From contig JACDOF010000001.1 of assembly GCA_017656235.1 (NCBI GenBank), positions 744,001-808,000 on the forward strand: DNA of 64,000 nt. Direction: 5' to 3'. The stretch comes from Brevibacillus sp. Its GTDB lineage: Bacteria > Bacillota > Bacilli > Brevibacillales > Brevibacillaceae. Position 1 is the first letter of the stretch, and every line of letters starts with the position of its first letter. Below are positions 1 to 64,000 of the stretch, one piece after another. The notes under the pieces were generated by a model that searched no databases, was not told the origin of the DNA, and saw only the letters and a program-made list of their open reading frames with translations. A program made the translations under genes and the position numbers.

Positions 1-183
1 GTCGGTCTGCGGACGGTGATCGCCTCCATGACGAAGGTGAGCGCTTCCCTGCTGACTGGGTACCTGCTGTCGTTCGTGGGACTGGCGTACGTCTTTTTGG
101 GGTTCGGTCTGTTGGTCGTGCTGTCCCTGGCAACAACGAACAGAGTGAAACAGATCAGGCTTCCGTCCGCCTTGTTTCGATAA
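1..183 (+). CDS. C-terminal end of a membrane transporter (MFS-like), truncated by window edge
   Basis: The frame is open from base 1 to a TAA at 181-183, giving 60 residues with no start inside the window. The visible part holds one long hydrophobic stretch (residues about 15-46) and then a basic tail ending in Arg, as at the cytoplasmic C-terminus of a 12-TM transporter. A Rho-independent terminator follows 28 bases later, so this is the last gene of its unit. The substrate cannot be inferred. The major facilitator assignment rests on general character only; another polytopic permease is possible. Confidence 0.5.
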   Translation, partial: VGLRTVIASMTKVSASLLTGYLLSFVGLAYVFLGFGLLVVLSLATTNRVKQIRLPSALFR

Positions 184-210
184 GGAAAGGGCGCATGGAT
201 GCTTGTGCAC

Positions 211-241
211 AGGTCAACCGCTTTCCCCGGTTGGCCTTTTT
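211..241 (+). terminator. Rho-independent terminator after the truncated transporter
   Basis: AGGTCAACCG (211-220) pairs with CGGTTGGCCT (228-237), with one G-T wobble, across a short C-rich loop; a run of T follows to 241. It separates the upstream transporter from the oxidase operon. Confidence 0.75.
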
Positions 242-270
242 GACGTTTCTGTGTACCCGCTCCAGGCAAA

Positions 271-337
271 TCAGGGGATTCCCTCAACATGATCAGGGAG
301 TTCCCTGACTTACTTTTCCACCCCCGAACTTTACAAT
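271..337 (+). promoter_or_regulatory. Two tandem palindromic operator sites and -10 box of the ba3 oxidase operon
   Basis: Site 1 is TCAGGGGATTCCCTCA (271-286). Site 2 is TCAGGGAGTTCCCTGA (293-308). Both have the form TCAGGG-N4-CCCTNA, and their centres are 22 bases apart, about two helical turns on the same DNA face. A TACAAT -10 box lies at 332-337 with no good -35 box at 309-314, where site 2 ends. This layout suggests an activator bound next to RNA polymerase. The LuxR-type response regulator encoded at 4191-4847 is the obvious candidate, by neighbourhood only. Confidence 0.6.
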
Positions 338-368
338 AACAATGAAATCAACGAGGAGAGGAGGGAGT

Positions 369-530
369 ATGGTGGTACAGCCAGGTATACCCCAACCGGA
401 TCGACAGCATCCGCAGACAGAGCGGAAAGACTCGTCGCTGAAGGGCACGTTTGCGGCGGTGCTGCTCCTGGGGGCGTTTATCGTCGTCTGCTGGTTTGCC
501 GTCTTCTCTCTGTTTGTCAGCAGGGGGTAG
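369..530 (+). CDS. Cytochrome c oxidase subunit IIa (small ba3-type subunit)
   Basis: This 53-residue single-span membrane protein has a polar N-terminus, an LKGT motif, then a hydrophobic helix (about residues 25-50) ending in SRG. That is the pattern of the small subunit 2A of ba3-type oxidases, whose helix fills the position of the missing first helix of subunit II. ATG 369 was chosen because a GAGGAGAGGAGGGAG ribosome site lies just before it; an in-frame ATG at 342 has none. It is followed by subunits II and I, the usual order, so the three genes form one operon. Confidence 0.85.
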   Translation: MVVQPGIPQPDRQHPQTERKDSSLKGTFAAVLLLGAFIVVCWFAVFSLFVSRG

Positions 531-584
531 CGATCAGCGCAGGCAGGGAAACCGGATTGACTCTGAGGTTAGGAGGATGTAATC

Positions 585-1067
585 ATGCATTTGCATCGTT
601 ATGAAAAGATGTGGTTGATGTTCGGAGGTGGAGCGCTTCTCCTGTTTGTCATCATCCTTACCGTCAATGCCTATGCGATGGGGAACATGCCGCCGAGCCA
701 CATGCAGATGATCGAGCCGTCCAAGGTGGATGAAACGCCTCCGTTTGACAAACCGGGACTCCGGCAGATTGGCGAGAACGAATACGAGCTGGTGATGACC
801 TCGTTCGTGTTCGGGTACGCTCCGGCCAACGTGGAGATTCCGGCGGGGGCGACGGTCCACTTCATCGTTACCAGCAAAGATGTGGTCCACGGGTTTCAAA
901 TTCCCGGCACCAACGTGAACACGATGGTGCTGCCCGGACATATCAGCAGGGTGACCCAGACGTTTGCTGAACCGGGTGAGTATCTGATCTTGTGCAACGA
1001 ATACTGTGGTGCAGGCCATCACGTGATGGCCACCAAACTGATCGTTGCGGATGAAGGAAAGGAGTGA
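585..1067 (+). CDS. ba3-type cytochrome c oxidase subunit II (CuA subunit)
   Basis: This 160-residue protein is short for a subunit II, as in the ba3/B family. It has one N-terminal membrane helix (about residues 12-32) and then a cupredoxin domain. The CuA ligand cluster is complete: a His in VVHGFQIP, then CNEYCGAGHHVM with both cysteines, His and Met. It accepts electrons from cytochrome c on the outer membrane face and passes them to subunit I. The ribosome site TTAGGAGG lies before ATG 585. The stop is five bases ahead of the subunit I start. Confidence 0.93.
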   Translation: MHLHRYEKMWLMFGGGALLLFVIILTVNAYAMGNMPPSHMQMIEPSKVDETPPFDKPGLRQIGENEYELVMTSFVFGYAPANVEIPAGATVHFIVTSKDVVHGFQIPGTNVNTMVLPGHISRVTQTFAEPGEYLILCNEYCGAGHHVMATKLIVADEGKE

Positions 1068-1071
1068 CGGT

Positions 1072-2745
1072 GTGGTGACCACGGAAAAAACGCTGTCTTT
1101 GCGCGACAGGCAGGTGGATCAAGCGACGTCCAGATTAAGTCTGGCCTACCTGTTCGTCGCATTTTCCGCCTTTGGCATCGCCGCGCTGGCCGGGATGCTG
1201 CAGGCGATGGTACGCGGCGGGTTGATCACTCTTCCCGGTGGAATCAATTACTATCAGATTTTGACGGCACACGGTGTTTTGTTGGGACTTGTCTTTACGA
1301 CCTTTTTTATCATCGGGTTTCTCTTTTCCGGCATGGCTCGCACGACGGGCGGGTCGCTGCCGGTCGCTGCCCGTTCGCTGGGCTGGAGCGGCTGGAGCTT
1401 GATGGTGGCCGGGACGCTGATGGGCACCGTCACCATTCTGCAAAATGACGCCTCTGTGCTCTACACGTTTTACGCTCCGATGAAAGCATCACCGCTCTTC
1501 TACATCGGGATGGCGCTGGTCGTCGTGGGCAGTTGGGTGGCCGGCTGGGGCATATTTGCCGCCTACCGCAGATGGCGGCGCGATCACCAGGGCAGCACAT
1601 CCCCGCTGTTCGCGTTCATGGCTGTGGCTACGATGCTGCTGTGGCAAATTGCCACACTGGGCGTGGCGATTGAGGTGCTGTTCCAGTTGATTCCCTGGTC
1701 GCTGGGGTGGGTGCCGGAGGTAAACGTGCTGCTCAGCCGCACCTTGTTCTGGTACTTTGGCCATCCGCTCGTCTACTTCTGGCTGATGCCGGCATACATT
1801 TCCTGGTATATCAACATTCCCAAGATAATTGGCGGGCGGATATTCAGTGATTCGCTTGCACGGCTTTCCTTCGTTCTGCTGATCCTGTTTTCCATTCCGG
1901 TCGGTTTTCATCACCAGTTGATGGAACCGGGCATTTCAGCGGGCTGGAAACTGGTCCACGTCATCCTGACCCTGACCGTTGTCATCCCGTCTTTGATGAC
2001 CGCATTTTCACTGTTCGCCGTTTTTGAGACGACCGGTCGCGCCAAAGGAGGCAGGGGACTGTTTGGATGGTTTGGCAAACTGCCGTGGAAAGATGTCCGC
2101 TTTTTCGCACCCATGGTGGGCATGCTGATGTTCATCCCGGCCGGTACGGGGGGAATTATCAACGCCAGCAATCAGCTTAACGCTGTCGTCCATAATACGA
2201 TCTGGGTGACCGGTCATTTTCATCTGACCGTGGGCACCAGTGTTGCCTTGACATTCTTTGGAATCGCCTACTGGCTGATTCCGGCGCTGACAGGCCGAAG
2301 GTTGACAAGCACCGTTAACCGCCTGGGTATCTTGCAGACGGTCTTTTGGACGGTTGGGATGCTCTTGATGTCGGGAGCGATGCATTACCTGGGCCTTCAA
2401 GGAGCACCGCGCCGCACCGATTACACCACGTACTTTGATCACAGTACGGCTCTGGGCTGGATGCCGTATCAACAGTTGATGGGAATAGGCGGATTGTTTC
2501 TGTTCCTCGCTTCGGTACTCCTGATTGGAATCCTGATCTACCTGGGCTTCTTTGCACCGAAGGGCTTTACGGAATATCCGATCGGCGAGAACGGAGACAC
2601 GGCGGAAGTAACGCCGCGCATTCTCGAGCGCTGGCCGCTGTGGATTGGGCTTTCTGCCTTTCTGATTGCCGTCGCTTATGGGTACCCGATTTACGAGCTG
2701 ATTCAGCATGCCCCGCCGGGATCACCGCCCATTCGCACCTGGTAG
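1072..2745 (+). CDS. ba3-type cytochrome c oxidase subunit I
   Basis: A polytopic haem-copper oxidase subunit of 557 residues that reduces O2 to water at a haem-CuB centre and pumps protons. Visible family marks are the WYFGHPLVYFW segment, which holds the CuB histidine and the Tyr of the active-site loop, the HHQ motif, and the later VTGHFHLTVG segment with the histidines of the two haems. GTG 1072 was taken as start because GGAAAGGAG ends seven bases upstream; GTG 1075 is equally possible. The sequence resembles B-type (ba3) oxidases rather than the aa3 (CtaD) class, in agreement with the subunit IIa gene upstream. Confidence 0.93.
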   Translation: MVTTEKTLSLRDRQVDQATSRLSLAYLFVAFSAFGIAALAGMLQAMVRGGLITLPGGINYYQILTAHGVLLGLVFTTFFIIGFLFSGMARTTGGSLPVAARSLGWSGWSLMVAGTLMGTVTILQNDASVLYTFYAPMKASPLFYIGMALVVVGSWVAGWGIFAAYRRWRRDHQGSTSPLFAFMAVATMLLWQIATLGVAIEVLFQLIPWSLGWVPEVNVLLSRTLFWYFGHPLVYFWLMPAYISWYINIPKIIGGRIFSDSLARLSFVLLILFSIPVGFHHQLMEPGISAGWKLVHVILTLTVVIPSLMTAFSLFAVFETTGRAKGGRGLFGWFGKLPWKDVRFFAPMVGMLMFIPAGTGGIINASNQLNAVVHNTIWVTGHFHLTVGTSVALTFFGIAYWLIPALTGRRLTSTVNRLGILQTVFWTVGMLLMSGAMHYLGLQGAPRRTDYTTYFDHSTALGWMPYQQLMGIGGLFLFLASVLLIGILIYLGFFAPKGFTEYPIGENGDTAEVTPRILERWPLWIGLSAFLIAVAYGYPIYELIQHAPPGSPPIRTW

Positions 2746-3124
2746 TGCCGGTCAGGCAAAAATGCTGTCACAAGGAAGCCGGTGAGCGCTGGCAGCATCC
2801 GCTGCTCATCCTGCTGATCCACAAGGCGCCATTCGCTTAAAGGCAATCGGCTGGCATTCCCAAGCTGCAACCGGCAAACGGGGGGGGGGCGCACGCTGCC
2901 GGGCGAAACGGAACGCAGCCAGCGGCCAAACCGGATAAACGGTTGCTCCGGCGGAGGTCCCTCGCCGGGGTACCACTTGTCCGTTGACACAAAATAGACC
3001 CAATACCGTCACAAGTTCGTTGCCGCATTTTAGACCCGCCGCACGTTACACTACAAGTAAGAGGAGAAACGACTGCGGGGCAGGTCACATGGTCCTTGGC
3101 AGCGCAAAGTTGAGGTGCAAAAGG
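2746..3124. other. Non-coding stretch between the oxidase operon and the two-component system, with a G10 tract
   Basis: No supported gene is seen in these 379 bases. A run of ten G spans 2880-2889. A TTGACA box at 2984-2989 has no convincing -10 partner, so the promoter of the sensor kinase is unresolved. No clear terminator follows subunit I, so some read-through from the oxidase genes into the two-component genes is possible. Confidence 0.5.
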
Positions 3125-4216
3125 ATGGCGCGACGGATGGCGGTAAGACCGGGAGAGGAAGCGAGTGCGCTGTGGAAGATGATTTTTCATACTGTCTCCG
3201 ATGCGATTCTGCTGATTGATCAGGATGGCTGGATCATCGGGGCCAATCAGGCGGTGGAAAGTTTAACCGGTTGGCGCAGGGAGGAGTTGACGGACCACGT
3301 TCACTTCTGCCAAATCTGCAAGGGGATGGCCGATTGCACTGAACAGTCGGGTTGTTCGGACTGTTTTTTCAAGCAGGAAAAAATGCCTTCCTTTGAGCTG
3401 ATGATGAAAACAAAGAGCGGCCGTGAGTTTCCGGTCGCAGCCAGTTCGACCCGCCTTCCGGATGAGGGAAAGCGGGCAATGGTGGTGGTCCTGCGTGACA
3501 TGAGCGAGCAGAAACAGAGACAGCATGAACAGTTTCGCCGGATGATGTCAACCTACATGATTCAGGCGCAGGAAGAGGAACGTAAGCGAATCTCTCGTGA
3601 TCTGCACGATGGGATTGGGCAGGCCCTGTACAGCGTCTTGATCGGGCTGAAAGTACTGGAACAGCATGGTCTGCCGGAAGCAGTGGAAAAGCACTTGTCC
3701 AACGTCCGCGATATGGCTGCGAAAGCGCTGGAGGAAGCGAAGCGGATGGCAGTTGAACTCCGTCCCTCCACCCTGGACGATCTCGGACTCGTTCCGGCCA
3801 TTCGCTCGTACGCCAAGCGGTATCAGGATTCCTTTGGCATCATGGTCGAGCTGAAAGTTACCGGTTGGAAGCGGCGTCTTTCAGCGGTGGTGGAAACCGC
3901 GTTGTACCGCATATGCCAGGAAGCCCTGACCAATGCCGCCAAGTACGCCGGTACAGATCGGGTCCACGTCTGTTTACGTGACAGGGGTGATCAGGTTCGA
4001 CTGCTTATTCGGGACGAGGGACGCGGTTTTGATGTGACTCGGCTGGAGGTGCGCGGTTCCGGGCTCGGGTTGTACGGCATGCGGGAACGAGCGCATCTGC
4101 TGGGCGGCCAATTGCAGATCGATTCGGCACCTGGCCGGGGAACCGCGATCCACGTGGTGATCCCGGTAGATGAGAGGGGGGAGCCGCTCCATGTCGATCC
4201 GCCTGTTAATTGCTGA
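3125..4216 (+). CDS. NarL/DegS-type sensor histidine kinase with a cysteine-rich PAS domain
   Basis: A soluble kinase of 363 residues. A PAS domain (about 15-130) is followed by a HisKA_3 dimerisation domain with phospho-acceptor His161 in RDLHDGIGQ, and a HATPase domain with the [11 protein letters not shown]-box and a [13 protein letters not shown]-box. There is no membrane span. Five cysteines crowd into residues 62-80 (62, 65, 71, 77, 80) inside the PAS domain, suggesting a metal or Fe-S centre or thiol redox switch that senses oxygen or redox state, as in NreB; this is inference. ATG 3125 has GAGG eight bases upstream; earlier in-frame starts (3089) are possible. It overlaps the regulator gene by 26 bases. 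Confidence 0.85.
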
Positions 4217-4847
4217 TGACCATGCCGTGGTACGCAGTGGACTCGCCATGCTTTTGGAAGCACAGCCTGACATGTCCGTAGTCGATACGGCAGCAGACGG
4301 CAGGGAAGCGGTGGAAAAGGCGGTGCGGCTCAAGCCCGATGTCGTACTGATGGACTTGAGCATGCCCCCGGGAGAAAACGGCTTGACCGCGACAGCCAGG
4401 TTGAAGGAACTCGTCCCCGAGATCAATATCCTTGTGCTGACCATGCACGATGACGAAGAGTACCTGTTTCGCGTGCTCAAGGCGGGTGCCTCCGGCTATA
4501 TCTTAAAAAGCGCTCCCGACGTCGATCTGTTGACCGCGATTCGGACGGTGCACAAAGGTTCGGCCTACCTTTATCCGTCCGCGACACGCTCGCTGATCCA
4601 GGAATTTTTGCGGCGTGCGGAGGATGGCGAAGAGAAGGACAGCCTGCGGCTGTTGACCGACCGTGAGCAGGAAATCTTGAGTTTGATCGCACTTGGATAC
4701 TCCAACAAAGAAATTGCCGAGCAGCTCGTTGTCTCCGTGAAAACGATCGAAACGCATAAAGCGCACATCATGGAAAAGCTGCAGCTGAAAACGCGGCCGG
4801 AGCTGGTCCGATACGCGATGAAGAAGGGGCTGCTGGACTTTGCGTGA
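4191..4847 (+). CDS. NarL/FixJ-family response regulator
   Basis: 218 residues: a receiver domain with the acidic pair in ADDH (D9, D10) and phospho-acceptor Asp55 in [10 protein letters not shown], then a LuxR-type helix-turn-helix (LTDREQEIL ... [16 protein letters not shown]). It pairs with the kinase just upstream, whose 3' end it overlaps, so the two are translationally coupled. ATG 4191 is preceded by GGGGGGAG. By position it is the likely regulator of the ba3 oxidase operon, where tandem palindromes sit at the promoter. A terminator closes the unit at 4921-4960. Confidence 0.92.
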
Positions 4848-4920
4848 CAGAAGGGCTGCAGCAACGGGATGAATGCTCCGCTGCGAATTCGCCACCAGAT
4901 ACGCCCGCGAAGCAGCAAGA

Positions 4921-4960
4921 GAGCAGGCTTTCACTCCGGTGAGACGCCTGCTCCTTTTTC
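4921..4960 (+). terminator. Rho-independent terminator after the two-component genes
   Basis: GAGCAGGC (4921-4928) pairs with GCCTGCTC (4946-4953), followed by CTTTTTC. Confidence 0.85.
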
Positions 4961-5000
4961 CATTTATGACCGTTCTCAACACCCGGAATGATGAAGGTAT

Positions 5001-5029
5001 TTTACAAGGGAAGAGAATTGTGTTAATAT
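5001..5029 (+). promoter_or_regulatory. Sigma-A promoter of the HTH-TPR regulator gene
   Basis: TTTACA (5001-5006) and TAATAT (5024-5029) are separated by exactly 17 bases. Transcription would begin near 5036. That rules out the upstream in-frame start codons and points to one of the GTG codons at 5059, 5062 or 5071. Confidence 0.65.
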
Positions 5030-5061
5030 TTTACATAGAAAAATGGAATCGGTTTCGGGTG

Positions 5062-6369
5062 GTGAAATCGGTGGCGGCGGTCAAAGGTGCGATCCCATAC
5101 ACGACGATCGGGGAAATTGTTAGAAAATACAGAGAAAAATCAGGGTTGACCCTGGCGCAGCTGGAGCGGCAGACAGGTGTGAGGAAGGGAGTCATCTCCA
5201 AGATCGAAAACGGCGAAACGAAACGACCGGAGTTAAAAACGATCCAATCGTTGTCAGGTGCACTCAACATCTCATATCAGGAGATCGTCAAGTATTACAT
5301 AGAGATAGAAAAACGGATTGACGTTTTACAGGAATTGCTGCTGCAGACAATCCCGCTGGCCAACCTCTCCCTGCTGGAAGCCGTGGCGCTCAAGATGCTG
5401 GAATCGCCTTATCAAGATACCTATACGGCATTGGAACGACTGTATCAACTCGCCAATACGATAACCCATACCGAAAGCAAACTCACTTTGTACAACCTGA
5501 TGATTCAATATTCCAGAGAGCGCGGGGTACCGCAGTTCATCGCGAAAGGACTGCTGCAAAAATACTTGATTGAACGTCAGGATCTGAAGCGGTTGGAAGA
5601 ATCGTATCGGATTGGTGAGGAACTCTATCATTACAAAGACTTTTTGTCTGTGAAGGAGCAGACAATCTTTTACTTCAGAATGGCCCTTCATGCCCATAAT
5701 ACAAAGAAATACCAGGACTGTATCAAGTTTTGCGAAGCGGGGCTCAAGCTGGAAACGACAGAGACCGAATTGAAAGCCAGAGCGTATTTGGCAATGATCA
5801 ACGCGTATTATTTTTTAGAAGAATATGACGCAGCAGAAAAGCATCTGGAAGTGTTTGAACATTTCCCTTTTGTGTTTGTTCGAGATGCAGCCAAAATAAC
5901 ACGGGCTTGTGTAAAAGCAAAAAAACGACAATTCAACGAGGCAATTACGATCTTACAAGCATGTATGCAAGAGGTTGGTGAGGAGCTCAAGATCCATGCT
6001 GCAAACGAACTGCTCGATATTTATTTTCAACTGGAAGATTGGGATTCCATAGCGAAGTTGGTAAGGAACGATGAGGAATTACTGCTTTCTAATCCGCAAA
6101 CTCCTTATAAGCACGTTTCCATTGGAAAGTACTATCAATGGAAAGGGAGTTATTTATTAAAAGCGGGTGAGATTGACGAGGGAATTGAGAGTTATGTAAA
6201 GAGCTTGAAATCGTATGGAGAGGTCCTCGCATTGCAAGAAATTATTGCCTGCATCAATGACATTTTTTTATACTTTAGACAGAACAAATTTCCAATAGAG
6301 ACACAGTATGTTGAAAAACTTGGACAGGTGTACAACAGCATAGCTGAAAAGATATTAAGTAAGAGGTGA
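5062..6369 (+). CDS. HTH-TPR transcriptional regulator, RRNPP-type peptide-pheromone receptor candidate
   Basis: About 435 residues. An N-terminal XRE-type helix-turn-helix (roughly 15-75, with LTLAQLERQTGVRKGVISKIENG) is joined to a long all-helical region of tetratricopeptide-like repeats, such as the DAAEKHLEVFEHFPF and YYQWKGSYLLKAGEIDEGIESY segments. This is the build of NprR/PlcR-like regulators, which bind a short secreted and re-imported peptide through the TPRs. The adjacent 49-codon exported peptide gene at 6375 supports that reading. The start is uncertain: it was placed downstream of the promoter at 5001-5029, with GTG 5062 chosen among 5059, 5062 and 5071. The gene is visibly AT-richer than its neighbours, suggesting separate acquisition. 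Confidence 0.85.
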   Translation: MKSVAAVKGAIPYTTIGEIVRKYREKSGLTLAQLERQTGVRKGVISKIENGETKRPELKTIQSLSGALNISYQEIVKYYIEIEKRIDVLQELLLQTIPLANLSLLEAVALKMLESPYQDTYTALERLYQLANTITHTESKLTLYNLMIQYSRERGVPQFIAKGLLQKYLIERQDLKRLEESYRIGEELYHYKDFLSVKEQTIFYFRMALHAHNTKKYQDCIKFCEAGLKLETTETELKARAYLAMINAYYFLEEYDAAEKHLEVFEHFPFVFVRDAAKITRACVKAKKRQFNEAITILQACMQEVGEELKIHAANELLDIYFQLEDWDSIAKLVRNDEELLLSNPQTPYKHVSIGKYYQWKGSYLLKAGEIDEGIESYVKSLKSYGEVLALQEIIACINDIFLYFRQNKFPIETQYVEKLGQVYNSIAEKILSKR

Positions 6370-6374
6370 TGGTA

Positions 6375-6524
6375 ATGGTAAAGAAGATGATCGTCGTTTT
6401 GTTTCTTGTCCTATGTTTTCCTTTGACGGTTACAATTACAAGTCAGATTGGGGAGGGTGCGACAAACAATACCAATTCATCCCCATCAAAAGTCGTACCG
6501 TATGTGGTTGATCCAGGGCATTGA
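6375..6524 (+). CDS. Short exported peptide, candidate Phr/NprX-like pheromone precursor
   Basis: A 49-codon frame starts five bases after the receptor stop. AGAGG lies eight bases before ATG 6375, and an in-frame ATG at 6369 overlaps the receptor stop. The peptide has a basic start (MVKK), a hydrophobic core (IVVLFLVLCFPLTV, residues 6-19), a polar Asn/Ser-rich linker, and ends in SKVVPYVVDPGH. That is the layout of RRNPP pheromone precursors: Sec-type signal, linker, and mature peptide at or near the C-terminus. The mature peptide would lie within the last 5-12 residues. The role is inferred from architecture and position. Confidence 0.75.
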   Translation: MVKKMIVVLFLVLCFPLTVTITSQIGEGATNNTNSSPSKVVPYVVDPGH

Positions 6525-6602
6525 TAATCACAAACGTTCTGAGACGCACAAGTGATATTTAACATTTTGATTCCCCACATGACCACCAAGGTGACGCATA
6601 AG

Positions 6603-6650
6603 AAACATCCCGTCCCACTGTTACAGTGAAACGGGATGTTTTCATTCATT
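6603..6650 (+). terminator. Terminator of the receptor-peptide operon
   Basis: AAACATCCCGT (6603-6613) pairs with ACGGGATGTTT (6631-6641). An inner CACTG/CAGTG stem extends the hairpin, and T-rich sequence follows. Confidence 0.85.
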
Positions 6651-6795
6651 TTTGGCCTTGGGTCGAGTCGAGCTTGTTGAGTAAGGTTTCATCCCAGCGA
6701 TTGACATCTGCCCAAAAGTTTCGGAAAATTAAGTAAAAACAGCAGTGAGAGCGCTATCAACCGGTTTTATGATTAATCGTGTAGGAGGGCAAAAG

Positions 6796-8730
6796 ATGGC
6801 ACGTATCCGACCGATCGCCTGGGAGCCGACAGAAGAAGTCTTTCAGAGCAGCAACTTGAACCGATTTATGAAGGAGCACGGGATACCCGGCTACGAGACG
6901 TTGCTGGCTCGTTCCGAGCAGGACATTGAGTGGTTTTGGGACGCGTTTATCCGGTTTGCGGGAATTCAGTTCTACGAGCCGTACACCCGGATTGTCGACC
7001 TGAGTGAAGGTCTTCCCTGGCCCAAGTGGTTTGTGAACGGCAGGATCAACCTTGTCCATAACCTTCTTGACAAATGGGCGGAGAATCCGGAGACTGCCGA
7101 ACGAACGGCGCTCTTGTGGGAAGGGGAAGAAGGCAGCACAAGGAAATTCACGTTTGCGGAACTGCAGCGGGAATGCAACCGATTCGCCAATGTGCTGACG
7201 GAGAAGGGGCTCGTCAAAGGCGACCGGGTGGCCATTTTCATGCCGATGATTCCCGAGACGGTGATCGCTTTGTACGCCATCTACAAGGCCGGGATGATAG
7301 CCGTTCCCCTGTTTTCCGGTTTTGGTCCTGACGCTGTTGCACTGCGGCTCGCTGACGTGGAGGCGAAGGCGGTCGTAACCGCAGATGGTTTCTATCGCGG
7401 CGGTCAGGCTGTGCCGCTGAAGCGTGTATTGGATAAGGCGCTGGAAAACGTCCCCAGCGTGGAAACCGTGATCGCGGCCGAACGGTTGGGTGATGCGGCA
7501 GCATACCGGGAAGGACGGGACTACCGCTGGAGTGAGGTGGTTCCACTCGCATCGGAAAGCTTTTCCACCGTTCAAACGGATGCGGAAGACATCTGTATGG
7601 TCAGCTACTCGTCGGGCACCACTGGCAAGCCGAAAGGGGTGGTTCACGTTCACGGGGGAATCGCCGTCAAAACAGCAGAAGTGGGAATGTTTATCTACGA
7701 CACCAATCCAGACGACGTCGTTTTCATGATTACCGACTTTGGTTGGATGATGGGCCAACTGCCGCTATTTTCCGCACATACGGTTGCCGCCCCCTACCTG
7801 ATGTACGAGGGCAGTCCGGTACACCCACATCCTGGCAGACTGTTTACGATTCTGGAAAGGTACAGAGTCTCCGGATTCGGCGCTCCGGCGACGGCACTCC
7901 GGCTGCTCAAGACCTATGCCGACTCATACCGTCGGCAGGCCGACCTGAGCCGCTTGCGCATTCTCGGGCATACCGGCGAACCCATTGACGAGGAAACCTG
8001 GCTTTGGTACCTCTCCTGGGCCGAGGGCAAAGCGCCGATCATCAACGGCAGCGGCGGAACGGAAGTGTTTGCCGAGGTTATCTCCTCTCTCTGCATCCAG
8101 CCGCAGAAGCCTACCTGCCTGGGACGTACCCCTGCGGTAGGAGCGCGAGTGGTAGATGAAGATGGCAATCCGGTTTCTCCGGGACAGCCGGGCTACCTCG
8201 TCTTTACCTTGCCGCAGCCAGCCCAGACGCGCGGGTTCTGGAAAGACCGGCAGCGGTACCTGGACAGCTATTTCAAGAAAGGCAGCGAGATGTGGTGGGT
8301 GGGAGACATGGTGATGGTAGACGAGAACGGTTACTGGTTTCATCTTGGACGTGCCGACGATGTGATCAAAGTATCGGGACGGCGAACCGGACCCGGTGAG
8401 ATTGAGGATGTCGTCAATCAGTACCCGGGCGTCATGGAATCAGCTGTCATTGGCGTTCCTCATCCAATCAAAGGCGAGGAATTGATCGTCTTTGCCGTTA
8501 CCGTCCCGAATGCTTCCGTATCCGCTGATGCCGTTAGACAGCATGTTGCTTCGTCGCTGGGCAAACCATACGAGCCGGGTGAAGTTCACCTCGTTGCCGA
8601 TTTGCCCAAGACACGTACGCAAAAAATCATGCGCCGCCTGATCAAGCAGCGTTTTTTGGGCCAACCCCTGGGGGACACATCCAGCCTGATGAATCCGGGA
8701 GCGATGGAGTTATTGCCCTGCCGCACGTGA
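6796..8730 (+). CDS. AMP-forming acyl-CoA synthetase (acetyl-/propionyl-CoA synthetase-like)
   Basis: 644 residues of the ANL superfamily. The enzyme activates a carboxylic acid with ATP to an acyl-adenylate and transfers it to CoA. Visible motifs are the P-loop SYSSGTTGKPKGVVH, the GGTEVF region, WWVGDMV with the adenylate-binding Asp, and a C-terminal IMRR segment near the usual catalytic Lys position. Length and motifs fit the acetyl-CoA synthetase branch rather than long-chain FadD. ATG 6796 follows AGGAGGGC; upstream in-frame starts lack a ribosome site. It stands alone, so the substrate is not given by context. Confidence 0.85.
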   Translation: MARIRPIAWEPTEEVFQSSNLNRFMKEHGIPGYETLLARSEQDIEWFWDAFIRFAGIQFYEPYTRIVDLSEGLPWPKWFVNGRINLVHNLLDKWAENPETAERTALLWEGEEGSTRKFTFAELQRECNRFANVLTEKGLVKGDRVAIFMPMIPETVIALYAIYKAGMIAVPLFSGFGPDAVALRLADVEAKAVVTADGFYRGGQAVPLKRVLDKALENVPSVETVIAAERLGDAAAYREGRDYRWSEVVPLASESFSTVQTDAEDICMVSYSSGTTGKPKGVVHVHGGIAVKTAEVGMFIYDTNPDDVVFMITDFGWMMGQLPLFSAHTVAAPYLMYEGSPVHPHPGRLFTILERYRVSGFGAPATALRLLKTYADSYRRQADLSRLRILGHTGEPIDEETWLWYLSWAEGKAPIINGSGGTEVFAEVISSLCIQPQKPTCLGRTPAVGARVVDEDGNPVSPGQPGYLVFTLPQPAQTRGFWKDRQRYLDSYFKKGSEMWWVGDMVMVDENGYWFHLGRADDVIKVSGRRTGPGEIEDVVNQYPGVMESAVIGVPHPIKGEELIVFAVTVPNASVSADAVRQHVASSLGKPYEPGEVHLVADLPKTRTQKIMRRLIKQRFLGQPLGDTSSLMNPGAMELLPCRT

Positions 8731-8762
8731 CAGCGAATTGTCCAACCACCAAGGGGCTTGAG

Positions 8763-8866
8763 TCGAGCGTGGGCTATTTTTTCGTCGTAAAGCGGTCTGG
8801 ACTGTTTGTTCGCTGGTTGGCCACCGGGAGTGGGCGCGAAAGACGCCCCACTCGTTATTACGACAC
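8763..8866. repeat. Dispersed intergenic repeat, copy A (palindromic)
   Basis: Bases 8796-8866 closely match 22166-22233, starting around TCTGGACTG and running through CGCTGGTTGGCCAC and ACGCCCCACTCGT to CGACAC. The left part (8763-8787, GAGCGTGGGC ... TTTCG) is an imperfect inverted copy of the right end, so the unit can fold back. It lies between two genes and shows no coding potential. Confidence 0.65.
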
Positions 8867-8913
8867 GTTGTGCAAGCTTCATGAGAGGCAGCAGCCTCTG
8901 TTCAATCAACGTG

Positions 8914-9051
8914 TTATCCCTTCAGTGATTCCAACCACTCTGCGTAGCACTCATCGCACAGTGGTTCGTCGTGCTCGTGATCAATTTCATAAAAGGTAAC
9001 GTAACGAACGTGTCCGCTCTCATGCTCGCAGTAGTAACACTGAATGGTCAT
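8914..9051 (-). CDS. Small zinc-ribbon-like protein of 45 residues
   Basis: On the - strand, ATG (9051-9049) is preceded by a strong AGGAGGGA site with seven bases spacing, and the frame runs to TAA at 8916-8914. The product has CYYC near the N-terminus and CDEC at residues 32-35, two CxxC pairs about 25 residues apart, with several His and acidic residues between them. This is typical of a small metal-binding (zinc-ribbon or rubredoxin-like) protein. The function is not known. The gene is convergent with the acyl-CoA synthetase and lies upstream of, and divergent from, the iclR gene. Confidence 0.75.
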   Translation of the reverse strand: MTIQCYYCEHESGHVRYVTFYEIDHEHDEPLCDECYAEWLESLKG

Positions 9052-9077
9052 GCTTGCTTCCCTCCTGATTGGATGGT

Positions 9078-9099
9078 CCCGCGAAAGCGGGCTTTTTTT
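9078..9099 (+). terminator. Rho-independent terminator upstream of iclR
   Basis: CCCGC-GAAA-GCGGG (9078-9091), a GNRA-type loop, is followed by C and seven T. It reads on the + strand and would shield the iclR operon from upstream transcription. Confidence 0.8.
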
Positions 9100-9156
9100 G
9101 TATCATGCCCAGTTTTTATGGCTTTTTTCACTCCGCAAAAGAAAGAAAAAAGTGTA

Positions 9157-9204
9157 TTGACTGAATAAATTCAATACTATAATATTTGTGTATACCATTA
9201 TACA
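9157..9204 (+). promoter_or_regulatory. Promoter and palindromic operator of the iclR-dpp-pxp operon
   Basis: TTGACT (9157-9162) and TATAAT (9178-9183) form a promoter with 15-base spacing. Just downstream, TGTATA-CCAT-TATACA (9189-9204) is a perfect inverted repeat covering the expected transcription start, and TGAAT-AA-ATTCA (9162-9173) lies between the boxes. A repressor at 9189-9204 would block initiation. The IclR protein encoded next is the likely ligand. Confidence 0.65.
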
Positions 9205-9246
9205 AAATGTTGTTTCATAATACGGGACGAGAGCGGAGTTGCGGAA

Positions 9247-10026
9247 ATGGAAAAAACAGCCAATCGCAGTGTGTTAAAAACGCTTGATTTCCTTGAATAC
9301 TTCATCCACCACCACGAGCTGAGTTTGTCAGATTTGGTGGAGTTGTCCGGGATGCCCAAAAGTACCGTGTTCCGGATCGTTCAGACATTGGAACTGCGCG
9401 GCTTTCTCACCCGTTCCGTGGATGGAAATCCGCCGCGTTTCCAATTGGGATTAAGGCTGTTGGAATTGGGTAACATCGTTGCGCAGCGGTTGGAGATTCG
9501 CAAGATTGCTCTGCCATATATGGTGCGGCTGCGTGACCGGGTAAACGAAGCGGTCAATCTGATCATCCGCGACCAGTATGAAGGGGTGTACATCGAAAAG
9601 GTGGATACGCCCCAGTATGTACGGGTATACACCCAGGTCGGTCGGAGGTCGCCTCTGTACGCCGGTGCTTGTCCGCGCATCCTGCTGTCCTTTTTGAAGG
9701 ATGAAGAAATCGAAGAAGTGCTGAACGCTGTTGAACTGCGAAAAATCACTCCGGATACGATCGTGGACAAGCAGTTGTTGTGGGAAAAGATAACCCAGGC
9801 GCGACAAACCGGCTATACCGTCAGTTACGGGGAGTTGGAACCTGATTCTGCCGCGGTGGCGGTGCCGATTCGCGATTACTCCGGTCGGGTTGTGGCAGGG
9901 CTGAGCCTGGCGGGCGCCAATTCGCGCTTCCAGGAGGATCGCCTGGAGACGCTGATCCGGGAGGCCAAAGAGACAGCCAGGCTGATCATGGAGAAGTTGG
10001 GTTACGTGGAAGCAAAGGGGGGCTAG
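9247..10026 (+). CDS. IclR-family transcriptional regulator
   Basis: 259 residues. An N-terminal winged helix (about 5-70, with SLSDLVELSGMPKSTVFRIVQTLELRGFL) is followed by the IclR effector-binding domain, recognisable by RSPLYAGACPRILL and the C-terminal AAVAVPIRDYSGRVVAGLSLAG. It heads an operon for peptide import and pyroglutamate use, whose intermediates are plausible effectors. A palindrome at its own promoter (9189-9204) suggests autoregulation. GTG 10033 of the next gene follows six bases after its stop. Confidence 0.92.
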   Translation: MEKTANRSVLKTLDFLEYFIHHHELSLSDLVELSGMPKSTVFRIVQTLELRGFLTRSVDGNPPRFQLGLRLLELGNIVAQRLEIRKIALPYMVRLRDRVNEAVNLIIRDQYEGVYIEKVDTPQYVRVYTQVGRRSPLYAGACPRILLSFLKDEEIEEVLNAVELRKITPDTIVDKQLLWEKITQARQTGYTVSYGELEPDSAAVAVPIRDYSGRVVAGLSLAGANSRFQEDRLETLIREAKETARLIMEKLGYVEAKGG

Positions 10027-10032
10027 GTCCAA

Positions 10033-11049
10033 GTGAATTTGCTGGAGATTAAAGACCTGCAGACGAAGTTTCGCACCGACGATGGTGAAATCACGGTGTT
10101 GGACGGGGTAAACCTGCGGATAAAAAAAGGCGAAACGGTCGGAGTCGTCGGTGAATCGGGCTGCGGCAAGAGTGTCACCTCCCTGTCGGTGATGGGACTG
10201 CTCCCTCCGATTGCGCGCATCAGTCAGGGGGAGATCCTGTTCAAAGGGAAGAACCTGCTTCAGCTTTCCCGCGATGAGATGCGCAAGGTACGGGGAAAAG
10301 AGATTGCGATGATTTTTCAGGAGCCGATGACCTCGCTTAATCCCGTGTACACGATTGGATCGCAAATCGTGGAGCTGGTCGTCAACCACACCGACATGAA
10401 CAAACGGGAAGCAAAACAGCATGCGGTCAACATGTTGAAGCTGGTAGGCATTCCGCGGGCTGAGCAGATTGTGGATGAATACCCGCATCAACTGTCCGGT
10501 GGGATGCGGCAGCGGGTGATGATCGCGATGGCCATGTCCTGCAACCCCGACCTTTTGATCGCGGATGAACCGACAACAGCGCTGGACGTGACCATTCAGG
10601 CACAGATACTGGATCTGATGCGGAAGCTGCAGCAGGAACGGCAGATGACAATCATGCTGATCACCCACGACCTTGGCGTCGTAGCCGAGATGTGTGACCG
10701 GGTGGTAGTGATGTACGCCGGTCAGGTGGTTGAAGAGGCTGACGTGGAAGAGCTGTTTGAGCGGCCCAAGCATCCTTATACCATCGGCCTGCTCGGTTCG
10801 ATTCCCGACATGGACGAGGAACGGGAGTACTTGTATTCGATTGGCGGTTCCGTCCCCAGCCCCGGCCAGATGCCGAAAGGATGCCGTTTTGCCGATCGCT
10901 GTTCGCAGGTCATGGAGATCTGCCGAAACCAGGCTCCTCCTGTCGTGGAGTGGGATGGTGGAACATCCTGCAGATGCTGGCTGTACGATGAGGGCCTTCA
11001 GGCAAACCAAAAGAGCACTTCACAGATGAGGGAGGAGGGGGCCAGGTGA
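10033..11049 (+). CDS. Oligo/dipeptide ABC transporter ATPase, OppD/DppD type
   Basis: 338 residues. Walker A is GESGCGKS (about residues 40-47). The Q-loop is [10 protein letters not shown], the signature is LSGGMRQR, and Walker B is [12 protein letters not shown]. The C-terminal peptide-transporter extension has CRFADRC and CRNQAPP cysteines, which in this family can hold an Fe-S cluster. It powers uptake with its partner ATPase and the permeases below. The start is GTG with AAAGGGGGG upstream. It overlaps the following gene by four bases (GTGA). Confidence 0.93.
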
Positions 11050-12035
11050 CAACTTCGGACGTTCTCTTGGATGTAAAGGGATTAAAGAAATACTACCCGA
11101 TCAAGAGCGGATTTCTAAAGAAGACGACTCATTACGTAAAAGCCGTTGATGATATCTCCTTCTCCGTCCACAGCGGTGAAACGCTGGGCATCGTCGGTGA
11201 ATCAGGCTGCGGCAAATCGACAACGGGACGAGCCCTGCTCCGGCTGATTGAACCGACGGCAGGAGAGGTAATCTACAAGGGCGTAAACCTGGCCAGTCTC
11301 TCCGACGCGGAAATGAGGCGAAAGCGAAAAGATTTACAGATCATCTTTCAGGATCCGTTTGCCTCGCTCAATCCGCGGATGACGGTGGGAGAGATCATTG
11401 AGGAACCAATGGTCATCTTCAACCTGTACGGCGGCGAGTCAGGGCGTAAACAAAAAGTGGCCAGGCTGATGGAAGAGGTGGGACTGAAGCCCGAACATAT
11501 GGAACGCTTTCCGCATGAGTTCAGCGGCGGTCAGCGACAGCGCATCGGAATTGCCCGCGCACTGGCCCTTGAGCCAACGTTGATCGTAGCGGATGAGCCC
11601 GTCTCTGCACTCGATGTCTCCATCCAATCACAGGTACTGAATCTGATGAGAGACTTGCAGAAACAATACGGCCTTACCTACATTTTCATCTCGCACAATC
11701 TGAGCGTGGTCAAGCACTTCTGTGACCGAATCGGCGTGATGTATCTGGGGCGGATGGTGGAACTTTCTCCAAAGCGGGAGCTGTATCAGGAGCCGCTGCA
11801 CCCCTATACCCGTTCGCTTTTGTCTGCTGTCCCGATTGCCAAACCAAAGGCCAAACGGGAACGCATCATTTTGTCGGGCGATGTGCCCAACCCGGCCAAT
11901 CCGCCCAGCGGCTGTGCGTTTCACACCCGCTGTCCTGACTGTATGGACATCTGCAAGGTGGAAAGACCGTCGTTTGTGCCAATGGGGAATGGCAGGTATG
12001 TAGCCTGTCATCTGTACACTAATGGGGGCGGATGA
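11046..12035 (+). CDS. Oligo/dipeptide ABC transporter ATPase, OppF/DppF type
   Basis: 329 residues with Walker [19 protein letters not shown]-loop [14 protein letters not shown], signature [15 protein letters not shown], Walker [12 protein letters not shown] and H-loop FISHNLSVV. The C-terminal peptide-family domain keeps the [14 protein letters not shown] cysteines. It forms the heterodimeric ATPase with the preceding protein. The GTG start overlaps the upstream stop and is well served by GGAGGAGGGG. Confidence 0.93.
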
Positions 12036-12089
12036 CGGCTTCCATATATACCAACCATGAAGTGACAAAAAGAATAGGGGGACTCTTCA

Positions 12090-13673
12090 ATGAAGAAGCG
12101 CATTGGTCTGTTATTCTGCTCACTCCTGCTTGTGATGGGGACGATTTTCGCAGGCTGCTCCGGTCAATCGGAGACCGGAGGTGAACAGAACCCCGGACAA
12201 GCAGCGGATCAACCGGTCGCCAGCGGTAAAAAAGGAGAATTGACGATTGGGGTGGTAGGTGATCCGCACTCCTGGGATCCGATTGATACCTTCCTGCTGG
12301 ACTGGAGTACGATTGCCACCTCTGTGTTTGAGGGACTTGTAGAGCGTACGGTCGATCTCAAGATTCAGCCTGGACTGGCAGAATCCTGGGAGTTTACAGA
12401 CGACAAGACGCTGCAGTTCAAACTGCGCAAGGGGGTTACCTTCCACAACGGTGAACCGTTTAACGCGGAAGCAGTCAAGTTCACCTTTGACCGGCTGCTG
12501 GGTGAAGAAGGGGCAAAAGGGCCGCAGCAGGCCAACTATGCTTCCATTGACCGCGTGGAAGTTGTCGACGAGTACACCGTCAATATGATTCTGAAAGAAA
12601 AGGACCCGGTTCTGATCACCAAGCTCGCCGGATACGGTGCGGTCATCGTCCCGCCCAAATACATCCAGGAAAAGGGAGACGAGTACTTTAACACCCACCC
12701 GGTGGGAACCGGTCCGTTCAAAATGGAAAGCTACGAAAAAGACAACCAGGTCGTGCTCGTGAAAAACGAGAACTACTGGAGAGAGGGACTGCCCAAGCTG
12801 GACAAAGTGACGTTCCGCATCATTCCGGAAGCAACGACCCGTCTGGCCGAACTGAATACGGGTGCAATCGACATCATGAAAAAAGTGGAAATCAGCCAGG
12901 TCTCCTCGGTTGAGAAAAATGAGAACCTCGAACTGATGACGGTCGGTTCGCCAACCGTATATGCCATTCGTTTCAACACCAAGATGAAACCTGTGGACGA
13001 TGTGAGGGTTCGTGAGGCAATCGCCCATGCCATTGACGTCGACCTGTTGATCGAAACCATTCTCGGCGGGTACGGCAAACGGATTAACACCTTCCAGAGC
13101 GACATGTCCTTTGGGCACGACCCGAGCATTCCGCTGCGGGAGTACAATCCGGAGAAGGCCAAGCAGCTGCTGGCTGAAGCAGGGGTAAAAGAAGGAACAG
13201 AGCTTGAATTCTACTTCCCCGGAACCGATGCGACGTTTAAGGAAATCGCGCAGGCGGTGGAAATCCAATTGGCCGAGGTGGGCCTCAAAGTCAAGCTGAA
13301 CCCGGTGGATAACTCCACGTTCATCTCTGAGTTGATTCCGAACGGCAAGGCAGGTCACATGTACCGCCAAGGTTGGGGTGGTTGGACCCTCGACTTTGAC
13401 AACACGGCCTACCTGATGTACCACAAAGGTGAATTCTGGAATCCGGATTTCTACGATGAAAAAGTAGAAGAACTGCTTGCGGCAGAACGCTCCACGTTTG
13501 ACCAAGACAAACGTTTGGAAATCTTCAAAGAACTGGACAGACGCCTGTATGAACTGGTGCCGGAAGTCCCGCTCTATCAATCCATTAACCTGTGGGCCGT
13601 CAACAAGCGCGTCAAAGGATTCCAGCCACCTGCCGATGAGCGAATCGATTTGAAAGAAGTGACGGTCGAATAA
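12090..13673 (+). CDS. Peptide-binding lipoprotein of the ABC importer (OppA/DppA type, SBP family 5)
   Basis: 527 residues. A lipoprotein signal peptide ends in IFAGC with the acylated Cys at 23, followed by an acidic linker. The body carries family-5 solute-binding marks such as VFEGLVER and LRKGVTFHNGEPFNAEAVKFTFDR, and the VGTGPFKMESY segment. It captures peptides outside the membrane and delivers them to the permeases. A long hairpin at 13687-13717 separates it from the permease genes and may favour higher binding-protein expression. Confidence 0.93.
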   Translation: MKKRIGLLFCSLLLVMGTIFAGCSGQSETGGEQNPGQAADQPVASGKKGELTIGVVGDPHSWDPIDTFLLDWSTIATSVFEGLVERTVDLKIQPGLAESWEFTDDKTLQFKLRKGVTFHNGEPFNAEAVKFTFDRLLGEEGAKGPQQANYASIDRVEVVDEYTVNMILKEKDPVLITKLAGYGAVIVPPKYIQEKGDEYFNTHPVGTGPFKMESYEKDNQVVLVKNENYWREGLPKLDKVTFRIIPEATTRLAELNTGAIDIMKKVEISQVSSVEKNENLELMTVGSPTVYAIRFNTKMKPVDDVRVREAIAHAIDVDLLIETILGGYGKRINTFQSDMSFGHDPSIPLREYNPEKAKQLLAEAGVKEGTELEFYFPGTDATFKEIAQAVEIQLAEVGLKVKLNPVDNSTFISELIPNGKAGHMYRQGWGGWTLDFDNTAYLMYHKGEFWNPDFYDEKVEELLAAERSTFDQDKRLEIFKELDRRLYELVPEVPLYQSINLWAVNKRVKGFQPPADERIDLKEVTVE

Positions 13674-13686
13674 AAGAACTGGATAA

Positions 13687-13717
13687 GAGGGGATAGAAGG
13701 CTCTCTTCTATTCCCTC
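13687..13717 (+). other. Intra-operon stem-loop between binding protein and permease genes
   Basis: GAGGGGATAGAAG (13687-13699) pairs with CTTCTATTCCCTC (13705-13717), a 13-bp stem with one wobble and a five-base loop. No T run follows, so it is not a full terminator. Such hairpins after binding-protein genes commonly stabilise the upstream mRNA and dampen downstream expression. Confidence 0.75.
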
Positions 13718-13744
13718 AAATCGTTTGGGAGAAGGGGGATGGCG

Positions 13745-14680
13745 ATGACAGCTTTTATCGCTCGACGGATTGTGCACAGCCTGTTTGTCGTGCTGGCGAT
13801 CACGGTGGTCATCTTTGTGCTCGTTCGTCTCACCGGCGATCCGGTAGCCGTGATGTTTCAGTCCGGCGAACCGACGGCGGAAGCAATCCAGGAGCTGCGC
13901 AAAAACCTGGGGCTGGATCAGCCGATCTACATCCAGCTCGCGATCTATGTAAAAGACATGCTGACCGGCAACTTTGGCACTTCATTCCGGACAGGGGAAA
14001 GTGTCTTCAGCATGATCATGGAAAAGATGGGCGCAACCCTGCTGCTGGCCTGTGGCGGCATGCTGACCGCACTGCTGATAGCCCTTCCGGTCGGGATTTT
14101 GTCTGCGGTAAAACGAGGCAGTGCCATCGACTTTTTTGGACGTATCTTTTCGCTGCTCGGCATTTCGTTCCCCAACTTCTGGCTGGGGATCATGCTGATC
14201 ATCATCTTTGCTGTCCACCTGAAGTGGTTTCCCGCCTCCGGCTATCAAGGGCCAGAGTATCTGATCCTGCCTTCCGTTTCGTTGGGATTGATTTTGTCCG
14301 GGATTCTGGCTCGGCTGATCCGTTCGTCGATGCTGGAAGTACTTAATCAGCAGTACATTACAACAGCCCGTTCCAAAGGCATCAAGGAATGGATGGTGAT
14401 TATCAAGCACGCCCTGCGCAATGCGCTGATTCCGACGGTGACGTTTATTGGATTGCAGTTTGGTACTCTGTTGGGCGGAACGGTGATTATCGAGCAAGTG
14501 TTTTCCTGGCCGGGTGTCGGGCGTTTGGTGATTGACGCGATTTCACAGCGCGATTTTCCGGTGATTCAAGGATCGGTCATCGTCCTGGCTTTTTTGATGA
14601 TATTGGTCAATTTAGTGGTGGACATCAGCTATGGCTTCATTGATCCGCGCATCAAGCAAGGGGGAGGGAAAAGCGAATGA
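13745..14680 (+). CDS. Peptide ABC transporter permease, DppB/OppB type
   Basis: About 311 residues with six predicted membrane helices. Family marks are the N-terminal RRIVHSLFVVLAITVVIFVLVRLTGDPV and the EAA loop ITTARSKGIKEWMVIIKHALRNALIP that contacts the ATPases. ATG 13745 was preferred to ATG 13739 because the GAAGGGGG ribosome site abuts the latter. It ends in an ATGA overlap with the second permease. Confidence 0.93.
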   Translation: MTAFIARRIVHSLFVVLAITVVIFVLVRLTGDPVAVMFQSGEPTAEAIQELRKNLGLDQPIYIQLAIYVKDMLTGNFGTSFRTGESVFSMIMEKMGATLLLACGGMLTALLIALPVGILSAVKRGSAIDFFGRIFSLLGISFPNFWLGIMLIIIFAVHLKWFPASGYQGPEYLILPSVSLGLILSGILARLIRSSMLEVLNQQYITTARSKGIKEWMVIIKHALRNALIPTVTFIGLQFGTLLGGTVIIEQVFSWPGVGRLVIDAISQRDFPVIQGSVIVLAFLMILVNLVVDISYGFIDPRIKQGGGKSE

Positions 14681-15588
14681 CGACAGCGGTAGCGGAAAAA
14701 CCTGTTCCCAACTCGCCAAAGCCAAAAAGAAGCAAATGGGGAAAACTGCTTCGTCGTTTCTTGCGCAATCCCGGAGCGATGATCGGGATGCTGTTGTTGG
14801 TGCTGACCGTGGTGGCAGCCGTCTTTGCTCCGTTCATTGCGCCGACGGATCCCGATCAGGCAGACCTGCGTGCCCGGTTGGCGCCGCCATCCTGGCTGGA
14901 TGAAGAGAGCGAATCGACCCATCTGTTGGGAACGGATCAGGTGGGGCGCGATCTGCTGAGCCGGATTATTTACGGTGCAAGAGTTTCGTTGATGGTGGGA
15001 ATCTTATCCGTCCTGATTTCCATGGTGATTGGTGTCATCCTGGGCTTGATCGCCGGTTTTTACGGCCGGTGGGTGGATGATGTCATTATGCGGCTGGCCG
15101 ATGTACAGCTTGCTTTTCCCTTTATTTTGTTTGCGATTATCGTGATGGCGATCTTCGGCGCCGGTCTGTGGAAGCTGATACTGGTATTGGGGATCAGCAA
15201 CTGGGTTGGTTTTGCCCGATTGGTTCGCGGACAGGTAATGGCTGTAAAAGAGATGGAATACGTGCAGGCAGCGCGGGCGATTGGCGCGACCAATCTGCGG
15301 ATTATCTACAAACATGTGCTGCCAAATGTGATGTCGTCCATCATCGTGCTGGCTACCCTGAACGTAGCCGTCAACATCTTGCTGGAAGCCTCCCTGACAT
15401 TTATCGGAATGGGGGTAGATCCTTCCATCCCGGCCTGGGGGGGCATGCTGGCCGATGGCCGGAATTACATTGAAACGGCCTGGTGGGTTGCCACCTTCCC
15501 CGGTATCGCGATCATGATTACCGTGTTAGGTTTCAACCTGCTGGGTGACTGGCTGCGTGACGAACTGGACCCCAATCTGCGGGCCTAA
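14677..15588 (+). CDS. Peptide ABC transporter permease, DppC/OppC type
   Basis: 303 residues. It has the DppC N-terminal segment with RRFLRNPGAMIGMLLL, the HLLGTDQVGRDLLSRIIYGARVSL motif typical of this subunit, and the EAA loop VQAARAIGATNLRIIYKHVLPN. It pairs with the DppB-like protein to form the channel. ATG 14677 overlaps the upstream stop. Confidence 0.94.
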   Translation: MTTAVAEKPVPNSPKPKRSKWGKLLRRFLRNPGAMIGMLLLVLTVVAAVFAPFIAPTDPDQADLRARLAPPSWLDEESESTHLLGTDQVGRDLLSRIIYGARVSLMVGILSVLISMVIGVILGLIAGFYGRWVDDVIMRLADVQLAFPFILFAIIVMAIFGAGLWKLILVLGISNWVGFARLVRGQVMAVKEMEYVQAARAIGATNLRIIYKHVLPNVMSSIIVLATLNVAVNILLEASLTFIGMGVDPSIPAWGGMLADGRNYIETAWWVATFPGIAIMITVLGFNLLGDWLRDELDPNLRA

Positions 15589-15612
15589 ACGAGAGAGACA
15601 GGGGGAATTGCG

Positions 15613-18600
15613 GTGCAGGATTTGCGAGACCTCTTCACCACCCGTGGTTTGCTGGCCGATCAAAACGGGGACGGACTGGCCGATTCGCTCAGGGTTTCGT
15701 TTTGGCTGCAGCCCGGTCTTGTGGCAACCGGCCTGATTGATGTCTGTGCCCGACTGGGATTGGAGACCAGCGAACTGGATCTGCCGTCGATCCACATAGG
15801 CACTCCAGACGATGAGCGAGGACAACGAGCAGAAGGTCAGTGGCTGTGCCGGCTTTTCGCGGAGAGTGCCTACGGAGAAGCGGAGGCCAGCTGCACACTG
15901 GATAAGGAACGAAAGGAGCTTCTGCTGGCCGGCGGAAGTGCGGAGAGCCTCAACAGGCTGCTTCGCTGGATCGCCGCTTGCTGGCCTCATGCCGCGTCTG
16001 AGATGGACGGGTCGGAACCGGCCGTCGAGCGGATTCGGCTGCGTGGGAAGGAAATGATCCTGGAGGGAACAGACTCCGTCATCATGACCGTGTCCGTTTT
16101 GCAGCCGCAAAAGGACAGTAAGCCGCCTCAGATTGACCGCCCCAGACCGCTTTCCAGTCTGACAGATTTATGGACCACGGCGGGATTTTACCAGGCCGGA
16201 CGGGTGGACGCAACCAGCAAGACCGATCTGTTCTTTGACGGCGTCACGACGGGGCCGCTTGCCGCAGCATGCGCCCGCCTCGCTGCCCGCATCGGACTGG
16301 CATCCACCGGCCTTGGTTTCCCGCTGACCGGGACGGCAGGGCGAATACCTGAACTTACTTTCTCCCTGCGAAACCAAAGCACGTCTTCTGAACGGAACTG
16401 TCGGGTCAGTGTGGAGCAGCACCCGCAAGATGACCTGGCACGCGTAATTGTCCTGGAAGGTGGGGAAGATGCCCAGATTGCGGCTCTGCAATACTTTGCG
16501 GAGGCGGTGCCTGCACAGGAGGGTGGACGCTTTGGCTGTTGGGAACAGGAAGTGATTGCCGCGCGTCCGTCTCCCGCTGCAGATGAGCTGCCCCTGCTCA
16601 TGGAGCAAACCTGGGAGGACTGCGGGGAAAGGGCAGAGATGGAAGAAGTGTTTGAAGCCGCCCTGCGGGAACTGGCCGCTGAGTGGGCAGGTCAATCCGC
16701 CCAAGGCTCACGTCTGTTGGTCAGGGCGTTTCTATCCGAACCGATTGAGATCTTGAACGAGATGAAGGAACGCTGGAGACGAGAAATAGCCAATCAGCTT
16801 GCGGGTGCGGATGCTCAGGTTGAGATCATCTCTGCGTTTAAACCTGGGTTCTGTTGGATCAGAGAGAGCGTCATCCCTGCCGTCAAGCAGACCGGAAAGC
16901 AGGTAGGACGGGTGAAGCTGTCCTTCCAGCCCGATACGCGCCCGGATGGCCTGGAGCTTCCCCATCGCTGGCTGCAGGAGTTATACCCAGTGGATCAATT
17001 GCTGGCCCAGCAGTTTCAGCTCACCTACGACCAGATTCAGTTTGAGATGGTAGAGAACCAGCCGCACACCTACCAGGTTGAGGTGTGGGATAGGGAGAAT
17101 CGTCTGCTGGGACACTGGCGATTGGATGTGCCGGTGTCCGCTGTGCCTTATCTGGATGGAGAGAAACGGGCGTATCCCACAACCGCTGCCTTTTATCTGG
17201 AGGTCAATGGCAAGCGGGTGCGAGAGCAAATACTGGCGACGGATCGGGAACGTTTTTGGCGGTATTACTTACAGCAGTTCCTCCCTGCACTGGAGCAGAA
17301 GCTGCTGGCCGCTGCCGAAATGGACGACAGCCGCCGCGGGGTCGACATCCCGCTCTTTTACTCCATCGATGTGCACGTTGCCATGAGCGAGCAGGAAGAA
17401 CGATTGGGGATTGACGAAGAACGCCTCTCTTCCCTGGAAGCACTGCACGAGGACATTTACTTCAACACGCTGGACTACTTTGCTGCCAGGGGGCGGAGCA
17501 GGTGCGGTGTGGAATGGAATGCTCCAGGAGCGGTTCGGCCGTTTGTTACTGTCAAGCCGGGTGAGAAACCTCGCGCCCGGATATGCGTCCGACCATACCG
17601 TCACCAGGACGTGCCGCGTGTGCAAACGGAATCGCTTCTCTTTTCCGTTGCGGATACGGAACCAGTTGAAGCCGTTGTCTCGCTCGTCTCGGCGGACGCT
17701 GTGGATCGAATGGAATGGAGACGGCAAGACAAGCAGCCCCCCATGCGAAGCAAAGATAGCCATCCAACCGATCCGCTGCTGTCGGGGTGGCAGTCCTTGC
17801 GCGATGACCCATCGATTCACATCTGGGAAGTGGCGCGTTCCTTTGAACAAAGACCGATCTATGCGGTTGAAGTGACAGCGCCGCGGGTATCCCGTTTTTA
17901 CTCGCCCCACAAGCTGTCCGTCTTCAAGCCGACAATCCTGATCGAAACGGGTCATCATCCCAACGAGGTTTCCAGCATGCCGGCGGTGAGGGAACTGGTG
18001 GAAGAAATCGTCTTCCAACGCCGTGAGTGGCTCCACCGATTCAATCTGGTGGTCATCCCGTACGCGAATCCGGACGGACTGGTACTGCACCGGGAATTGA
18101 CAAGGGATAATCCGGAGTGGAAGCATCATGCTGCCCGATACAATGCGGTCGGTCTGGAGTACACGACGCACCGCTTCCGCCCGACCATCTTCGGTGAAGC
18201 CGCAGTGGTCCCGACCCTGTTTTACCGCTGGCTGCCCGATATCGTCATTGACGATCACGGCATACCCTCACACGAGTGGACACAACCGTTTGCGGGGTAC
18301 AACAGTCCGCCGCGTTTCCCCGTTTCGTACTGGATCCCGATCTCGCTGATCTACGGAATTAGTCGGGAATTGGATCGGGATGCGTATCCTGCGCATGCGG
18401 CTGCTTTGGACGAGGTACAGCAGGCCATTGAGCAGAAATTGTTCCGGGATCAACGGATCCGGATGAAGAACAAGCATTATGTAGACCGCTATATTCGGTA
18501 CGGGCACAAATGGCTGCCAGAGGTTTTCCCGCTGCAGGACGAGCGGGAATTGGTCTTTTACCGCTGGCCGACCAAGCCAGACAGCAGTTCCACCGCACTG

Positions 18601-18828
18601 ATTGCCCGCCACCCCGAGTGGATCACGCTGGATCTGATCACGGAAGCGGCTGACGAGACCGTGTACGGTGAGGCCCTGCGAGACTGCATGACGGCTCACA
18701 AGCTGTTTCACCTGGGGGTCATCGATTGGATGCTGGCTCAGCCGCTACAGATTGATAAAACGTTTGACGAAACAACCCTACGATTTACCAGAGAGCGACC
18801 ACTCAACAGGAGGAGACAACCACGATGA
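15613..18828 (+). CDS. Large cytoplasmic M14-family metallopeptidase with duplicated N-terminal domain
   Basis: 1071 residues with no signal peptide. The C-terminal third is a zinc-carboxypeptidase domain: H782-P-N-E785 is the HxxE zinc motif, followed by IPYANPDG and a possible third ligand in IVIDDHGIPSHEW. The N-terminal part contains two related units, near residues 1-55 and 185-240 (each with DL-TT-G and a C-ARLGL/IGL segment), the first with DQNGDGLAD. It lies between the peptide importer and pyroglutamyl peptidase, so it probably trims imported peptides in the cytoplasm. The GTG start follows CAGGGGG. M14 proteins of this size with such N-domains are poorly characterised. Confidence 0.8.
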   Translation: MQDLRDLFTTRGLLADQNGDGLADSLRVSFWLQPGLVATGLIDVCARLGLETSELDLPSIHIGTPDDERGQRAEGQWLCRLFAESAYGEAEASCTLDKERKELLLAGGSAESLNRLLRWIAACWPHAASEMDGSEPAVERIRLRGKEMILEGTDSVIMTVSVLQPQKDSKPPQIDRPRPLSSLTDLWTTAGFYQAGRVDATSKTDLFFDGVTTGPLAAACARLAARIGLASTGLGFPLTGTAGRIPELTFSLRNQSTSSERNCRVSVEQHPQDDLARVIVLEGGEDAQIAALQYFAEAVPAQEGGRFGCWEQEVIAARPSPAADELPLLMEQTWEDCGERAEMEEVFEAALRELAAEWAGQSAQGSRLLVRAFLSEPIEILNEMKERWRREIANQLAGADAQVEIISAFKPGFCWIRESVIPAVKQTGKQVGRVKLSFQPDTRPDGLELPHRWLQELYPVDQLLAQQFQLTYDQIQFEMVENQPHTYQVEVWDRENRLLGHWRLDVPVSAVPYLDGEKRAYPTTAAFYLEVNGKRVREQILATDRERFWRYYLQQFLPALEQKLLAAAEMDDSRRGVDIPLFYSIDVHVAMSEQEERLGIDEERLSSLEALHEDIYFNTLDYFAARGRSRCGVEWNAPGAVRPFVTVKPGEKPRARICVRPYRHQDVPRVQTESLLFSVADTEPVEAVVSLVSADAVDRMEWRRQDKQPPMRSKDSHPTDPLLSGWQSLRDDPSIHIWEVARSFEQRPIYAVEVTAPRVSRFYSPHKLSVFKPTILIETGHHPNEVSSMPAVRELVEEIVFQRREWLHRFNLVVIPYANPDGLVLHRELTRDNPEWKHHAARYNAVGLEYTTHRFRPTIFGEAAVVPTLFYRWLPDIVIDDHGIPSHEWTQPFAGYNSPPRFPVSYWIPISLIYGISRELDRDAYPAHAAALDEVQQAIEQKLFRDQRIRMKNKHYVDRYIRYGHKWLPEVFPLQDERELVFYRWPTKPDSSSTALIARHPEWITLDLITEAADETVYGEALRDCMTAHKLFHLGVIDWMLAQPLQIDKTFDETTLRFTRERPLNRRRQPR

Positions 18829-19433
18829 AGAAACTACTCTTGACCGGATTTGTGCCTTTTTTGGACTATACGATCAATCCAAGCCAACAAATCGTGCAGG
18901 CTCTCGACAGACAGCAGATCGGGGCATACGAAGTAGTCGGTACCATTCTGCCTGTTGAGTTTGCCAAATCGGCTGCCGTTTTGCTCGAGACGTATGAGCG
19001 TGTACAGCCTGATGCGGTTATCTCGCTCGGATTGGCGGCTGGCCGTGAGCGAATTACACCGGAGCGGGTGGCCATCAATTGCAATGACGGCGATGCCGAC
19101 AATTCCGGTGTACAAGTCCAGGATCAACCGATCGCAGCGGACGGGCCCGCTGCCTATTTCAGCACCCTTCCCATCCGGCGGATGGTGAACCGTTTGCTCG
19201 AGCGGAACATACCGGCGGAGATTTCCAATTCGGCAGGTACCTACCTTTGCAACAACGTGATGTATCAGATGCTCCATTATCTGCATCAGCGGCAGTTGGA
19301 CGTACCGGCAGGCTTCATTCACATCCCGGCTTCGCACGAACTGGCGGCTCAGATGAAGCGGAGCATTCCCAGTTGGTCACTTGACACACTTACCGCAGCC
19401 ATTCATACTGCCATTGAGGAACTGCCCGCATAG
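18825..19433 (+). CDS. pcp: Pyroglutamyl-peptidase I
   Basis: 202 residues, a cysteine peptidase (family C15) that removes N-terminal pyroglutamate from peptides. The catalytic regions are visible: Glu in GRERITPERVAIN, Cys in NSAGTYLCNNVMY, and His in FIHIPASHE. ATG 18825 overlaps the M14 gene stop (ATGA). Its product, 5-oxoproline, is the substrate of the PxpABC enzyme encoded directly downstream, and its substrates would come through the peptide importer upstream. Confidence 0.95.
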   Translation: MKKLLLTGFVPFLDYTINPSQQIVQALDRQQIGAYEVVGTILPVEFAKSAAVLLETYERVQPDAVISLGLAAGRERITPERVAINCNDGDADNSGVQVQDQPIAADGPAAYFSTLPIRRMVNRLLERNIPAEISNSAGTYLCNNVMYQMLHYLHQRQLDVPAGFIHIPASHELAAQMKRSIPSWSLDTLTAAIHTAIEELPA

Positions 19434-19473
19434 GATAATAATGACCATTTCTAAATAGAAAGGGAACCGGACG

Positions 19474-20214
19474 ATGTCGTTGACCTGTTTGCCAGTCGGG
19501 GATATGGCGCTTACCGTAGTATTTGAACAAAAAATCGCAGAAAACATTAACCGCCGGGTCGTGGAAATGGCCTCCCGCCTGGCAAAGCGGCCGGTTAAAG
19601 GGGTGGTGGAGATCGTACCTGCGTACGCTTCGCTGACCATCTATTATGACCCCCTGATCATTTCGTACCAGGAGATGGTGGAACGATTGCATGAGCTGGA
19701 TCACATGTCCGGCGAGTACGAAGAAAAACAGCGAATCGTCACCTTTCCGGCGCTGTATGGGGGAGAGCAGGGACCGGACCTCAATGACGTTGCCGACCAC
19801 CATGGATTAACACCGCAGCAGGTGATCGACCTGCACACTTCGGCCCTTTATCGCGTCTACATGCTCGGTTTTTCGCCAGGATTTCCCTACCTTGGCGGGC
19901 TGCCCAGGCAGCTTAGCACACCGCGACTGGATACGCCCCGCCTGCATATTCCCGCCGGCGCGATCGGAATTGCAGGTTCACAGACGGGGATCTATTCGAT
20001 CGATTCGCCTGGCGGGTGGCGGATTATCGCCCATACGCCGGTACCGCTGTTTCGCTTGGACGAGGATCCTCCGTTTCTGCTGCGGGTGGGCGATCTGGTC
20101 CGGTTCATGCCGGTTACGGATGAAGAATACCAGGAGATTGTGCAGCAGGTGAATCATGGTACGTATCAGCCGCAGATCGTCGATCATACCGGAAAAGAGG
20201 TGAATGGTTCATGA
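19474..20214 (+). CDS. pxpB: 5-oxoprolinase subunit B
   Basis: 246 residues of the KipI/PxpB family. Hallmarks are the N-terminal LPVGDMALTVVFE, the VYMLGFSPGFPYLGGLP segment and GAIGIAGSQTGIYSIDSPGGWRIIAHTP. With PxpA and PxpC it hydrolyses 5-oxoproline to glutamate using ATP. Close homologues were named KipI for inhibition of the sporulation kinase KinA in B. subtilis; here the pxpA/pxpC/pcp context favours the enzymatic role. It ends in an ATGA overlap with pxpA. Confidence 0.93.
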   Translation: MSLTCLPVGDMALTVVFEQKIAENINRRVVEMASRLAKRPVKGVVEIVPAYASLTIYYDPLIISYQEMVERLHELDHMSGEYEEKQRIVTFPALYGGEQGPDLNDVADHHGLTPQQVIDLHTSALYRVYMLGFSPGFPYLGGLPRQLSTPRLDTPRLHIPAGAIGIAGSQTGIYSIDSPGGWRIIAHTPVPLFRLDEDPPFLLRVGDLVRFMPVTDEEYQEIVQQVNHGTYQPQIVDHTGKEVNGS

Positions 20215-20969
20215 TTGATTTGAATTGTGACATGGGGGAAAGCTTTGGCCGCTACCGAATAGGTCAGGATGAAGCAATTTTTCCCTTCATCACCTCGGCG
20301 AACATCGCGTGCGGGTTTCACGCCGGTGATCCGCTGGTCATGAGACGTGCCGTTCGTCTGGCCAAGCAAAACGGGGTGGCGGTCGGTGCTCATCCCGGCT
20401 TTCCCGATCTGGTTGGATTTGGCCGGCGGGAGATGAACATCGACCCGGAACAGCTATACTGCGATCTGTTGTATCAGATCGGGGCATTACAGGCCATCGC
20501 CGCTTCGGAGGGAGTCAAGCTGCAGCACGTAAAACCACACGGCGCGCTGTACAACAAAGCAAACCGGGATGCGCGAACCGCGGAGGCCGTCGTGCAGGCG
20601 ATCAGCGATTTGGACCGGACACTTGCCCTGTACACACTGCCAACCGGACCCCTGTACGAACTGGCCCGTCAAAAGGGACTGCGGGTCGTACGGGAATTTT
20701 TTGCCGATCGCACATACCAGACGGACGGAACCTTGACACCTCGTACCGCTCCGAATGCGCTGATCAGCGATGCCAGGGAGGCAGCCCGGCGTGTCGTCAG
20801 GATGTTGAGGGAGAACCGGGTAGAGACCGTGGATGGCAGTGAGATCCAGATGGAAGCTGAGACGGTGTGCATTCACGGAGATGAGCCCAGTGCGGCAGCA
20901 TTTGCCCGCGAGATACGGCGCCGGCTGGAAGAAGCGGGAGTAGTGGTGAAAGCAATTGGTTCAGGATAA
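20211..20969 (+). CDS. pxpA: 5-oxoprolinase subunit A (LamB/YcsF family)
   Basis: 252 residues. It begins with the family signature IDLNCDMGESFGRY and contains SANIACGFHAGDP, GAHPGFPDLVGFGRR and KPHGALYN, which line the metal/active site in this family. It supplies part of the ATP-dependent 5-oxoproline hydrolase. It overlaps pxpB by four bases and pxpC by 14, so all three are probably translated together. Confidence 0.95.
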   Translation: MIDLNCDMGESFGRYRIGQDEAIFPFITSANIACGFHAGDPLVMRRAVRLAKQNGVAVGAHPGFPDLVGFGRREMNIDPEQLYCDLLYQIGALQAIAASEGVKLQHVKPHGALYNKANRDARTAEAVVQAISDLDRTLALYTLPTGPLYELARQKGLRVVREFFADRTYQTDGTLTPRTAPNALISDAREAARRVVRMLRENRVETVDGSEIQMEAETVCIHGDEPSAAAFAREIRRRLEEAGVVVKAIGSG

Positions 20970-21948
20970 TCGTCTGTTTGAAGTAATCAAACCTGGCTTG
21001 TTCACAACTGTACAAGATTTGGGACGAATCGGGTACCAGCAGTACGGCATGGTGGTGAGTGGGGCGATGGACCCGTTTGCCTTGCGGATGGGGAATCTGC
21101 TGGTCGGAAACGATGAGAATGATGCTGCACTGGAGATCACCATGGTCGGACCGGTGCTGAAGACCTGCCGGGACTGCCTGATTGCGGTGACCGGGGCAGA
21201 TCTTGGTCTCAGGCTGGACGGTCACCCGATCCCAACCTGGAAGAGCGTCTGGGTGCGGCAGGGTGCCGTGCTTTCATTTGCCGGAGCCAGACAAGGGTGC
21301 CGCGCTTACCTGGCAGTACGAGGGGGTATTGATGTTCCGCCTGTAATGGGCAGCCGTTCCACGTATGTAAAGGCGGGGATCGGCGGGTATAACGGTCGGC
21401 CCCTTCGAAGCGGTGACGTCCTTGAGGTGGGCATAAGAGGCTTGTCCGAACGGCCGCGTGACGATTTTCTGCCGTTTGCCAACAGACGGCTTCCTCCGGA
21501 GATGATTCCGCGTTACGGGACACCAGTCCACGTGAGAGTCATTTTGGGACCACAACACGACATGTTTACGATGGACAGCCTGGAAGCTTTTTTGCGCGAG
21601 CCGTACCTGGTAACGCCGCAGTCAGATCGAATGGGTTATCGGCTGAAAGGTGCCCGTCTGACACACACTGGTCCCGCCGAAATCATTTCCGATTCCGTTG
21701 CCTGTGGTTCGATTCAGGTTCCGGCCGGCGGCAATCCGATTCTATTGCTCGCAGACCGTCAGCCAACGGGAGGATATCCCAAAATCGCCACGGTGATCTC
21801 GGTCGATTTGTCTCTCGTAGCTCAGGCCAAGCCGGGTGATCACATTTGCTTTCACGCCGTTTCGCTGGAAGAGAGTCACCGGCTGCTGCGGCAGCGGGAG
21901 CAAACCATTCAGATGGTAAAGACGGCCAATCGGCTCGTAACTGGTTGA
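20956..21948 (+). CDS. pxpC: 5-oxoprolinase subunit C
   Basis: 330 residues of the KipA/PxpC (biotin-dependent carboxylase-like) family. Marks are KPGLFTTVQDLGRIGYQQYGMVVSGAMD near the N-terminus, RAYLAVRGGIDVPPVMGSRST in the middle and ILLADRQPTGGYPKIATV near the C-terminus. It completes the PxpABC complex. The start is a TTG at 20956 inside the end of pxpA with only a weak ribosome site, consistent with translational coupling. It is the last gene of the operon. Confidence 0.92.
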   Translation: MVQDNRLFEVIKPGLFTTVQDLGRIGYQQYGMVVSGAMDPFALRMGNLLVGNDENDAALEITMVGPVLKTCRDCLIAVTGADLGLRLDGHPIPTWKSVWVRQGAVLSFAGARQGCRAYLAVRGGIDVPPVMGSRSTYVKAGIGGYNGRPLRSGDVLEVGIRGLSERPRDDFLPFANRRLPPEMIPRYGTPVHVRVILGPQHDMFTMDSLEAFLREPYLVTPQSDRMGYRLKGARLTHTGPAEIISDSVACGSIQVPAGGNPILLLADRQPTGGYPKIATVISVDLSLVAQAKPGDHICFHAVSLEESHRLLRQREQTIQMVKTANRLVTG

Positions 21949-22014
21949 AAGCGCAAATCTTGGGGTAAACAGGACACCAAACGGTGCTGACCGAGTTTCA
22001 AAGCTCTGGCATGG

Positions 22015-22233
22015 GACGAGTGTGGGCGGCTTTTCGCCAGCGAACGGGTTTGGCCAACCTGCCAGCGAAACGGCGTATCCGCAGGGAAATCGCAGCAGCA
22101 CCAGCATCACGTCACTGCGGGACATCGTTTTGCCGCTGCCCCTGCGGATCGTCGGGGAGCGATCCTGGACTGCTTCCTCGCTGGTTGGCCACTGAAAGTG
22201 TGCGCGAAAAACGCCCCACTCGTCACGACACTT
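22015..22233. repeat. Dispersed intergenic repeat, copy B, with long inverted arms
   Basis: The right arm (22166-22233) closely matches 8796-8866. The left arm (22015-22067, ACGAGTGTGGGCGG ... TTTGGCCAACC ... CAGCG) is an imperfect inverted copy of the right arm, enclosing about 100 bases without a gene. The layout resembles a non-autonomous MITE-like or REP/BIME-like element. No target-site duplication could be identified by eye. Confidence 0.6.
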
Positions 22234-22247
22234 TGTCTGCCATCTGT

Positions 22248-22281
22248 CACGACATGACAGCAAAACTGTCAGTCGTGACCG
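22248..22281. other. Long perfect hairpin downstream of pxpC
   Basis: GTCACGAC-AT-GACAG (22248-22262) pairs with CTGTC-A-GTCGTGAC (22268-22281) around a CAAAA loop: 13 base pairs with a small internal bulge. No T run follows, so it is not a classic terminator. It borders repeat copy B. Confidence 0.65.
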
Positions 22282-22321
22282 CATGCTCGACATCCTTCAG
22301 ACTGAATACAAAATGAGTTCT

Positions 22322-22353
22322 GACAGGAGACGTAAACCGAACCTGTCTTTTTT
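22322..22353 (+). terminator. Probable Rho-independent terminator of the iclR-pxpC operon
   Basis: GACAGG (22322-22327) pairs with CCTGTC (22342-22347), followed by TTTTTT. The stem is only six base pairs with a 14-base loop, so strength is uncertain. Confidence 0.55.
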
Positions 22354-22436
22354 GTTGCCGCAGCAGCTGCCGCCATGATAGGCTGATGGTACCAGACGGG
22401 AGGGAGCGCAGCGGATGACGGGGCGTCACACAGATG

Positions 22437-22493
22437 TGCAACCGTTTTGCAACTTCACTTGGTTAACAATAGAGAAAAACGAAAGCGGTTGCA
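22437..22493 (+). promoter_or_regulatory. Operator-like elements upstream of the CoA ligase gene
   Basis: TGCAA-CCGTT-TTGCA (22437-22451) is a palindrome of the form TGCAA-N5-TTGCA, also found at 30106-30120. A second element, GAAAGCGGTTGCA (22481-22493), recurs as its exact reverse complement at 30117-30129. The shared pair implies that the CoA ligase/regulator unit and the secreted lipase unit answer to one regulator. Confidence 0.55.
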
Positions 22494-22513
22494 TCGAATG
22501 AGGAGGAACCAGG

Positions 22514-24034
22514 ATGAGTGCGGAGAGGATCGACTGGCTGGCCGGCCGGGCATTTGTAACGCCACATCGGGTGGCGGTGACAGATCCGCAGGCAGGTGAA
22601 GCATGGTCATACGCGCAACTTCATCAGCGGGCCAGCCGATTAGCCTGCTACCTGCAGCGACAGGGAGTAGACAAGGGGGACCGGGTTGCCCTGCTCGCAC
22701 CCAATCATGTTTGTTACTTTGATGCCCTGTCTGCCTGTATCAAGCTGGGAGCTGTTTTCGTTCCGCTTAACTGGCGGCTTTCTCTTACAGAGCTTGAACA
22801 GATTGTCGCTGATTGTTCGCCCAAGTGGCTATTGTTTCACTCGCTCCAGGAGCATACAGCCCATGCCCTGTCTGTAGCCGGCAAACTGGCGGTTGACGGG
22901 GAGACGTACCGTCAGGTGACAGAAAGCTGCTCGGACCTGTTACTCACGCAAGAATCTGTCGAGATCACCGATCCATGCATGATCTTATACACCGGCGGCA
23001 CCACAGGCAGGGCCAAAGGGGTGGTGCTCTCCCATCAGGCAATTCTCTGGAACAGCCTCAATACGATTGCCAGTTGGCAGCTTACCGCTGACGAGGTCAC
23101 CCCCACCTTTTTACCGATGTTTCATACGGGCGGCTTGAACGCGCTCAGCCTGCCGGTTCTTGCAATCGGCGGCAGGGTGGTGATCGCAAGCGAGTTCCGG
23201 CCGGAACAGGCAATTGACCTCTTGGAGCGGGAACGGTGCACGATTGCGCTGATGGTGCCGACGATGTATTACCTGTTAATCCGCTCTCCCGCCTTTGCCG
23301 CGGCCCGTTTTCCCACGATGCGTACTTTCCTCTCCGGCGGGGCGCCCTGCCCGCAGGAGATCTACGAAGCATTTGCCCGAAAAGGACTTGCGTTTAGGGA
23401 AGGATACGGGCTGACGGAAGCGGGACCCAACAACTTTTTTATCGACCCGCGCGAGGCGTCGGTGAAACGCGGGTCGGTCGGCAAGCCGATGTTGTTGAAT
23501 CAGGTGAAGCTGGTTACCGCAAGCGGACAGGAGGCGCAGCCGGGCGATACGGGTGAGCTGCTGCTGGCCGGACTCCACCTGTTTAATGGCTACTGGAATC
23601 AACCGGAAGCCACCCGCGAAGTTTTGGTGGACGGCTGGCTGTGGACCGGAGATTTGGCCCGGCAGGACGAGGACGGCTATTTTTTCATCGTCGGACGCAA
23701 AAAGGAAATGATCATCAGCGGCGGCGAAAATGTGTATCCACAGGAAGTGGAACAGCGGCTGCTGGAGCATCCCGGTGTAAGCGAAGCAGTCGTCGTCGGC
23801 ATGCCGGACGAAAAGTGGGGCGAACGGGTGTCAGCGGTGATTGTGCCGGCTGCTTCCCACCCGCTGACGGCCGAGCAGGTGCAGACATTTTGCGCCGCCA
23901 GGCTGGGCGGATACAAGGTGCCGAAACAGATCGTCTTCGTCAAGGAACTGCCCCAGACAGGCGTCGGCAAAGTGGATAAGAAGCGGATTCGCCAGCTGCT
24001 GGCGGAAGCTGAAGCGGCTGAAATGGAAAAATAG
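22514..24034 (+). CDS. AMP-forming acyl-CoA ligase
   Basis: 506 residues of the ANL superfamily. The P-loop is ILYTGGTTGRAKGVVLSH, then GYGLTEAGPNNF, GWLWTGDLARQDEDGYFFIVGRKKEMIISGGENVYP, and a C-terminal GKVDKKRIR holding the catalytic Lys. The N-terminal region (DWLAGRAFVTPHRVAVTD) resembles MenE/FadD-like ligases for medium or aromatic acids. It leads a cluster of hydrolases and a reductase and could activate the acid released by them. The ATG follows GAGGAGG. Confidence 0.88.
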   Translation: MSAERIDWLAGRAFVTPHRVAVTDPQAGEAWSYAQLHQRASRLACYLQRQGVDKGDRVALLAPNHVCYFDALSACIKLGAVFVPLNWRLSLTELEQIVADCSPKWLLFHSLQEHTAHALSVAGKLAVDGETYRQVTESCSDLLLTQESVEITDPCMILYTGGTTGRAKGVVLSHQAILWNSLNTIASWQLTADEVTPTFLPMFHTGGLNALSLPVLAIGGRVVIASEFRPEQAIDLLERERCTIALMVPTMYYLLIRSPAFAAARFPTMRTFLSGGAPCPQEIYEAFARKGLAFREGYGLTEAGPNNFFIDPREASVKRGSVGKPMLLNQVKLVTASGQEAQPGDTGELLLAGLHLFNGYWNQPEATREVLVDGWLWTGDLARQDEDGYFFIVGRKKEMIISGGENVYPQEVEQRLLEHPGVSEAVVVGMPDEKWGERVSAVIVPAASHPLTAEQVQTFCAARLGGYKVPKQIVFVKELPQTGVGKVDKKRIRQLLAEAEAAEMEK

Positions 24035-24121
24035 CGGGAGGTGTACGGTTACCGGAACATTGGCAGCAATTGTTGGATTGAAAAGCTGGTCGGTGAGCAA
24101 AACGGAAGGTGGTGGTGTCTG

Positions 24122-27100
24122 ATGCGTCAGGCCATTGTCAAAACCAAACTGCTGCCGCCCGCACTGCCGCAAGCGACGGTTTGGCGGCCCAGGCTGATGA
24201 AAGAGCTGCGGCGGCTGACAGATCACCGGATAACACTGCTCTCCGCGGAATTCGGCTACGGAAAGAGTACAGCCTTAGCCGCCTTTTTCCGCAGCGGACG
24301 ACTGCCTGTCTGCTGGTACACCGCAGGCAGAGAGGAGCGGGACTTGCCCTTGTTTGTCTCTTATCTGATACACGCCGTGCAGTCCCGCTATCCCTCTTTT
24401 GCCGCTGATCTGCTGGAGGAGCTGGGCGACAGCAGCGGCCAGAGCTCGAAGGACGATCTCTACTGGTTGTGTGCCCGGATCGTCAACGGGTTGTGTGAAC
24501 TGCCCGAACCAATTGCCATCGTTCTGGACGACTATCACCTGGTGGAAAGCTTCCAGCCGGTTGATCGCTTTGTCCAGTACCTGATCGCCCATCTGCCGGA
24601 GCACGTTCATCTGGTGATCGCCAGTCGCACGTATCCCGACTGGGAGATGCTGGCTACATACAAGCTGAAAAGCCAACTGCTGGAGCTCGGCCCTGAGCAG
24701 CTTGCCTTTGACCGGGAAGAGGTTCAGCTATTGCTCGGCGGGGATGACGAGCAGCCGTTTCCGGTGGACGCGGCCGAGCAGATTTACCGCAGGACGGAAG
24801 GATGGGTCATGGCCGCAGAGGCTGTCCGCCAGCGGCTGAAGGGTCATCGCTCGTTGTCCGCCGTGTGGGAAGCGGAGGAGACGTTTGACGAGCTGTTTGG
24901 TTCGCTTCGTGTGGAAGTATGGCAGGAGCAGCCGCCGGAGATACGCAGCTTTTTGTTGAAGACATCGGTCCTGGAGTGGCTGAGCGATCCCTTGTGTGCG
25001 GAGTTGTGCGATACGGGGGAGGGGGAGCACCTGCTGAAGCAGATTCGGCGGCAAGGGGTGTTTGTGCGCTCCGCCGGCCGCGACACGTACCGCTACCATT
25101 CGCTGTTCCGCCAATTTTTACAGCGCCAGTCGGCGCACCAAAAGGCATTGGCAGCCGACGCCCACCGGCGTGCCGCCCAGTTTTTCCTGAAGCATCACGA
25201 GTATCTTTCCGCCATCTCTCATTTGCTCGCGCTTGGGGCTCATGAAGCAGTGGCCCAACTGTTCCAGGACCACGGCCAGGCGATCCTGAAAGAAGCAGAT
25301 ACGGAGCGATTGCGGCGGCTGCTGCAGCAGATTCCGCCAGCGGTCAAGGATCGCCATTACCTGCTGTGGATCTGCGAGGGGGATCTGTACCGCTATCACA
25401 ATCGGTACGAACAGGCGATCGCATGTTACACCAGGGGAGAGCAATTGGCAGCCAAAGCGGGTGTACCGCTTGCAGACAACGCCGGGTTGCAGCGGAAAGC
25501 GCAGATTTTTTTGGACACGATCGAGCCGAACAAAGCAGAGCGCGTGCTGAACCAAGTGCTCGGAACGGCGACCACGTCCGAGAGCGAGTCTGCTTCAGCC
25601 AGCGTTGAATGTTATCAATTGATTGCTGAAAATTTGCTCAATTCCGGCAGGAGCGGCGAAGCGGAGCGGTGGTATCGCCGCTGTCAGCTGCTGCAGGCCG
25701 ACTTTCAGGACGAGCAGTTGGAGGCACGGCTGTACTTGCGGACGGGCCGGCTGGCCCAGGCTCGCCACCTGCTGGAGCGAAAGTGGCACAGGGAGAGCGA
25801 CAAGCTCTTTCGGCTGCGCCCGCAATCTCATCGGGAGACGACGGTTTTGCTCTCGTTTCTCGAAGCGTTACTGGGAAATCCGGAAAGGGCAGAACAGTTG
25901 GCAGAGTCAGCGATTGTGCTGGGAGCGTCCAGCCAGTCGCCTTATCTGGAAGCCTGCGGCTGGATGAGGAAAGGCCATGCGCTGCAATTGCTGTCGGGAT
26001 ACGATGGGGAGCTGCCGCATACCTGCTACCGGACGGCATTGGAGCTGATGGAGGCGATCCATGTCAGGAGGGGAAAGGCGGAACCGCTGATGGGCCTCTG
26101 TCTGCTGTACGGCCGGATGGGACAGACGCGGCAGGCGGTTGCATACGGCAGACAGGCTTTGGAAGAGACGGAGGAAGCGAATGACGGTTGGCTTTCGGCG
26201 TGGATTCGCTTAAGCATTGGCATCGCACTTTTCTACGGCCAATCCTGGGCGGAAGCGTCCCGCCAACTCTCCCAGAGCAGCGACCAGTTTCAGATTTGCG
26301 GCGATGCGTATGGGGTAACCGTGGCACGGATGTGGCAAGCGCTGCTTGCGTACCAGACAGAGCGCGATGCGTTTGAAAACGTGATGACCGCTTTTCTTCG
26401 GCTGATCGATGACGGCGGGTATCACTTCCTCTTTTCCGAACGTACCCTGTTCGGGCCGCGAGATGTGCGGCAGCTTATCCCGCTTTTGCTGCAGGCTCAC
26501 CAGCGTCAGCTTAAGCCCGCTGTCACCGCTCAGCTGATCAGTACTCTCGGCTTGTATGATGTCAGCTATCATCCGGGGTATACGCTGGAGATCGGCACAC
26601 TTGGCGCCTTTCGCGTCCGCTTGGGCGAGAAAGAGGTACTGGAGCGGGGCTGGCAGCGGGGGAAAGCGAAAGAACTGTTTCAATTGCTGATCACGTACAG
26701 GGAGCGCCTGCTGCCCAAGGAAGAGATCATCGCGCTGTTGTGGAGCGACGCCGATGAAAAGGCGGCCAACCGCGATTTCAAGGTGGCCTTGCATGCGCTG
26801 AACACGGCACTGGAGCCAAACCGGCAGGCGCGTTCGCGTCCGTATTTTATCGAGCGGCAGGGTTCATTATACCGGATCCACCCGGAAGCGGGGTTCAGTC
26901 TGGATGCAGCCGACTTCGAATACCTGGTCAAACAAGGGCTGGATGCAGCCGATGACGAGAAGGCAAAAGCGCTGCTGACAAGGGGGTTACGCCTCTACAA
27001 AGGAGATTATCTGCCGGACCGTCTCCATGCCGAGTGGTGCAGTGGGGAGCGGGAGCGCCTGCGGCTGCTGTATCTGAAAGGAGCGGAGCGGTTGGCCGCG

Positions 27101-27349
27101 GTCTTTCTTCAGCAGGGTGCGTACGATCGGGTGATGTACTGGTGCGAACAGATCATACGCAAGGATGCGTGTTGGGAAGCCGCATACCAACTGCTGATGA
27201 AAGCACTCCATGCCAGCAACAACAGACTTCAGGCCGTCAAATGGTACCAGCGTCTGTGCGAGGTCTTAAGGGTGGAACTCGGCGTCGAGCCACAGCCGAC
27301 AACACAGCAGCTCTACCGCAACATCACCAGTCAGGAGTGGATCGACTGA
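24122..27349 (+). CDS. Large MalT/SARP-like transcriptional activator (NTPase, TPR, BTAD)
   Basis: 1075 residues. An N-terminal MalT-like NTPase has Walker A AEFGYGKST (about 42-50) and a Walker-B-like IAIVLDDYH. A long helical TPR-like centre follows. At the C-terminus an OmpR-like winged helix (LGAFRVRLGEKEV ... LLPKEEIIALLWSD) is joined to a bacterial transcriptional activation domain ending in LRVELGVEPQPTTQQLY. This is the build of SARP-type activators with the DNA-binding part moved to the C-terminus. ATG 24122 has GGAAGGTGGTGG upstream. Its TGA overlaps the next start, so it is co-expressed with the cluster it probably controls. Confidence 0.85.
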   Translation: MRQAIVKTKLLPPALPQATVWRPRLMKELRRLTDHRITLLSAEFGYGKSTALAAFFRSGRLPVCWYTAGREERDLPLFVSYLIHAVQSRYPSFAADLLEELGDSSGQSSKDDLYWLCARIVNGLCELPEPIAIVLDDYHLVESFQPVDRFVQYLIAHLPEHVHLVIASRTYPDWEMLATYKLKSQLLELGPEQLAFDREEVQLLLGGDDEQPFPVDAAEQIYRRTEGWVMAAEAVRQRLKGHRSLSAVWEAEETFDELFGSLRVEVWQEQPPEIRSFLLKTSVLEWLSDPLCAELCDTGEGEHLLKQIRRQGVFVRSAGRDTYRYHSLFRQFLQRQSAHQKALAADAHRRAAQFFLKHHEYLSAISHLLALGAHEAVAQLFQDHGQAILKEADTERLRRLLQQIPPAVKDRHYLLWICEGDLYRYHNRYEQAIACYTRGEQLAAKAGVPLADNAGLQRKAQIFLDTIEPNKAERVLNQVLGTATTSESESASASVECYQLIAENLLNSGRSGEAERWYRRCQLLQADFQDEQLEARLYLRTGRLAQARHLLERKWHRESDKLFRLRPQSHRETTVLLSFLEALLGNPERAEQLAESAIVLGASSQSPYLEACGWMRKGHALQLLSGYDGELPHTCYRTALELMEAIHVRRGKAEPLMGLCLLYGRMGQTRQAVAYGRQALEETEEANDGWLSAWIRLSIGIALFYGQSWAEASRQLSQSSDQFQICGDAYGVTVARMWQALLAYQTERDAFENVMTAFLRLIDDGGYHFLFSERTLFGPRDVRQLIPLLLQAHQRQLKPAVTAQLISTLGLYDVSYHPGYTLEIGTLGAFRVRLGEKEVLERGWQRGKAKELFQLLITYRERLLPKEEIIALLWSDADEKAANRDFKVALHALNTALEPNRQARSRPYFIERQGSLYRIHPEAGFSLDAADFEYLVKQGLDAADDEKAKALLTRGLRLYKGDYLPDRLHAEWCSGERERLRLLYLKGAERLAAVFLQQGAYDRVMYWCEQIIRKDACWEAAYQLLMKALHASNNRLQAVKWYQRLCEVLRVELGVEPQPTTQQLYRNITSQEWID

Positions 27350-28401
27350 TGAAGACAAACCAAGAACCGATCGGGATCTTAAGCACCGGTCTGTACATTC
27401 CGCAATCGTTCATGACCAGCAGGGAGATCAGCCAGCGCTCAGGCATACCGCAGGACGTGGTGGAAGAGAAACTGGGCATCCTGCGCAAGCCGGTGCCGGG
27501 TGAGGGCGACCATAGCTGCGAGATGGGCATCCGCGCTGCCCGTCAGGCGATTGACAGGGCGGGAATCGATCCGGCCGAGATCGACCTGGTCATCTACATT
27601 GGAGAAGAGTACAAGGAATATCCGGTCTGGACAGCCAGTTTGAAGCTGCAGCAGGAGGTGGGCGCGGCAAACGCCTGGGCGTTCGACGTCGCGCTGCGCT
27701 GCTGTACAACGGTGATGGCGCTGAAGGTAGCCCGCGACATGATGGCGGCAGATCAGTCGCTGCGCACCGTTTTGTTGGCCGGCGGCTACCGCAATGGCGA
27801 TCTGATCGACTACCGCAACCCGCGCACACGCTTTTTGTTCAACCTGGGTGCGGGCGGAGGGGCGATCCTGCTTAAGCGGGGCTATAGGCGAAATCAGGTG
27901 ATGGAGAGCCATCTGATTACGGACGGCTCTTTTTCCGAGGACGTGCTGATCGCAGCCGGTGGTACCAGACAGCCGCTGACAGGCGAAGCGCTGGAGCGGG
28001 GCCTTGCCTGTTTCGACGTGCCCCACCCGGAGCGGATGAAACAGCGTTTGGAACAAACATCCATGCAGCGCTTTCTCACGGTAATTGATCAGTCCATGAC
28101 CAAAAGCGGCATGGCTGGGAGGCAAATTGATTACCTGGCGGTGCTGCACATGAAAAAGTCTGCCCACGACGCCCTCTTGCGGGAGCTGGGGCTTGGGCAG
28201 GACCAGTCGATCTACCTGAACGAGTACGGCCATATCGGTCAGTTTGATCAGATCCTCTCGCTGGAATTGGCACAGGCCGCCGGCAAGCTGCGAGATGGTG
28301 ATCTGGTCGTGCTGGTCAGCGCGGGGATCGGGTACGCCTGGGGAGCGACGACGATCAAATGGGGGGAGTGGCATGAACCGGATCAGCCTGGAAACGGTTG
28401 A
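27349..28401 (+). CDS. 3-oxoacyl-ACP synthase III-like (FabH-fold) condensing enzyme
   Basis: 350 residues with the thiolase fold of FabH-like enzymes. Cys118 in FDVALRCCTTVMAL aligns with the FabH nucleophile and a His follows in YLAVLHMKKSAHD. Where FabH has Asn in YGNTSA, this protein has His: EYGHIGQFDQ. Its substrate therefore probably differs from acetyl-CoA/malonyl-ACP condensation, and it may act on acyl-CoA esters as an acyltransferase, synthase or hydrolase. ATG 27349 overlaps the regulator stop. The 3' end overlaps the next hydrolase gene by 29 bases. Confidence 0.8.
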   Translation: MKTNQEPIGILSTGLYIPQSFMTSREISQRSGIPQDVVEEKLGILRKPVPGEGDHSCEMGIRAARQAIDRAGIDPAEIDLVIYIGEEYKEYPVWTASLKLQQEVGAANAWAFDVALRCCTTVMALKVARDMMAADQSLRTVLLAGGYRNGDLIDYRNPRTRFLFNLGAGGGAILLKRGYRRNQVMESHLITDGSFSEDVLIAAGGTRQPLTGEALERGLACFDVPHPERMKQRLEQTSMQRFLTVIDQSMTKSGMAGRQIDYLAVLHMKKSAHDALLRELGLGQDQSIYLNEYGHIGQFDQILSLELAQAAGKLRDGDLVVLVSAGIGYAWGATTIKWGEWHEPDQPGNG

Positions 28402-29290
28402 CCTGCCCAACGGGGAAACATTGGGTTACCGCAAGCGGCCTGGCAAGGAGCAGGTGCTGCTTTTGCTTCACGGCAACATGACCTCTTCGGCACACTGGGA
28501 TTTGTTCTTGGAAGTCTTTGATCCCGACTATACGATTTATGCTGTGGATTTGCGCGGATTTGGCCTCTCCAGCTACCGGCGCCCGATTGCAAGTCTGGGA
28601 GATTTCGCCGCTGACATCAAGCTGTTTGCCGACGCGCTTTCCCTTCCGCCCTTTGCGCTGGTCGGATGGTCGATGGGAGGCGGCGTGGCGATGCAGGTTG
28701 CCGCTGACTACCCCGAGCTGGTCAGGCGGTTGGTTTTGCTGGCCTCCATCTCCACGCGCGGCTATCCTTACTACGATCCGAATCGCCCAGGGTTTGATGG
28801 CACGCGACGACTGCAAAGCAAACAGGAGATTGCCCGGTTGAAGAAGGCGCAGTTGGTTCAGTCCGCCTACGATCGGAAGGATAAAGCGTTTTTGCGCAAG
28901 CTGTGGGATGAGTTGGTCTACACGCGGCAAACACCGCCGGAGGAACGGTACGCGGTGTATCTGGACGATATGCTGACCCAACGCAACCTGATCGATGTGT
29001 ACGATGCAATGAACCGCTTTAACATCAGCGGCGAAGATCATGAGGCGGCAGCAGGCAGCGGAGCGGCCGGCCGGATCACGATGCCGACCCTGGTCATATG
29101 GGGCAGGCAGGATCGCGTGATCAGCGAGCGGATGACGCAGGAAATCCTGGCCGACATCGGCAGCGGGGCCAACTTTGTGGTGCTCGAGGAGTGCGGACAT
29201 TCGCCGCTGGTCGATGCCCTGCCGCAGATACACAGTGCAATTGCCGCCTTCCTCTCAGCGGGGGAAGCAGACGTAGAGCAGCATGCTTGA
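28373..29290 (+). CDS. Alpha/beta hydrolase with GWSMG box, PhaZ-like
   Basis: 305 residues, cytoplasmic (no signal peptide). The oxyanion motif is LLLHGNMTSS, the nucleophile is Ser100 in VGWSMGGG, the acid is probably Asp in LVIWGRQDRVI, and His lies in EECGHSPLVD. A GWSMG box near residue 100 is also described for the intracellular poly(3-hydroxybutyrate) depolymerase of Bacillus thuringiensis, so cleavage of hydroxyacid ester oligomers is a fair hypothesis. Other ester or thioester substrates are possible. ATG 28373 lies behind GGGGGGAG. Confidence 0.82.
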   Translation: MNRISLETVDLPNGETLGYRKRPGKEQVLLLLHGNMTSSAHWDLFLEVFDPDYTIYAVDLRGFGLSSYRRPIASLGDFAADIKLFADALSLPPFALVGWSMGGGVAMQVAADYPELVRRLVLLASISTRGYPYYDPNRPGFDGTRRLQSKQEIARLKKAQLVQSAYDRKDKAFLRKLWDELVYTRQTPPEERYAVYLDDMLTQRNLIDVYDAMNRFNISGEDHEAAAGSGAAGRITMPTLVIWGRQDRVISERMTQEILADIGSGANFVVLEECGHSPLVDALPQIHSAIAAFLSAGEADVEQHA

Positions 29291-29331
29291 CACAGACGGC
29301 GATTGGTTTTCGCCATAAGGAGGAAATCAGA

Positions 29332-30072
29332 ATGAGGTTAAATGGAAAAACTGCGCTGATCACGGGCGGAGGAGGTGGCATCGGCCGGGAGACGGCACGA
29401 CTGTTTGCGCGCGAAGGGGCCTGCGTCATCATCGCCGATTACGACGCCGCACGCGCCCGCTTGGTGGCGGACGAAATCGCGGCAAGCGGCGGGGATGCGG
29501 CGGCGATTCAGGTGGACGTGTCCAATCCGGAGAGCGTAGAGCGGATGGCCGCGCAGGCCTTGTCTTCATCTGGCGGTGTCGACATCCTGATCAACAATGC
29601 CGGGATTACGAGGGACCGGATGCTGAGCAAGCTAAGCAGGCGGGAATGGCAAGAGGTGATCGATGTAAACCTGAGCGGTGTCTTCCACTGCACCCAGGCA
29701 CTGGTGCCGCAGATGATCGAGCGGGGCAGTGGCAAGATCATCAACACCGCCTCCATTGTCGGCGTTCACGGCAACATCGGCCAGACCAACTACGCTGCCG
29801 CAAAAGCGGGTGTGATCGGGATGACCAAAACGTGGGCCAAAGAGTTGGGACCCAAGGGCATCCAGGTAAATGCGGTTGCGCCGGGATTTATCGAGACGCC
29901 AATGATCGACACCGTGCCGGAGAAAGTGATCGCCAAACTGCGGGAGAGCATCCCGCTGCGCCGCTTGGGCAAGCCGCTTGACGTAGCCTGGGCGTACCTG
30001 TTCCTCGCTTCGGCAGAATCCGACTACATAAACGGCACAGTCCTGGAAGTGGACGGCGGCCTCGTCATCTGA
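29332..30072 (+). CDS. Short-chain dehydrogenase/reductase, FabG/PhaB-like
   Basis: 246 residues. Cofactor motif TGGGGGIGRETA, NNAG at about residue 87, catalytic Ser in NTASIVG, Tyr and Lys in TNYAAAKAG, and C-terminal YINGTVLEVDGG. It interconverts 3-oxoacyl and 3-hydroxyacyl thioesters (ACP or CoA). In this cluster it may oxidise 3-hydroxyacyl-CoA derived from ester hydrolysis, or act as acetoacetyl-CoA reductase. The ribosome site AAGGAGG precedes ATG 29332. Confidence 0.88.
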   Translation: MRLNGKTALITGGGGGIGRETARLFAREGACVIIADYDAARARLVADEIAASGGDAAAIQVDVSNPESVERMAAQALSSSGGVDILINNAGITRDRMLSKLSRREWQEVIDVNLSGVFHCTQALVPQMIERGSGKIINTASIVGVHGNIGQTNYAAAKAGVIGMTKTWAKELGPKGIQVNAVAPGFIETPMIDTVPEKVIAKLRESIPLRRLGKPLDVAWAYLFLASAESDYINGTVLEVDGGLVI

Positions 30073-30105
30073 GGAGCGGCCGCCCAACATCAGGACAGCC
30101 CGATG

Positions 30106-30129
30106 TGCAACTTTTTTGCAACCGCTTTC
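30106..30129 (+). promoter_or_regulatory. Operator-like elements upstream of the secreted lipase gene
   Basis: TGCAA-CTTTT-TTGCA (30106-30120) repeats the TGCAA-N5-TTGCA palindrome of 22437-22451. It runs into TGCAACCGCTTTC (30117-30129), the exact reverse complement of 22481-22493. It lies 55-80 bases before the lipase start. Confidence 0.55.
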
Positions 30130-30184
30130 TTTTACGATGCAGTTGCGCTGCCCAGGCAGCAGCACTTCCCAAAGGAGGCCGATC

Positions 30185-31444
30185 ATGAATCGTCTGTATT
30201 TTCTCCCTGTTCTGCTAGTCATGGTCTTTTTCGGCACGCTGTCCGCCCCGGCTCAACCGGGTATGGCATCCGCCGCAACACTGGAGAAGGAAGAGACTTT
30301 TACCAACGTGAAGAACGGATGGAGCAAAGTGGAGCGGTGGCGCGACAGCAATCCGCTGTTTCAGGCAGAAGATTATCCGCTTGACGGGCGGGGCGACCAG
30401 GACGGCCAGCGCCTCACCTTTTTCGGAAACGTAAAGCAGCCTCATTCCAGCCGTTTTCTGCTGTACTATGCTCCCCACTACGACACCAATCCCATCGAGA
30501 CCCCCGTCCTGCTGGTCCACGGAGCCAATGACAACGCCGACCGGGCCTGGGCCAATCCCAATGAACTTGGCTCTTACGGCTGCGGGGCGATCTCCTGCCC
30601 AAATACCGGGTTGATGCAGTACCTGGTGGCAAAAGGGTACAAAGTATTTGCGATCAACTTCGGCCACAAGCAGGGAGACAACTACTACACGGCCGAACAT
30701 ATCCACAACGCCATCACCATCGTCAAAAACGTCACCGGAGCGGACAAAGTGGACGTGATCGGCTGGAGCAAAGGGGCCTTTGCCGCCCGCATGTACGCTT
30801 CCTCGGTGAAAAAAAGCGGCGGCACCGTATATGCCGGCGACATTCGCAAGCTGATCCTGCTCGGCAATCCCAACAAGGGATTTGACTATATCTTCCGACA
30901 CGGTTGGTTCCACAACTTCAGCATCTTTACGGAGTGCGGCGGAACGGTAAACGCGCCCGCGCCGCATACGCTGATGGTCTGTTACGGCCTGTGGCGCAGC
31001 CACCCCGAGCTGTCCATCTACAGTACGGAGAAGGGTGACTTCTTCCCCGGCCAAAAACAGATGCTGGCGAAATGGGATGATGTGTACGCCCTGCCGGTCT
31101 ATGAGCAAGACTGGTACACCACCTATTACGGGGGACAGGGGTTTTACACCAAAGGGGATGGCATTGACGCCGCGATGGCACAAGGATCGCTGGTACAGAC
31201 GATCCTGGACGCGGGCGTGCCGGCAAGCATCCAGACGTACCTGCTCTCTGGAAACCAAAACGACATCCCGACGATCCACAATGAACACACCGGGCCGAGT
31301 GACGGCGTCGTCTTCATCGACAGCGCAGCGGCTGAAGAAGGAATCGGCAACGTCGCCGGCAATATCACCGTAAGGTTGAATCACCTGGAACTGGGCTGGG
31401 CACCAGCAGCCGCCGAACAGATCGACCAGTGGCTGCGCGAGTAG
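30185..31444 (+). CDS. Secreted lipase/esterase-like alpha/beta hydrolase
   Basis: 419 residues. A Sec signal peptide (NRLYFLPVLLVMVFFGTLSAP) has probable cleavage after ASA near residue 33. The mature part has VLLVHGANDNADRAW, the nucleophile Ser in DVIGWSKGAFAAR, and resembles class-2 bacterial lipases such as B. subtilis LipA but is longer. Cysteine pairs such as GCGAISC suit an exported enzyme. It likely breaks down an extracellular ester or polyester to products used by the cytoplasmic enzymes of this cluster. AAAGGAGGCC precedes the ATG, and shared operator elements lie upstream. Confidence 0.8.
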   Translation: MNRLYFLPVLLVMVFFGTLSAPAQPGMASAATLEKEETFTNVKNGWSKVERWRDSNPLFQAEDYPLDGRGDQDGQRLTFFGNVKQPHSSRFLLYYAPHYDTNPIETPVLLVHGANDNADRAWANPNELGSYGCGAISCPNTGLMQYLVAKGYKVFAINFGHKQGDNYYTAEHIHNAITIVKNVTGADKVDVIGWSKGAFAARMYASSVKKSGGTVYAGDIRKLILLGNPNKGFDYIFRHGWFHNFSIFTECGGTVNAPAPHTLMVCYGLWRSHPELSIYSTEKGDFFPGQKQMLAKWDDVYALPVYEQDWYTTYYGGQGFYTKGDGIDAAMAQGSLVQTILDAGVPASIQTYLLSGNQNDIPTIHNEHTGPSDGVVFIDSAAAEEGIGNVAGNITVRLNHLELGWAPAAAEQIDQWLRE

Positions 31445-31519
31445 GACCATGGCCCAGGTAATGGCACCCGTCAGCCTGTCAGCAGGGTGAACCAATCCAT
31501 AAAAGGAGGCATCAACCCC

Positions 31520-32581
31520 ATGCATGAACATTTGGAAACAACCTCGATTCAAACCGCGCGTCTGCGCATCTCATGTCTTTCAGCCGGCAGTCCCGATAAC
31601 CCGCCGTTGATGCTGATTCACGGCAACGTGTCGTCCAGTCTGTTTTGGCAGGACACGATCCGCGCGCTGTCAGACCGCTACCGGGTGATCGCTCCCGACC
31701 TGCGCGGATACGGTCAGACGGAGGCACGCCCAATTGACGCGACGCGCGGACTGCGCGACTGGTCAGATGATCTGAAGGAGCTGAGCAGGGCGTTGAAGAT
31801 TGAGCAGCCGGTCCACTTTGTCGGTTGGTCAATGGGAGCAGGCGTGGTGATGCAGTACGCGATTGACCACCCCCGGGAAGTCGCTTCCCTGACACTGGTC
31901 GCCCCTTTGTCTCCCTTTGGCTTTGGCGGGACCAAGGATGTTGAGGGGACACCCTGTTACGCCAACTACGCCGGATCAGGCGGGGGCACGGCCAATCCGC
32001 AGTTCGTCCGGTGCATCGCGGAGCAGGATCACGGGGAAGAGGATGAAAACAGTCCGCGCAACGTGATGAACCAGTTTTACTTCCGGCCGCCGTTTCGGGT
32101 AAAACGGGAGGTGGAGGATCAGTTCGTCGCCGCGATGCTCTCAACGCGGACGGGAAAAGGGTACTATCCGGGTTCCTTCGAGACGTGCGAACAGTGGCCA
32201 GGTGTTACCCCCGGTACTGACGGGATCAACAATGCGATGTCGCCGAAGTACGTCAACCTGACGCCAATCGTCGAAATCGAGCCGAAATGTCCGATTCTCT
32301 GGATTCGCGGTGCCGAAGACATGATCGTCTCCGACCAGTCGCTGTTTGACTTTGGCACGTTGGGCAAGATGGGAGTGGTGCCGGGCTGGCCTGGAGAGGA
32401 TGTCTATCCGCCGCAGCCGATGGTGTCGCAAATGCGCCACCTGCTTGAGCGGTATCAGGCTGCGGGCGGAAGATACAGGGAAGTGGTGATCGAGGGGGCT
32501 GGACACGCGCCGCATGTAGAGAAGCCGGAACTGTTTCACGCCGAACTGAGCCGTTTTTTGTCCGCACAATTGACAAAATAG
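31520..32581 (+). CDS. Second alpha/beta hydrolase with GWSMG box
   Basis: 353 residues, no signal peptide. The oxyanion segment is MLIHGNVSSSLFW, nucleophile Ser104 in VGWSMGAGVV, acid in ILWIRGAEDMIVSD, and His in IEGAGHAPHVEKPELF. It is paralogous in motif layout to the hydrolase at 28373 but about 50 residues longer, with an inserted cap region (about 145-215). Presumed role: hydrolysis of an ester or oligoester inside the cell. The start is supported by AAAAGGAGG. Confidence 0.82.
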   Translation: MHEHLETTSIQTARLRISCLSAGSPDNPPLMLIHGNVSSSLFWQDTIRALSDRYRVIAPDLRGYGQTEARPIDATRGLRDWSDDLKELSRALKIEQPVHFVGWSMGAGVVMQYAIDHPREVASLTLVAPLSPFGFGGTKDVEGTPCYANYAGSGGGTANPQFVRCIAEQDHGEEDENSPRNVMNQFYFRPPFRVKREVEDQFVAAMLSTRTGKGYYPGSFETCEQWPGVTPGTDGINNAMSPKYVNLTPIVEIEPKCPILWIRGAEDMIVSDQSLFDFGTLGKMGVVPGWPGEDVYPPQPMVSQMRHLLERYQAAGGRYREVVIEGAGHAPHVEKPELFHAELSRFLSAQLTK

Positions 32582-32582
32582 C

Positions 32583-32611
32583 TTGACAATTGCGCTCTTT
32601 TGCAGTATAAG
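32583..32611 (+). promoter_or_regulatory. Sigma-A promoter of trpB
   Basis: TTGACA (32583-32588) and TATAAG (32606-32611) with a 17-base spacer, a near-consensus promoter immediately after the hydrolase stop. Confidence 0.8.
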
Positions 32612-32673
32612 GTATGTATTGTTTCTCAAATGTGAAAAGAGCATGGACGAGCTGAGCAGAGGAGGAAACGAGC

Positions 32674-33837
32674 ATGAGCACAGGGCAGTTTGAGAAGGGA
32701 TATTTTGGCCAGTTTGGCGGCAGCTTCGTCCCGCCAGAACTGCAAGAGGTACTTGATTACCTGGCAGAGCAGTTTGAACGGTACAAGGACGATCCCGAGT
32801 TTAAAGAGGAGTACTTGTATTATCTGAGAGAATACGTTGGCCGGGAAAACCCGCTTACCTTTGCCCGCAATTTGACGGAGAAGCTGGGCGGCGCCAAAAT
32901 CTACCTCAAACGGGAAGATTTGAATCATACCGGCGCCCACAAGATCAACAACGTCATTGGGCAAATCTTGCTGGCCAAACGGATGGGAGCCAAGCGCGTG
33001 ATTGCCGAAACAGGTGCTGGCCAGCACGGTGTGGCAACCGCGACGGCTTGTGCCATGTTTAACATGGACTGCACGATTTACATGGGGGAGGAGGACACAC
33101 GACGGCAGGCACTCAACGTGTTCCGCATGGAATTGTTGGGAGCAAAGGTCGTGCCCGTATCCAAAGGACAGGGGCGGCTGAAAGACGCGGTCGACGAAGC
33201 GCTCAACGATCTGGTAGCCAATTACAAGGATACGTTCTACTTGCTTGGATCGGCTGTCGGGCCGCATCCGTTCCCCACAATGGTGAAGCACTTCCAATCC
33301 ATTATCAGTGAAGAATCGAAGCGTCAAATCCTGATGAAAGAAGGACGCCTGCCCGACGCGGTAATTGCCTGCGCCGGAGGAGGGAGCAACGCGATTGGAG
33401 CATTTGCACACTATCTGGACGAAAAAAGCGTGCGGCTGATCGGGGTTGAACCGGAGCAGGCGGCGACGCTGACCAAAGGGGTTCCCGCCGTTCTCCACGG
33501 TTTTAAGTGTCTTGTCCTGCTTGACGAAAACGGCAATCCGCAGCCGACTTACTCCATTGCCGCCGGATTGGATTATCCCGGTATCGGGCCTGAGCACAGC
33601 TATCTGAAAGAAACGGGCCGAGCGGAATACTATACCGTGACGAACGAAGAAGTACTGGAAGCGTTCCAGATCCTTTCCAAAACGGAAGGAATCATTCCCG
33701 CCCTGGAGAGTTCCCATGCTGTCGCCTACGCACTGAAGTTGGCTCCGACCATGGCCCGTGATCAGATCCTGATCGTCAACCTCTCCGGACGTGGTGACAA
33801 GGATGTGGAGCAGGTCTTTCACATGCTGCGGAAGTAG
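32674..33837 (+). CDS. trpB: Tryptophan synthase beta chain, stand-alone
   Basis: 387 residues, a PLP enzyme joining indole and serine to give tryptophan. The PLP lysine is Lys90 in HTGAHKINN. Further marks are [14 protein letters not shown], the glycine-rich phosphate loop [10 protein letters not shown], and [14 protein letters not shown]. Sequence type is TrpB1, which normally works with TrpA. It has its own promoter and terminator and no other trp gene nearby, so it is monocistronic here; the rest of the pathway must lie elsewhere if present. Confidence 0.96.
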
Positions 33838-33872
33838 GAGCGGCAGCTGATCGCACGAATGATTGCGACAAT

Positions 33873-33909
33873 GATCCCGTATCACGCCAATGTGGTACGG
33901 GATCTTTTA
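33873..33909 (+). terminator. Terminator of trpB
   Basis: GATCCCGTAtcAC and GTggTACGGGATC form a strong hairpin (33873-33904), followed by TTTTATT. Confidence 0.85.
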
Positions 33910-33944
33910 TTGGGGAAGTATTCTGACTGGGGGTGAAGGCAGGA

Positions 33945-35567
33945 ATGGAGATGACGACGGGGCGCAGAAAACGTCTGTCCCTGCAGACACAAATGATTCT
34001 CCTGATCAGTTCGCTGCTGGTGATGCTGATCGGGTTAATGGGAACGGCATTTTCCTCCATGATGTCCGCAACGATTGAGGAACAGGTGGGAAAACGGGCG
34101 CTGCTGCTCGCGCGCACTGTCGCTACCATGCCGGAGGTCCGGCAGGCGTTTCAACTTCCGGAACCGTCCAAGGTGCTGCAGCCGATCGTGGAGCGGGTTC
34201 TGCGGAATACGGATGCGGAGTTTATCGTCATCGGCAACCGCGAAGGCATCCGTTACGCTCACCCGTATCCTGACCGGATCGGCAAGAAAATGGTGGCCGG
34301 GGATAACGACCTGGCACTTCTTTTCGGTCAGACCTATTTGTCCAAGGCAGTCGGAACGCTTGGTCCTTCCCTTCGCGGCAAGACCCCTGTTCTGGATGAG
34401 CAGGGAAAGATTGTTGGAATCGTCTCGGTAGGCTTTTTGCTCGAGGATATCGATCGAGCGGTGGCCGGTTACCGGGATAAGGTGCTCGCCATCGCAGCCC
34501 TGGCCATCGTTGTCGGGATGATCGGGGCGATCTATTTGAGCCGCCGTTTCAAACAGGCGATATTCGGACTGGAACCAGGCGAGATTGCGGCCTTGTACGT
34601 AGAACGAAACGCCGTCTTGGAATCGGTGCGCGAGGGGATCATCTCCATTAACCGGGAAGGCAGGGTGACGATGATGAACAGAGCTGCCAGCGAAATCCTG
34701 AACATCCCGCAAACGAGCGGCCGGCACCATCCACCAATTCAGGAACTGCTGCCAGCCACCAAGATGCTGGAGGTGCTGAAAACGGGTGAGCAGCAGCTTG
34801 ACCGGGAAATGGTTGTGGCCGGTAAAGAAATCGTGGTCAATCGGATCCCAATCAAAATAAATGAACAGGTGATCGGGGTGGTCAGCAGCTTCCGCCTCAA
34901 ATCAGAACTTGACCGGTTGGCGCAAGAGCTGTCACAGGTGAAACAGTATGCAGAGGTCCTGCGTTCACAGACGCATGAGTTTAACAACCTGCTGTATACG
35001 ATCTCCGGGTTGCTGCAGCTCGGCGCAGCACAGGAGGCGATAGAATTGATTGCCCGAGAAAGTTCAAGCCACCAGGAACTTGTGACGTTTCTGGTTGGTG
35101 CCATCCGCGATCCTTACGTGAGTGCGTTCCTGCTGGGGATGTACAATCGGTCGAGGGAATTGAAGGTCCAGTTCACGATAGACCGCGACAGTCGCCTGCG
35201 GAGGCTGCCGGAACACGTCTCCTCGCAGCAGATGATCATCCTTTTGGGCAATTTGATACAGAACAGCTTTGATGCCGTGCTCACCCAGGAGAACGGAAAG
35301 AAAGAAGTTCTCTGCTACTTGTCAGACAAGGGGGACGATATTTTGGTCGAGGTTGAGGATTCGGGACCTGGCATACCTGAGGACAGGAAAGAGCAGATTT
35401 TCGAGTACGGTTACACGACCAAGGATGGAGAGCATCGGGGGATTGGACTGGCAAAAGTAAAACAATTCATCGATGATGTGGGGGGCTACATCGTAGTCAG
35501 CACAAGTGAGCTGGGCGGTACGCTGTTTACGATAGCTTTGCCCAAAACAGTGAGGGGAGATAGCTAA
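33945..35567 (+). CDS. CitA/DcuS-type sensor histidine kinase
   Basis: About 540 residues. A first membrane helix (about 15-35) is followed by an extracytoplasmic PAS-like sensor domain, a second helix near 180-200, a cytoplasmic PAS (about 220-310), then the family-typical LRSQTHEFNNLL phospho-acceptor His and a HATPase domain (NLIQNSFDAV, DSGPGIPE, GIGLAKVKQFI). Kinases of this group sense citrate or C4-dicarboxylates outside the cell. The tricarboxylate transporter downstream fits that. ATG 33945 was chosen; GTG 33933 is an alternative. Stop and next start overlap (TAATG). Confidence 0.9.
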   Translation: MEMTTGRRKRLSLQTQMILLISSLLVMLIGLMGTAFSSMMSATIEEQVGKRALLLARTVATMPEVRQAFQLPEPSKVLQPIVERVLRNTDAEFIVIGNREGIRYAHPYPDRIGKKMVAGDNDLALLFGQTYLSKAVGTLGPSLRGKTPVLDEQGKIVGIVSVGFLLEDIDRAVAGYRDKVLAIAALAIVVGMIGAIYLSRRFKQAIFGLEPGEIAALYVERNAVLESVREGIISINREGRVTMMNRAASEILNIPQTSGRHHPPIQELLPATKMLEVLKTGEQQLDREMVVAGKEIVVNRIPIKINEQVIGVVSSFRLKSELDRLAQELSQVKQYAEVLRSQTHEFNNLLYTISGLLQLGAAQEAIELIARESSSHQELVTFLVGAIRDPYVSAFLLGMYNRSRELKVQFTIDRDSRLRRLPEHVSSQQMIILLGNLIQNSFDAVLTQENGKKEVLCYLSDKGDDILVEVEDSGPGIPEDRKEQIFEYGYTTKDGEHRGIGLAKVKQFIDDVGGYIVVSTSELGGTLFTIALPKTVRGDS

Positions 35568-36268
35568 TGAGCGAGAATGTTCGTGTCTTGATTGTCGAAG
35601 ACGATCAGCGGATCGCTGACATCAACCGGCGCTTTGTGGAAAAGGTGGAGGGGTTTGAAGTAGTCGGAATCGCCGCCAACGGAGCCGAGGCAAAAGAGCA
35701 TATCGCCATATTGGAGCCGCATTTGCTGCTGCTGGATGTGTACCTCCCTGACATGCTCGGTGTGGAACTGGTGCAATTCGTTCGCCTCTATCACCGGGAG
35801 GTAGACATCATCATGATTACGGCGGCAAAAGAGGCGGAAACGTTACGAGCAGCGCTGCGCGGCGGCGTTTTTGACTACATTATCAAACCGATCTCATTTG
35901 AACGCTTTCACGAACGAATGGAAGCGTACCGCAAGCAGTGGGACCGCCTGCGGCAAGCAGACACACTGGAACAGGAGGAGATTGACCGACTTCTGGCCAG
36001 GGGAAGGGAGCCGGCACCACGGAATGTGCACTTCCTGCCAAAAGGAATCGACCGGGTCACACTGGACAAGGTGCGGGATGCGATGCGGGCAGCAAGCGGT
36101 GAGGGTGTGAGCGCGGAATCCGTGGCCCAGTTGATTGGGACAAGCCGGACCACGGCTCGACGATACCTGGAGTATCTTTTGGAAGAAGGAGAAGCTTATG
36201 CCGACCTGGTGTACGGGACGGTAGGACGGCCGGAGCGACGTTACATCCTGAGGAATCACGAAAAGTGA
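35567..36268 (+). CDS. CitB/DcuR-type response regulator
   Basis: 233 residues. The receiver domain has acidic EDD and phospho-acceptor Asp57 in LLLLDVYLPD. The C-terminus holds a helix-turn-helix (SAESVAQLIGTSRTTARRYLEYLLEEG) of the type found in CitB/DcuR/MalR regulators. It is translationally coupled to the kinase and probably activates the tctCBA genes 160 bases downstream, where TGAACA-AAA-TGTTCA (36279-36293) is a candidate binding site. Confidence 0.92.
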   Translation: MSENVRVLIVEDDQRIADINRRFVEKVEGFEVVGIAANGAEAKEHIAILEPHLLLLDVYLPDMLGVELVQFVRLYHREVDIIMITAAKEAETLRAALRGGVFDYIIKPISFERFHERMEAYRKQWDRLRQADTLEQEEIDRLLARGREPAPRNVHFLPKGIDRVTLDKVRDAMRAASGEGVSAESVAQLIGTSRTTARRYLEYLLEEGEAYADLVYGTVGRPERRYILRNHEK

Positions 36269-36278
36269 GCCGTCGTCG

Positions 36279-36293
36279 TGAACAAAATGTTCA
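36279..36293 (+). promoter_or_regulatory. Palindromic operator candidate for the tct operon
   Basis: TGAACA-AAA-TGTTCA is a perfect 6+3+6 inverted repeat immediately after the response regulator gene and 135 bases before tctC. It lies in an AT-rich patch (36278-36310). Confidence 0.5.
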
Positions 36294-36374
36294 AAATAAA
36301 CAAAATAGACATTATGCCACATATGTGCAAAAACTGTTCGCGCTCATACAACCATGCTACCTTATGTGTAGTTG

Positions 36375-36388
36375 TGGAAGCGCTTCCT
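36375..36388 (+). promoter_or_regulatory. cre-like site (CcpA catabolite repression) upstream of tctC
   Basis: TGGAAGCGCTTCCT matches the Bacillus cre consensus TGNAANCGNTNNCA at all but the last position, and its core GGAAGCGCTTCC is a perfect palindrome. It is 41 bases before tctC. Carbon catabolite control of tricarboxylate uptake is well known in Bacillus (citM). Confidence 0.6.
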
Positions 36389-36428
36389 GTAAGCGTATCC
36401 ACAAAAGAAAGCATAAGGGGGAATTCGG

Positions 36429-37475
36429 ATGAAAAAGCGTTGGGCCTGCAGCTTGCTGTCGGCGGCTTTGCTGCTCACGTTGACGGCTTGCGGCCAGGGA
36501 AATCCACAGACGAACGGAGGTGGGACCGGTACATCCACAAGTACGGCCGCCCACCATTCATCCTATCCGGAGAAGCCGCTGGTTGTTGTCGCTCCCTCGG
36601 GAGCGGGCGGGGGATGGGACAAAACGGCACGCTCATTGGCAAAGGTACTGGTGGAGAACAAACAGATCGACCAACCGGTAACGGTGGAAAACAAACCCGG
36701 CGGAGGAGGAGTCGTTTTTCTGTCCGAATACGTCACCAAAGACAAGGGGAATGATTATCGATTGTTTGTCAATTCACCCCCCCTGCTGATCAACCACAGA
36801 AAAAAAGAAGGGAACAGTCCATTCGGGTATGAGGATGTAACGCCATTGGCCCAGTTGACCAAAGATTTCGGCGCCATTGTGGTACCCGCAGATTCACCCT
36901 ATGAAAACCTGAAACAACTGTTGGAAGAGCTGAAAGCGGATCCAGCCAAACTAACCATGGCCGGCGGCTCCGCCCCAGGGTCGATGGATCACCTGATCGC
37001 CGTGCTGCCGGCAGCCAAGTACGGCATCGATCCAAAAGCGGTGAAGTACGTCTCTTACGACGGCGGGGGAGAAGCAATGGCCGCGCTCTTGGGAGGAAAT
37101 GCCGATGCGATTGCCACGGATGCGTCAAGTCTGGGCGAGTACCTGAAGGCAGGGCGGATTCGCGTACTGGGTGTCAGCTCGGATCAGCGGCTTGGCGGAC
37201 ATCTGGCGGATATCCCCACTTTTAAAGAACAGGGCATTGACGCCTCGTTTACCATATGGCGCGGGGTGTTCGGACCACCGGAGATGTCCGCAGAAGCCGT
37301 CGCTTTCTGGGATAAAACACTTGAACAACTGGCCGCCAGTGATTCATGGCAGGCTGAGCTGCAGCGCAACGCCTGGGAGAGTGAATACAGAAACGCCACC
37401 GAATTTAAAACCTTCCTGGCCGAACAGGATCGGCAAATCAACGAATTGCTCCAATCGCTAGGGATGGCCAAATAA
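36429..37475 (+). CDS. tctC: TctC-family tricarboxylate-binding lipoprotein
   Basis: 348 residues. The signal peptide has a lipobox LTAC with Cys21, followed by a Gly/Thr/Ser-rich linker. The body has the Bug/TctC features YPEKPLVVVAPSGAGGGWDKTAR near the N-terminus and GGSAPGSMDHLIAV in the middle. It captures a tricarboxylate (citrate-like) outside the cell for the TctA/TctB permease encoded next. The exact substrate is not determined by sequence. Confidence 0.92.
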   Translation: MKKRWACSLLSAALLLTLTACGQGNPQTNGGGTGTSTSTAAHHSSYPEKPLVVVAPSGAGGGWDKTARSLAKVLVENKQIDQPVTVENKPGGGGVVFLSEYVTKDKGNDYRLFVNSPPLLINHRKKEGNSPFGYEDVTPLAQLTKDFGAIVVPADSPYENLKQLLEELKADPAKLTMAGGSAPGSMDHLIAVLPAAKYGIDPKAVKYVSYDGGGEAMAALLGGNADAIATDASSLGEYLKAGRIRVLGVSSDQRLGGHLADIPTFKEQGIDASFTIWRGVFGPPEMSAEAVAFWDKTLEQLAASDSWQAELQRNAWESEYRNATEFKTFLAEQDRQINELLQSLGMAK

Positions 37476-37525
37476 ACCCTCCCCCTGTCAAAACACCTTT
37501 GTCTAAACGCTGAAAGGAGGTTCAG

Positions 37526-37981
37526 ATGAGTACGAGGTTTGACCGATACAGCAGTGTCGTTTTCACCATGATTGGCGTTTTTTTTGTCGCAGAGAGCGGC
37601 AGCATCTCAGCCAGTGCCTACGGAAGCAAAGTAGGACCCAACCTGTTTCCGCTCGGGTTGGGCATCCTTCTGATCCTGCTTAGTCTGCGCCTGTTCTGGG
37701 AGGCGAGCAGAAAGAAGTCAGAGCAAAAGGCCACGCCTGCTGTCGATCACCGGCGGCTCATTTCGTTTGTGGTGCTGACCTTCTTGTACGCGGTGGTAAT
37801 GGAATGGATGGGCTACGTGTTAAGTACCTCCTTGTTCCTGTTTTGTGCTTTTTGGCTGATGAACAAGGAAAACTGGTGGAAGTCCGCGATGATAGCATGC
37901 TCCTTTTCGCTGCTCGTCTACTACATCTACGTTGACGGATTGAAGGGGACGCTCCCCGGTTGGCCGGCGTGGCTGAACTGA
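37526..37981 (+). CDS. tctB: TctB-family small permease subunit
   Basis: 151 residues, four predicted membrane helices, with the short polar gap near residues 60-75 typical of TctB. It is required with TctA for tripartite tricarboxylate transport. Its position between tctC and tctA is the usual one. AAAGGAGG precedes the ATG. Confidence 0.88.
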   Translation: MSTRFDRYSSVVFTMIGVFFVAESGSISASAYGSKVGPNLFPLGLGILLILLSLRLFWEASRKKSEQKATPAVDHRRLISFVVLTFLYAVVMEWMGYVLSTSLFLFCAFWLMNKENWWKSAMIACSFSLLVYYIYVDGLKGTLPGWPAWLN

Positions 37982-38000
37982 AGGAAACGGAGGGGGATGG

Positions 38001-39527
38001 ATGTCGGTCATTTCGTTTTTGCTTGATGGATTTGCGACGGCACTGGCCTGGCATAATCTGCTGTTTGCCTTTGTCGGTGTGCTGATCGGGACTTCAGTAG
38101 GTGTCCTGCCGGGAATCGGTCCGATGAGCGGGGTTGCCTTGCTGATTCCAGTCTCAGCTTCACTCACCGCTGGCTTGCCCCCGGAAGAGGCGGCCGCCAG
38201 TGCAATCATCCTGTTGGCTGGCGTGTATTACGGAGCAATGTACGGTGGTTCCACCACCTCGATCCTGCTTAACACGCCAGGTGAGTCTTCTTCGGTTGTG
38301 ACCACGCTGGACGGTTACCAGATGGCCAAACAAGGCAGGGCGGGCACAGCCCTGTCGATTGCCGCGATTGGATCATTTGTTGCTGGAATCGTTTCCTTGA
38401 TCGGACTAGTATTTCTCGCCCAACCGCTGTCAGAATTGGCGCTAACCTTTGGTCCGGCGGAGTATTTTTCGCTGATGGTATTGGGCTTGTGTGCAGTGAG
38501 CGGGCTGGGCGGCAGGTCGATGACCAAAGCATTGCTGATGACGGTATTCGGCATGCTGCTGGCGACGATCGGCATAGACAATGTATCCGGGGTAGCTCGC
38601 TTTACCTACGAGATTCCAGTCCTGTATCAGGGGTTGGAGTTTCTAACCGTTGCCGTCGGTTTGTTTGCACTGGGCGAGGTGTTTAAAACCATACATGAAA
38701 CGGGCAGACAGTCTGGAGCCATTGCCAAGGTAGGGCGGGTCATCCCCACTCGGCGCGATCTGAGGCAGAGCGCGGGACCGATTGCCCGTGGATCGCTTTT
38801 GGGTTTTTTTATCGGACTGCTGCCTGGCGCCGGAGCCACGCTGTCCTCATTCTTCTCTTATGTGCTGGAAAAGAAGCTGAGCAAACATCCGGAACGGTTT
38901 GGCAAAGGGGAAATCGCTGGTGTCGCCGCACCGGAATCAGCCAACAACGCCGCGTCCGGAGGTGCCATGATTCCCCTGCTCACACTGGGTATTCCCGGTT
39001 CCGGAATGACAGCAATCCTGATGGGCGCCCTGTTGATGTACAACGTTCAGCCAGGACCGCTGCTGTTTAGTGATCATCCCAAGATCGCCTGGGGCTTGAT
39101 CGCCAGCATGTTTGTGGGCAATCTGATGCTGTTGGTGCTGAACATGCCATTGGTCAAGCTGTTTGCCAAGATCATCGAGACGCCGTCCCAGTATCTGCTG
39201 CCCATTATTATCGCCATCTCCGTGTTTGGCGTTTATGCCGTTCAGATCAACACGTTTGATCTGGTCCTGTTAGTCGTCTGCGGCGTAGCAGGATACTTCC
39301 TGTCCAAGCACGACTATCCGCTGGCTCCGTTGGTGTTAGGTCTGGTATTGGGACCGATGATCGAAAATAACATGAGACGAGCGTTAACCACTGCCAATGG
39401 CGACTTTACGATCTTCCTTTCAGAACCGCTGTCGCTGTTGTTTCTGCTGCTGGCTTTCTTGTGGATCGCACTTCCGCTGCTGGTCAGGAAGCGCGGAAGA
39501 CAAGTTGTGGTGAGCGAAGAGTATTGA
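38001..39527 (+). CDS. tctA: TctA-family large permease subunit
   Basis: 508 residues, about 11-12 membrane helices. Family signatures are GVLPGIGPMSGVALLIPVS in the N-half and the second glycine-rich repeat GLLPGAGATLSSFFSY, with YGGSTTSILLNTPGE and the matching LGIPGSGMTAIL. It is the transport channel of the tripartite tricarboxylate system and uses an ion gradient. It is the last gene of the unit and is closed by the bidirectional terminator at 39606-39641. Confidence 0.95.
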   Translation: MSVISFLLDGFATALAWHNLLFAFVGVLIGTSVGVLPGIGPMSGVALLIPVSASLTAGLPPEEAAASAIILLAGVYYGAMYGGSTTSILLNTPGESSSVVTTLDGYQMAKQGRAGTALSIAAIGSFVAGIVSLIGLVFLAQPLSELALTFGPAEYFSLMVLGLCAVSGLGGRSMTKALLMTVFGMLLATIGIDNVSGVARFTYEIPVLYQGLEFLTVAVGLFALGEVFKTIHETGRQSGAIAKVGRVIPTRRDLRQSAGPIARGSLLGFFIGLLPGAGATLSSFFSYVLEKKLSKHPERFGKGEIAGVAAPESANNAASGGAMIPLLTLGIPGSGMTAILMGALLMYNVQPGPLLFSDHPKIAWGLIASMFVGNLMLLVLNMPLVKLFAKIIETPSQYLLPIIIAISVFGVYAVQINTFDLVLLVVCGVAGYFLSKHDYPLAPLVLGLVLGPMIENNMRRALTTANGDFTIFLSEPLSLLFLLLAFLWIALPLLVRKRGRQVVVSEEY

Positions 39528-39605
39528 GGCGGTCCTAGCGAAAAAACAGTGAAGCCACGAGGTTGTGGCCAAAGTCAGTCCGTGTAACAGGCAATGAAAG
39601 ATAGC

Positions 39606-39641
39606 AAAAAGCTGTCCAGCGTAACTGCCGGACAGCTTTTT
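39606..39641. terminator. Bidirectional terminator between tctA and pdxK
   Basis: AAAAAGCTGTCC (39606-39617) pairs with GGACAGCTTTTT (39630-39641). A-rich and T-rich flanks serve the two convergent genes. Confidence 0.9.
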
Positions 39642-39653
39642 GTGCGGCTCTTC

Positions 39654-40481
39654 TTACCGGTTGGCCGGTGCCAAATGCTTGCGGTACGCGAAGTGGTTGG
39701 TTGGACCCACGAACTGGTTTAGCGGGAAAGAGTGTCGGATAGCTTCGGTAATAAACTGCTTGGCCGTGGCGATTGCTTCCGTCACCGATTTGCCCTTGGC
39801 CAGTTCCGCCGTTATTGCAGCCGAATAGGTGCAGCCGGCTCCGTGCGTGTACGTCGTCTCAATCCGCTCAGCTTCGAGCACCTCCATCGAAGTACCGTCG
39901 TACAGGACGTCGATTGCCTTTTCGTGCTGCAGTTTGCCGCCCCCCTTGACCAGAACGTATTTGGCGCCAAGGGCATGTATCTTGCGGGCGGCTTCCTTCA
40001 TGTCCTCAACAGTTTTCAGGGGAGGAAGCTGGCTCAGTTGAGCAGCTTCAAACAAATTGGGCGTCACAACGGTTGCCCGAGGAACGAGCACTTCACGCAA
40101 GCTGACGGCGGTTTCCGGATGCAGCACCTGGTCGGCACCTTTACAGATCATCACCGGGTCCACAACGACATTTTGCAGCTTGTGCCGATCAATTACGGCT
40201 GCGGCCAGTTCGATGATCTCGGTCGAGCCGAGCATGCCCGTTTTCAGCGCTTGGATGCCCACCCCGGTAATAATCGTCTCCAATTGGGCTTCAACCGTTT
40301 CCACGCTGATGGGAAAAACCTGATGAAACCAGTTGTTATGGGGATCCATCGCCACAATGGTCGTGAGCGCGGTCATGCCGTACACCCCAAGCTCCTGGAA
40401 CGTTTTCAGATCGGCCTGGATGCCGGCGCCGCCGCTGCTGTCTGAACCTGCAATGGTTAGCGCTTTGTAAATTGTCGTCAT
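39654..40481 (-). CDS. pdxK: Pyridoxine/pyridoxal/pyridoxamine kinase (ThiD-like)
   Basis: 275 residues, ribokinase fold. It starts with KALTIAGSDSSGGAGIQADLKTFQELGVYGMTALT and carries ALKTGML, VVDPVMICKG, TPNLFEA and the catalytic THGAGCTYSAA loop. It reads closely like B. subtilis PdxK, a vitamin B6 salvage kinase of the HMP-kinase (ThiD) family with a Cys in the catalytic loop. Hydroxymethylpyrimidine kinase activity remains possible. Monocistronic, with its own promoter and terminator. Confidence 0.92.
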   Translation of the reverse strand: MTTIYKALTIAGSDSSGGAGIQADLKTFQELGVYGMTALTTIVAMDPHNNWFHQVFPISVETVEAQLETIITGVGIQALKTGMLGSTEIIELAAAVIDRHKLQNVVVDPVMICKGADQVLHPETAVSLREVLVPRATVVTPNLFEAAQLSQLPPLKTVEDMKEAARKIHALGAKYVLVKGGGKLQHEKAIDVLYDGTSMEVLEAERIETTYTHGAGCTYSAAITAELAKGKSVTEAIATAKQFITEAIRHSFPLNQFVGPTNHFAYRKHLAPANR

Positions 40482-40520
40482 CTTATCTACTCCTTACAAC
40501 ACAACTGGGATAATAATCCT

Positions 40521-40549
40521 ATTGAAGGGCAAAATCCCGGCAGTGTCAA
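40521..40549 (-). promoter_or_regulatory. Probable promoter of pdxK
   Basis: On the - strand TTGACA (40549-40544) and TTCAAT (40526-40521) are 17 bases apart. The -10 box is weak. Confidence 0.45.
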
Positions 40550-40596
40550 TAGACTTTCCCCGCTAATTTTTTTCCTCGCGATGCTATTTACCAAAA

Positions 40597-41043
40597 TCAT
40601 AACAACTCTTCCGCTCTGGCGGTGACAGGCACATAGGACACGTCGTCGGTCTTTTGGCCGCAGTGCTCACAGTAACAGGTGATCGTTACCGTATGTTGGC
40701 AGGTGGAGTGTATCAATTCATAGTGCTTGGGTTGCAGATAACGATTTCCCCAGATCGCCATTGCGTTCAGCACATGCCTCAGATCTCTGCCCTTTTGGGT
40801 CAACGCGTATTGGTATCGCGGCGGATGTCCACTGTAAAGCTCCGAGACAACCAGTCCTTCCCGCTCCAGCATCTGCAGACGATCGGAAAGGAGGTTGGGA
40901 GCGATGCCCGTCAACGATTGCCGCAGTTCATTAAATTTTGTTTTTCCAACTAACAATTCCCGGATAATCAACAACGTCCAGCGATCTCCAATCAAATCAA
41001 GCGTGCAAGCGATGTTGCACGGCAGATTGTACGTTTTTGCCAT
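40597..41043 (-). CDS. HxlR-family transcriptional regulator
   Basis: 148 residues. The winged helix has the HxlR signature CNIACTLDLIGDRWTLLIIRELLVGKTKFNEL with a Cys near residue 9, and SDRLQMLEREGLV. An extra C-terminal part carries CQHTVTITCYCEHCG, four cysteines that may bind metal or sense thiol stress; this tail is longer than in minimal HxlR proteins. It diverges from the MFS transporter gene and probably controls it. Confidence 0.9.
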   Translation of the reverse strand: MAKTYNLPCNIACTLDLIGDRWTLLIIRELLVGKTKFNELRQSLTGIAPNLLSDRLQMLEREGLVVSELYSGHPPRYQYALTQKGRDLRHVLNAMAIWGNRYLQPKHYELIHSTCQHTVTITCYCEHCGQKTDDVSYVPVTARAEELL

Positions 41044-41142
41044 CCCCTCTCCTCCTTTTATGGATCCTGCAGAAAGCCCCTCCTAAGCGCATGATAAAGC
41101 AATGTACAAAGAACCTCAACCGAGTTTTTTAAAAATACTAAG

Positions 41143-41171
41143 TTGATAATTTATACCTCATGCCATATAGT
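41143..41171 (+). promoter_or_regulatory. Promoter of the MFS transporter gene
   Basis: TTGATA (41143-41148) and TATAGT (41166-41171) with a 17-base spacer, in the divergent interval with hxlR, where an HxlR protein would bind. Confidence 0.6.
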
Positions 41172-41231
41172 TATTTCTAGAGAAGGTATTATAAGGAAAT
41201 ATGGGTTGTTGAGAAAAAAGGAGGAAGCCAC

Positions 41232-42455
41232 ATGACGGAAGCACAACAGGCAAAGGAAACTTCACGAATGATGCGGATCTTTGTTCTCTGCGCGTTTTTG
41301 ATCGGGCTTGATTCGCTGATTGTCGGTCCGCTGATCCCGGTCATCTCTGATGAACTGGCGTTTCAACCGGAGTTGGGAGGTCTTTTGGTAACCTCGTATG
41401 GACTGTTGTTCGGTCTGTCTGCCCCACTGTTTGGACCGATTTCCGACCGCTGGGGCCGCAAACAGATGATTTTGTTGGGTATGCTCGTTTTTTCTATAGG
41501 AACGGCACTGACGGCATACGCCAATGATCTGATCTGGTCGCTTATCTACCGGGGGCTTGCCGGATTGGGTGGAGCCATGTGCATGCCAAGTATTTATGCA
41601 CTGATTGGAGATACGTTTTCCTACGAGAAGCGGGGCAAGGCGATGGGCGTGATTACAGGTGCGATCATCGGCTCACAGGTACTGGGAATTCCGGTTGGCA
41701 CGTACATGGCCGAAGTCGGGTCTTGGCGAATCTCGTTTTGGGCCATTGCCGGACTGGGCTTGCTTGCGTATTTCATTGTTTTGGCGGGCATCGCCAAAAT
41801 GCCTGCAAAACGCCAACTGCCAGTCGGACCCGTAAAAGCGTACATCATGCAATTCAAGACAGCCTTCTCCACCAGCTCCGTCTTTTTTGCCCTGCTTTGT
41901 ACTTTCTTGTGGACGGCAGGTTTACAGGGCATGTTCGCCTACGTGGGGGTTTACTACGAACAGAACTTTGGGCTGGCAGTCAATGAGATCGGGATTGTTG
42001 CCATGTTTGCTGCCGCAGTTAGTGTCATTGGCAGTATCATCGGTGGGCGGTTCGCCGACAAGGTGGGGAAGAAGACCATGATTGGCATTGCTGCAGTCAT
42101 GTCCGCAATAGGTGTATTGATCTTCTCCATCATGACGCACACATTCTGGGGCGCCTTTGTCACCCAGTTGTTCTGGGCTGCCTTTGTCGGCATCGGGCAA
42201 GCCACGCTGACCGCTCTTGTTTCCGAGTTAAGTCCTAATGTGCGGGGTACGGTTCTTTCACTCAACAGTTCCGCCTTGTATCTGGGGATGATGGCGGCAA
42301 CGGCTGTCGCCGCAGCGATACTCCAGTCCGGCCTTGGTTATCTGTCCGTCGGGATCATGTGTGCCATTGCGGCACTGCTGGTCATGCCGGTTACCGTTTA
42401 TTTTGTCAGGGAAGGGTCGGCAGAGGCGGAAGCGGGAGCTTCGACCGCCAAATAG
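41232..42455 (+). CDS. MFS efflux transporter (DHA-type)
   Basis: 407 residues with 12 predicted helices. It has the MFS loop signature GPISDRWGRKQMILLG between helices 2 and 3 and a GxxxGPxxG-like MGVITGAIIGSQVLGIPVGTYMAEVGSWR in helix 5, typical of drug:proton antiporters. It probably exports a toxic compound under control of the divergent HxlR regulator. It lies next to the polyketide operon but has its own promoter, so a role in product export is only a possibility. Confidence 0.88.
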   Translation: MTEAQQAKETSRMMRIFVLCAFLIGLDSLIVGPLIPVISDELAFQPELGGLLVTSYGLLFGLSAPLFGPISDRWGRKQMILLGMLVFSIGTALTAYANDLIWSLIYRGLAGLGGAMCMPSIYALIGDTFSYEKRGKAMGVITGAIIGSQVLGIPVGTYMAEVGSWRISFWAIAGLGLLAYFIVLAGIAKMPAKRQLPVGPVKAYIMQFKTAFSTSSVFFALLCTFLWTAGLQGMFAYVGVYYEQNFGLAVNEIGIVAMFAAAVSVIGSIIGGRFADKVGKKTMIGIAAVMSAIGVLIFSIMTHTFWGAFVTQLFWAAFVGIGQATLTALVSELSPNVRGTVLSLNSSALYLGMMAATAVAAAILQSGLGYLSVGIMCAIAALLVMPVTVYFVREGSAEAEAGASTAK

Positions 42456-42503
42456 TGTATCTGTGTTCTCTTATCGTACGAATTATAAAATTTTTTTGAA
42501 TAA

Positions 42504-42533
42504 TTGAATAATTAACCGGGTTTATAGTAATAT
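42504..42533 (+). promoter_or_regulatory. Possible promoter of the polyketide operon in an AT-rich patch
   Basis: TTGAAT (42504-42509) and TAATAT (42528-42533), 18 bases apart, inside a strongly AT-rich stretch (42479-42565). A second TTGAAT lies at 42496. About 185 bases of leader would precede the first gene. No terminator is visible between the MFS gene and this region. Confidence 0.4.
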
Positions 42534-42717
42534 ATTAGAAAATTTACCATAAAATAATAATCCGTGTGCATTCTGTTCACCTTTATGCGATATTCTTACG
42601 ATGCAGCTGCTAGCCACGCGGATACAGCCAGGATCCCAGGGAGGTGATCAGACAGAGGCACAGACAGGAGGTTGAAGAACTGCCGGAAGAGGGCGGCATG
42701 TGAGGTGACATTAAGCA

Positions 42718-43458
42718 TTGGTACATGGAAAAAAAATAATGGTGACCGGTGGTTCACGAGGAATTGGTCGTGCCGTGGTTCTCTCCCTCGTCGGTGTGGG
42801 GGCGGACGTTGCTTTTACGTACCGCGACAATGACGCGGCAGCGGAAGCTGTGTGTCGGGAAGGGAAACAGATGCCGGGGCGGGTTTGGGCCCTAAAGGCA
42901 GAAGCGGAAGATTACGAACAGTCAAAAAGTACAATTGAGCAGGCATACAACTTGCTCGGCCGATTGGATGGATTGGTACTAAATGCGGGTATTACCCGAG
43001 ATCGTCCCTTGGTGATGATGCCTGAGGAAAACTGGGATGAGGTGATCGCGACCAATCTCAAAGGAACGTTTACTTACGCCCGGGCGGCCATTTACGAAAT
43101 GATCCGGCAGCGGTACGGGCGGATTGTCTGCGTCAGTTCGGTCAGCGGCATCGTAGGTGTGGCGGGGCAGTCCAACTATGCGGCCACCAAGGCCGGACAG
43201 ATCGGTTTCGTCAAGGCACTGGCCAAGGAAGTGGCGGCATATGGAATTACGGTAAACGCTGTAGCCCCTGGTTTTGTGGAAACAGATATTTGGAAATCGA
43301 TCCCGGAGGCCAAGCGGGAAGGGATCATTTCCAGCATCCCCTTGGGGCGGTTGGCACAACCGGAGGAAGTGGCGGGAGCGATTCGTTTCCTGCTTTCGGA
43401 AGAGGCAGCTTACATTACTGGAAGTGTTCTGGTCATTGACGGTGGTCTCAGCTCGTAA
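42718..43458 (+). CDS. Ketoreductase (FabG-like SDR) of the type II polyketide operon
   Basis: 246 residues, classical SDR. Cofactor motif TGGSRGIGRAV, LNAGITRD, catalytic Ser in VCVSSVSG, Tyr154 and Lys158 in SNYAATKAG, and the FabG ending YITGSVLVIDGGLSS. As the first gene before ACP and KS/CLF it is the likely ketoreductase acting on the growing beta-ketoacyl-ACP chain. The start is TTG 42718 with GAGGTGA nine bases upstream; no ATG is well placed. Confidence 0.88.
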   Translation: MVHGKKIMVTGGSRGIGRAVVLSLVGVGADVAFTYRDNDAAAEAVCREGKQMPGRVWALKAEAEDYEQSKSTIEQAYNLLGRLDGLVLNAGITRDRPLVMMPEENWDEVIATNLKGTFTYARAAIYEMIRQRYGRIVCVSSVSGIVGVAGQSNYAATKAGQIGFVKALAKEVAAYGITVNAVAPGFVETDIWKSIPEAKREGIISSIPLGRLAQPEEVAGAIRFLLSEEAAYITGSVLVIDGGLSS

Positions 43459-43510
43459 AAAGGTGCAGCCGTCTCATCCAAAAATCACAAAAATTGAAGG
43501 AGGATTCAAA

Positions 43511-43759
43511 ATGAACGAACAAGAACTGCGCAGTCAGCTGAAGTCCATTGTTGCGGAGATTATCGAGATGGAAAATTTTGGAGATGACGAAAGCTTTGTT
43601 ACCGACCTGGGTGTCGACTCCATGATGGCTCTGGAAATTGTCGCCCGCATTGAAAAAACATACCGGATTCGCATTCCCGAAGAGTATCTGCCTGAAGTGA
43701 AGTCTCTGAATGACGTTACAAGGATTGTGGCACAAGTCATGCAGCCGGTCAACGGATAG
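43511..43759 (+). CDS. Acyl carrier protein of the polyketide operon
   Basis: 82 residues, acidic, four-helix ACP fold. Ser37 in DLGVDSMMALEIVARIE is the phosphopantetheine attachment site. The DSM motif (with Met after the Ser) is that of FAS/type II PKS carriers. It is not next to fabD, fabH or plsX, as primary-metabolism ACPs are, but sits directly before KS-alpha. GAAGGAGG precedes the ATG. Phosphopantetheinylation must be provided from elsewhere. Confidence 0.93.
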   Translation: MNEQELRSQLKSIVAEIIEMENFGDDESFVTDLGVDSMMALEIVARIEKTYRIRIPEEYLPEVKSLNDVTRIVAQVMQPVNG

Positions 43760-43788
43760 TGGGAACATCAATAACAGGAGGAATCCAG

Positions 43789-45003
43789 ATGATCCGGCGA
43801 ATCGCAGTTACAGGACTGGGTGTTCTGTCACCGATCGGGATTGGTCACGAGTATTTCTGGAAGCAATTAACCGCTGGTACAGTCGGGACAAAACCGATCC
43901 GCTCGTTCGACTCAAGCATGTTTGACGTACATAACGGGGGCGAAGTGGACAACTTTGACCCCGCTCCCTACTTCCAGGTGCTTGATCCGGCTGATTGCGG
44001 ACGTACCACGCAGTTGGCCGTTGCCGCCTCACGGCTGGCCGTGGAAGACGCCGGGCTGCTCGGTCCGGATTACGATCGGCAGCGCATCGGTGTATGCATG
44101 GGCACGACGATGGGCAACCAATCGATAGTCGAAGCGGAGAATGATCGTCATATCCGCGGGGTAGGATCGTTACCGTCCGCCTTTATCTCTCATTACCCCG
44201 AATCCTTTATATCCGCTGCCGTAGCACAGGAACTCGGGATCGAAGGCCCTTGCCAGGTTATTCCCACTGCCTGTGCAGCAGGAAATTACGCCATTAGCTG
44301 GGGAGCTGACCTGATCCGGGACGGTGTCGTCGATGCGGCAATCGCTGGCGGAGCCGACGCGATGTCCCGAGGGTGTTTTGCCGTCTTTCACCGGCTGGGA
44401 GCAATTGCTCCGGAGGTTTGTCAGCCATTCGATCTGAAACGCAAGGGAATGATGGTAAGCGAGGGAGCCGGCGTAATCGTGTTGGAAGATTACGAAAAGG
44501 CTGTCGCTCGAGGAGCTCGTATTTACGCCGAACTGCTCGGGTACGGATTGGCCTGTGACGCCTATCATCCAACTGCCCCGCATCCGGAAGGACTTGGCGC
44601 GGAAGGAGCCATGCGCAAGGCGATCGCGGACGCTCAATTACATGAGAGGTCTTTTTCTTACATCAACGCTCACGGTACAGGTACACGGGCAAACGATTCC
44701 TCCGAGTCAAACGCCGTCCGCAAAGTGTTTGGAAGTCTCGCCGATGAAATCCCGACCAGTTCGATCAAGTCGATGCTCGGGCATACCATGGGCGCAGCCA
44801 GCGCGATCGAAGCGGTCACCTGCGCACTCACCATCTACCACGCAACGATCCCGCCTACAGCCAACTTCAACGAACCGGATCCGGAATGTCTGCAAAACGT
44901 CGTACCCAACCAGGCCATGCCACACCAGGTGGATGTCGTCTTAAGCAATGCGTTTGCCTTCGGGGGAAACATCTCCACGATTATCATGGGGAGAGTGTCG
45001 TAA
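43789..45003 (+). CDS. Beta-ketoacyl synthase KS-alpha (FabF-like, catalytic)
   Basis: 404 residues with a complete condensing triad: Cys162 in VIPTACAAGN, His295 in INAHGTGT, His332 in KSMLGHTMGA. It ends in NAFAFGGNISTIIMGR as FabF-type enzymes do. It carries out decarboxylative condensation of malonyl-ACP. The companion gene directly after it (stop and ATG adjacent) encodes a KS with a degenerate active site, so the pair should form a KS/CLF heterodimer rather than a FabF homodimer. Confidence 0.93.
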   Translation: MIRRIAVTGLGVLSPIGIGHEYFWKQLTAGTVGTKPIRSFDSSMFDVHNGGEVDNFDPAPYFQVLDPADCGRTTQLAVAASRLAVEDAGLLGPDYDRQRIGVCMGTTMGNQSIVEAENDRHIRGVGSLPSAFISHYPESFISAAVAQELGIEGPCQVIPTACAAGNYAISWGADLIRDGVVDAAIAGGADAMSRGCFAVFHRLGAIAPEVCQPFDLKRKGMMVSEGAGVIVLEDYEKAVARGARIYAELLGYGLACDAYHPTAPHPEGLGAEGAMRKAIADAQLHERSFSYINAHGTGTRANDSSESNAVRKVFGSLADEIPTSSIKSMLGHTMGAASAIEAVTCALTIYHATIPPTANFNEPDPECLQNVVPNQAMPHQVDVVLSNAFAFGGNISTIIMGRVS

Positions 45004-46242
45004 ATGTCCATGAAAGGTGACTCCATTGTAATCACCGGTATCGGGGCCGTCTCGCCGTACGGCGTGGGGACAGAAGCGCTCCTTAAGGCGCTTCGGACAG
45101 GAGAGATGCAGCGCTGTACCACCAACGGTGAGGCTGCGTCGGATAAGGACAGTTGTGAACTGTACGTGATGAAAGTAGGAGCGTGGAATCCGGCGGAACT
45201 GCTGGGAAAGCGGGGGCTGCAGTATTTGCGGCCCAGCACGCAGTATTTGTTCGCCGCTTCGCTGTTGGCCTTGCAGCATGCAGGTTTGGACGATCCCAAA
45301 CCAGATCCGGACGATATAGGCATTGTGGTCGGCAGCAACCTGGCTGGACTGCAGAGCATTACGCAGTATGACTTGACAGCGGTCACCGAAGGGCCGCAGT
45401 ATGTCAGTCCGATGGAGGCTCCCAATACGCTGGCCAATGCTCCCGCATCCCACCTCGCCATCCGGGTGCAGGCCCGGGCCTTCAACACCACGGTCGCTTC
45501 CGGGCAGTGCGCCGGTTTTGACGCACTTGGCTATGCCTCCAAAATGCTGCGCGAAAAACGGACCCGCTATGTGATTGTGGGCGGTGTGGAGGAGTTGAAT
45601 CCGCGGGTGATGTGGGTATACCGCCATGCCGACGTGCTGCCTGCGGAAAGGCCAGAAGATGCCGGGCTGCCGTATCATCCTGAAAGCACAGGATGGATCC
45701 CCAGTGAAGGGGCCGCCGTGCTGATCTTGGAACAAAAAGCGGATGCACTGGCGCGCGGCGTACGGCCGCTTGCGGAACTGGCCGCATGGACGAGCACGTT
45801 CGCCCTCTCCAAGGAAACAGGAAAGCGTTCCGCAGCGTTGGAACGGGCGGCATGGCAGGTGCTGACAGCGGCCGGACGCACACCGGATGAACTGGACTTG
45901 ATCGTCTCGGGGGCCAACGGCCTGAGCAGTCAGGATCAGGCTGAAGCGCTGGCGTTCTCCAGGCTGCTTGCCGATCGTCCCGCGGTTCCGGTTCTGCCGG
46001 TGAAAGAGACACTCGGTGAAAGTTATGGAGCAGGCGGGATTTTTCAAACCCTCGCAGCCATCGGCGTTCTTCAAAACGAAGAGATTCCGCCATCGTATCG
46101 TCTTGTAAGCGACACTGCTTCACTTGTGCCAAACCGGGAAGCGACCCCGTGGATCAACCATCAAACCGCCTCCGTGCTGCTGACCAGCCAGGACCTGTTT
46201 GGCGCGTCAAGTGCAGTCGTCCTTACAAGATGCGGCGAGTAG
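45004..46242 (+). CDS. Chain-length factor (KS-beta) lacking condensing residues
   Basis: 412 residues, homologous over its length to KS-alpha but with all catalytic positions changed. Gln168 in VASGQCAGFDALG aligns with the nucleophilic Cys (a Cys follows at 169), GANGLSSQD replaces the HGTGT segment, and LGESYGAGG replaces LGHTMGA. Gln at the nucleophile position is the classic CLF mark, associated with malonyl-ACP decarboxylation or chain-length control. It starts immediately after the KS-alpha stop, ensuring equal expression. Confidence 0.9.
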   Translation: MSMKGDSIVITGIGAVSPYGVGTEALLKALRTGEMQRCTTNGEAASDKDSCELYVMKVGAWNPAELLGKRGLQYLRPSTQYLFAASLLALQHAGLDDPKPDPDDIGIVVGSNLAGLQSITQYDLTAVTEGPQYVSPMEAPNTLANAPASHLAIRVQARAFNTTVASGQCAGFDALGYASKMLREKRTRYVIVGGVEELNPRVMWVYRHADVLPAERPEDAGLPYHPESTGWIPSEGAAVLILEQKADALARGVRPLAELAAWTSTFALSKETGKRSAALERAAWQVLTAAGRTPDELDLIVSGANGLSSQDQAEALAFSRLLADRPAVPVLPVKETLGESYGAGGIFQTLAAIGVLQNEEIPPSYRLVSDTASLVPNREATPWINHQTASVLLTSQDLFGASSAVVLTRCGE

Positions 46243-46255
46243 GAAGGAGACAGCG

Positions 46256-46699
46256 ATGATGACTGTTCGTTTGGGATTTGACGACGTGCGCCGCCTGCTG
46301 CCCCAGAGTTACCCGTTCGTGCTCGTCGATGTGATTGAAGAATGGGAGCGGAACAGCCGAATTGTCTGCCGGAAAAACGTGACGGGGAACGAATGGATGA
46401 TCCCCGGTCACTTTCCCGCTCAAGCTATCTATCCGGGTGTGCTGCTGATAGAAGGGATGGCGCAATCAGCCATTTTGCTGTTCCGGCTGGACCGAACCAA
46501 GCCGGACGATGCAGACTCCTCCTTTATGATTGCCGGTGTCAAAGCTCGTTTTCTGCGACCAGTCGTGCCCGGTGACCAAATACGTTACGAGTGTACGGTC
46601 ATCAAAATGGTAAGTACGGGCGGAGTTGTGGAAGCGACCGCCCAGGTTGACGGTGAGATCGCGGCCAAGGCCGACCTCACGTTCGCTGTTCAATCATGA
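46256..46699 (+). CDS. FabZ-like 3-hydroxyacyl-ACP dehydratase
   Basis: 147 residues, single hot-dog fold. The catalytic pair is present: His52 in PGHFPAQAIYPGV and Glu66 in LLIEGMAQ. Ile replaces the first Pro of the usual FPGNPIMPGV loop, and a FLRPVVPGDQIRYEC strand follows as in FabZ. In this operon it would dehydrate 3-hydroxyacyl-ACP to trans-2-enoyl-ACP. No enoyl reductase of the FabI/FabL type is seen nearby, so double bonds may be retained. The ATG follows AGGAAGGAGA. Confidence 0.92.
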   Translation: MMTVRLGFDDVRRLLPQSYPFVLVDVIEEWERNSRIVCRKNVTGNEWMIPGHFPAQAIYPGVLLIEGMAQSAILLFRLDRTKPDDADSSFMIAGVKARFLRPVVPGDQIRYECTVIKMVSTGGVVEATAQVDGEIAAKADLTFAVQS

Positions 46700-46714
46700 G
46701 AGAGGGTGAAAGCT

Positions 46715-47935
46715 TTGAAAACCGACGTTGTCGTCATCGGCGGAGGGGTGGCTGGGTCTGCATCTGCATTTTTTCTGGCGCTTCAGGGGCTGCGCGTCGT
46801 CGTGCTGGACAAGACGCGCTTTCCCAGAGACAAGGTGTGTACGTCGACAGTCAATCCGTACGCAATGACCTACCTGTTAAAGATGGGGGTCATGACCGAG
46901 CTGTTGAAAGACGGACTGCTTCCGATTACCGGGATGCAGGGTTACAGCTACGAGGGCAGCGCGTATCGTGGTTACTACGAACCACACTACCCCTTCGTGA
47001 ACTATGGACATACCGTTCCCCGCTACCGCCTGGACAGCGCATTCTCCAACCGGGTCAAGCAGCTATCCCAGGTGACGTTGTTAGAGGACTGGGCCGTGGA
47101 AGAGATTCTCTATCACGGCAGCCGGGCAGTCGGCGTGCGCGGCCAGCATGGAGGCCGCCCGGCTGAGATCAAGGCCGATTTTGTTATTGATGCGGCCGGA
47201 AGAGGATCGATCGTGGCCAGGCAGAAAGGTCTGTTTGAACCGATGACCGACCACGTGCGCTACGCCGTGGTGTGTCAGTTCGAAGGCGTAGAGCCTCCCG
47301 ACCCGTTGTTTACTATCGGGACGGACGATACGATTGGACCCGGCTATTTTTGTGTCTTTCCCGTCACCGACAGCATCGCCATCGTCGGCTTTATCGTCGA
47401 TTCGGCACTTTATGAACGGGTAAAGTCTGACCCATCAGGGTGGGTAGACGCCTACGTGCGGCGCGAATCGTGGGTGGGGCGCGAATGGTTGTCACCGGCC
47501 CGCCGAACCACCGAGGTCGTCACGTTTGGTCCGCTGGCTTTTACCACCAAGACCATTGCGCATAACGGCATCCTGATGGTGGGAGACACCACCGGCTTTT
47601 TCGACCCGCTCACGGGAGAGGGGATCGGGATGGCCATCCGCTCGGGTGAGCTGGCTGCCGAGACAGTTGCAAAACTGCTTAATGGCGGGGCTGATTGGGA
47701 ACGGGAACACGCCCGCTACGAGCAGACTTTTTTGACGGAGAAGGCGGAGAGCCTGGAACAATCGAGGCAAATGCACCGCATGTTGAAACGGCCGGCTGCT
47801 TACAACCGTTTTGTGGAAGCGTTGAGCCGCAATCAGGAAGCAGCCAACTGGGCGGCTCGCTCGTTTGCCAACATGCTGCCTCCTGGAGAAAGAGTTTCCG
47901 GCCGCTTGTTCGAACTGGTCACAAGCAAGCAGTAA
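46715..47935 (+). CDS. FAD-dependent oxidoreductase, geranylgeranyl-reductase-like
   Basis: About 406 residues. Rossmann motif DVVVIGGGVAGSASAFFLALQGL, a KTRFPRDKVCTSTVNP segment typical of the geranylgeranyl reductase/digeranylgeranylglycerophospholipid reductase group, and the second FAD motif ILMVGDTTGFFDPLTGEGIGMAIRSG. Members reduce or oxidise isoprenoid or polyene double bonds, or halogenate. In this operon, redox tailoring of an unsaturated chain is plausible. TTG 46715 was preferred because GAGAGGG sits eight bases upstream; GTG 46706 abuts it. Confidence 0.85.
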   Translation: MKTDVVVIGGGVAGSASAFFLALQGLRVVVLDKTRFPRDKVCTSTVNPYAMTYLLKMGVMTELLKDGLLPITGMQGYSYEGSAYRGYYEPHYPFVNYGHTVPRYRLDSAFSNRVKQLSQVTLLEDWAVEEILYHGSRAVGVRGQHGGRPAEIKADFVIDAAGRGSIVARQKGLFEPMTDHVRYAVVCQFEGVEPPDPLFTIGTDDTIGPGYFCVFPVTDSIAIVGFIVDSALYERVKSDPSGWVDAYVRRESWVGREWLSPARRTTEVVTFGPLAFTTKTIAHNGILMVGDTTGFFDPLTGEGIGMAIRSGELAAETVAKLLNGGADWEREHARYEQTFLTEKAESLEQSRQMHRMLKRPAAYNRFVEALSRNQEAANWAARSFANMLPPGERVSGRLFELVTSKQ

Positions 47936-47948
47936 AAGGAGGGATTGG

Positions 47949-48776
47949 ATGAAACAGATGTTTTCCAGACGTACATACCTGATCACGGGAGCTGCCCGGG
48001 GCATCGGCAGAGAATTGGTCAAGCAGTTGGTTAGAGACGGGGCCAATGTCTACTTTACCTATTATCAGGATCGTGAGCATGTGGACACTCTGCTGGATGA
48101 GCTGCGAGAATATGCCGACCAATTGGACGCGGTGGAACAGGATGCCCGTCAACCCGAGGGGGCCAAACGGGTGGTGGAACTGGCGCTGGATCGATTTGGT
48201 CAGATAGATGGATTGATCAATAATGCCGGGTACAAACTTGATCGTTCTTTCGTCATGATGCAGGACGATGCTTGGTACGATCAGATGAACATCAACCTTA
48301 CCAGCGTTTACCATTACTCACGGGCCGTCACCTATCACATGATGCGCCGCCGATACGGACGAATCATCTGCATGGGTGCGGTGAGCGGAGCGTTAATCGC
48401 AGGCCCCTACCAGGTGGCGTATGGAGCGTCGAAAAGCGGCCTCGTCGGGTTTACCAAGTCACTGGCTTACGAGCTGGCCCGTTTCAACATCACAGTCAAC
48501 ATGGTCACAGGCGGCATGATCGACACCGATGGCATGAAGTTTCCGCGTGAGATACGGGAAGTGTGGGCGGAACACATCCCGCTGCGCAGACTGGGCAATC
48601 CGCAGGAAACCGCTTCCCTGGTCAAATACCTGCTGTCGCCGATGAGCGATTACATCACCGGACAAAACTTTGTCATTGACGGAGGGATGACGCTGCTCGG
48701 TTTTACCAACATTGAAAAGATGCTGCCCAACTACTACAAAGGGTCGTCCAATCTGGGCAAAAGCCTGATCACGTAG
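47949..48776 (+). CDS. Second SDR-family reductase of the polyketide operon
   Basis: 275 residues. Cofactor motif TGAARGIGREL, INNAGYKLDRSF, Ser in CMGAVSGA, Tyr-x3-Lys in VAYGASKSG and C-terminal YITGQNFVIDGGMTLLG, with an extra tail of about 25 residues beyond the normal FabG end. It is only a distant relative of the SDR at 42718, so it may work at another chain position or in tailoring. AAAAGGAGG precedes ATG 47949. Confidence 0.88.
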   Translation: MKQMFSRRTYLITGAARGIGRELVKQLVRDGANVYFTYYQDREHVDTLLDELREYADQLDAVEQDARQPEGAKRVVELALDRFGQIDGLINNAGYKLDRSFVMMQDDAWYDQMNINLTSVYHYSRAVTYHMMRRRYGRIICMGAVSGALIAGPYQVAYGASKSGLVGFTKSLAYELARFNITVNMVTGGMIDTDGMKFPREIREVWAEHIPLRRLGNPQETASLVKYLLSPMSDYITGQNFVIDGGMTLLGFTNIEKMLPNYYKGSSNLGKSLIT

Positions 48777-48820
48777 AAAAGCAAGCCTGCCAAACTCGAT
48801 GGAAACGCAAGGAGGCGCGT

Positions 48821-50449
48821 ATGGAGAAACAAACCGGAGTTGTCGGAAAGTCGAAACCTGTCCGTCAGGAGACGGTGTTGGACAGCACATACGACACAAT
48901 CGTCATCGGTGCCGGAATCGGCGGATTGTTTGCCGCCAATTTTTTGGCCAAGGCAGGGGGAAAGACCCTGCTCGTCGAGCGGCACAATGTCGTCGGCGGT
49001 TATCTGCAGGGCGGCTGGCACAAGGGATTCTACTTCGATTACGGCACACAGTCAAACGAAATCAAAGGGGCGATTCTCCCCGCCTTACAAGCGCTCGGAC
49101 TGGATGAGCGGGTGACGTTTCACCAATGTCACCACCGTTTTGTGAGCAGTGAGGGACTTGATTTGAACTACCACGATCTGGACGATGCCGAGCGAGCGTT
49201 TATCGCCGCCTATCCCGAGAGCGAAGAAGGTCTGCGCTGCTATTTTCGCTACTACCGCCGGGTTACCGAGGTGGCCAAAATGGTTAACGAGGAAGGATTG
49301 GGAAGCATCATCAAGATCGATTCCACTTCCTTTATGCCCGACTATCACGCCTACTGGAAAACCAAGCCATACTACGATGAAATGATGGAGTACGATTCCA
49401 TCCACTCCTGGCGAAAAGCGCGGGAATTCCTGGGAGGAAACAGCCGTGTCTCACGAGTGCTGACCCATTTTGGCTACCGCAATCAAAGTGCACTCTCCAC
49501 CGGAATCTTCTGGCATCTTTGGCGGGATGACTACTTTTACAACGAAGGCGGAAAACAGGCCTTTGTCGATATGTTGGCCGATGCGTTTGTAGAGCGCGGC
49601 GGTACACTTGCGCTGGAAACCCACGTGGAAGAGATACTGGTCAATGGCGATACCGCAGTAGGGGTCCGTTTGGCCAATGGCAAGGTGATCCGCGCCGGGC
49701 ACGTGCTGTCCAACGCTGACATGCGAATGACGATGGAACGTCTGCTGGGAGGCCACGAGGCAGTTCGCGGGTGGATTGAGACCATGCGCAAAACCACGTT
49801 AAGCGAAGCGTTCTACACCGTTTACCTGGCTCTCGACATGCCGCCCGAAGAACTGAACGAGCATCTGAAAGGAGCTCATCACAGCTGGATTTTCCCTACC
49901 CACAAGCCGCTCCCGGAGCCCTTTGACATCTCTTTTCACGGCAGCCTGCCGATGGAAATCTCCGCGCCTTGCCTGCACGATCCTTCACTTGCTCCTCCGG
50001 GCAAATCAACGGTCGTGCTGCAGACGTTCAGCTTCTATGACTGGATGAACCGTTGGGAGATCAATGCCGACGGACGGAGGGCAGCCAAGTACCGCGCTCT
50101 GAAAAAACAGGTGGAACAGCAGCTAATCGATAATCTGGAATTGGTCATTCCGGGTGTGAAAAAGAAGATCGTCCATCAGTTTTCCTCTACGCCGCTGACG
50201 CATGAACGCTACACGCTGAATACCAATGGTGCCACGGGGGCCTGGACCTGGAACCCGAAGAGGACATTTGTCAAGCTGACGGAACAGCGCGTGACGACAC
50301 CGATTCGCAATCTGTACTGCGCCGGGCATTGGGCGCTCTATCCGGGTGGACTGTTGACCGCCACAGTTGCCGGCAAGATCGCCGCCGACCTGGTCGTACA
50401 CGGCTATTCCCCTGAGCAGGAGGATCAAGCGGACAGGTTAACAGTTTAG
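48821..50449 (+). CDS. Phytoene-desaturase/isomerase-like FAD oxidoreductase (CrtI/CrtISO type)
   Basis: 542 residues with an N-terminal extension of about 25 residues before the Rossmann motif DTIVIGAGIGGLFAANFLAKAGG. An ERHNVVGGYLQGG segment and FDYGTQSNEI follow as in amine-oxidase/CrtI enzymes, and the C-terminal FAD motif is IRNLYCAGHWALYPGGLLTATVAGKIAAD. Related enzymes desaturate, isomerise or saturate carotenoid polyenes. No phytoene synthase (crtB/M) is nearby, so the substrate is more likely the polyketide-derived chain. Its presence supports a polyene product. Confidence 0.85.
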   Translation: MEKQTGVVGKSKPVRQETVLDSTYDTIVIGAGIGGLFAANFLAKAGGKTLLVERHNVVGGYLQGGWHKGFYFDYGTQSNEIKGAILPALQALGLDERVTFHQCHHRFVSSEGLDLNYHDLDDAERAFIAAYPESEEGLRCYFRYYRRVTEVAKMVNEEGLGSIIKIDSTSFMPDYHAYWKTKPYYDEMMEYDSIHSWRKAREFLGGNSRVSRVLTHFGYRNQSALSTGIFWHLWRDDYFYNEGGKQAFVDMLADAFVERGGTLALETHVEEILVNGDTAVGVRLANGKVIRAGHVLSNADMRMTMERLLGGHEAVRGWIETMRKTTLSEAFYTVYLALDMPPEELNEHLKGAHHSWIFPTHKPLPEPFDISFHGSLPMEISAPCLHDPSLAPPGKSTVVLQTFSFYDWMNRWEINADGRRAAKYRALKKQVEQQLIDNLELVIPGVKKKIVHQFSSTPLTHERYTLNTNGATGAWTWNPKRTFVKLTEQRVTTPIRNLYCAGHWALYPGGLLTATVAGKIAADLVVHGYSPEQEDQADRLTV

Positions 50450-50503
50450 TGTCCGGTCGAATACCAATTCCTGATGCCGAGATGTGTAGAGGAGGGAAGC
50501 AGG

Positions 50504-51010
50504 ATGAAAGTGAACGAGACAGAGGAAAAGCTATACCGCTACTGGTGGCTGCACGATGGAGCGTGGTACCAAAACGTCGCCAGGCGAATGGGATTTTCCA
50601 TCGCAAACGAACTGAACAAGGAATGCTTGCGCAGCATGGCCAAGCGCACCATGCAGACCTACGTGCGTGAACACAACATCGATTCATCCTCTTTGACAAT
50701 GGAGGATCTGGTCCATCACTACATGACGGGGGCCAACGAAATGTGGCCAGATCAATGGGTGAAGCTGGAAGCACATATTCTTGGTCCTGATTCGTTTGAA
50801 GTGGTGCTGAGCAAAAACTTCGCCATTGACATGCTGCGAAAGGCTGGAACGCTGGAAACCTACGAATGTCCGGGTCTGTCGCTGCGGGAGGGCTGGTTTG
50901 CCGGCCTCGGCGTCAGGCATTACGAACAAGAGGAGAAAGAGTGCATGGTCAGGGGAGACGATGTATGCCGCTTTTGGGCGCGAGTCGACCTCGCCGCACG
51001 GGACAGGTGA
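50504..51010 (+). CDS. Conserved protein, DUF6125/ATC-hydrolase-like
   Basis: 168 residues, soluble. It has a WLHDGAWYQNVARRMGFSIANELNKE N-terminal segment and a C-terminal CPGLSLREGWFAGLGV ... ECMVRGDDVCRFW segment. The Cys-x-GLGV and C-x5-DxC pattern recalls proteins annotated as DUF6125 or L-2-amino-thiazoline-4-carboxylic acid hydrolase-like; also V4R-like ligand-binding folds. No catalytic role can be assigned. Its place in the operon suggests binding or modification of the polyketide intermediate. AGGAGGGAAGC lies before ATG 50504. Confidence 0.75.
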   Translation: MKVNETEEKLYRYWWLHDGAWYQNVARRMGFSIANELNKECLRSMAKRTMQTYVREHNIDSSSLTMEDLVHHYMTGANEMWPDQWVKLEAHILGPDSFEVVLSKNFAIDMLRKAGTLETYECPGLSLREGWFAGLGVRHYEQEEKECMVRGDDVCRFWARVDLAARDR

Positions 51011-51015
51011 GAATC

Positions 51016-51417
51016 ATGGGGAAAATGCTGTATACCATTCAAGGACGTTTTGTCAAGATTGACCAGATTGGCCCTGTACCACAAGGGGAGCGGACCAACT
51101 TTCACTATATGGCCGATTGCGAAGGTGAGCAGGTGAAAGGAACACTGCGGGGGATTGACTACGCCCTGACCAAAGATGGCGTCGTACACATTCACATCCA
51201 CGAACTCCTTACAACGGATCAGGGAGAAAAGATCACCATTGAACGAACCGGTCATTCCGTACCCGGTCCGGATCCCGATACAGTCCTGCTGGAAGGGGTA
51301 GGGAAGGCCGGTACCGGTGCGGCCCGGCTCACCTGGCTAAATGAGGTGCCCATTGCCTGGAAAGCCCGTATTAACCGCAAAACCGTCCATTTCACGGCGG
51401 AGGTATACCACTCATGA
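51016..51417 (+). CDS. Small beta-rich protein, DUF3237-like
   Basis: 133 residues with alternating hydrophobic strands. The GPVPQGERTNFHYMADCEGEQVKGTLRGIDY and KDGVVHIHIHELLTTDQGEKI arrangement resembles DUF3237 (UPF0311) proteins, barrel-like folds of unknown function. In the operon it could serve as a small cyclase, isomerase or binding protein, but nothing in the sequence proves it. It begins five bases after the previous stop and ends in an ATGA overlap with the methyltransferase, so it is certainly translated with the operon. Confidence 0.72.
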   Translation: MGKMLYTIQGRFVKIDQIGPVPQGERTNFHYMADCEGEQVKGTLRGIDYALTKDGVVHIHIHELLTTDQGEKITIERTGHSVPGPDPDTVLLEGVGKAGTGAARLTWLNEVPIAWKARINRKTVHFTAEVYHS

Positions 51418-52187
51418 GCCAAAAACCAACTGCTCCCGATTGGTCAGACGCACCCGTCGTAGAAAATTACACTGATTTTTCGCGTGAAGCCTTCTGGGGA
51501 GCTTATCACTGGCAGGCAGCGGTCGGTTTGTACCGTTCCGGTCTGAGGCAAAAGAAAGGAATGATACTGGACATCGGCTGCGGCCCTGGCTGGCTTACCT
51601 TCATTCTGAAGGAGATGGCCCCTCAAGCCAATATAGACGGGCTTGATCTGTCCGAGGAGATGGTGGAGACAGCCAGACTGCTTGCTGCACAAAAAGGATA
51701 CTCAAATGTGCGTTTTGTGCAAGGTGATGCGGTGAAGCTCCCCTTCCCGGACAACTCGTTCGACTTGGTGACAAGCTGCTTCTCGTTTCGCCTGTGGAGC
51801 GACCCGGGGGCTGGTCTACAGGAAGCATACCGTGTGGTCAAACCGGGCGGTCTCGTTTACATAGCCGACATTGGCGGCGATGTCCCTCTTGATATTCGGG
51901 ACCAAATTTTGGATGATGCGCCACAATCGGGGCGGACGTTCTTAAAGCTGTCGATGGAGATGGGGATTCCGCTGGAGCGGGTAAGGGAGATCGCTGCTCA
52001 AGCCGCCGTTGGTCCCTGGGAATGTCGCGTCGGTGGCTTGGGCGGATACCTGCCGAGCAACCGGGAAGTGATGGACTGGGTAAATGAGGGCTTTCCCCTG
52101 CGGCAGTTGTTCCAGCTCGTGCAAGGCAAAGAATGGGCACGCGAGCTGGGCAAGTACTGGATTCACCTTTATATACAAAAACCGTGA
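51414..52187 (+). CDS. SAM-dependent class I methyltransferase
   Basis: 257 residues. SAM motif I is ILDIGCGPGWLTFIL (about residues 46-60), with the acidic LDLSEEM at strand 2, GDAVKLPFPDNSFDLV, and YRVVKPGGLVYIADI, a UbiE/MenG-like pattern. Likely O-, N- or C-methylation of the operon product. ATG 51414 overlaps the preceding stop. Confidence 0.9.
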   Translation: MSQKPTAPDWSDAPVVENYTDFSREAFWGAYHWQAAVGLYRSGLRQKKGMILDIGCGPGWLTFILKEMAPQANIDGLDLSEEMVETARLLAAQKGYSNVRFVQGDAVKLPFPDNSFDLVTSCFSFRLWSDPGAGLQEAYRVVKPGGLVYIADIGGDVPLDIRDQILDDAPQSGRTFLKLSMEMGIPLERVREIAAQAAVGPWECRVGGLGGYLPSNREVMDWVNEGFPLRQLFQLVQGKEWARELGKYWIHLYIQKP

Positions 52188-52238
52188 CGGAAGGTCTCGC
52201 TCCGTGAAGGTAACTGGAAAAAGAGAGGAGGCAAACAC

Positions 52239-53642
52239 GTGATCCGATTGGGAGGAAAACATGCGGTAGTGATCGGCGGCAGTATTGCCGGTTTGCTGGC
52301 TGGGCGAATCCTTGCCGAACACTTTGAACGCGTCACGATCCTCGAACGCGATCAACTTCCGGAAGACGGCGGTCCACGAAAGGGTGCACCGCAGGGACTG
52401 CACAGCCACATCATGCTCAAAGCAGGCGAACTGGTAATCTCAAAGTGGTTTCCCGGCTTCTACGAGGAACTCAATGCCTCAGGTGAAGTGCCAGTGATCG
52501 ACTCGGCAGACATAAGCTGGTTTCACTACGGTGTATGGAGGCTGCGGGTGCGAACCGGGATGCCGAAAACACTGATGACCCGACCGTATTTTGAGTGGAA
52601 GCTGCGCTCCCGCCTGTGTACCCATGCAAACGTGGTACTGCGTCAGCAGTGTGAAGTAACGGGACTGTTGACCAATGAAAGCGGCAGCAGGGTAACCGGG
52701 GTCAGCATATGCCAGAAAGGAAGCGGCGATAACCCGGAAAAACTGGCAGCCGACCTCGTCGTGGACGCCAGCGGCCGAGGCTCGCAAACACCCAGATGGC
52801 TGGAAGCGCTCGGTTACCCCAAGCCGGAAGAGACGACGGTCAAGATCGACATCGGGTATTCCAGCCGACTTTATCAGCCTCCTGAAAACAAGCGCTTTGA
52901 TTGGGAGTTTTTGCTTGTCTACCCCAAGGCTCCGTACGGCTCCAAGATTGGTTTCGTTCAAGCAATCGAAGAGAATAAGTGGATGGTCACACTGGCGGGC
53001 TGTATTGGTGATTACCCGCCGAAAGACGAGGAGGGATTCCTGGAGTACGCGAAACAACTGGACAAACCGGACGTATATGAAGCGATCAAAGATGCTGATC
53101 CCCTAACGCCCATTACGATTCACCGTTTCCCGGCCAGTCTGCGCCGCCGCTACGAAAAGCTGTCACGATTTCCTGAAGGCTTGTTGGTGGTGGGAGATGC
53201 GATCAGCAGTTTTAATCCCGTTTACGGCCAGGGGATGAGTGTTACGGCCCTGGGCGCTGACGCGCTTGATGCCTGTCTTAAGGAACACGCGGTTTACAAC
53301 AAGGGCAGTCTGGCGGGACTTTCCCGGCGCTACTTTGCCAAAGTATCCAAAATCATTGATACGGCCTGGATGGCGGCCGTAACAGAAGATTTTCGCTATC
53401 CGCAAGCGTCCGGAAAAAAACCTTACGGCACCAGGTGGCTCAACTGGTACATGGGGGAACTGTTTGAACTCGCATCTATCGATCAAAAAGTGTACTTTCA
53501 GGTGATTTTGGTACAAAACATGGTTGCTTCTTCACGCACACTGTTTTCTCCATACATCATCCGTCAGGTAATGAAGAAGAATTGGAAGAAGCGTCAAGCG
53601 GAAAAGCAGATCATGCCGGTCAGCATGAACAAAGAGGTGTAA
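52239..53642 (+). CDS. FAD-dependent monooxygenase/oxidoreductase
   Basis: 467 residues. FAD motif HAVVIGGSIAGLLAGRILAEHF, an ERDQLPEDGGPRKGAPQGLHSH segment, DLVVDASGRGSQTPRWL, and the GD motif LLVVGDAISSFNPVYGQGMSV. This is the group-A flavin monooxygenase/halogenase-like fold. It is the third flavoenzyme of the operon and the last gene before the terminator at 53651. Hydroxylation, epoxidation or dehydrogenation of the product are possible. GTG start behind AGAGAGGAGG. Confidence 0.87.
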   Translation: MIRLGGKHAVVIGGSIAGLLAGRILAEHFERVTILERDQLPEDGGPRKGAPQGLHSHIMLKAGELVISKWFPGFYEELNASGEVPVIDSADISWFHYGVWRLRVRTGMPKTLMTRPYFEWKLRSRLCTHANVVLRQQCEVTGLLTNESGSRVTGVSICQKGSGDNPEKLAADLVVDASGRGSQTPRWLEALGYPKPEETTVKIDIGYSSRLYQPPENKRFDWEFLLVYPKAPYGSKIGFVQAIEENKWMVTLAGCIGDYPPKDEEGFLEYAKQLDKPDVYEAIKDADPLTPITIHRFPASLRRRYEKLSRFPEGLLVVGDAISSFNPVYGQGMSVTALGADALDACLKEHAVYNKGSLAGLSRRYFAKVSKIIDTAWMAAVTEDFRYPQASGKKPYGTRWLNWYMGELFELASIDQKVYFQVILVQNMVASSRTLFSPYIIRQVMKKNWKKRQAEKQIMPVSMNKEV

Positions 53643-53650
53643 GCAGCCGA

Positions 53651-53692
53651 AAGACCATGTTTCTGCCACGGTGGAAGTCATGGTCTTTTTTT
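53651..53692 (+). terminator. Terminator of the polyketide operon
   Basis: AAGACCATG (53651-53659) pairs with CATGGTCTT (53679-53687) and a run of T follows. It closes the 42.7-53.6 kb unit. Confidence 0.88.
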
Positions 53693-53739
53693 GTCTGCAC
53701 TTTTCTGTACGGTTGATCATCCATTCTTTCTGCCGGATG

Positions 53740-53748
53740 TGATACAAT
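53740..53748 (+). promoter_or_regulatory. Extended -10 promoter of moaA
   Basis: TGATACAAT (53740-53748) is an extended -10 box (TG-N-TACAAT) without a good -35 box at the right distance. It places the transcript start near 53755, just before the folded leader. Confidence 0.55.
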
Positions 53749-53754
53749 CACAAC

Positions 53755-53870
53755 AAAGCAGCATGGTTCGCTGACGGGCTCTTGGACGCCGGCTGCACTT
53801 CATGCGGTGTGGGACCCAGCTTTGACGAAAAAACAGCAGCCGTACCACCAGATCGCCTGCTCGTGCTGGA
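53755..53870 (+). ncRNA. Structured 5' leader of moaA, candidate riboswitch
   Basis: CAGCATG (53759-53765) pairs with CGTGCTG (53862-53868), a closing stem with one wobble that starts at the predicted 5' end and ends next to the GAAAGGAG ribosome site. Inside it, CGGCTGC (53790-53796) pairs perfectly with GCAGCCG (53836-53842). The roughly 110-base fold in front of a molybdopterin gene suggests a cofactor-sensing RNA such as the Moco motif, but the Moco consensus could not be confirmed by eye. Confidence 0.45.
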
Positions 53871-53885
53871 AAGGAGAGTGTAGAG

Positions 53886-54905
53886 ATGAAAAGACAGACG
53901 TTCGATGCACTGCGACGTCCTCTCCGTGACTTGCGTATTTCCGTGACGGATAAGTGTAACTTTCGCTGTCAGTACTGCATGCCCGCCGATATTTTTGGCC
54001 CTGACTACAAGTTCTTGCCGCAAAACAAGCTGCTCACGTTTGAAGAACTGACCCGCTTGACCAGAATATTCACAACTCTGGGAGTGGAAAAAATCCGCAT
54101 CACCGGCGGAGAGCCACTTCTTCGCAGAGATTTGCCCCGCCTGATCTCCATGTTGCGCCAGGTGGAAGGGGTTCGCGACATTGCCATGACCACCAACGGC
54201 TCGCTGTTGGCGCAGCACGCCAAGGCGCTGAAAGAAGCTGGCTTGAGGCGAGTGACTGTCAGTCTGGACAGTCTGGACAACGCCAGATTTGAGCGAATCA
54301 ATGCCAGAGGCTACCGTGTGGAAACGATTTTGGAAGGCATTGATGCGGCAGCGGCAGCAGGGTTACAGGTAAAAATCAATATGGTGGTACAAAAAGGCGT
54401 CAACGAACAGGACATTCTGCCGATGGCCCGCTTTTTTCGGGAAAAGGGGCATATTTTGCGCTTCATCGAATACATGGATGTTGGCAACACCAATGGCTGG
54501 CGGCTTGACCAGGTGGTGCCCAGCAGGGAGATTGTGGAGCTGATAAATGCCGAAATGCCGCTGGAACCGATTGACCCCAATTACTACGGCGAAGTGGCCG
54601 CGCGCTACCGCTATCGGGGCACGGATCAGGAGATCGGCTTCATCTCGTCGGTTACCCAGGCGTTTTGCTCCACCTGCACACGAGCGCGGCTGTCGGCCGA
54701 AGGAAAACTGTACACCTGTCTATTCGCCTCTTGTGGCGAAGATTTGAGAAGCCCCTTGAGAGAAGGATGGAGTGACACGGAACTTCAGGCGCTGATCGAG
54801 CGCGTGTGGAGGGAAAGAGTGGATCGGTATTCCGAAGAACGACTGAAGCATACGGAAGGATTGCCCAAGCGAAGGAAAGTGGAGATGTCACACATAGGTG
54901 GTTGA
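53886..54905 (+). CDS. moaA: GTP 3',8-cyclase MoaA (molybdopterin biosynthesis)
   Basis: 339 residues, radical SAM. Cys24-x3-Cys28-x2-Cys31 holds the SAM cluster. The second cluster Cys-x2-Cys-x13-Cys is seen in [23 protein letters not shown], and the C-terminus ends in the functionally important Gly-Gly (SHIGG). It converts GTP to 3',8-cyclo-GTP, the first step of Moco synthesis. No moaC or other moa gene adjoins it; a moaD-moaE fusion lies 7 kb downstream on the other strand. It has its own leader and terminator. Confidence 0.95.
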
Positions 54906-54912
54906 TTGATCG

Positions 54913-54942
54913 GCAGGGACGGACACACGTCCCTGCTTTTTT
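54913..54942 (+). terminator. Terminator of moaA
   Basis: GCAGGGACG (54913-54921) pairs with CGTCCCTGC (54928-54936), followed by TTTTTT. Confidence 0.92.
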
Positions 54943-55123
54943 CATCTTTGCAAGCTCAATCGTTCACGAATTGCACATTTTCCGCGACAAGAATTGAACA
55001 GAAAGATGGCGGTGCCTCCCGCTATAATCATACTAGGGGCGGCACTCTTGCAAGTGGGCAATCTTGACAACGGCAGCGTGTATGCGTTTCCATGCCTGCA
55101 AGAAAGGAGGGATTGTCATCTCG

Positions 55124-57316
55124 TTGGATCAACGCAGCACCCTGCTGCTCACCCTGCTGCTTTTTGCCGACAGGTTTCTTACGATCGAGGAAATCGCCGT
55201 AAAAATGCAGGTGTCGAGGCGGACCGTTTACTACGATCTGCAAAAAGTGAACCATTGGCTGCAGGAGCATCATTTGGAGCCAGTGGAACACGTGCGATCT
55301 TCCGGTCTTTATCTGCCGGATCGGACGCGTCAGCATGTTCCACGCCTCATTCAGCAAATCGATACCCGCCAATACTACTACTCCATGGAAGAAAGAAGGG
55401 CATGGCTCGCCATCTCCCTTTTGACGGAGGAACGTCCGCTCTATTTGCATGACTTGATGGAACGAATCGAAGTGAGCCGGGGCACCACCTTCAAGGAGTT
55501 GAACCGTTTACGAAATGAGCTGGCCGATTTTCGTCTCACACTTACGTTTGATCGCAAGCAGGGATACCTGATCGAAGGCAGCGAAAGTGACATGCGCCGA
55601 GCCGTTGTACATTACTTTTCGCAACTGCTGTCCAGAGACGGATGGCACCATCTGGTGGCCCAGATTCAGATGTACCTGCACTCCGACAGGGGAGGGAGCG
55701 GGGAGCAGCAACCACGGACGGCTCCGGCTTTTACGGAAGAGCAGCTCTGCATGGTCTACCAGTTGATCGACCAGTGTGAAAAAGAACTGGGAATCCGTTT
55801 GACGGACGAAATGGTGCATCAGTTGGCGTATCGGCTGATTCTTTTCGCTAAGCGGATCGGCTTGGGCAAGTCCATCACCATGGATCGTGACGAGGTGGCA
55901 GTACTAAAAACGACACCCGAATTCAAGGCGGCGAAAAACATCAGCGCCAAGCTGGCGGAATTGTTTTCGATTACGTATCCGGACGATGAAATCTGCTATA
56001 TCGCCGTGAATCTGCTGGGCGCGAAGGTAAACAAGCTCAGCCTGAGCACCTCACCGGATCAAGATGTTTCCCTCCTGCGGAACGTCGTCTGCAGGATGAT
56101 AGACGACTTTCAGCGGTACGCCTGCGTCTTCTTTCGGGACCGGGCGGCACTGGAAGAGAGTCTGTTAATCCACCTCAAACCGGCCTTTTACCGCATCAAG
56201 TACGGGTTGGACATTCAAAATCCCTTGACTGATGCCATCAAAGAGAAATACGCTGAAATCTTTGAAGTAACCAGAAAAGTAGTGCCTCATCTGGAGAAGG
56301 CAGCCGGCCGGCAAGCGGTCGATGCGGAGGTGGCCTATATTGCCATGCATTTCGGCGGATGGCTGAAACGTGAAGGAGCCTCCGTCGCCACCAGGAAAAA
56401 AGCGCTCATCGTGTGCGGCAACGGAATCTCCACCTCCAGAATCCTGCAGGCACAGTTGGAGCAATTGCTCTCCTCGGTTGACATCGTCGGTGCCGTTTCC
56501 CTGCGCGACTACGAAAGCGGATGCTACGACGTGGACTTCATTGTTTCCACGGCACCGATTCCCAAAAAGGGCATCCCCGTGTTTGTGGTCAGCACGATAC
56601 TGACGGATACGGAAAAAGAAACGCTGCTCAACCAGGTGAACCGGCTCGATAACCGACAAGAAAGGGGGAACAACCCGCGCGTAAAGGCGGTGCTGGAGGT
56701 AATCAGACGGCATGCCCGCATTGCCAATGAAGCGGCCCTGTTGGAAGAGTTAAGCCAGGTCCTGCACATCCGGACACGGCCGGAACACAACCTCCGCAAG
56801 CCGAACCTTCATGAACTGTTAACGCGGGAAATGATTCAGTGCGGGCGAGCCGATGACTGGAGGGAGGCCATTCGCCTGGCGGCCAGACCCTTACTGCAAA
56901 AGGGCATGATAGACAGGTCATACGTCGAGGCCATGATTCGGAATGTGGAGGAAATGGGCCCGTATATCGTCATCGGTCCGAAAGTGGCGATTCCCCACGC
57001 CAGGCCGGAGCAGGGGGTACATCAACTGGGCATGAGTTTGCTTCGGTTGGAGCAGAACGTATCTTTCTCAGATGAAGAAAAACATCAAGCAGCGTTGATC
57101 ATCGTGGTGGCGACGGTTGACGATGCGCTGCACCTTAAGGCACTCTCCCAGTTATCGGCGATGATTGCAAACCATCTGGAAGAGATTTTGACCGCTCCAT
57201 CCCCGGATGACATCCTGCGCTGGATTCAACATTATTCAATCAGCAATGTAGGCAATCAGCAGAGACGGCAAACAACGATCAAAGGAATGGGTTGGCAAAA
57301 TGAAATTTTTAAATAG
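55124..57316 (+). CDS. PRD-containing PTS-controlled transcriptional regulator (MtlR/UlaR-like)
   Basis: About 730 residues. Domains in order: HTH_11 winged helix (VKMQVSRRTVYYDLQKVN), a second Mga-like HTH (about 85-140, IEVSRGTTFKELNRL), two PRD domains with conserved His (about 190-400), an EIIB-like domain (about 420-510, ALIVCGNGISTSRIL with Cys) and a C-terminal EIIA domain (about 560-705, VAIPHARPEQGVHQ with its phosphorylatable His). It activates its operon depending on the phosphorylation state of the PTS encoded next. The start is unclear: the AAGAAAGGAGGG site best serves TTG 55124. The 3' end overlaps the EIIA gene by 17 bases. Confidence 0.9.
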   Translation: MDQRSTLLLTLLLFADRFLTIEEIAVKMQVSRRTVYYDLQKVNHWLQEHHLEPVEHVRSSGLYLPDRTRQHVPRLIQQIDTRQYYYSMEERRAWLAISLLTEERPLYLHDLMERIEVSRGTTFKELNRLRNELADFRLTLTFDRKQGYLIEGSESDMRRAVVHYFSQLLSRDGWHHLVAQIQMYLHSDRGGSGEQQPRTAPAFTEEQLCMVYQLIDQCEKELGIRLTDEMVHQLAYRLILFAKRIGLGKSITMDRDEVAVLKTTPEFKAAKNISAKLAELFSITYPDDEICYIAVNLLGAKVNKLSLSTSPDQDVSLLRNVVCRMIDDFQRYACVFFRDRAALEESLLIHLKPAFYRIKYGLDIQNPLTDAIKEKYAEIFEVTRKVVPHLEKAAGRQAVDAEVAYIAMHFGGWLKREGASVATRKKALIVCGNGISTSRILQAQLEQLLSSVDIVGAVSLRDYESGCYDVDFIVSTAPIPKKGIPVFVVSTILTDTEKETLLNQVNRLDNRQERGNNPRVKAVLEVIRRHARIANEAALLEELSQVLHIRTRPEHNLRKPNLHELLTREMIQCGRADDWREAIRLAARPLLQKGMIDRSYVEAMIRNVEEMGPYIVIGPKVAIPHARPEQGVHQLGMSLLRLEQNVSFSDEEKHQAALIIVVATVDDALHLKALSQLSAMIANHLEEILTAPSPDDILRWIQHYSISNVGNQQRRQTTIKGMGWQNEIFK

Positions 57317-57743
57317 ATCTTTGGTTTCCCTCCATGCCACGGCAACATCGGCGGAAGATGCAATCCGTCAGGCAGGCGGTCTGCTGCAGCAGGCCGGTTT
57401 GGTGGAAAAAGCCTATCTGGACGCGATGGTCGATTCCTATGAAAAAAACGGACCTTACTTCGTACTCGCCCCGGGAATTGCCATCCCGCATGCAAGACCG
57501 GAAGACGGTGTACACGAGGCGTGCGTCGCCTTGCTGCAGCTAAAAGAAGGCGTGCCCTTCGGCCATTCTGCCAACGATCCGGTACGACTGGTCTTTGCGC
57601 TTGGCGCTTCATCCAGTGACGAGCACCTGGAGCTTTTGCAAAGGCTGGTCACGCTGTTAAATGACCCGAAGAACGTGGAACTGCTGTTGGGTGCCCGTGA
57701 TTATCAGGAGATCGAACACGTGATGGGAGGAGAATCAGCATGA
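57300..57743 (+). CDS. PTS EIIA component (mannitol/ascorbate type)
   Basis: 147 residues of PTS_EIIA_2. His64 in PGIAIPHARPEDGVHEA is the phosphoryl carrier. It takes phosphate from HPr and gives it to the EIIB at 57740. It strongly resembles the EIIA domain at the end of the upstream regulator, suggesting duplication. The ATGA overlap with EIIB indicates coupling. Confidence 0.93.
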   Translation: MKFLNRSLVSLHATATSAEDAIRQAGGLLQQAGLVEKAYLDAMVDSYEKNGPYFVLAPGIAIPHARPEDGVHEACVALLQLKEGVPFGHSANDPVRLVFALGASSSDEHLELLQRLVTLLNDPKNVELLLGARDYQEIEHVMGGESA

Positions 57744-58006
57744 AAATCTTGTGTGTATGTGGATTGGGTCAAGGGACAAGTCTCATTTTGCGAATGAATG
57801 TGGAGAATGTGCTGCGTGAACTGGGACTTGATGTCGAAGTGGAGCACACCGATGTTTCGTCTGCTTCCGGCATGAACGCCGATTACATCATCACCAGCAA
57901 CGAATTGGCGCAAAGTTTGACTGGCTCCGCCAAGGTGATCATCGTTAACAATTACTTTGACACCCATGAAATCAAAACAGCAATTGAGGAACATTTGACC
58001 GTATAG
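57740..58006 (+). CDS. PTS EIIB component (ascorbate/UlaB-like)
   Basis: 88 residues. The phosphocysteine loop is CVCGLGQGTSLIL, with Cys7 the likely phosphorylated residue, as in the lactose/ascorbate EIIB superfamily. Short independent EIIB proteins with this GQGTS loop pair with UlaA-type EIIC. The stop is 12 bases before EIIC. Confidence 0.92.
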   Translation: MKILCVCGLGQGTSLILRMNVENVLRELGLDVEVEHTDVSSASGMNADYIITSNELAQSLTGSAKVIIVNNYFDTHEIKTAIEEHLTV

Positions 58007-58018
58007 GAGGAGGATTGC

Positions 58019-59314
58019 ATGGACCTGATCTTTTGGCTTGCCACCAACGTATTTGGCACACCCGCCATATTATTGGGCTTTATCGTTTTTCTCGGTTTGC
58101 TTCTGCAGAAGAAAAATCTGAACCAGATCATGAGCGGCACGTTCAAGGCGATCATCGGCTTTCTCATCATCGGTGCCGGAGCAGGCGTGATTGTCAACGC
58201 TCTCAACGTATTTCAACCAATGTGGGCGGAGGTTTTCAATCTGAAGGCAGCCGACCTGGGCCAGTTCATGGGCCAGGAAGGGTTTAACGCCAAGTACGGC
58301 AGCGCCGTCACCCTGGCCATGACGATCGGATTCTTGATCAACGTGCTTCTGGCTCGGCTTACCAGGTTCAAGTTCATCTACCTTACCGGCCACATGATGT
58401 TCTGGACGACGACGATCTTTGCCGGTATCGTTGTGCACAGCGTCGGCGATGTATCGATAACGAAACTGGTCATTTTCCTGTCTCTTATCATGGGCTTGTA
58501 CTGGACGATTCAACCGGCACTGACGCAGCCGTTCATGCGAAAAATCACCGGCAGCGACAACATCGCGCTTGGTCACACCTCCGCCTCCGTGGCCCTGTTG
58601 GGTGCACTTGCGGGGAAGGTATTGGGCAATAAGGAAAACGATGCAGAAAAGATCAAATTGCCGAAAGGTTTGGAGTTCTTGCGCGACTCCAACGTGATCA
58701 CCGCCCTTACGATGGGGCTCTTGTTCCTGGTCGGTGCGATCATCCTCGCGTCAAAAGGCACTCCCGGGGCGCAGGAGTTGATAGCCAAGGCCGGCGAACA
58801 GAATTTCATGATCTATTCCATCGTTCAATCATTCCAATTCGCCGGCGGTATCGCCATCGTTTTGATGGGCGTGCGGATGTTCATCGGTGAGATTGTCCCC
58901 GCCTTTAACGGCATCGCCACCAAACTGGTTCCGGGAGCGAGACCGGCACTTGACTGCCCCGTTGTCTTCCCGTATGCGCCGAACGCAGTAATTCTCGGCT
59001 TTCTCGGTTCCTTCATCGGGGCATTGCTGTGGCTGGTGATCATCGGCAAGACGGTCAGCTATATCTTCGTCCCCACGATGATCGTTCTCTTTTTCCACGC
59101 CGCAACAGCAGGAGTGTTCGGCAATGTGACCGGCGGGGTGCGGGGTGCTTTGCTCGGTGGTTTTCTTACCGCCACGGTCGTCTCCTGGGGGCAGTACATC
59201 ATGGTCACCTTCCTGCTGACCAGTACGGTTCCGGATACGGCAATGTGGGCTGCCGATTCCGACATGTTCATCCTCGGACCGTTTATCAAGTTTCTGGCAC
59301 ACTTGTTTTTCTAA
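58019..59314 (+). CDS. PTS EIIC component (ascorbate UlaA/SgaT family)
   Basis: 431 residues with about 11 membrane helices. UlaA-like features are the GFLIIGAGAGVIVNALNVFQPMW segment, GFNAKYGSAVTLAM and GARPALDCPVVFPYAPNAVILGF. It imports and, with EIIA/EIIB, phosphorylates a sugar acid or related substrate. L-ascorbate is the known substrate of the family, but the downstream enzymes are not the standard Ula set, so another substrate is likely. AGGAGGAGG precedes the ATG. A hairpin at 59320-59340 follows. Confidence 0.92.
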   Translation: MDLIFWLATNVFGTPAILLGFIVFLGLLLQKKNLNQIMSGTFKAIIGFLIIGAGAGVIVNALNVFQPMWAEVFNLKAADLGQFMGQEGFNAKYGSAVTLAMTIGFLINVLLARLTRFKFIYLTGHMMFWTTTIFAGIVVHSVGDVSITKLVIFLSLIMGLYWTIQPALTQPFMRKITGSDNIALGHTSASVALLGALAGKVLGNKENDAEKIKLPKGLEFLRDSNVITALTMGLLFLVGAIILASKGTPGAQELIAKAGEQNFMIYSIVQSFQFAGGIAIVLMGVRMFIGEIVPAFNGIATKLVPGARPALDCPVVFPYAPNAVILGFLGSFIGALLWLVIIGKTVSYIFVPTMIVLFFHAATAGVFGNVTGGVRGALLGGFLTATVVSWGQYIMVTFLLTSTVPDTAMWAADSDMFILGPFIKFLAHLFF

Positions 59315-59319
59315 CAGCG

Positions 59320-59340
59320 GAAAGGGCGGCACGCCCTTTC
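59320..59340 (+). other. Intra-operon stem-loop after EIIC
   Basis: GAAAGGGCG-GCA-CGCCCTTTC is a perfect nine-base-pair hairpin. No T run follows, so it may tune mRNA stability or expression between the PTS genes and the enzymes downstream rather than terminate. Confidence 0.6.
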
Positions 59341-59376
59341 TCCTCATTTGACTGACATGGACAGGGGAGATGCTGC

Positions 59377-60369
59377 ATGCCATTCATCCGTACACTGAAC
59401 GGTGATATTGCCCTGGAGCAGTTGGGCTTTACCTATTCCCATGAACATATCGTCTGCCGTCCCGCTTATTGGCAGGAACGAGGGGAATACGACCTGCTTC
59501 TTGACGATCCGCACAAGTCGCTGCTGGACGTACTGGACTACAAGCGGCACGGCGGAAAGACGATCGTCGATGCGACCGCCGTCGATTACGGCCGCGATGT
59601 ACCGGCTGTTGTGCAAATATCCCGCGAGACGGGTGTGCAGATCATTGGCACGGCCGGTTTCAACAAAAGTTTTTTGTGGGATGCCAAAATCAAGGAAGAG
59701 CTAAAACCCTTGATTGGAAATTATGCCACCTATCAGGAATGGATCGACAGCAAAAGCGTGAATGATTTGGCCGAGTTTGTGATCAGGGAAGTGGAGGAGG
59801 GATTGGAGGGAACCCCGTATAAGGCGGGACAGGTGAAGTTCGGTACCGGTTACAACCGGATTACGCCGTTGGAGGAAAAGACGCTGCGTGCGGTAGCCCG
59901 GGCTCATCACGAAACCAAAGCGCCGATCCACTCCCACACGGAAGCGGGCACGATGGCCCTTGAGCAAATCGAGCTCTTGCGCAGCGAAAACGTGGATTTG
60001 CGCCATGTCAGCTTCGGCCACATGGACCGCAACCCCGACCCATATTATCATGAGCAGGTGGCCAAAACAGGCGCATACCTGTGTTTTGACGGAATCGCCA
60101 AGATCAAGTACGCCCCCGAAAGCACACGTATTCATTGTATACTGGAGTTGGTCCGAAAAGGGTTTGAAGACCAGATCCTGATTAGCGGCGATACGGCGCG
60201 CAAAAGCTACTACAAGCACTACGACCACGGTCTGGGTCTGGCGTACATCATCGCCAAGTGGATTCCCCGCTTCATCGATGAGGCCGAACGTTCCGGTTTT
60301 GACGGACGTGCCCTGATCGAGAAATTTTTCGTGAAGAATCCGGCTGCCTGCTTTGCCTTCAAGGAGTAG
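59377..60369 (+). CDS. Phosphotriesterase-family metallohydrolase (lactonase-like)
   Basis: 330 residues, TIM-barrel amidohydrolase. The binuclear metal site is complete: HEH in YSHEHIVC, a bridging Lys in QVKFGTGYN, His in PIHSHTEAG, His in FGHMDRNPD, and Asp in ILISGDTARKSY. Family members (PTE, PHP, PLL) hydrolyse lactones and phosphoesters. Next to an ascorbate-type PTS, a phosphorylated sugar lactone is a natural substrate, taking the place of UlaG, which belongs to another family. Specificity is inferred. Confidence 0.88.
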   Translation: MPFIRTLNGDIALEQLGFTYSHEHIVCRPAYWQERGEYDLLLDDPHKSLLDVLDYKRHGGKTIVDATAVDYGRDVPAVVQISRETGVQIIGTAGFNKSFLWDAKIKEELKPLIGNYATYQEWIDSKSVNDLAEFVIREVEEGLEGTPYKAGQVKFGTGYNRITPLEEKTLRAVARAHHETKAPIHSHTEAGTMALEQIELLRSENVDLRHVSFGHMDRNPDPYYHEQVAKTGAYLCFDGIAKIKYAPESTRIHCILELVRKGFEDQILISGDTARKSYYKHYDHGLGLAYIIAKWIPRFIDEAERSGFDGRALIEKFFVKNPAACFAFKE

Positions 60370-60379
60370 GAGGGGAACA

Positions 60380-61117
60380 ATGAAATACCAGTATCTATCG
60401 TCCGCAGAGATCGGGGAGAAAATCAGGGAAAACCCCATCGCCATCCTGCCCATAGGCGCCGTGGAGGCGCACGGGCCCCATCTCCCGCTGGGCACGGACA
60501 ACCTGCTGGCGGAGCGGCTCGCGGAAGAGCTGGCCAGTCGGACCAACGCGCTGCAGCTGCCTACGCTCCCGTATGGACAGGTCTGGAGCCTGAAAAATTT
60601 TCCCGGAAGCATCAACGTCAGGAACGAATCGCTGATCAACCTGTTGGTGGACATCGGGGAAAGCGTGCACCAGCAAGGATTTCGTCTGTTTGTCATGGTC
60701 AACGGCCATTTGGGCAACGCCGTCGCCTTGAAAGAGGCGGCTCGCCAACTGTACCAGCGCTGTCCCGGTTTGAAAGTGCTTTATCTGTTCTACCCAGGGA
60801 CAAAGCAGGTGATGGAAGCGGTGCGGGAGACAAAAGCTGCTCATGCGACGTACTTCCACGCCTGTGAAATCGAAACGTCATACATGCTTTACCTTGCTCC
60901 GGAATACGTGGACATGAGCAGGGCGATTTGTGACATGCCGCAGATTCCGGCGCTTGCCGACGTCACGCCGACCCCGTGGGAGGAGTTTACGAAAACCGCT
61001 GTTCTGGGCGACGCCACGTTGGCCACCAGAGAGAAGGGGGAAGCGATCATCGAAGCGGCACTTGCCGCAATGGTGAAACTGGTGCAGGAAGCAAAAGAGG
61101 GGCTGCCAAAGGAATGA
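60380..61117 (+). CDS. Creatininase-family amidohydrolase
   Basis: 245 residues. The creatininase/FAPy-deformylase signatures are visible: ILPIGAVEAHGPHLPLGTDN with Glu, His and Asp metal ligands, MVNGHLGN, and HACEIETSYML. Members open cyclic amides or act on formamides; some, such as MftE, cleave peptides. In this operon the substrate is unknown. AGGAGGGG lies before ATG 60380, ten bases after the phosphotriesterase stop. Confidence 0.85.
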   Translation: MKYQYLSSAEIGEKIRENPIAILPIGAVEAHGPHLPLGTDNLLAERLAEELASRTNALQLPTLPYGQVWSLKNFPGSINVRNESLINLLVDIGESVHQQGFRLFVMVNGHLGNAVALKEAARQLYQRCPGLKVLYLFYPGTKQVMEAVRETKAAHATYFHACEIETSYMLYLAPEYVDMSRAICDMPQIPALADVTPTPWEEFTKTAVLGDATLATREKGEAIIEAALAAMVKLVQEAKEGLPKE

Positions 61118-61199
61118 GAAGCACTGGCAGGATGTTTTCGCGCTTTCCCGTCGGTTTGGAGACATGGGAAAATCAAGGATTCGAATGGAGGGAACAGCG

Positions 61200-61934
61200 A
61201 TGCTTCATCAGTATTTTGACAAGATCAGAGAGCGGCTGGAACTGGTTGAAAAAAGAGAGGGGGAAAAACTGAAACAGGCGGCCCGGCGGGTTGCGGAGTG
61301 CCTGAGTCAAGGGGGCATTGTCCATCTGTTTGGGTGCGGGCATTCGCATATCCTGACGGAAGAGGTGTTTTACCGGGCGGGAGGATTGGTGCCGATACAC
61401 CCCATCTTACACGAACCGCTGATGCTGCACGAAGGGGCCGTTCGCTCTTCCGAACTGGAGCGAAAGAACGATTACGCCGCACAGTTTATGAACGAACAGG
61501 ACATTCGTACGGGTGACGTCGTTTTCGTCCTGTCCACCTCTGGACGCAATCCCGTGCCAATTGACGCGGCCTTGATCGCCAGGCAAAAGGGGGCCTACGT
61601 GATCGGTGTCACCTCTGTCGAATACGCGCGAAGCCAGCCGTCCCGGCATAAAAGCGGAAAACATCTGCCGGACGTCGTGGACCTGCTCATCGACAACCAC
61701 TCGGTCAAAGGAGACGCCATGCTCACCCACGAAAAGGTGTCCGCTCCCTTTGGCCCCAGCTCGACAGTGGTCGGAGCAGCCATCCTGCACGCCATATTTG
61801 CCGAGGCGATCAGTACCATCGCTGATAATGGAGAAGAACCACCAGTCTTTCAGAGCGGCAACCTGGACGGGGCCGATGAGCATAACCGGCGGTTGATTGA
61901 AAGGTACAGGGAGCGGATTCCGCTGTTATCGTAG
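61200..61934 (+). CDS. SIS-domain protein, UPF0309 family
   Basis: 244 residues. A sugar isomerase (SIS) fold with GGIVHLFGCGHSHILTEEVFYRAGG, HEGAVRSSELERKNDYA, VFVLSTSGRNPVPIDAALIA and NHSVKGDAMLTHEKV, which match the UPF0309 family of Firmicutes. Such domains bind phosphosugars and act as isomerases, lyases or regulators. It fits the end of a PTS-linked sugar pathway. ATG 61200 follows TGGAGGGA; earlier in-frame ATGs at 61164 and 61188 lack good sites. Confidence 0.88.
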   Translation: MLHQYFDKIRERLELVEKREGEKLKQAARRVAECLSQGGIVHLFGCGHSHILTEEVFYRAGGLVPIHPILHEPLMLHEGAVRSSELERKNDYAAQFMNEQDIRTGDVVFVLSTSGRNPVPIDAALIARQKGAYVIGVTSVEYARSQPSRHKSGKHLPDVVDLLIDNHSVKGDAMLTHEKVSAPFGPSSTVVGAAILHAIFAEAISTIADNGEEPPVFQSGNLDGADEHNRRLIERYRERIPLLS

Positions 61935-61945
61935 GTTGAACCAAA

Positions 61946-61979
61946 GGGGGACAAACACTGTCCTCCTGTTATTGTTTTT
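61946..61979 (+). terminator. Probable terminator of the PTS operon
   Basis: GGGGGACA (61946-61953) pairs with TGTCCTCC (61959-61966) with one wobble; TGTTATTGTTTTT follows. Confidence 0.6.
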
Positions 61980-62022
61980 CCGAACAGGGGCCCGTCCGGG
62001 GCATACATTCCGGGCGCCTTTC

Positions 62023-62748
62023 CTAGGAGTGGTCGGGTGCAGCAAGCGGGTTCCACGGGCCCAACTGATGTCCTTTCCATTCGCTGCCGTCTTCCCATTT
62101 TTCCTTTTTCCAGATCGGCACAATTTGTTTTAGCCGTTCAATCGCGTAGCGGCCTGCTTCGAATGATTCATGGCGATGCGGGGCAGCGACAGCGATGACC
62201 ACGGCGATCTCTTCAATCTGCAGATCACCGATGCGGTGATGCATCGCCACTTCCGCTTCCGGCCACCTCTCCTTGACCTCTTCCGCTATTTGTTTCATCT
62301 TGGCAACCGCCATCGGCGCATAGGCCTCGTAGCGAAGAGAGACGGTGCGCTGTCCCTGTGTAAATTCACGGACGGTGCCCACGAATGTAAGAACAGCCCC
62401 GGCGTGGGGATTGGTGACAAGCTTTACCAGCGTGTCTGCTGAAAGCGGTTGGTCGGTAATGCGAAAGCGTTCCGTCTCTTCCTGTAGATGTTCCGGTTGT
62501 TCTTCCCCTCCACTCACCGGCGGCAGAACAGCGACTTCGTCCCCCGGCTCAATCCGTCGTTCCGGTGCGGCGTACTCTTGGTTGACAGCGACAAAGCAGC
62601 TGGTGAGAAGTTCCGCAAGCTGCGGGTGTTCCGTCGCTATCGCGGCCAGCAGTCTCTCCACCGTCGCTCCGTCCGGCAGTGAAACCGTGATTTGACGCTG
62701 TCCGGCCCGTTCGGCAAGGGCTGCAAACAAAATAACGTTTACCTGCAT
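62023..62748 (-). CDS. MoaD-MoaE fusion, molybdopterin synthase (MoaX-like)
   Basis: 241 residues. Residues 1-81 are a MoaD ubiquitin-like domain ending in PPVSGG (Gly80-Gly81). A charged linker (EEQPEHLQEE) leads to a MoaE domain (about 95-235) with FVGTVREF, MHHRIGDLQ, AAPHRHESF and the catalytic PIWKKEKWEDG lysines. Together they convert precursor Z (cPMP) to molybdopterin. MoaD normally needs a free C-terminal Gly-Gly for thiocarboxylate formation, so the fusion must be cut after Gly81, as reported for mycobacterial MoaX, or work differently. ATG 62748 has AAGGTGA upstream. No other moa gene adjoins it. Confidence 0.92.
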   Translation of the reverse strand: MQVNVILFAALAERAGQRQITVSLPDGATVERLLAAIATEHPQLAELLTSCFVAVNQEYAAPERRIEPGDEVAVLPPVSGGEEQPEHLQEETERFRITDQPLSADTLVKLVTNPHAGAVLTFVGTVREFTQGQRTVSLRYEAYAPMAVAKMKQIAEEVKERWPEAEVAMHHRIGDLQIEEIAVVIAVAAPHRHESFEAGRYAIERLKQIVPIWKKEKWEDGSEWKGHQLGPWNPLAAPDHS

Positions 62749-62838
62749 GTCGTCACCTTCTTGCTTCTTGATACGCTTCATTCCTACAGTAGACGATAAC
62801 ACAAAATGAGCCGGGGACAAATAGAAACAGCCGAAACA

Positions 62839-62867
62839 TTGTGCTTTCCAGAATAATTCCTTACTAT
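62839..62867 (+). promoter_or_regulatory. Promoter of ypdA
   Basis: TTGTGC (62839-62844) and TACTAT (62862-62867), with a 17-base spacer, in the interval divergent to moaD-moaE. Confidence 0.55.
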
Positions 62868-62915
62868 GGGGGTGAAAAGGGAAAAAAACCTGGCAGAGAG
62901 GGAGTAGGAGAGCAC

Positions 62916-63941
62916 ATGAAGGAGCAGGTGATTATTATCGGGGCAGGCCCGTGCGGTCTGTCAGCCGCTGTCGAATTAAAAAAGATTGGCGTTGATCCGC
63001 TCTTGATCGAAAAAGGGCCGATTGTACACTCCATATACCGGTATCCTACCTACATGGTTTTTCACAGTACCCCGGAACTGTTGGAGATTGGCGATATCCC
63101 TTTTACCACCCCCAATGAAAAACCGACGAGAAATGAAGCGCTGCACTATTACCGACTGGTTGCAGCCCGTTATCAACTTCGTATACAAAGCTATGAGACG
63201 GTTACTGCTGTCGAGCCGGGTGAGGCCGCTTTTACCCTGCGGACAGTGGACCGATTCGGGGCGGTGCACAACTACCACAGTCGGTTTGTCGTTGTCGCAA
63301 CCGGATATTTTGACCATCCCAATCGCCTGGGAGTACCCGGTGAAGATTTGCCCAAAGTCATGTCCTACTACAAAGAGGCCCATCCTTATACGGGGATGAA
63401 AGTGGCGATCGTCGGCGGCAACAACTCCGCAGTTGATGCCGCACTTGACCTGGAGCGGGCCGGAGCAGACGTGACGGTACTCTGCCGCAGGGCGGAACTG
63501 TCGCCAAAGGTGAAGGCATGGACCCGCCCGATCTTTGAAAGCATGGTGCAAAAAGGGAGGATACGCGTGCTCTACAACGCGCGGGTAACGGCAATCCATG
63601 AGCGCACGATCAAGGTAAATCACGCCGGAGAGTCCCTTGAATTGGAAAACGACTTTCTGTTTTCGTTGATTGGCTACCGGCCGGACAGAACCCTGCTTGC
63701 TTCGATTGGGGCAGAAATCGATCAAGAGAGCGGCGTTCCACGTTTTGATTCCGAAACAATGGAAACCAACGTTCCAAATCTCTACATTGCCGGTGTGATT
63801 GCGGCCGGAAATGAAGCCAACGCCATCTTCATCGAGAACGGGCGATTCCACGGAAGGTTGATTGCACAGTCCATTGCCGCCAGGATGAAGCAGCAGTCCG
63901 CCAAGGCAGACCAGGTTGATTCAGAAATCGACAAATGGTGA
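62916..63941 (+). CDS. ypdA: Bacillithiol disulfide reductase YpdA (Bdr)
   Basis: 341 residues, FAD/NADPH flavoprotein. FAD motif VIIIGAGPCGLSAAVELKKIG with the conserved Cys of the PCG turn, FHSTPELLEIGD, NADPH motif VAIVGGNNSAVDAALDLERAGA, and the C-terminal LYIAGVIAAGNEANAIFIENGR. It reduces bacillithiol disulfide to bacillithiol, the low-molecular-weight thiol of Bacillales, which supports the host assignment. ATG 62916 follows GGAGTAGGAG; the preceding in-frame codons lack a ribosome site. Confidence 0.93.
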   Translation: MKEQVIIIGAGPCGLSAAVELKKIGVDPLLIEKGPIVHSIYRYPTYMVFHSTPELLEIGDIPFTTPNEKPTRNEALHYYRLVAARYQLRIQSYETVTAVEPGEAAFTLRTVDRFGAVHNYHSRFVVVATGYFDHPNRLGVPGEDLPKVMSYYKEAHPYTGMKVAIVGGNNSAVDAALDLERAGADVTVLCRRAELSPKVKAWTRPIFESMVQKGRIRVLYNARVTAIHERTIKVNHAGESLELENDFLFSLIGYRPDRTLLASIGAEIDQESGVPRFDSETMETNVPNLYIAGVIAAGNEANAIFIENGRFHGRLIAQSIAARMKQQSAKADQVDSEIDKW

Positions 63942-63989
63942 CGTGGGACTGCCCAGCAGGAACCATTTGTCAAGGAGGGAGCAGCAGAA

Positions 63990-64000
63990 GTGTTCGTCGT
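63990..64000 (+). CDS. Possible start of a further gene, cut by the window edge
   Basis: AGGAGGGAGC (63974-63983) lies seven bases before a GTG at 63990; only four codons or less are visible. The ribosome site is convincing, but the product cannot be told. Confidence 0.35.

Follow-up and report, generated by a model that had tools for sequence, protein, structure and literature searches.

RRNPP-type peptide signalling systems are recognized by five criteria, namely propeptide size, propeptide secretion, receptor size, a TPR domain and the adjacency of the two genes (PMC10075063). The AloR-AloP system was described in Paenibacillus polymyxa by Voichek et al. (2020), and Brevibacillus was named among the AloR hosts (PMC7425212). 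In the Alo13 pair, the receptor activates spo0E and the peptide shuts off spo0E expression (PMC7425212). Bernard et al. (2023) reported two systems from a plasmid of strain LMG 15441, one AloR-AloP and one from a new group, cluster 8 (PMC10075063). These authors also noted that some phage systems have Spo0E and AbrB as neighbours.

A cassette with a receptor gene and a small peptide gene was analysed in a 64,000 bp stretch of a Brevibacillus sp. genome (contig JACDOF010000001.1, positions 744,001–808,000), referred to below as the window; all positions are those of the window unless another contig is named. In all likelihood, this cassette is a two-gene signalling system of the RRNPP type, that is, one with a cytosolic receptor.

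Organization of the cassette

Reading of the sequence and its ORFs showed that the module is located on the plus strand and consists of the receptor gene, a gap of 5 nt and a gene for a peptide of 49 aa (Table 1). The initial annotation had described a receptor gene followed after five bases by a tiny peptide gene, with a common promoter and terminator, in a module that is AT-richer than its surroundings. This layout was confirmed, since a promoter-like site is located upstream of the two genes and a terminator-like hairpin downstream of them, and the GC content of positions 5071–6524 is 43.1% vs 55.2% for the window, which places it in about the lowest 1% of stretches of equal length.

The mechanically called receptor ORF begins far upstream, and the GTG codon at 5020 falls inside the promoter-like site. 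The receptor start must therefore be located 3' of this site. The GTG codon at 5071 is the likely start, as judged from the resulting length of 432 aa, which matches that of the homologues; positions 5059 and 5062 are possible. TTTACA-type elements were enriched 5' of homologous receptors (4.75 per kb vs 0.72 per kb in receptor bodies), and an upstream element of this type was present at 43 of the 74 receptor loci. The hairpin contains GTTTTC in its 3' arm and is followed by ATTCATTTTTGG; despite this terminator-like appearance, it was absent from the output of a simple terminator scan.

A complete oligopeptide/dipeptide ABC importer (two ATPases, a binding protein and two permeases) is encoded at positions 10033–15588, 3.5 kb from the cassette. 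It is a possible route for the re-import of a pheromone.

Table 1. Features of the cassette and their positions in the window
Feature	Position (bp)	Strand	Basis or remark
Promoter-like site TTTACA-17-TAATAT, TG before the -10 element	5001–5029	+	Predicted to serve the two-gene operon
Receptor gene, 432-aa XRE-type HTH and TPR-like regulator	5071–6369	+	Stop TGA 6367–6369; predicted start
HTH_3 DNA-binding domain	5119–5286	+	Pfam E = 2.3e-12, residues 34–89 of P0001
TPR-like helical domain, predicted peptide-binding superhelix	5317–6354	+	TPR_2, AlphaFold2, Foldseek
Ribosome-binding-like sequence AAGAGGTGAT of the peptide gene	6361–6370	+	Sequence; overlaps the receptor stop
Propeptide gene, 49 aa, MVKKMIVVLFLVLCFPLTVTITSQIGEGATNNTNSSPSKVVPYVVDPGH	6375–6524	+	ATG 6375, stop 6522–6524
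Signal-sequence-like N-terminus, basic start followed by a hydrophobic core	6375–6443	+	Hydropathy
Putative pheromone region, C-terminal VVPYVVDPGH	6492–6521	+	[DN]PG[HYFW] ending in 47/70 family peptides
Hairpin, probable transcription terminator of the operon	6602–6642	+	MFE z-score -2.9 for 6525–6660

Receptor protein and propeptide

The receptor length lies in the range of 250–500 aa used for RRNPP receptors, and its homologues mostly have about 415–450 aa. The TPR_2 match was weak (E = 9.7e-5, under the Pfam cut-off). Modeling with AlphaFold2 on an alignment of 11 rows led to an all-helical model with a mean pLDDT of 88, and Foldseek placed this model among TPR superhelices, with the PlcR-PapR-DNA complex and AimR matched at E < 1e-3. 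AimR-AimP (arbitrium) and PlcR-PapR thus resemble the cassette in combining an HTH and helical-repeat receptor with a C-terminal peptide pheromone. They differ from it in their peptide codes, and neither was found in the PDB sequence searches at the cut-offs used. Run with the protein and with a profile of 11 rows, these searches yielded HTH proteins and generic consensus TPRs as their sole matches and revealed no sequence homology to Rap, NprR, PlcR or AimR along the TPR region. The RNPP_C domain (PF18768) had no match in the genome that contains the window. In phages, the same protein family is represented by phrog_32768, which the receptor matched over residues 25–443 (E = 1.4e-126); the PHROGs annotation gives no function for it and does not mention the peptide gene.

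The propeptide, whose length is inside the RRNPP range of 10–100 aa, ends in SKVVPYVVDPGH. A basic and then hydrophobic N-terminus was found in all 70 family peptides, as judged by hydropathy alone. The C-terminal consensus of the family is (V/I)-K-(P/Q)-Y-(V/T)-x-D-P-G-(H/Y/F/W), and the mature pheromone is probably formed by the last 5–10 residues, with a cleavage site that can be placed only provisionally. A literature search for DPGH as a published pheromone found no paper.

Distribution of the receptor family and its peptides

A six-frame protein search was performed in the genome of the window and 58 others (59 in total). Homologues were found in 28 of these genomes, 27 of which are relatives, and all of them belong to the family of the window's host. 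Full-length homologues are 29–57% identical to the window receptor, which therefore has no close orthologue (best identity, 57%). The number of matches in a genome reached 17, including partial ones and ones interrupted by stop codons. A single-protein scan of genome contigs revealed no relative, and when 399 genomes were sampled across the class, every match at E ≤ 1e-25 belonged to the window's family. A search started from a homologue on a Paenibacillus larvae plasmid detected remoter relatives in 17 of 250 genomes, all from one genus and a single clade of Paenibacillus. Members of the family are carried by chromosomes, plasmids and phages alike, a distribution typical of RRNPP systems.

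Many homologous receptors are fragmentary or contain internal stops (in G012, G014, G018, G009 and other genomes), which suggests that cassettes are gained and lost rapidly. The location of the cassette is not conserved between species.

According to the initial annotation, the proposal would fail if homologous receptors lacked a small ORF downstream or if the small frame were not conserved at codon level. Neither was the case. An adjacent downstream small ORF of 33–59 aa accompanies 70 of the 74 distinct receptors from Brevibacillaceae genomes, plasmids and phages. The [DN]PG[HYFW] ending was found in 47 of these 70 peptides vs 3 of 4,011 other ORFs of 28–80 aa at the same loci, a background measured because the rule for picking peptides favoured DPG endings. 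All three background ORFs look like further secreted peptides, and one of them, behind the receptor of locus L095, is counted among the 70. Codons of the family peptides are under purifying selection, with a pooled pN/pS of 0.38 over eleven close pairs; the window's own peptide was left out of this estimate for lack of a close orthologue. A few close pairs gave a pN/pS above 1, which rests on very few changes. The family-wide conservation indicates that the cassette is more than a chance arrangement.

The C-terminal classes of the peptides (PG-aromatic/His, PxG and W-end) were scored on the receptor tree. They need 8 changes, whereas shuffled labels need 20.8 on average and at least 17. The classes thus follow the receptor clades, which indicates that peptide and receptor change together. 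An alignment of nine rows proved too divergent for a pattern search.

Relationship to AloR-AloP and cluster 8

Membership of the AloR-AloP family was assumed at first, as the Paenibacillus homologues also precede Spo0E. It would agree with the common gene order (HTH-TPR receptor, secreted propeptide and often a Spo0E-like gene), with the similar sizes of the products and with the presence of Brevibacillus among AloR hosts (PMC7425212). The location of AloR13 ruled this assignment out, and the cassette is almost certainly not an AloR-AloP system. The published AloR13 start primer was located in 13 genomes. At locus L232, the peptide encoded downstream carries the AloP13 tail exactly as published, SYFHNITIGNGSQITVSSHGRGG, and its receptor belongs to the BRLA_RS22620 type (45%), a different receptor family; the matches to a degenerate SHGRGG pattern were all unrelated. 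The window receptor matched the located AloR13 over the HTH region alone (21% over 108 aa), below the AloR homology criterion of ≥30% identity over 80%, and no kinship to AloR receptors was detectable beyond this region. Peptides of the AloR-AloP (BRLA_RS22620) type end in xHGxGG, whereas those of the window family end in DPG[HYFW]. In addition, the AloR type was found in 117 of 250 Paenibacillaceae genomes and the window type in 17 of 250, all of one genus.

Both receptor families are located side by side on the plasmid pBRLA33 of B. laterosporus LMG 15441. In the window-type pair (receptor WP_003338811.1), the peptide ends in ..DYDPGY; in the neighbouring BRLA_RS22620-type pair, it ends in ..YEHGVGG. 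Since the AloR-type pair of this plasmid is now identified, the window homologue next to it should be the cluster 8 system of Bernard et al. (2023; PMC10075063). By this elimination, the subfamily of the window receptor very probably corresponds to cluster 8 of RRNPP_detector. The hosts agree (Paenibacillaceae in the NCBI sense), as does the occurrence on chromosomes, plasmids and phages. Cluster 8 is a computational prediction, and the DPG[HYFW] code is not spelled out in the main text of that paper (PMC10075063). The suggestion that the pair may be undescribed is thus to be narrowed: the receptor subfamily has very probably been predicted, and no experimental work on cluster 8, either functional or with a peptide, was found in the literature.

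The genome of the window also contains the AloR type as two tandem receptors (G000:C3:102190–105307; loci L008, L144 and L159), and the peptide of the copy at C3:102190–103551 ends in ITYDHGVGG. Both receptor families are therefore present in this genome.

Genes adjacent to the cassettes

A same-strand ORF with a Spo0E motif was found up to 1.6 kb downstream in 21 of the 74 loci (about 28%), and no such ORF was found on the opposite strand. All six Spo0E-like neighbours tested matched PF09388. Spo0E is also located behind the receptor homologues in Paenibacillus. In the window's own genome, a paralogue (G000:C4:112857–114107; loci L002/L009) encodes a receptor 45% identical to that of the window and an overlapping peptide, MRSKWTAIMLLLVTILLFPPQSSEQQNWLHQKPEIILFLDDPGH, which ends in ..EIILFLDDPGH, followed by a Spo0E-like gene (PF09388). 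Two cassettes from two species of the same genus (loci L092 and L093, genomes G001 and G002) are located between rsmI and metG, both identified by eye from the sequence, and face abrB, which is encoded on the other strand about 0.5 kb 3' of the receptor.

An element, GTCGWAWWTTGTA, was found between the peptide gene and the Spo0E gene at 8 of the 21 Spo0E loci (L086, L050, L051, L052, L058, L065, L066 and L101) vs 0 of 48 loci without Spo0E, and it was absent from 96 kb of receptor coding sequence. It is somewhat similar to a Spo0A box and can be regarded as a candidate operator. A search for operator dyads returned the TTTACA promoter element 5' of the receptors and no convincing palindrome that this region shares with the Spo0E promoters. 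The window copy has neither an abrB neighbour nor the GTCGWAWWTTGTA element, no Spo0E-like gene was found within 1.5 kb of it, and no other obvious target adjoins it. The target of this copy therefore appears to lie elsewhere, possibly in the regulon of its paralogue.

Proposed mechanism and alternative explanations

The RRNPP-type reading proposed in the initial annotation is well supported: the receptor has an HTH domain and an all-helical TPR fold that stands with PlcR and AimR among TPR proteins, and the adjacency and codon conservation of the peptide gene agree with it. One promoter would drive both the HTH-TPR regulator and the 49-aa propeptide. The propeptide would be exported by the Sec pathway and trimmed outside the cell to a short C-terminal pheromone ending in ..YVVDPGH, which an oligopeptide permease would take up again. 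Its binding in the TPR superhelix may alter the DNA binding or the oligomeric state of the regulator and so change the transcription of target genes, with either sign of regulation conceivable. By likeness to Alo13, the family probably controls the dosage of Spo0E, and it probably tunes Spo0A phosphorylation via the adjacent Spo0E-like phosphatase.

The regulator may be real while the small ORF encodes a hydrophobic leader, a holin-like protein or a type I toxin peptide rather than a pheromone. The product is indeed short and hydrophobic and is encoded directly 3' of the receptor, and its export is a prediction. However, the most conserved part of the peptides is the polar DPG[HYFW] C-terminus before the stop and not the hydrophobic helix, the start is basic and signal-like in every family member, and the C-terminal classes track the receptor clades, so that this explanation is very improbable. 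A role of the cassette in regulating the gene immediately 3' of it, which encodes an acyl-CoA synthetase, is somewhat less remote and still distinctly unlikely. It was suggested by a distant cassette of the family in another genus (L225 in G007:C26; 34% identity, peptide end PDPEW), which is located directly 5' of the orthologous synthetase gene. But this receptor and that of the window sit in different receptor clades, the hairpin separates the two transcription units, and the synthetase gene has its own promoter (TTGACA-17-GAAAAT), which is kept in two relatives that have no cassette there.

The same conserved promoter would also fit a cassette stranded at this site as a remnant, with intact genes, a lost Spo0E target and little function. 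The lack of a nearby Spo0E-like gene and the fast turnover of cassettes, including several homologues with internal stops and unconserved locations, agree with such an origin. Against it, the two reading frames are intact, as are the promoter-like site and the hairpin, and no Spo0E neighbour was detected for the closest homologue from outside (L085) either, so that members of the window's clade may normally act at a distance. We consider a remnant rather unlikely, and a functional RRNPP-type pair is preferred. A more specific picture has about an even chance of being correct: a distinct, Brevibacillaceae-centred pheromone-receptor family on chromosomes, plasmids and phages, with a DPG plus His/aromatic code that covaries with the clade, which would act mainly on the Spo0A phosphorelay via adjacent Spo0E-like phosphatases, the window copy standing alone with a target in trans and cross-talk with its paralogue.

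For a receptor family that reaches 17 full or partial matches in a Brevibacillaceae genome, the analysis yields a predicted pheromone sequence with its consensus code and cognate receptor, and a pathway that is likely to run from Spo0E to Spo0A and sporulation. The clade-wise shifts of the peptide C-terminus form a natural series for studying the evolution of signal specificity. The same cassettes are also found on phages and plasmids of these hosts, in some cases together with a Spo0E gene of their own; mobile elements may therefore read or drive the sporulation decision of the host.

Receptors of the window type and of the AloR type are located side by side not only on pBRLA33 (L039) but also in the phage SecTim467 (L041), where a Spo0E gene lies between the two types. 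The receptor region of this phage was called a putative transposon by its describers (PMC4909266).
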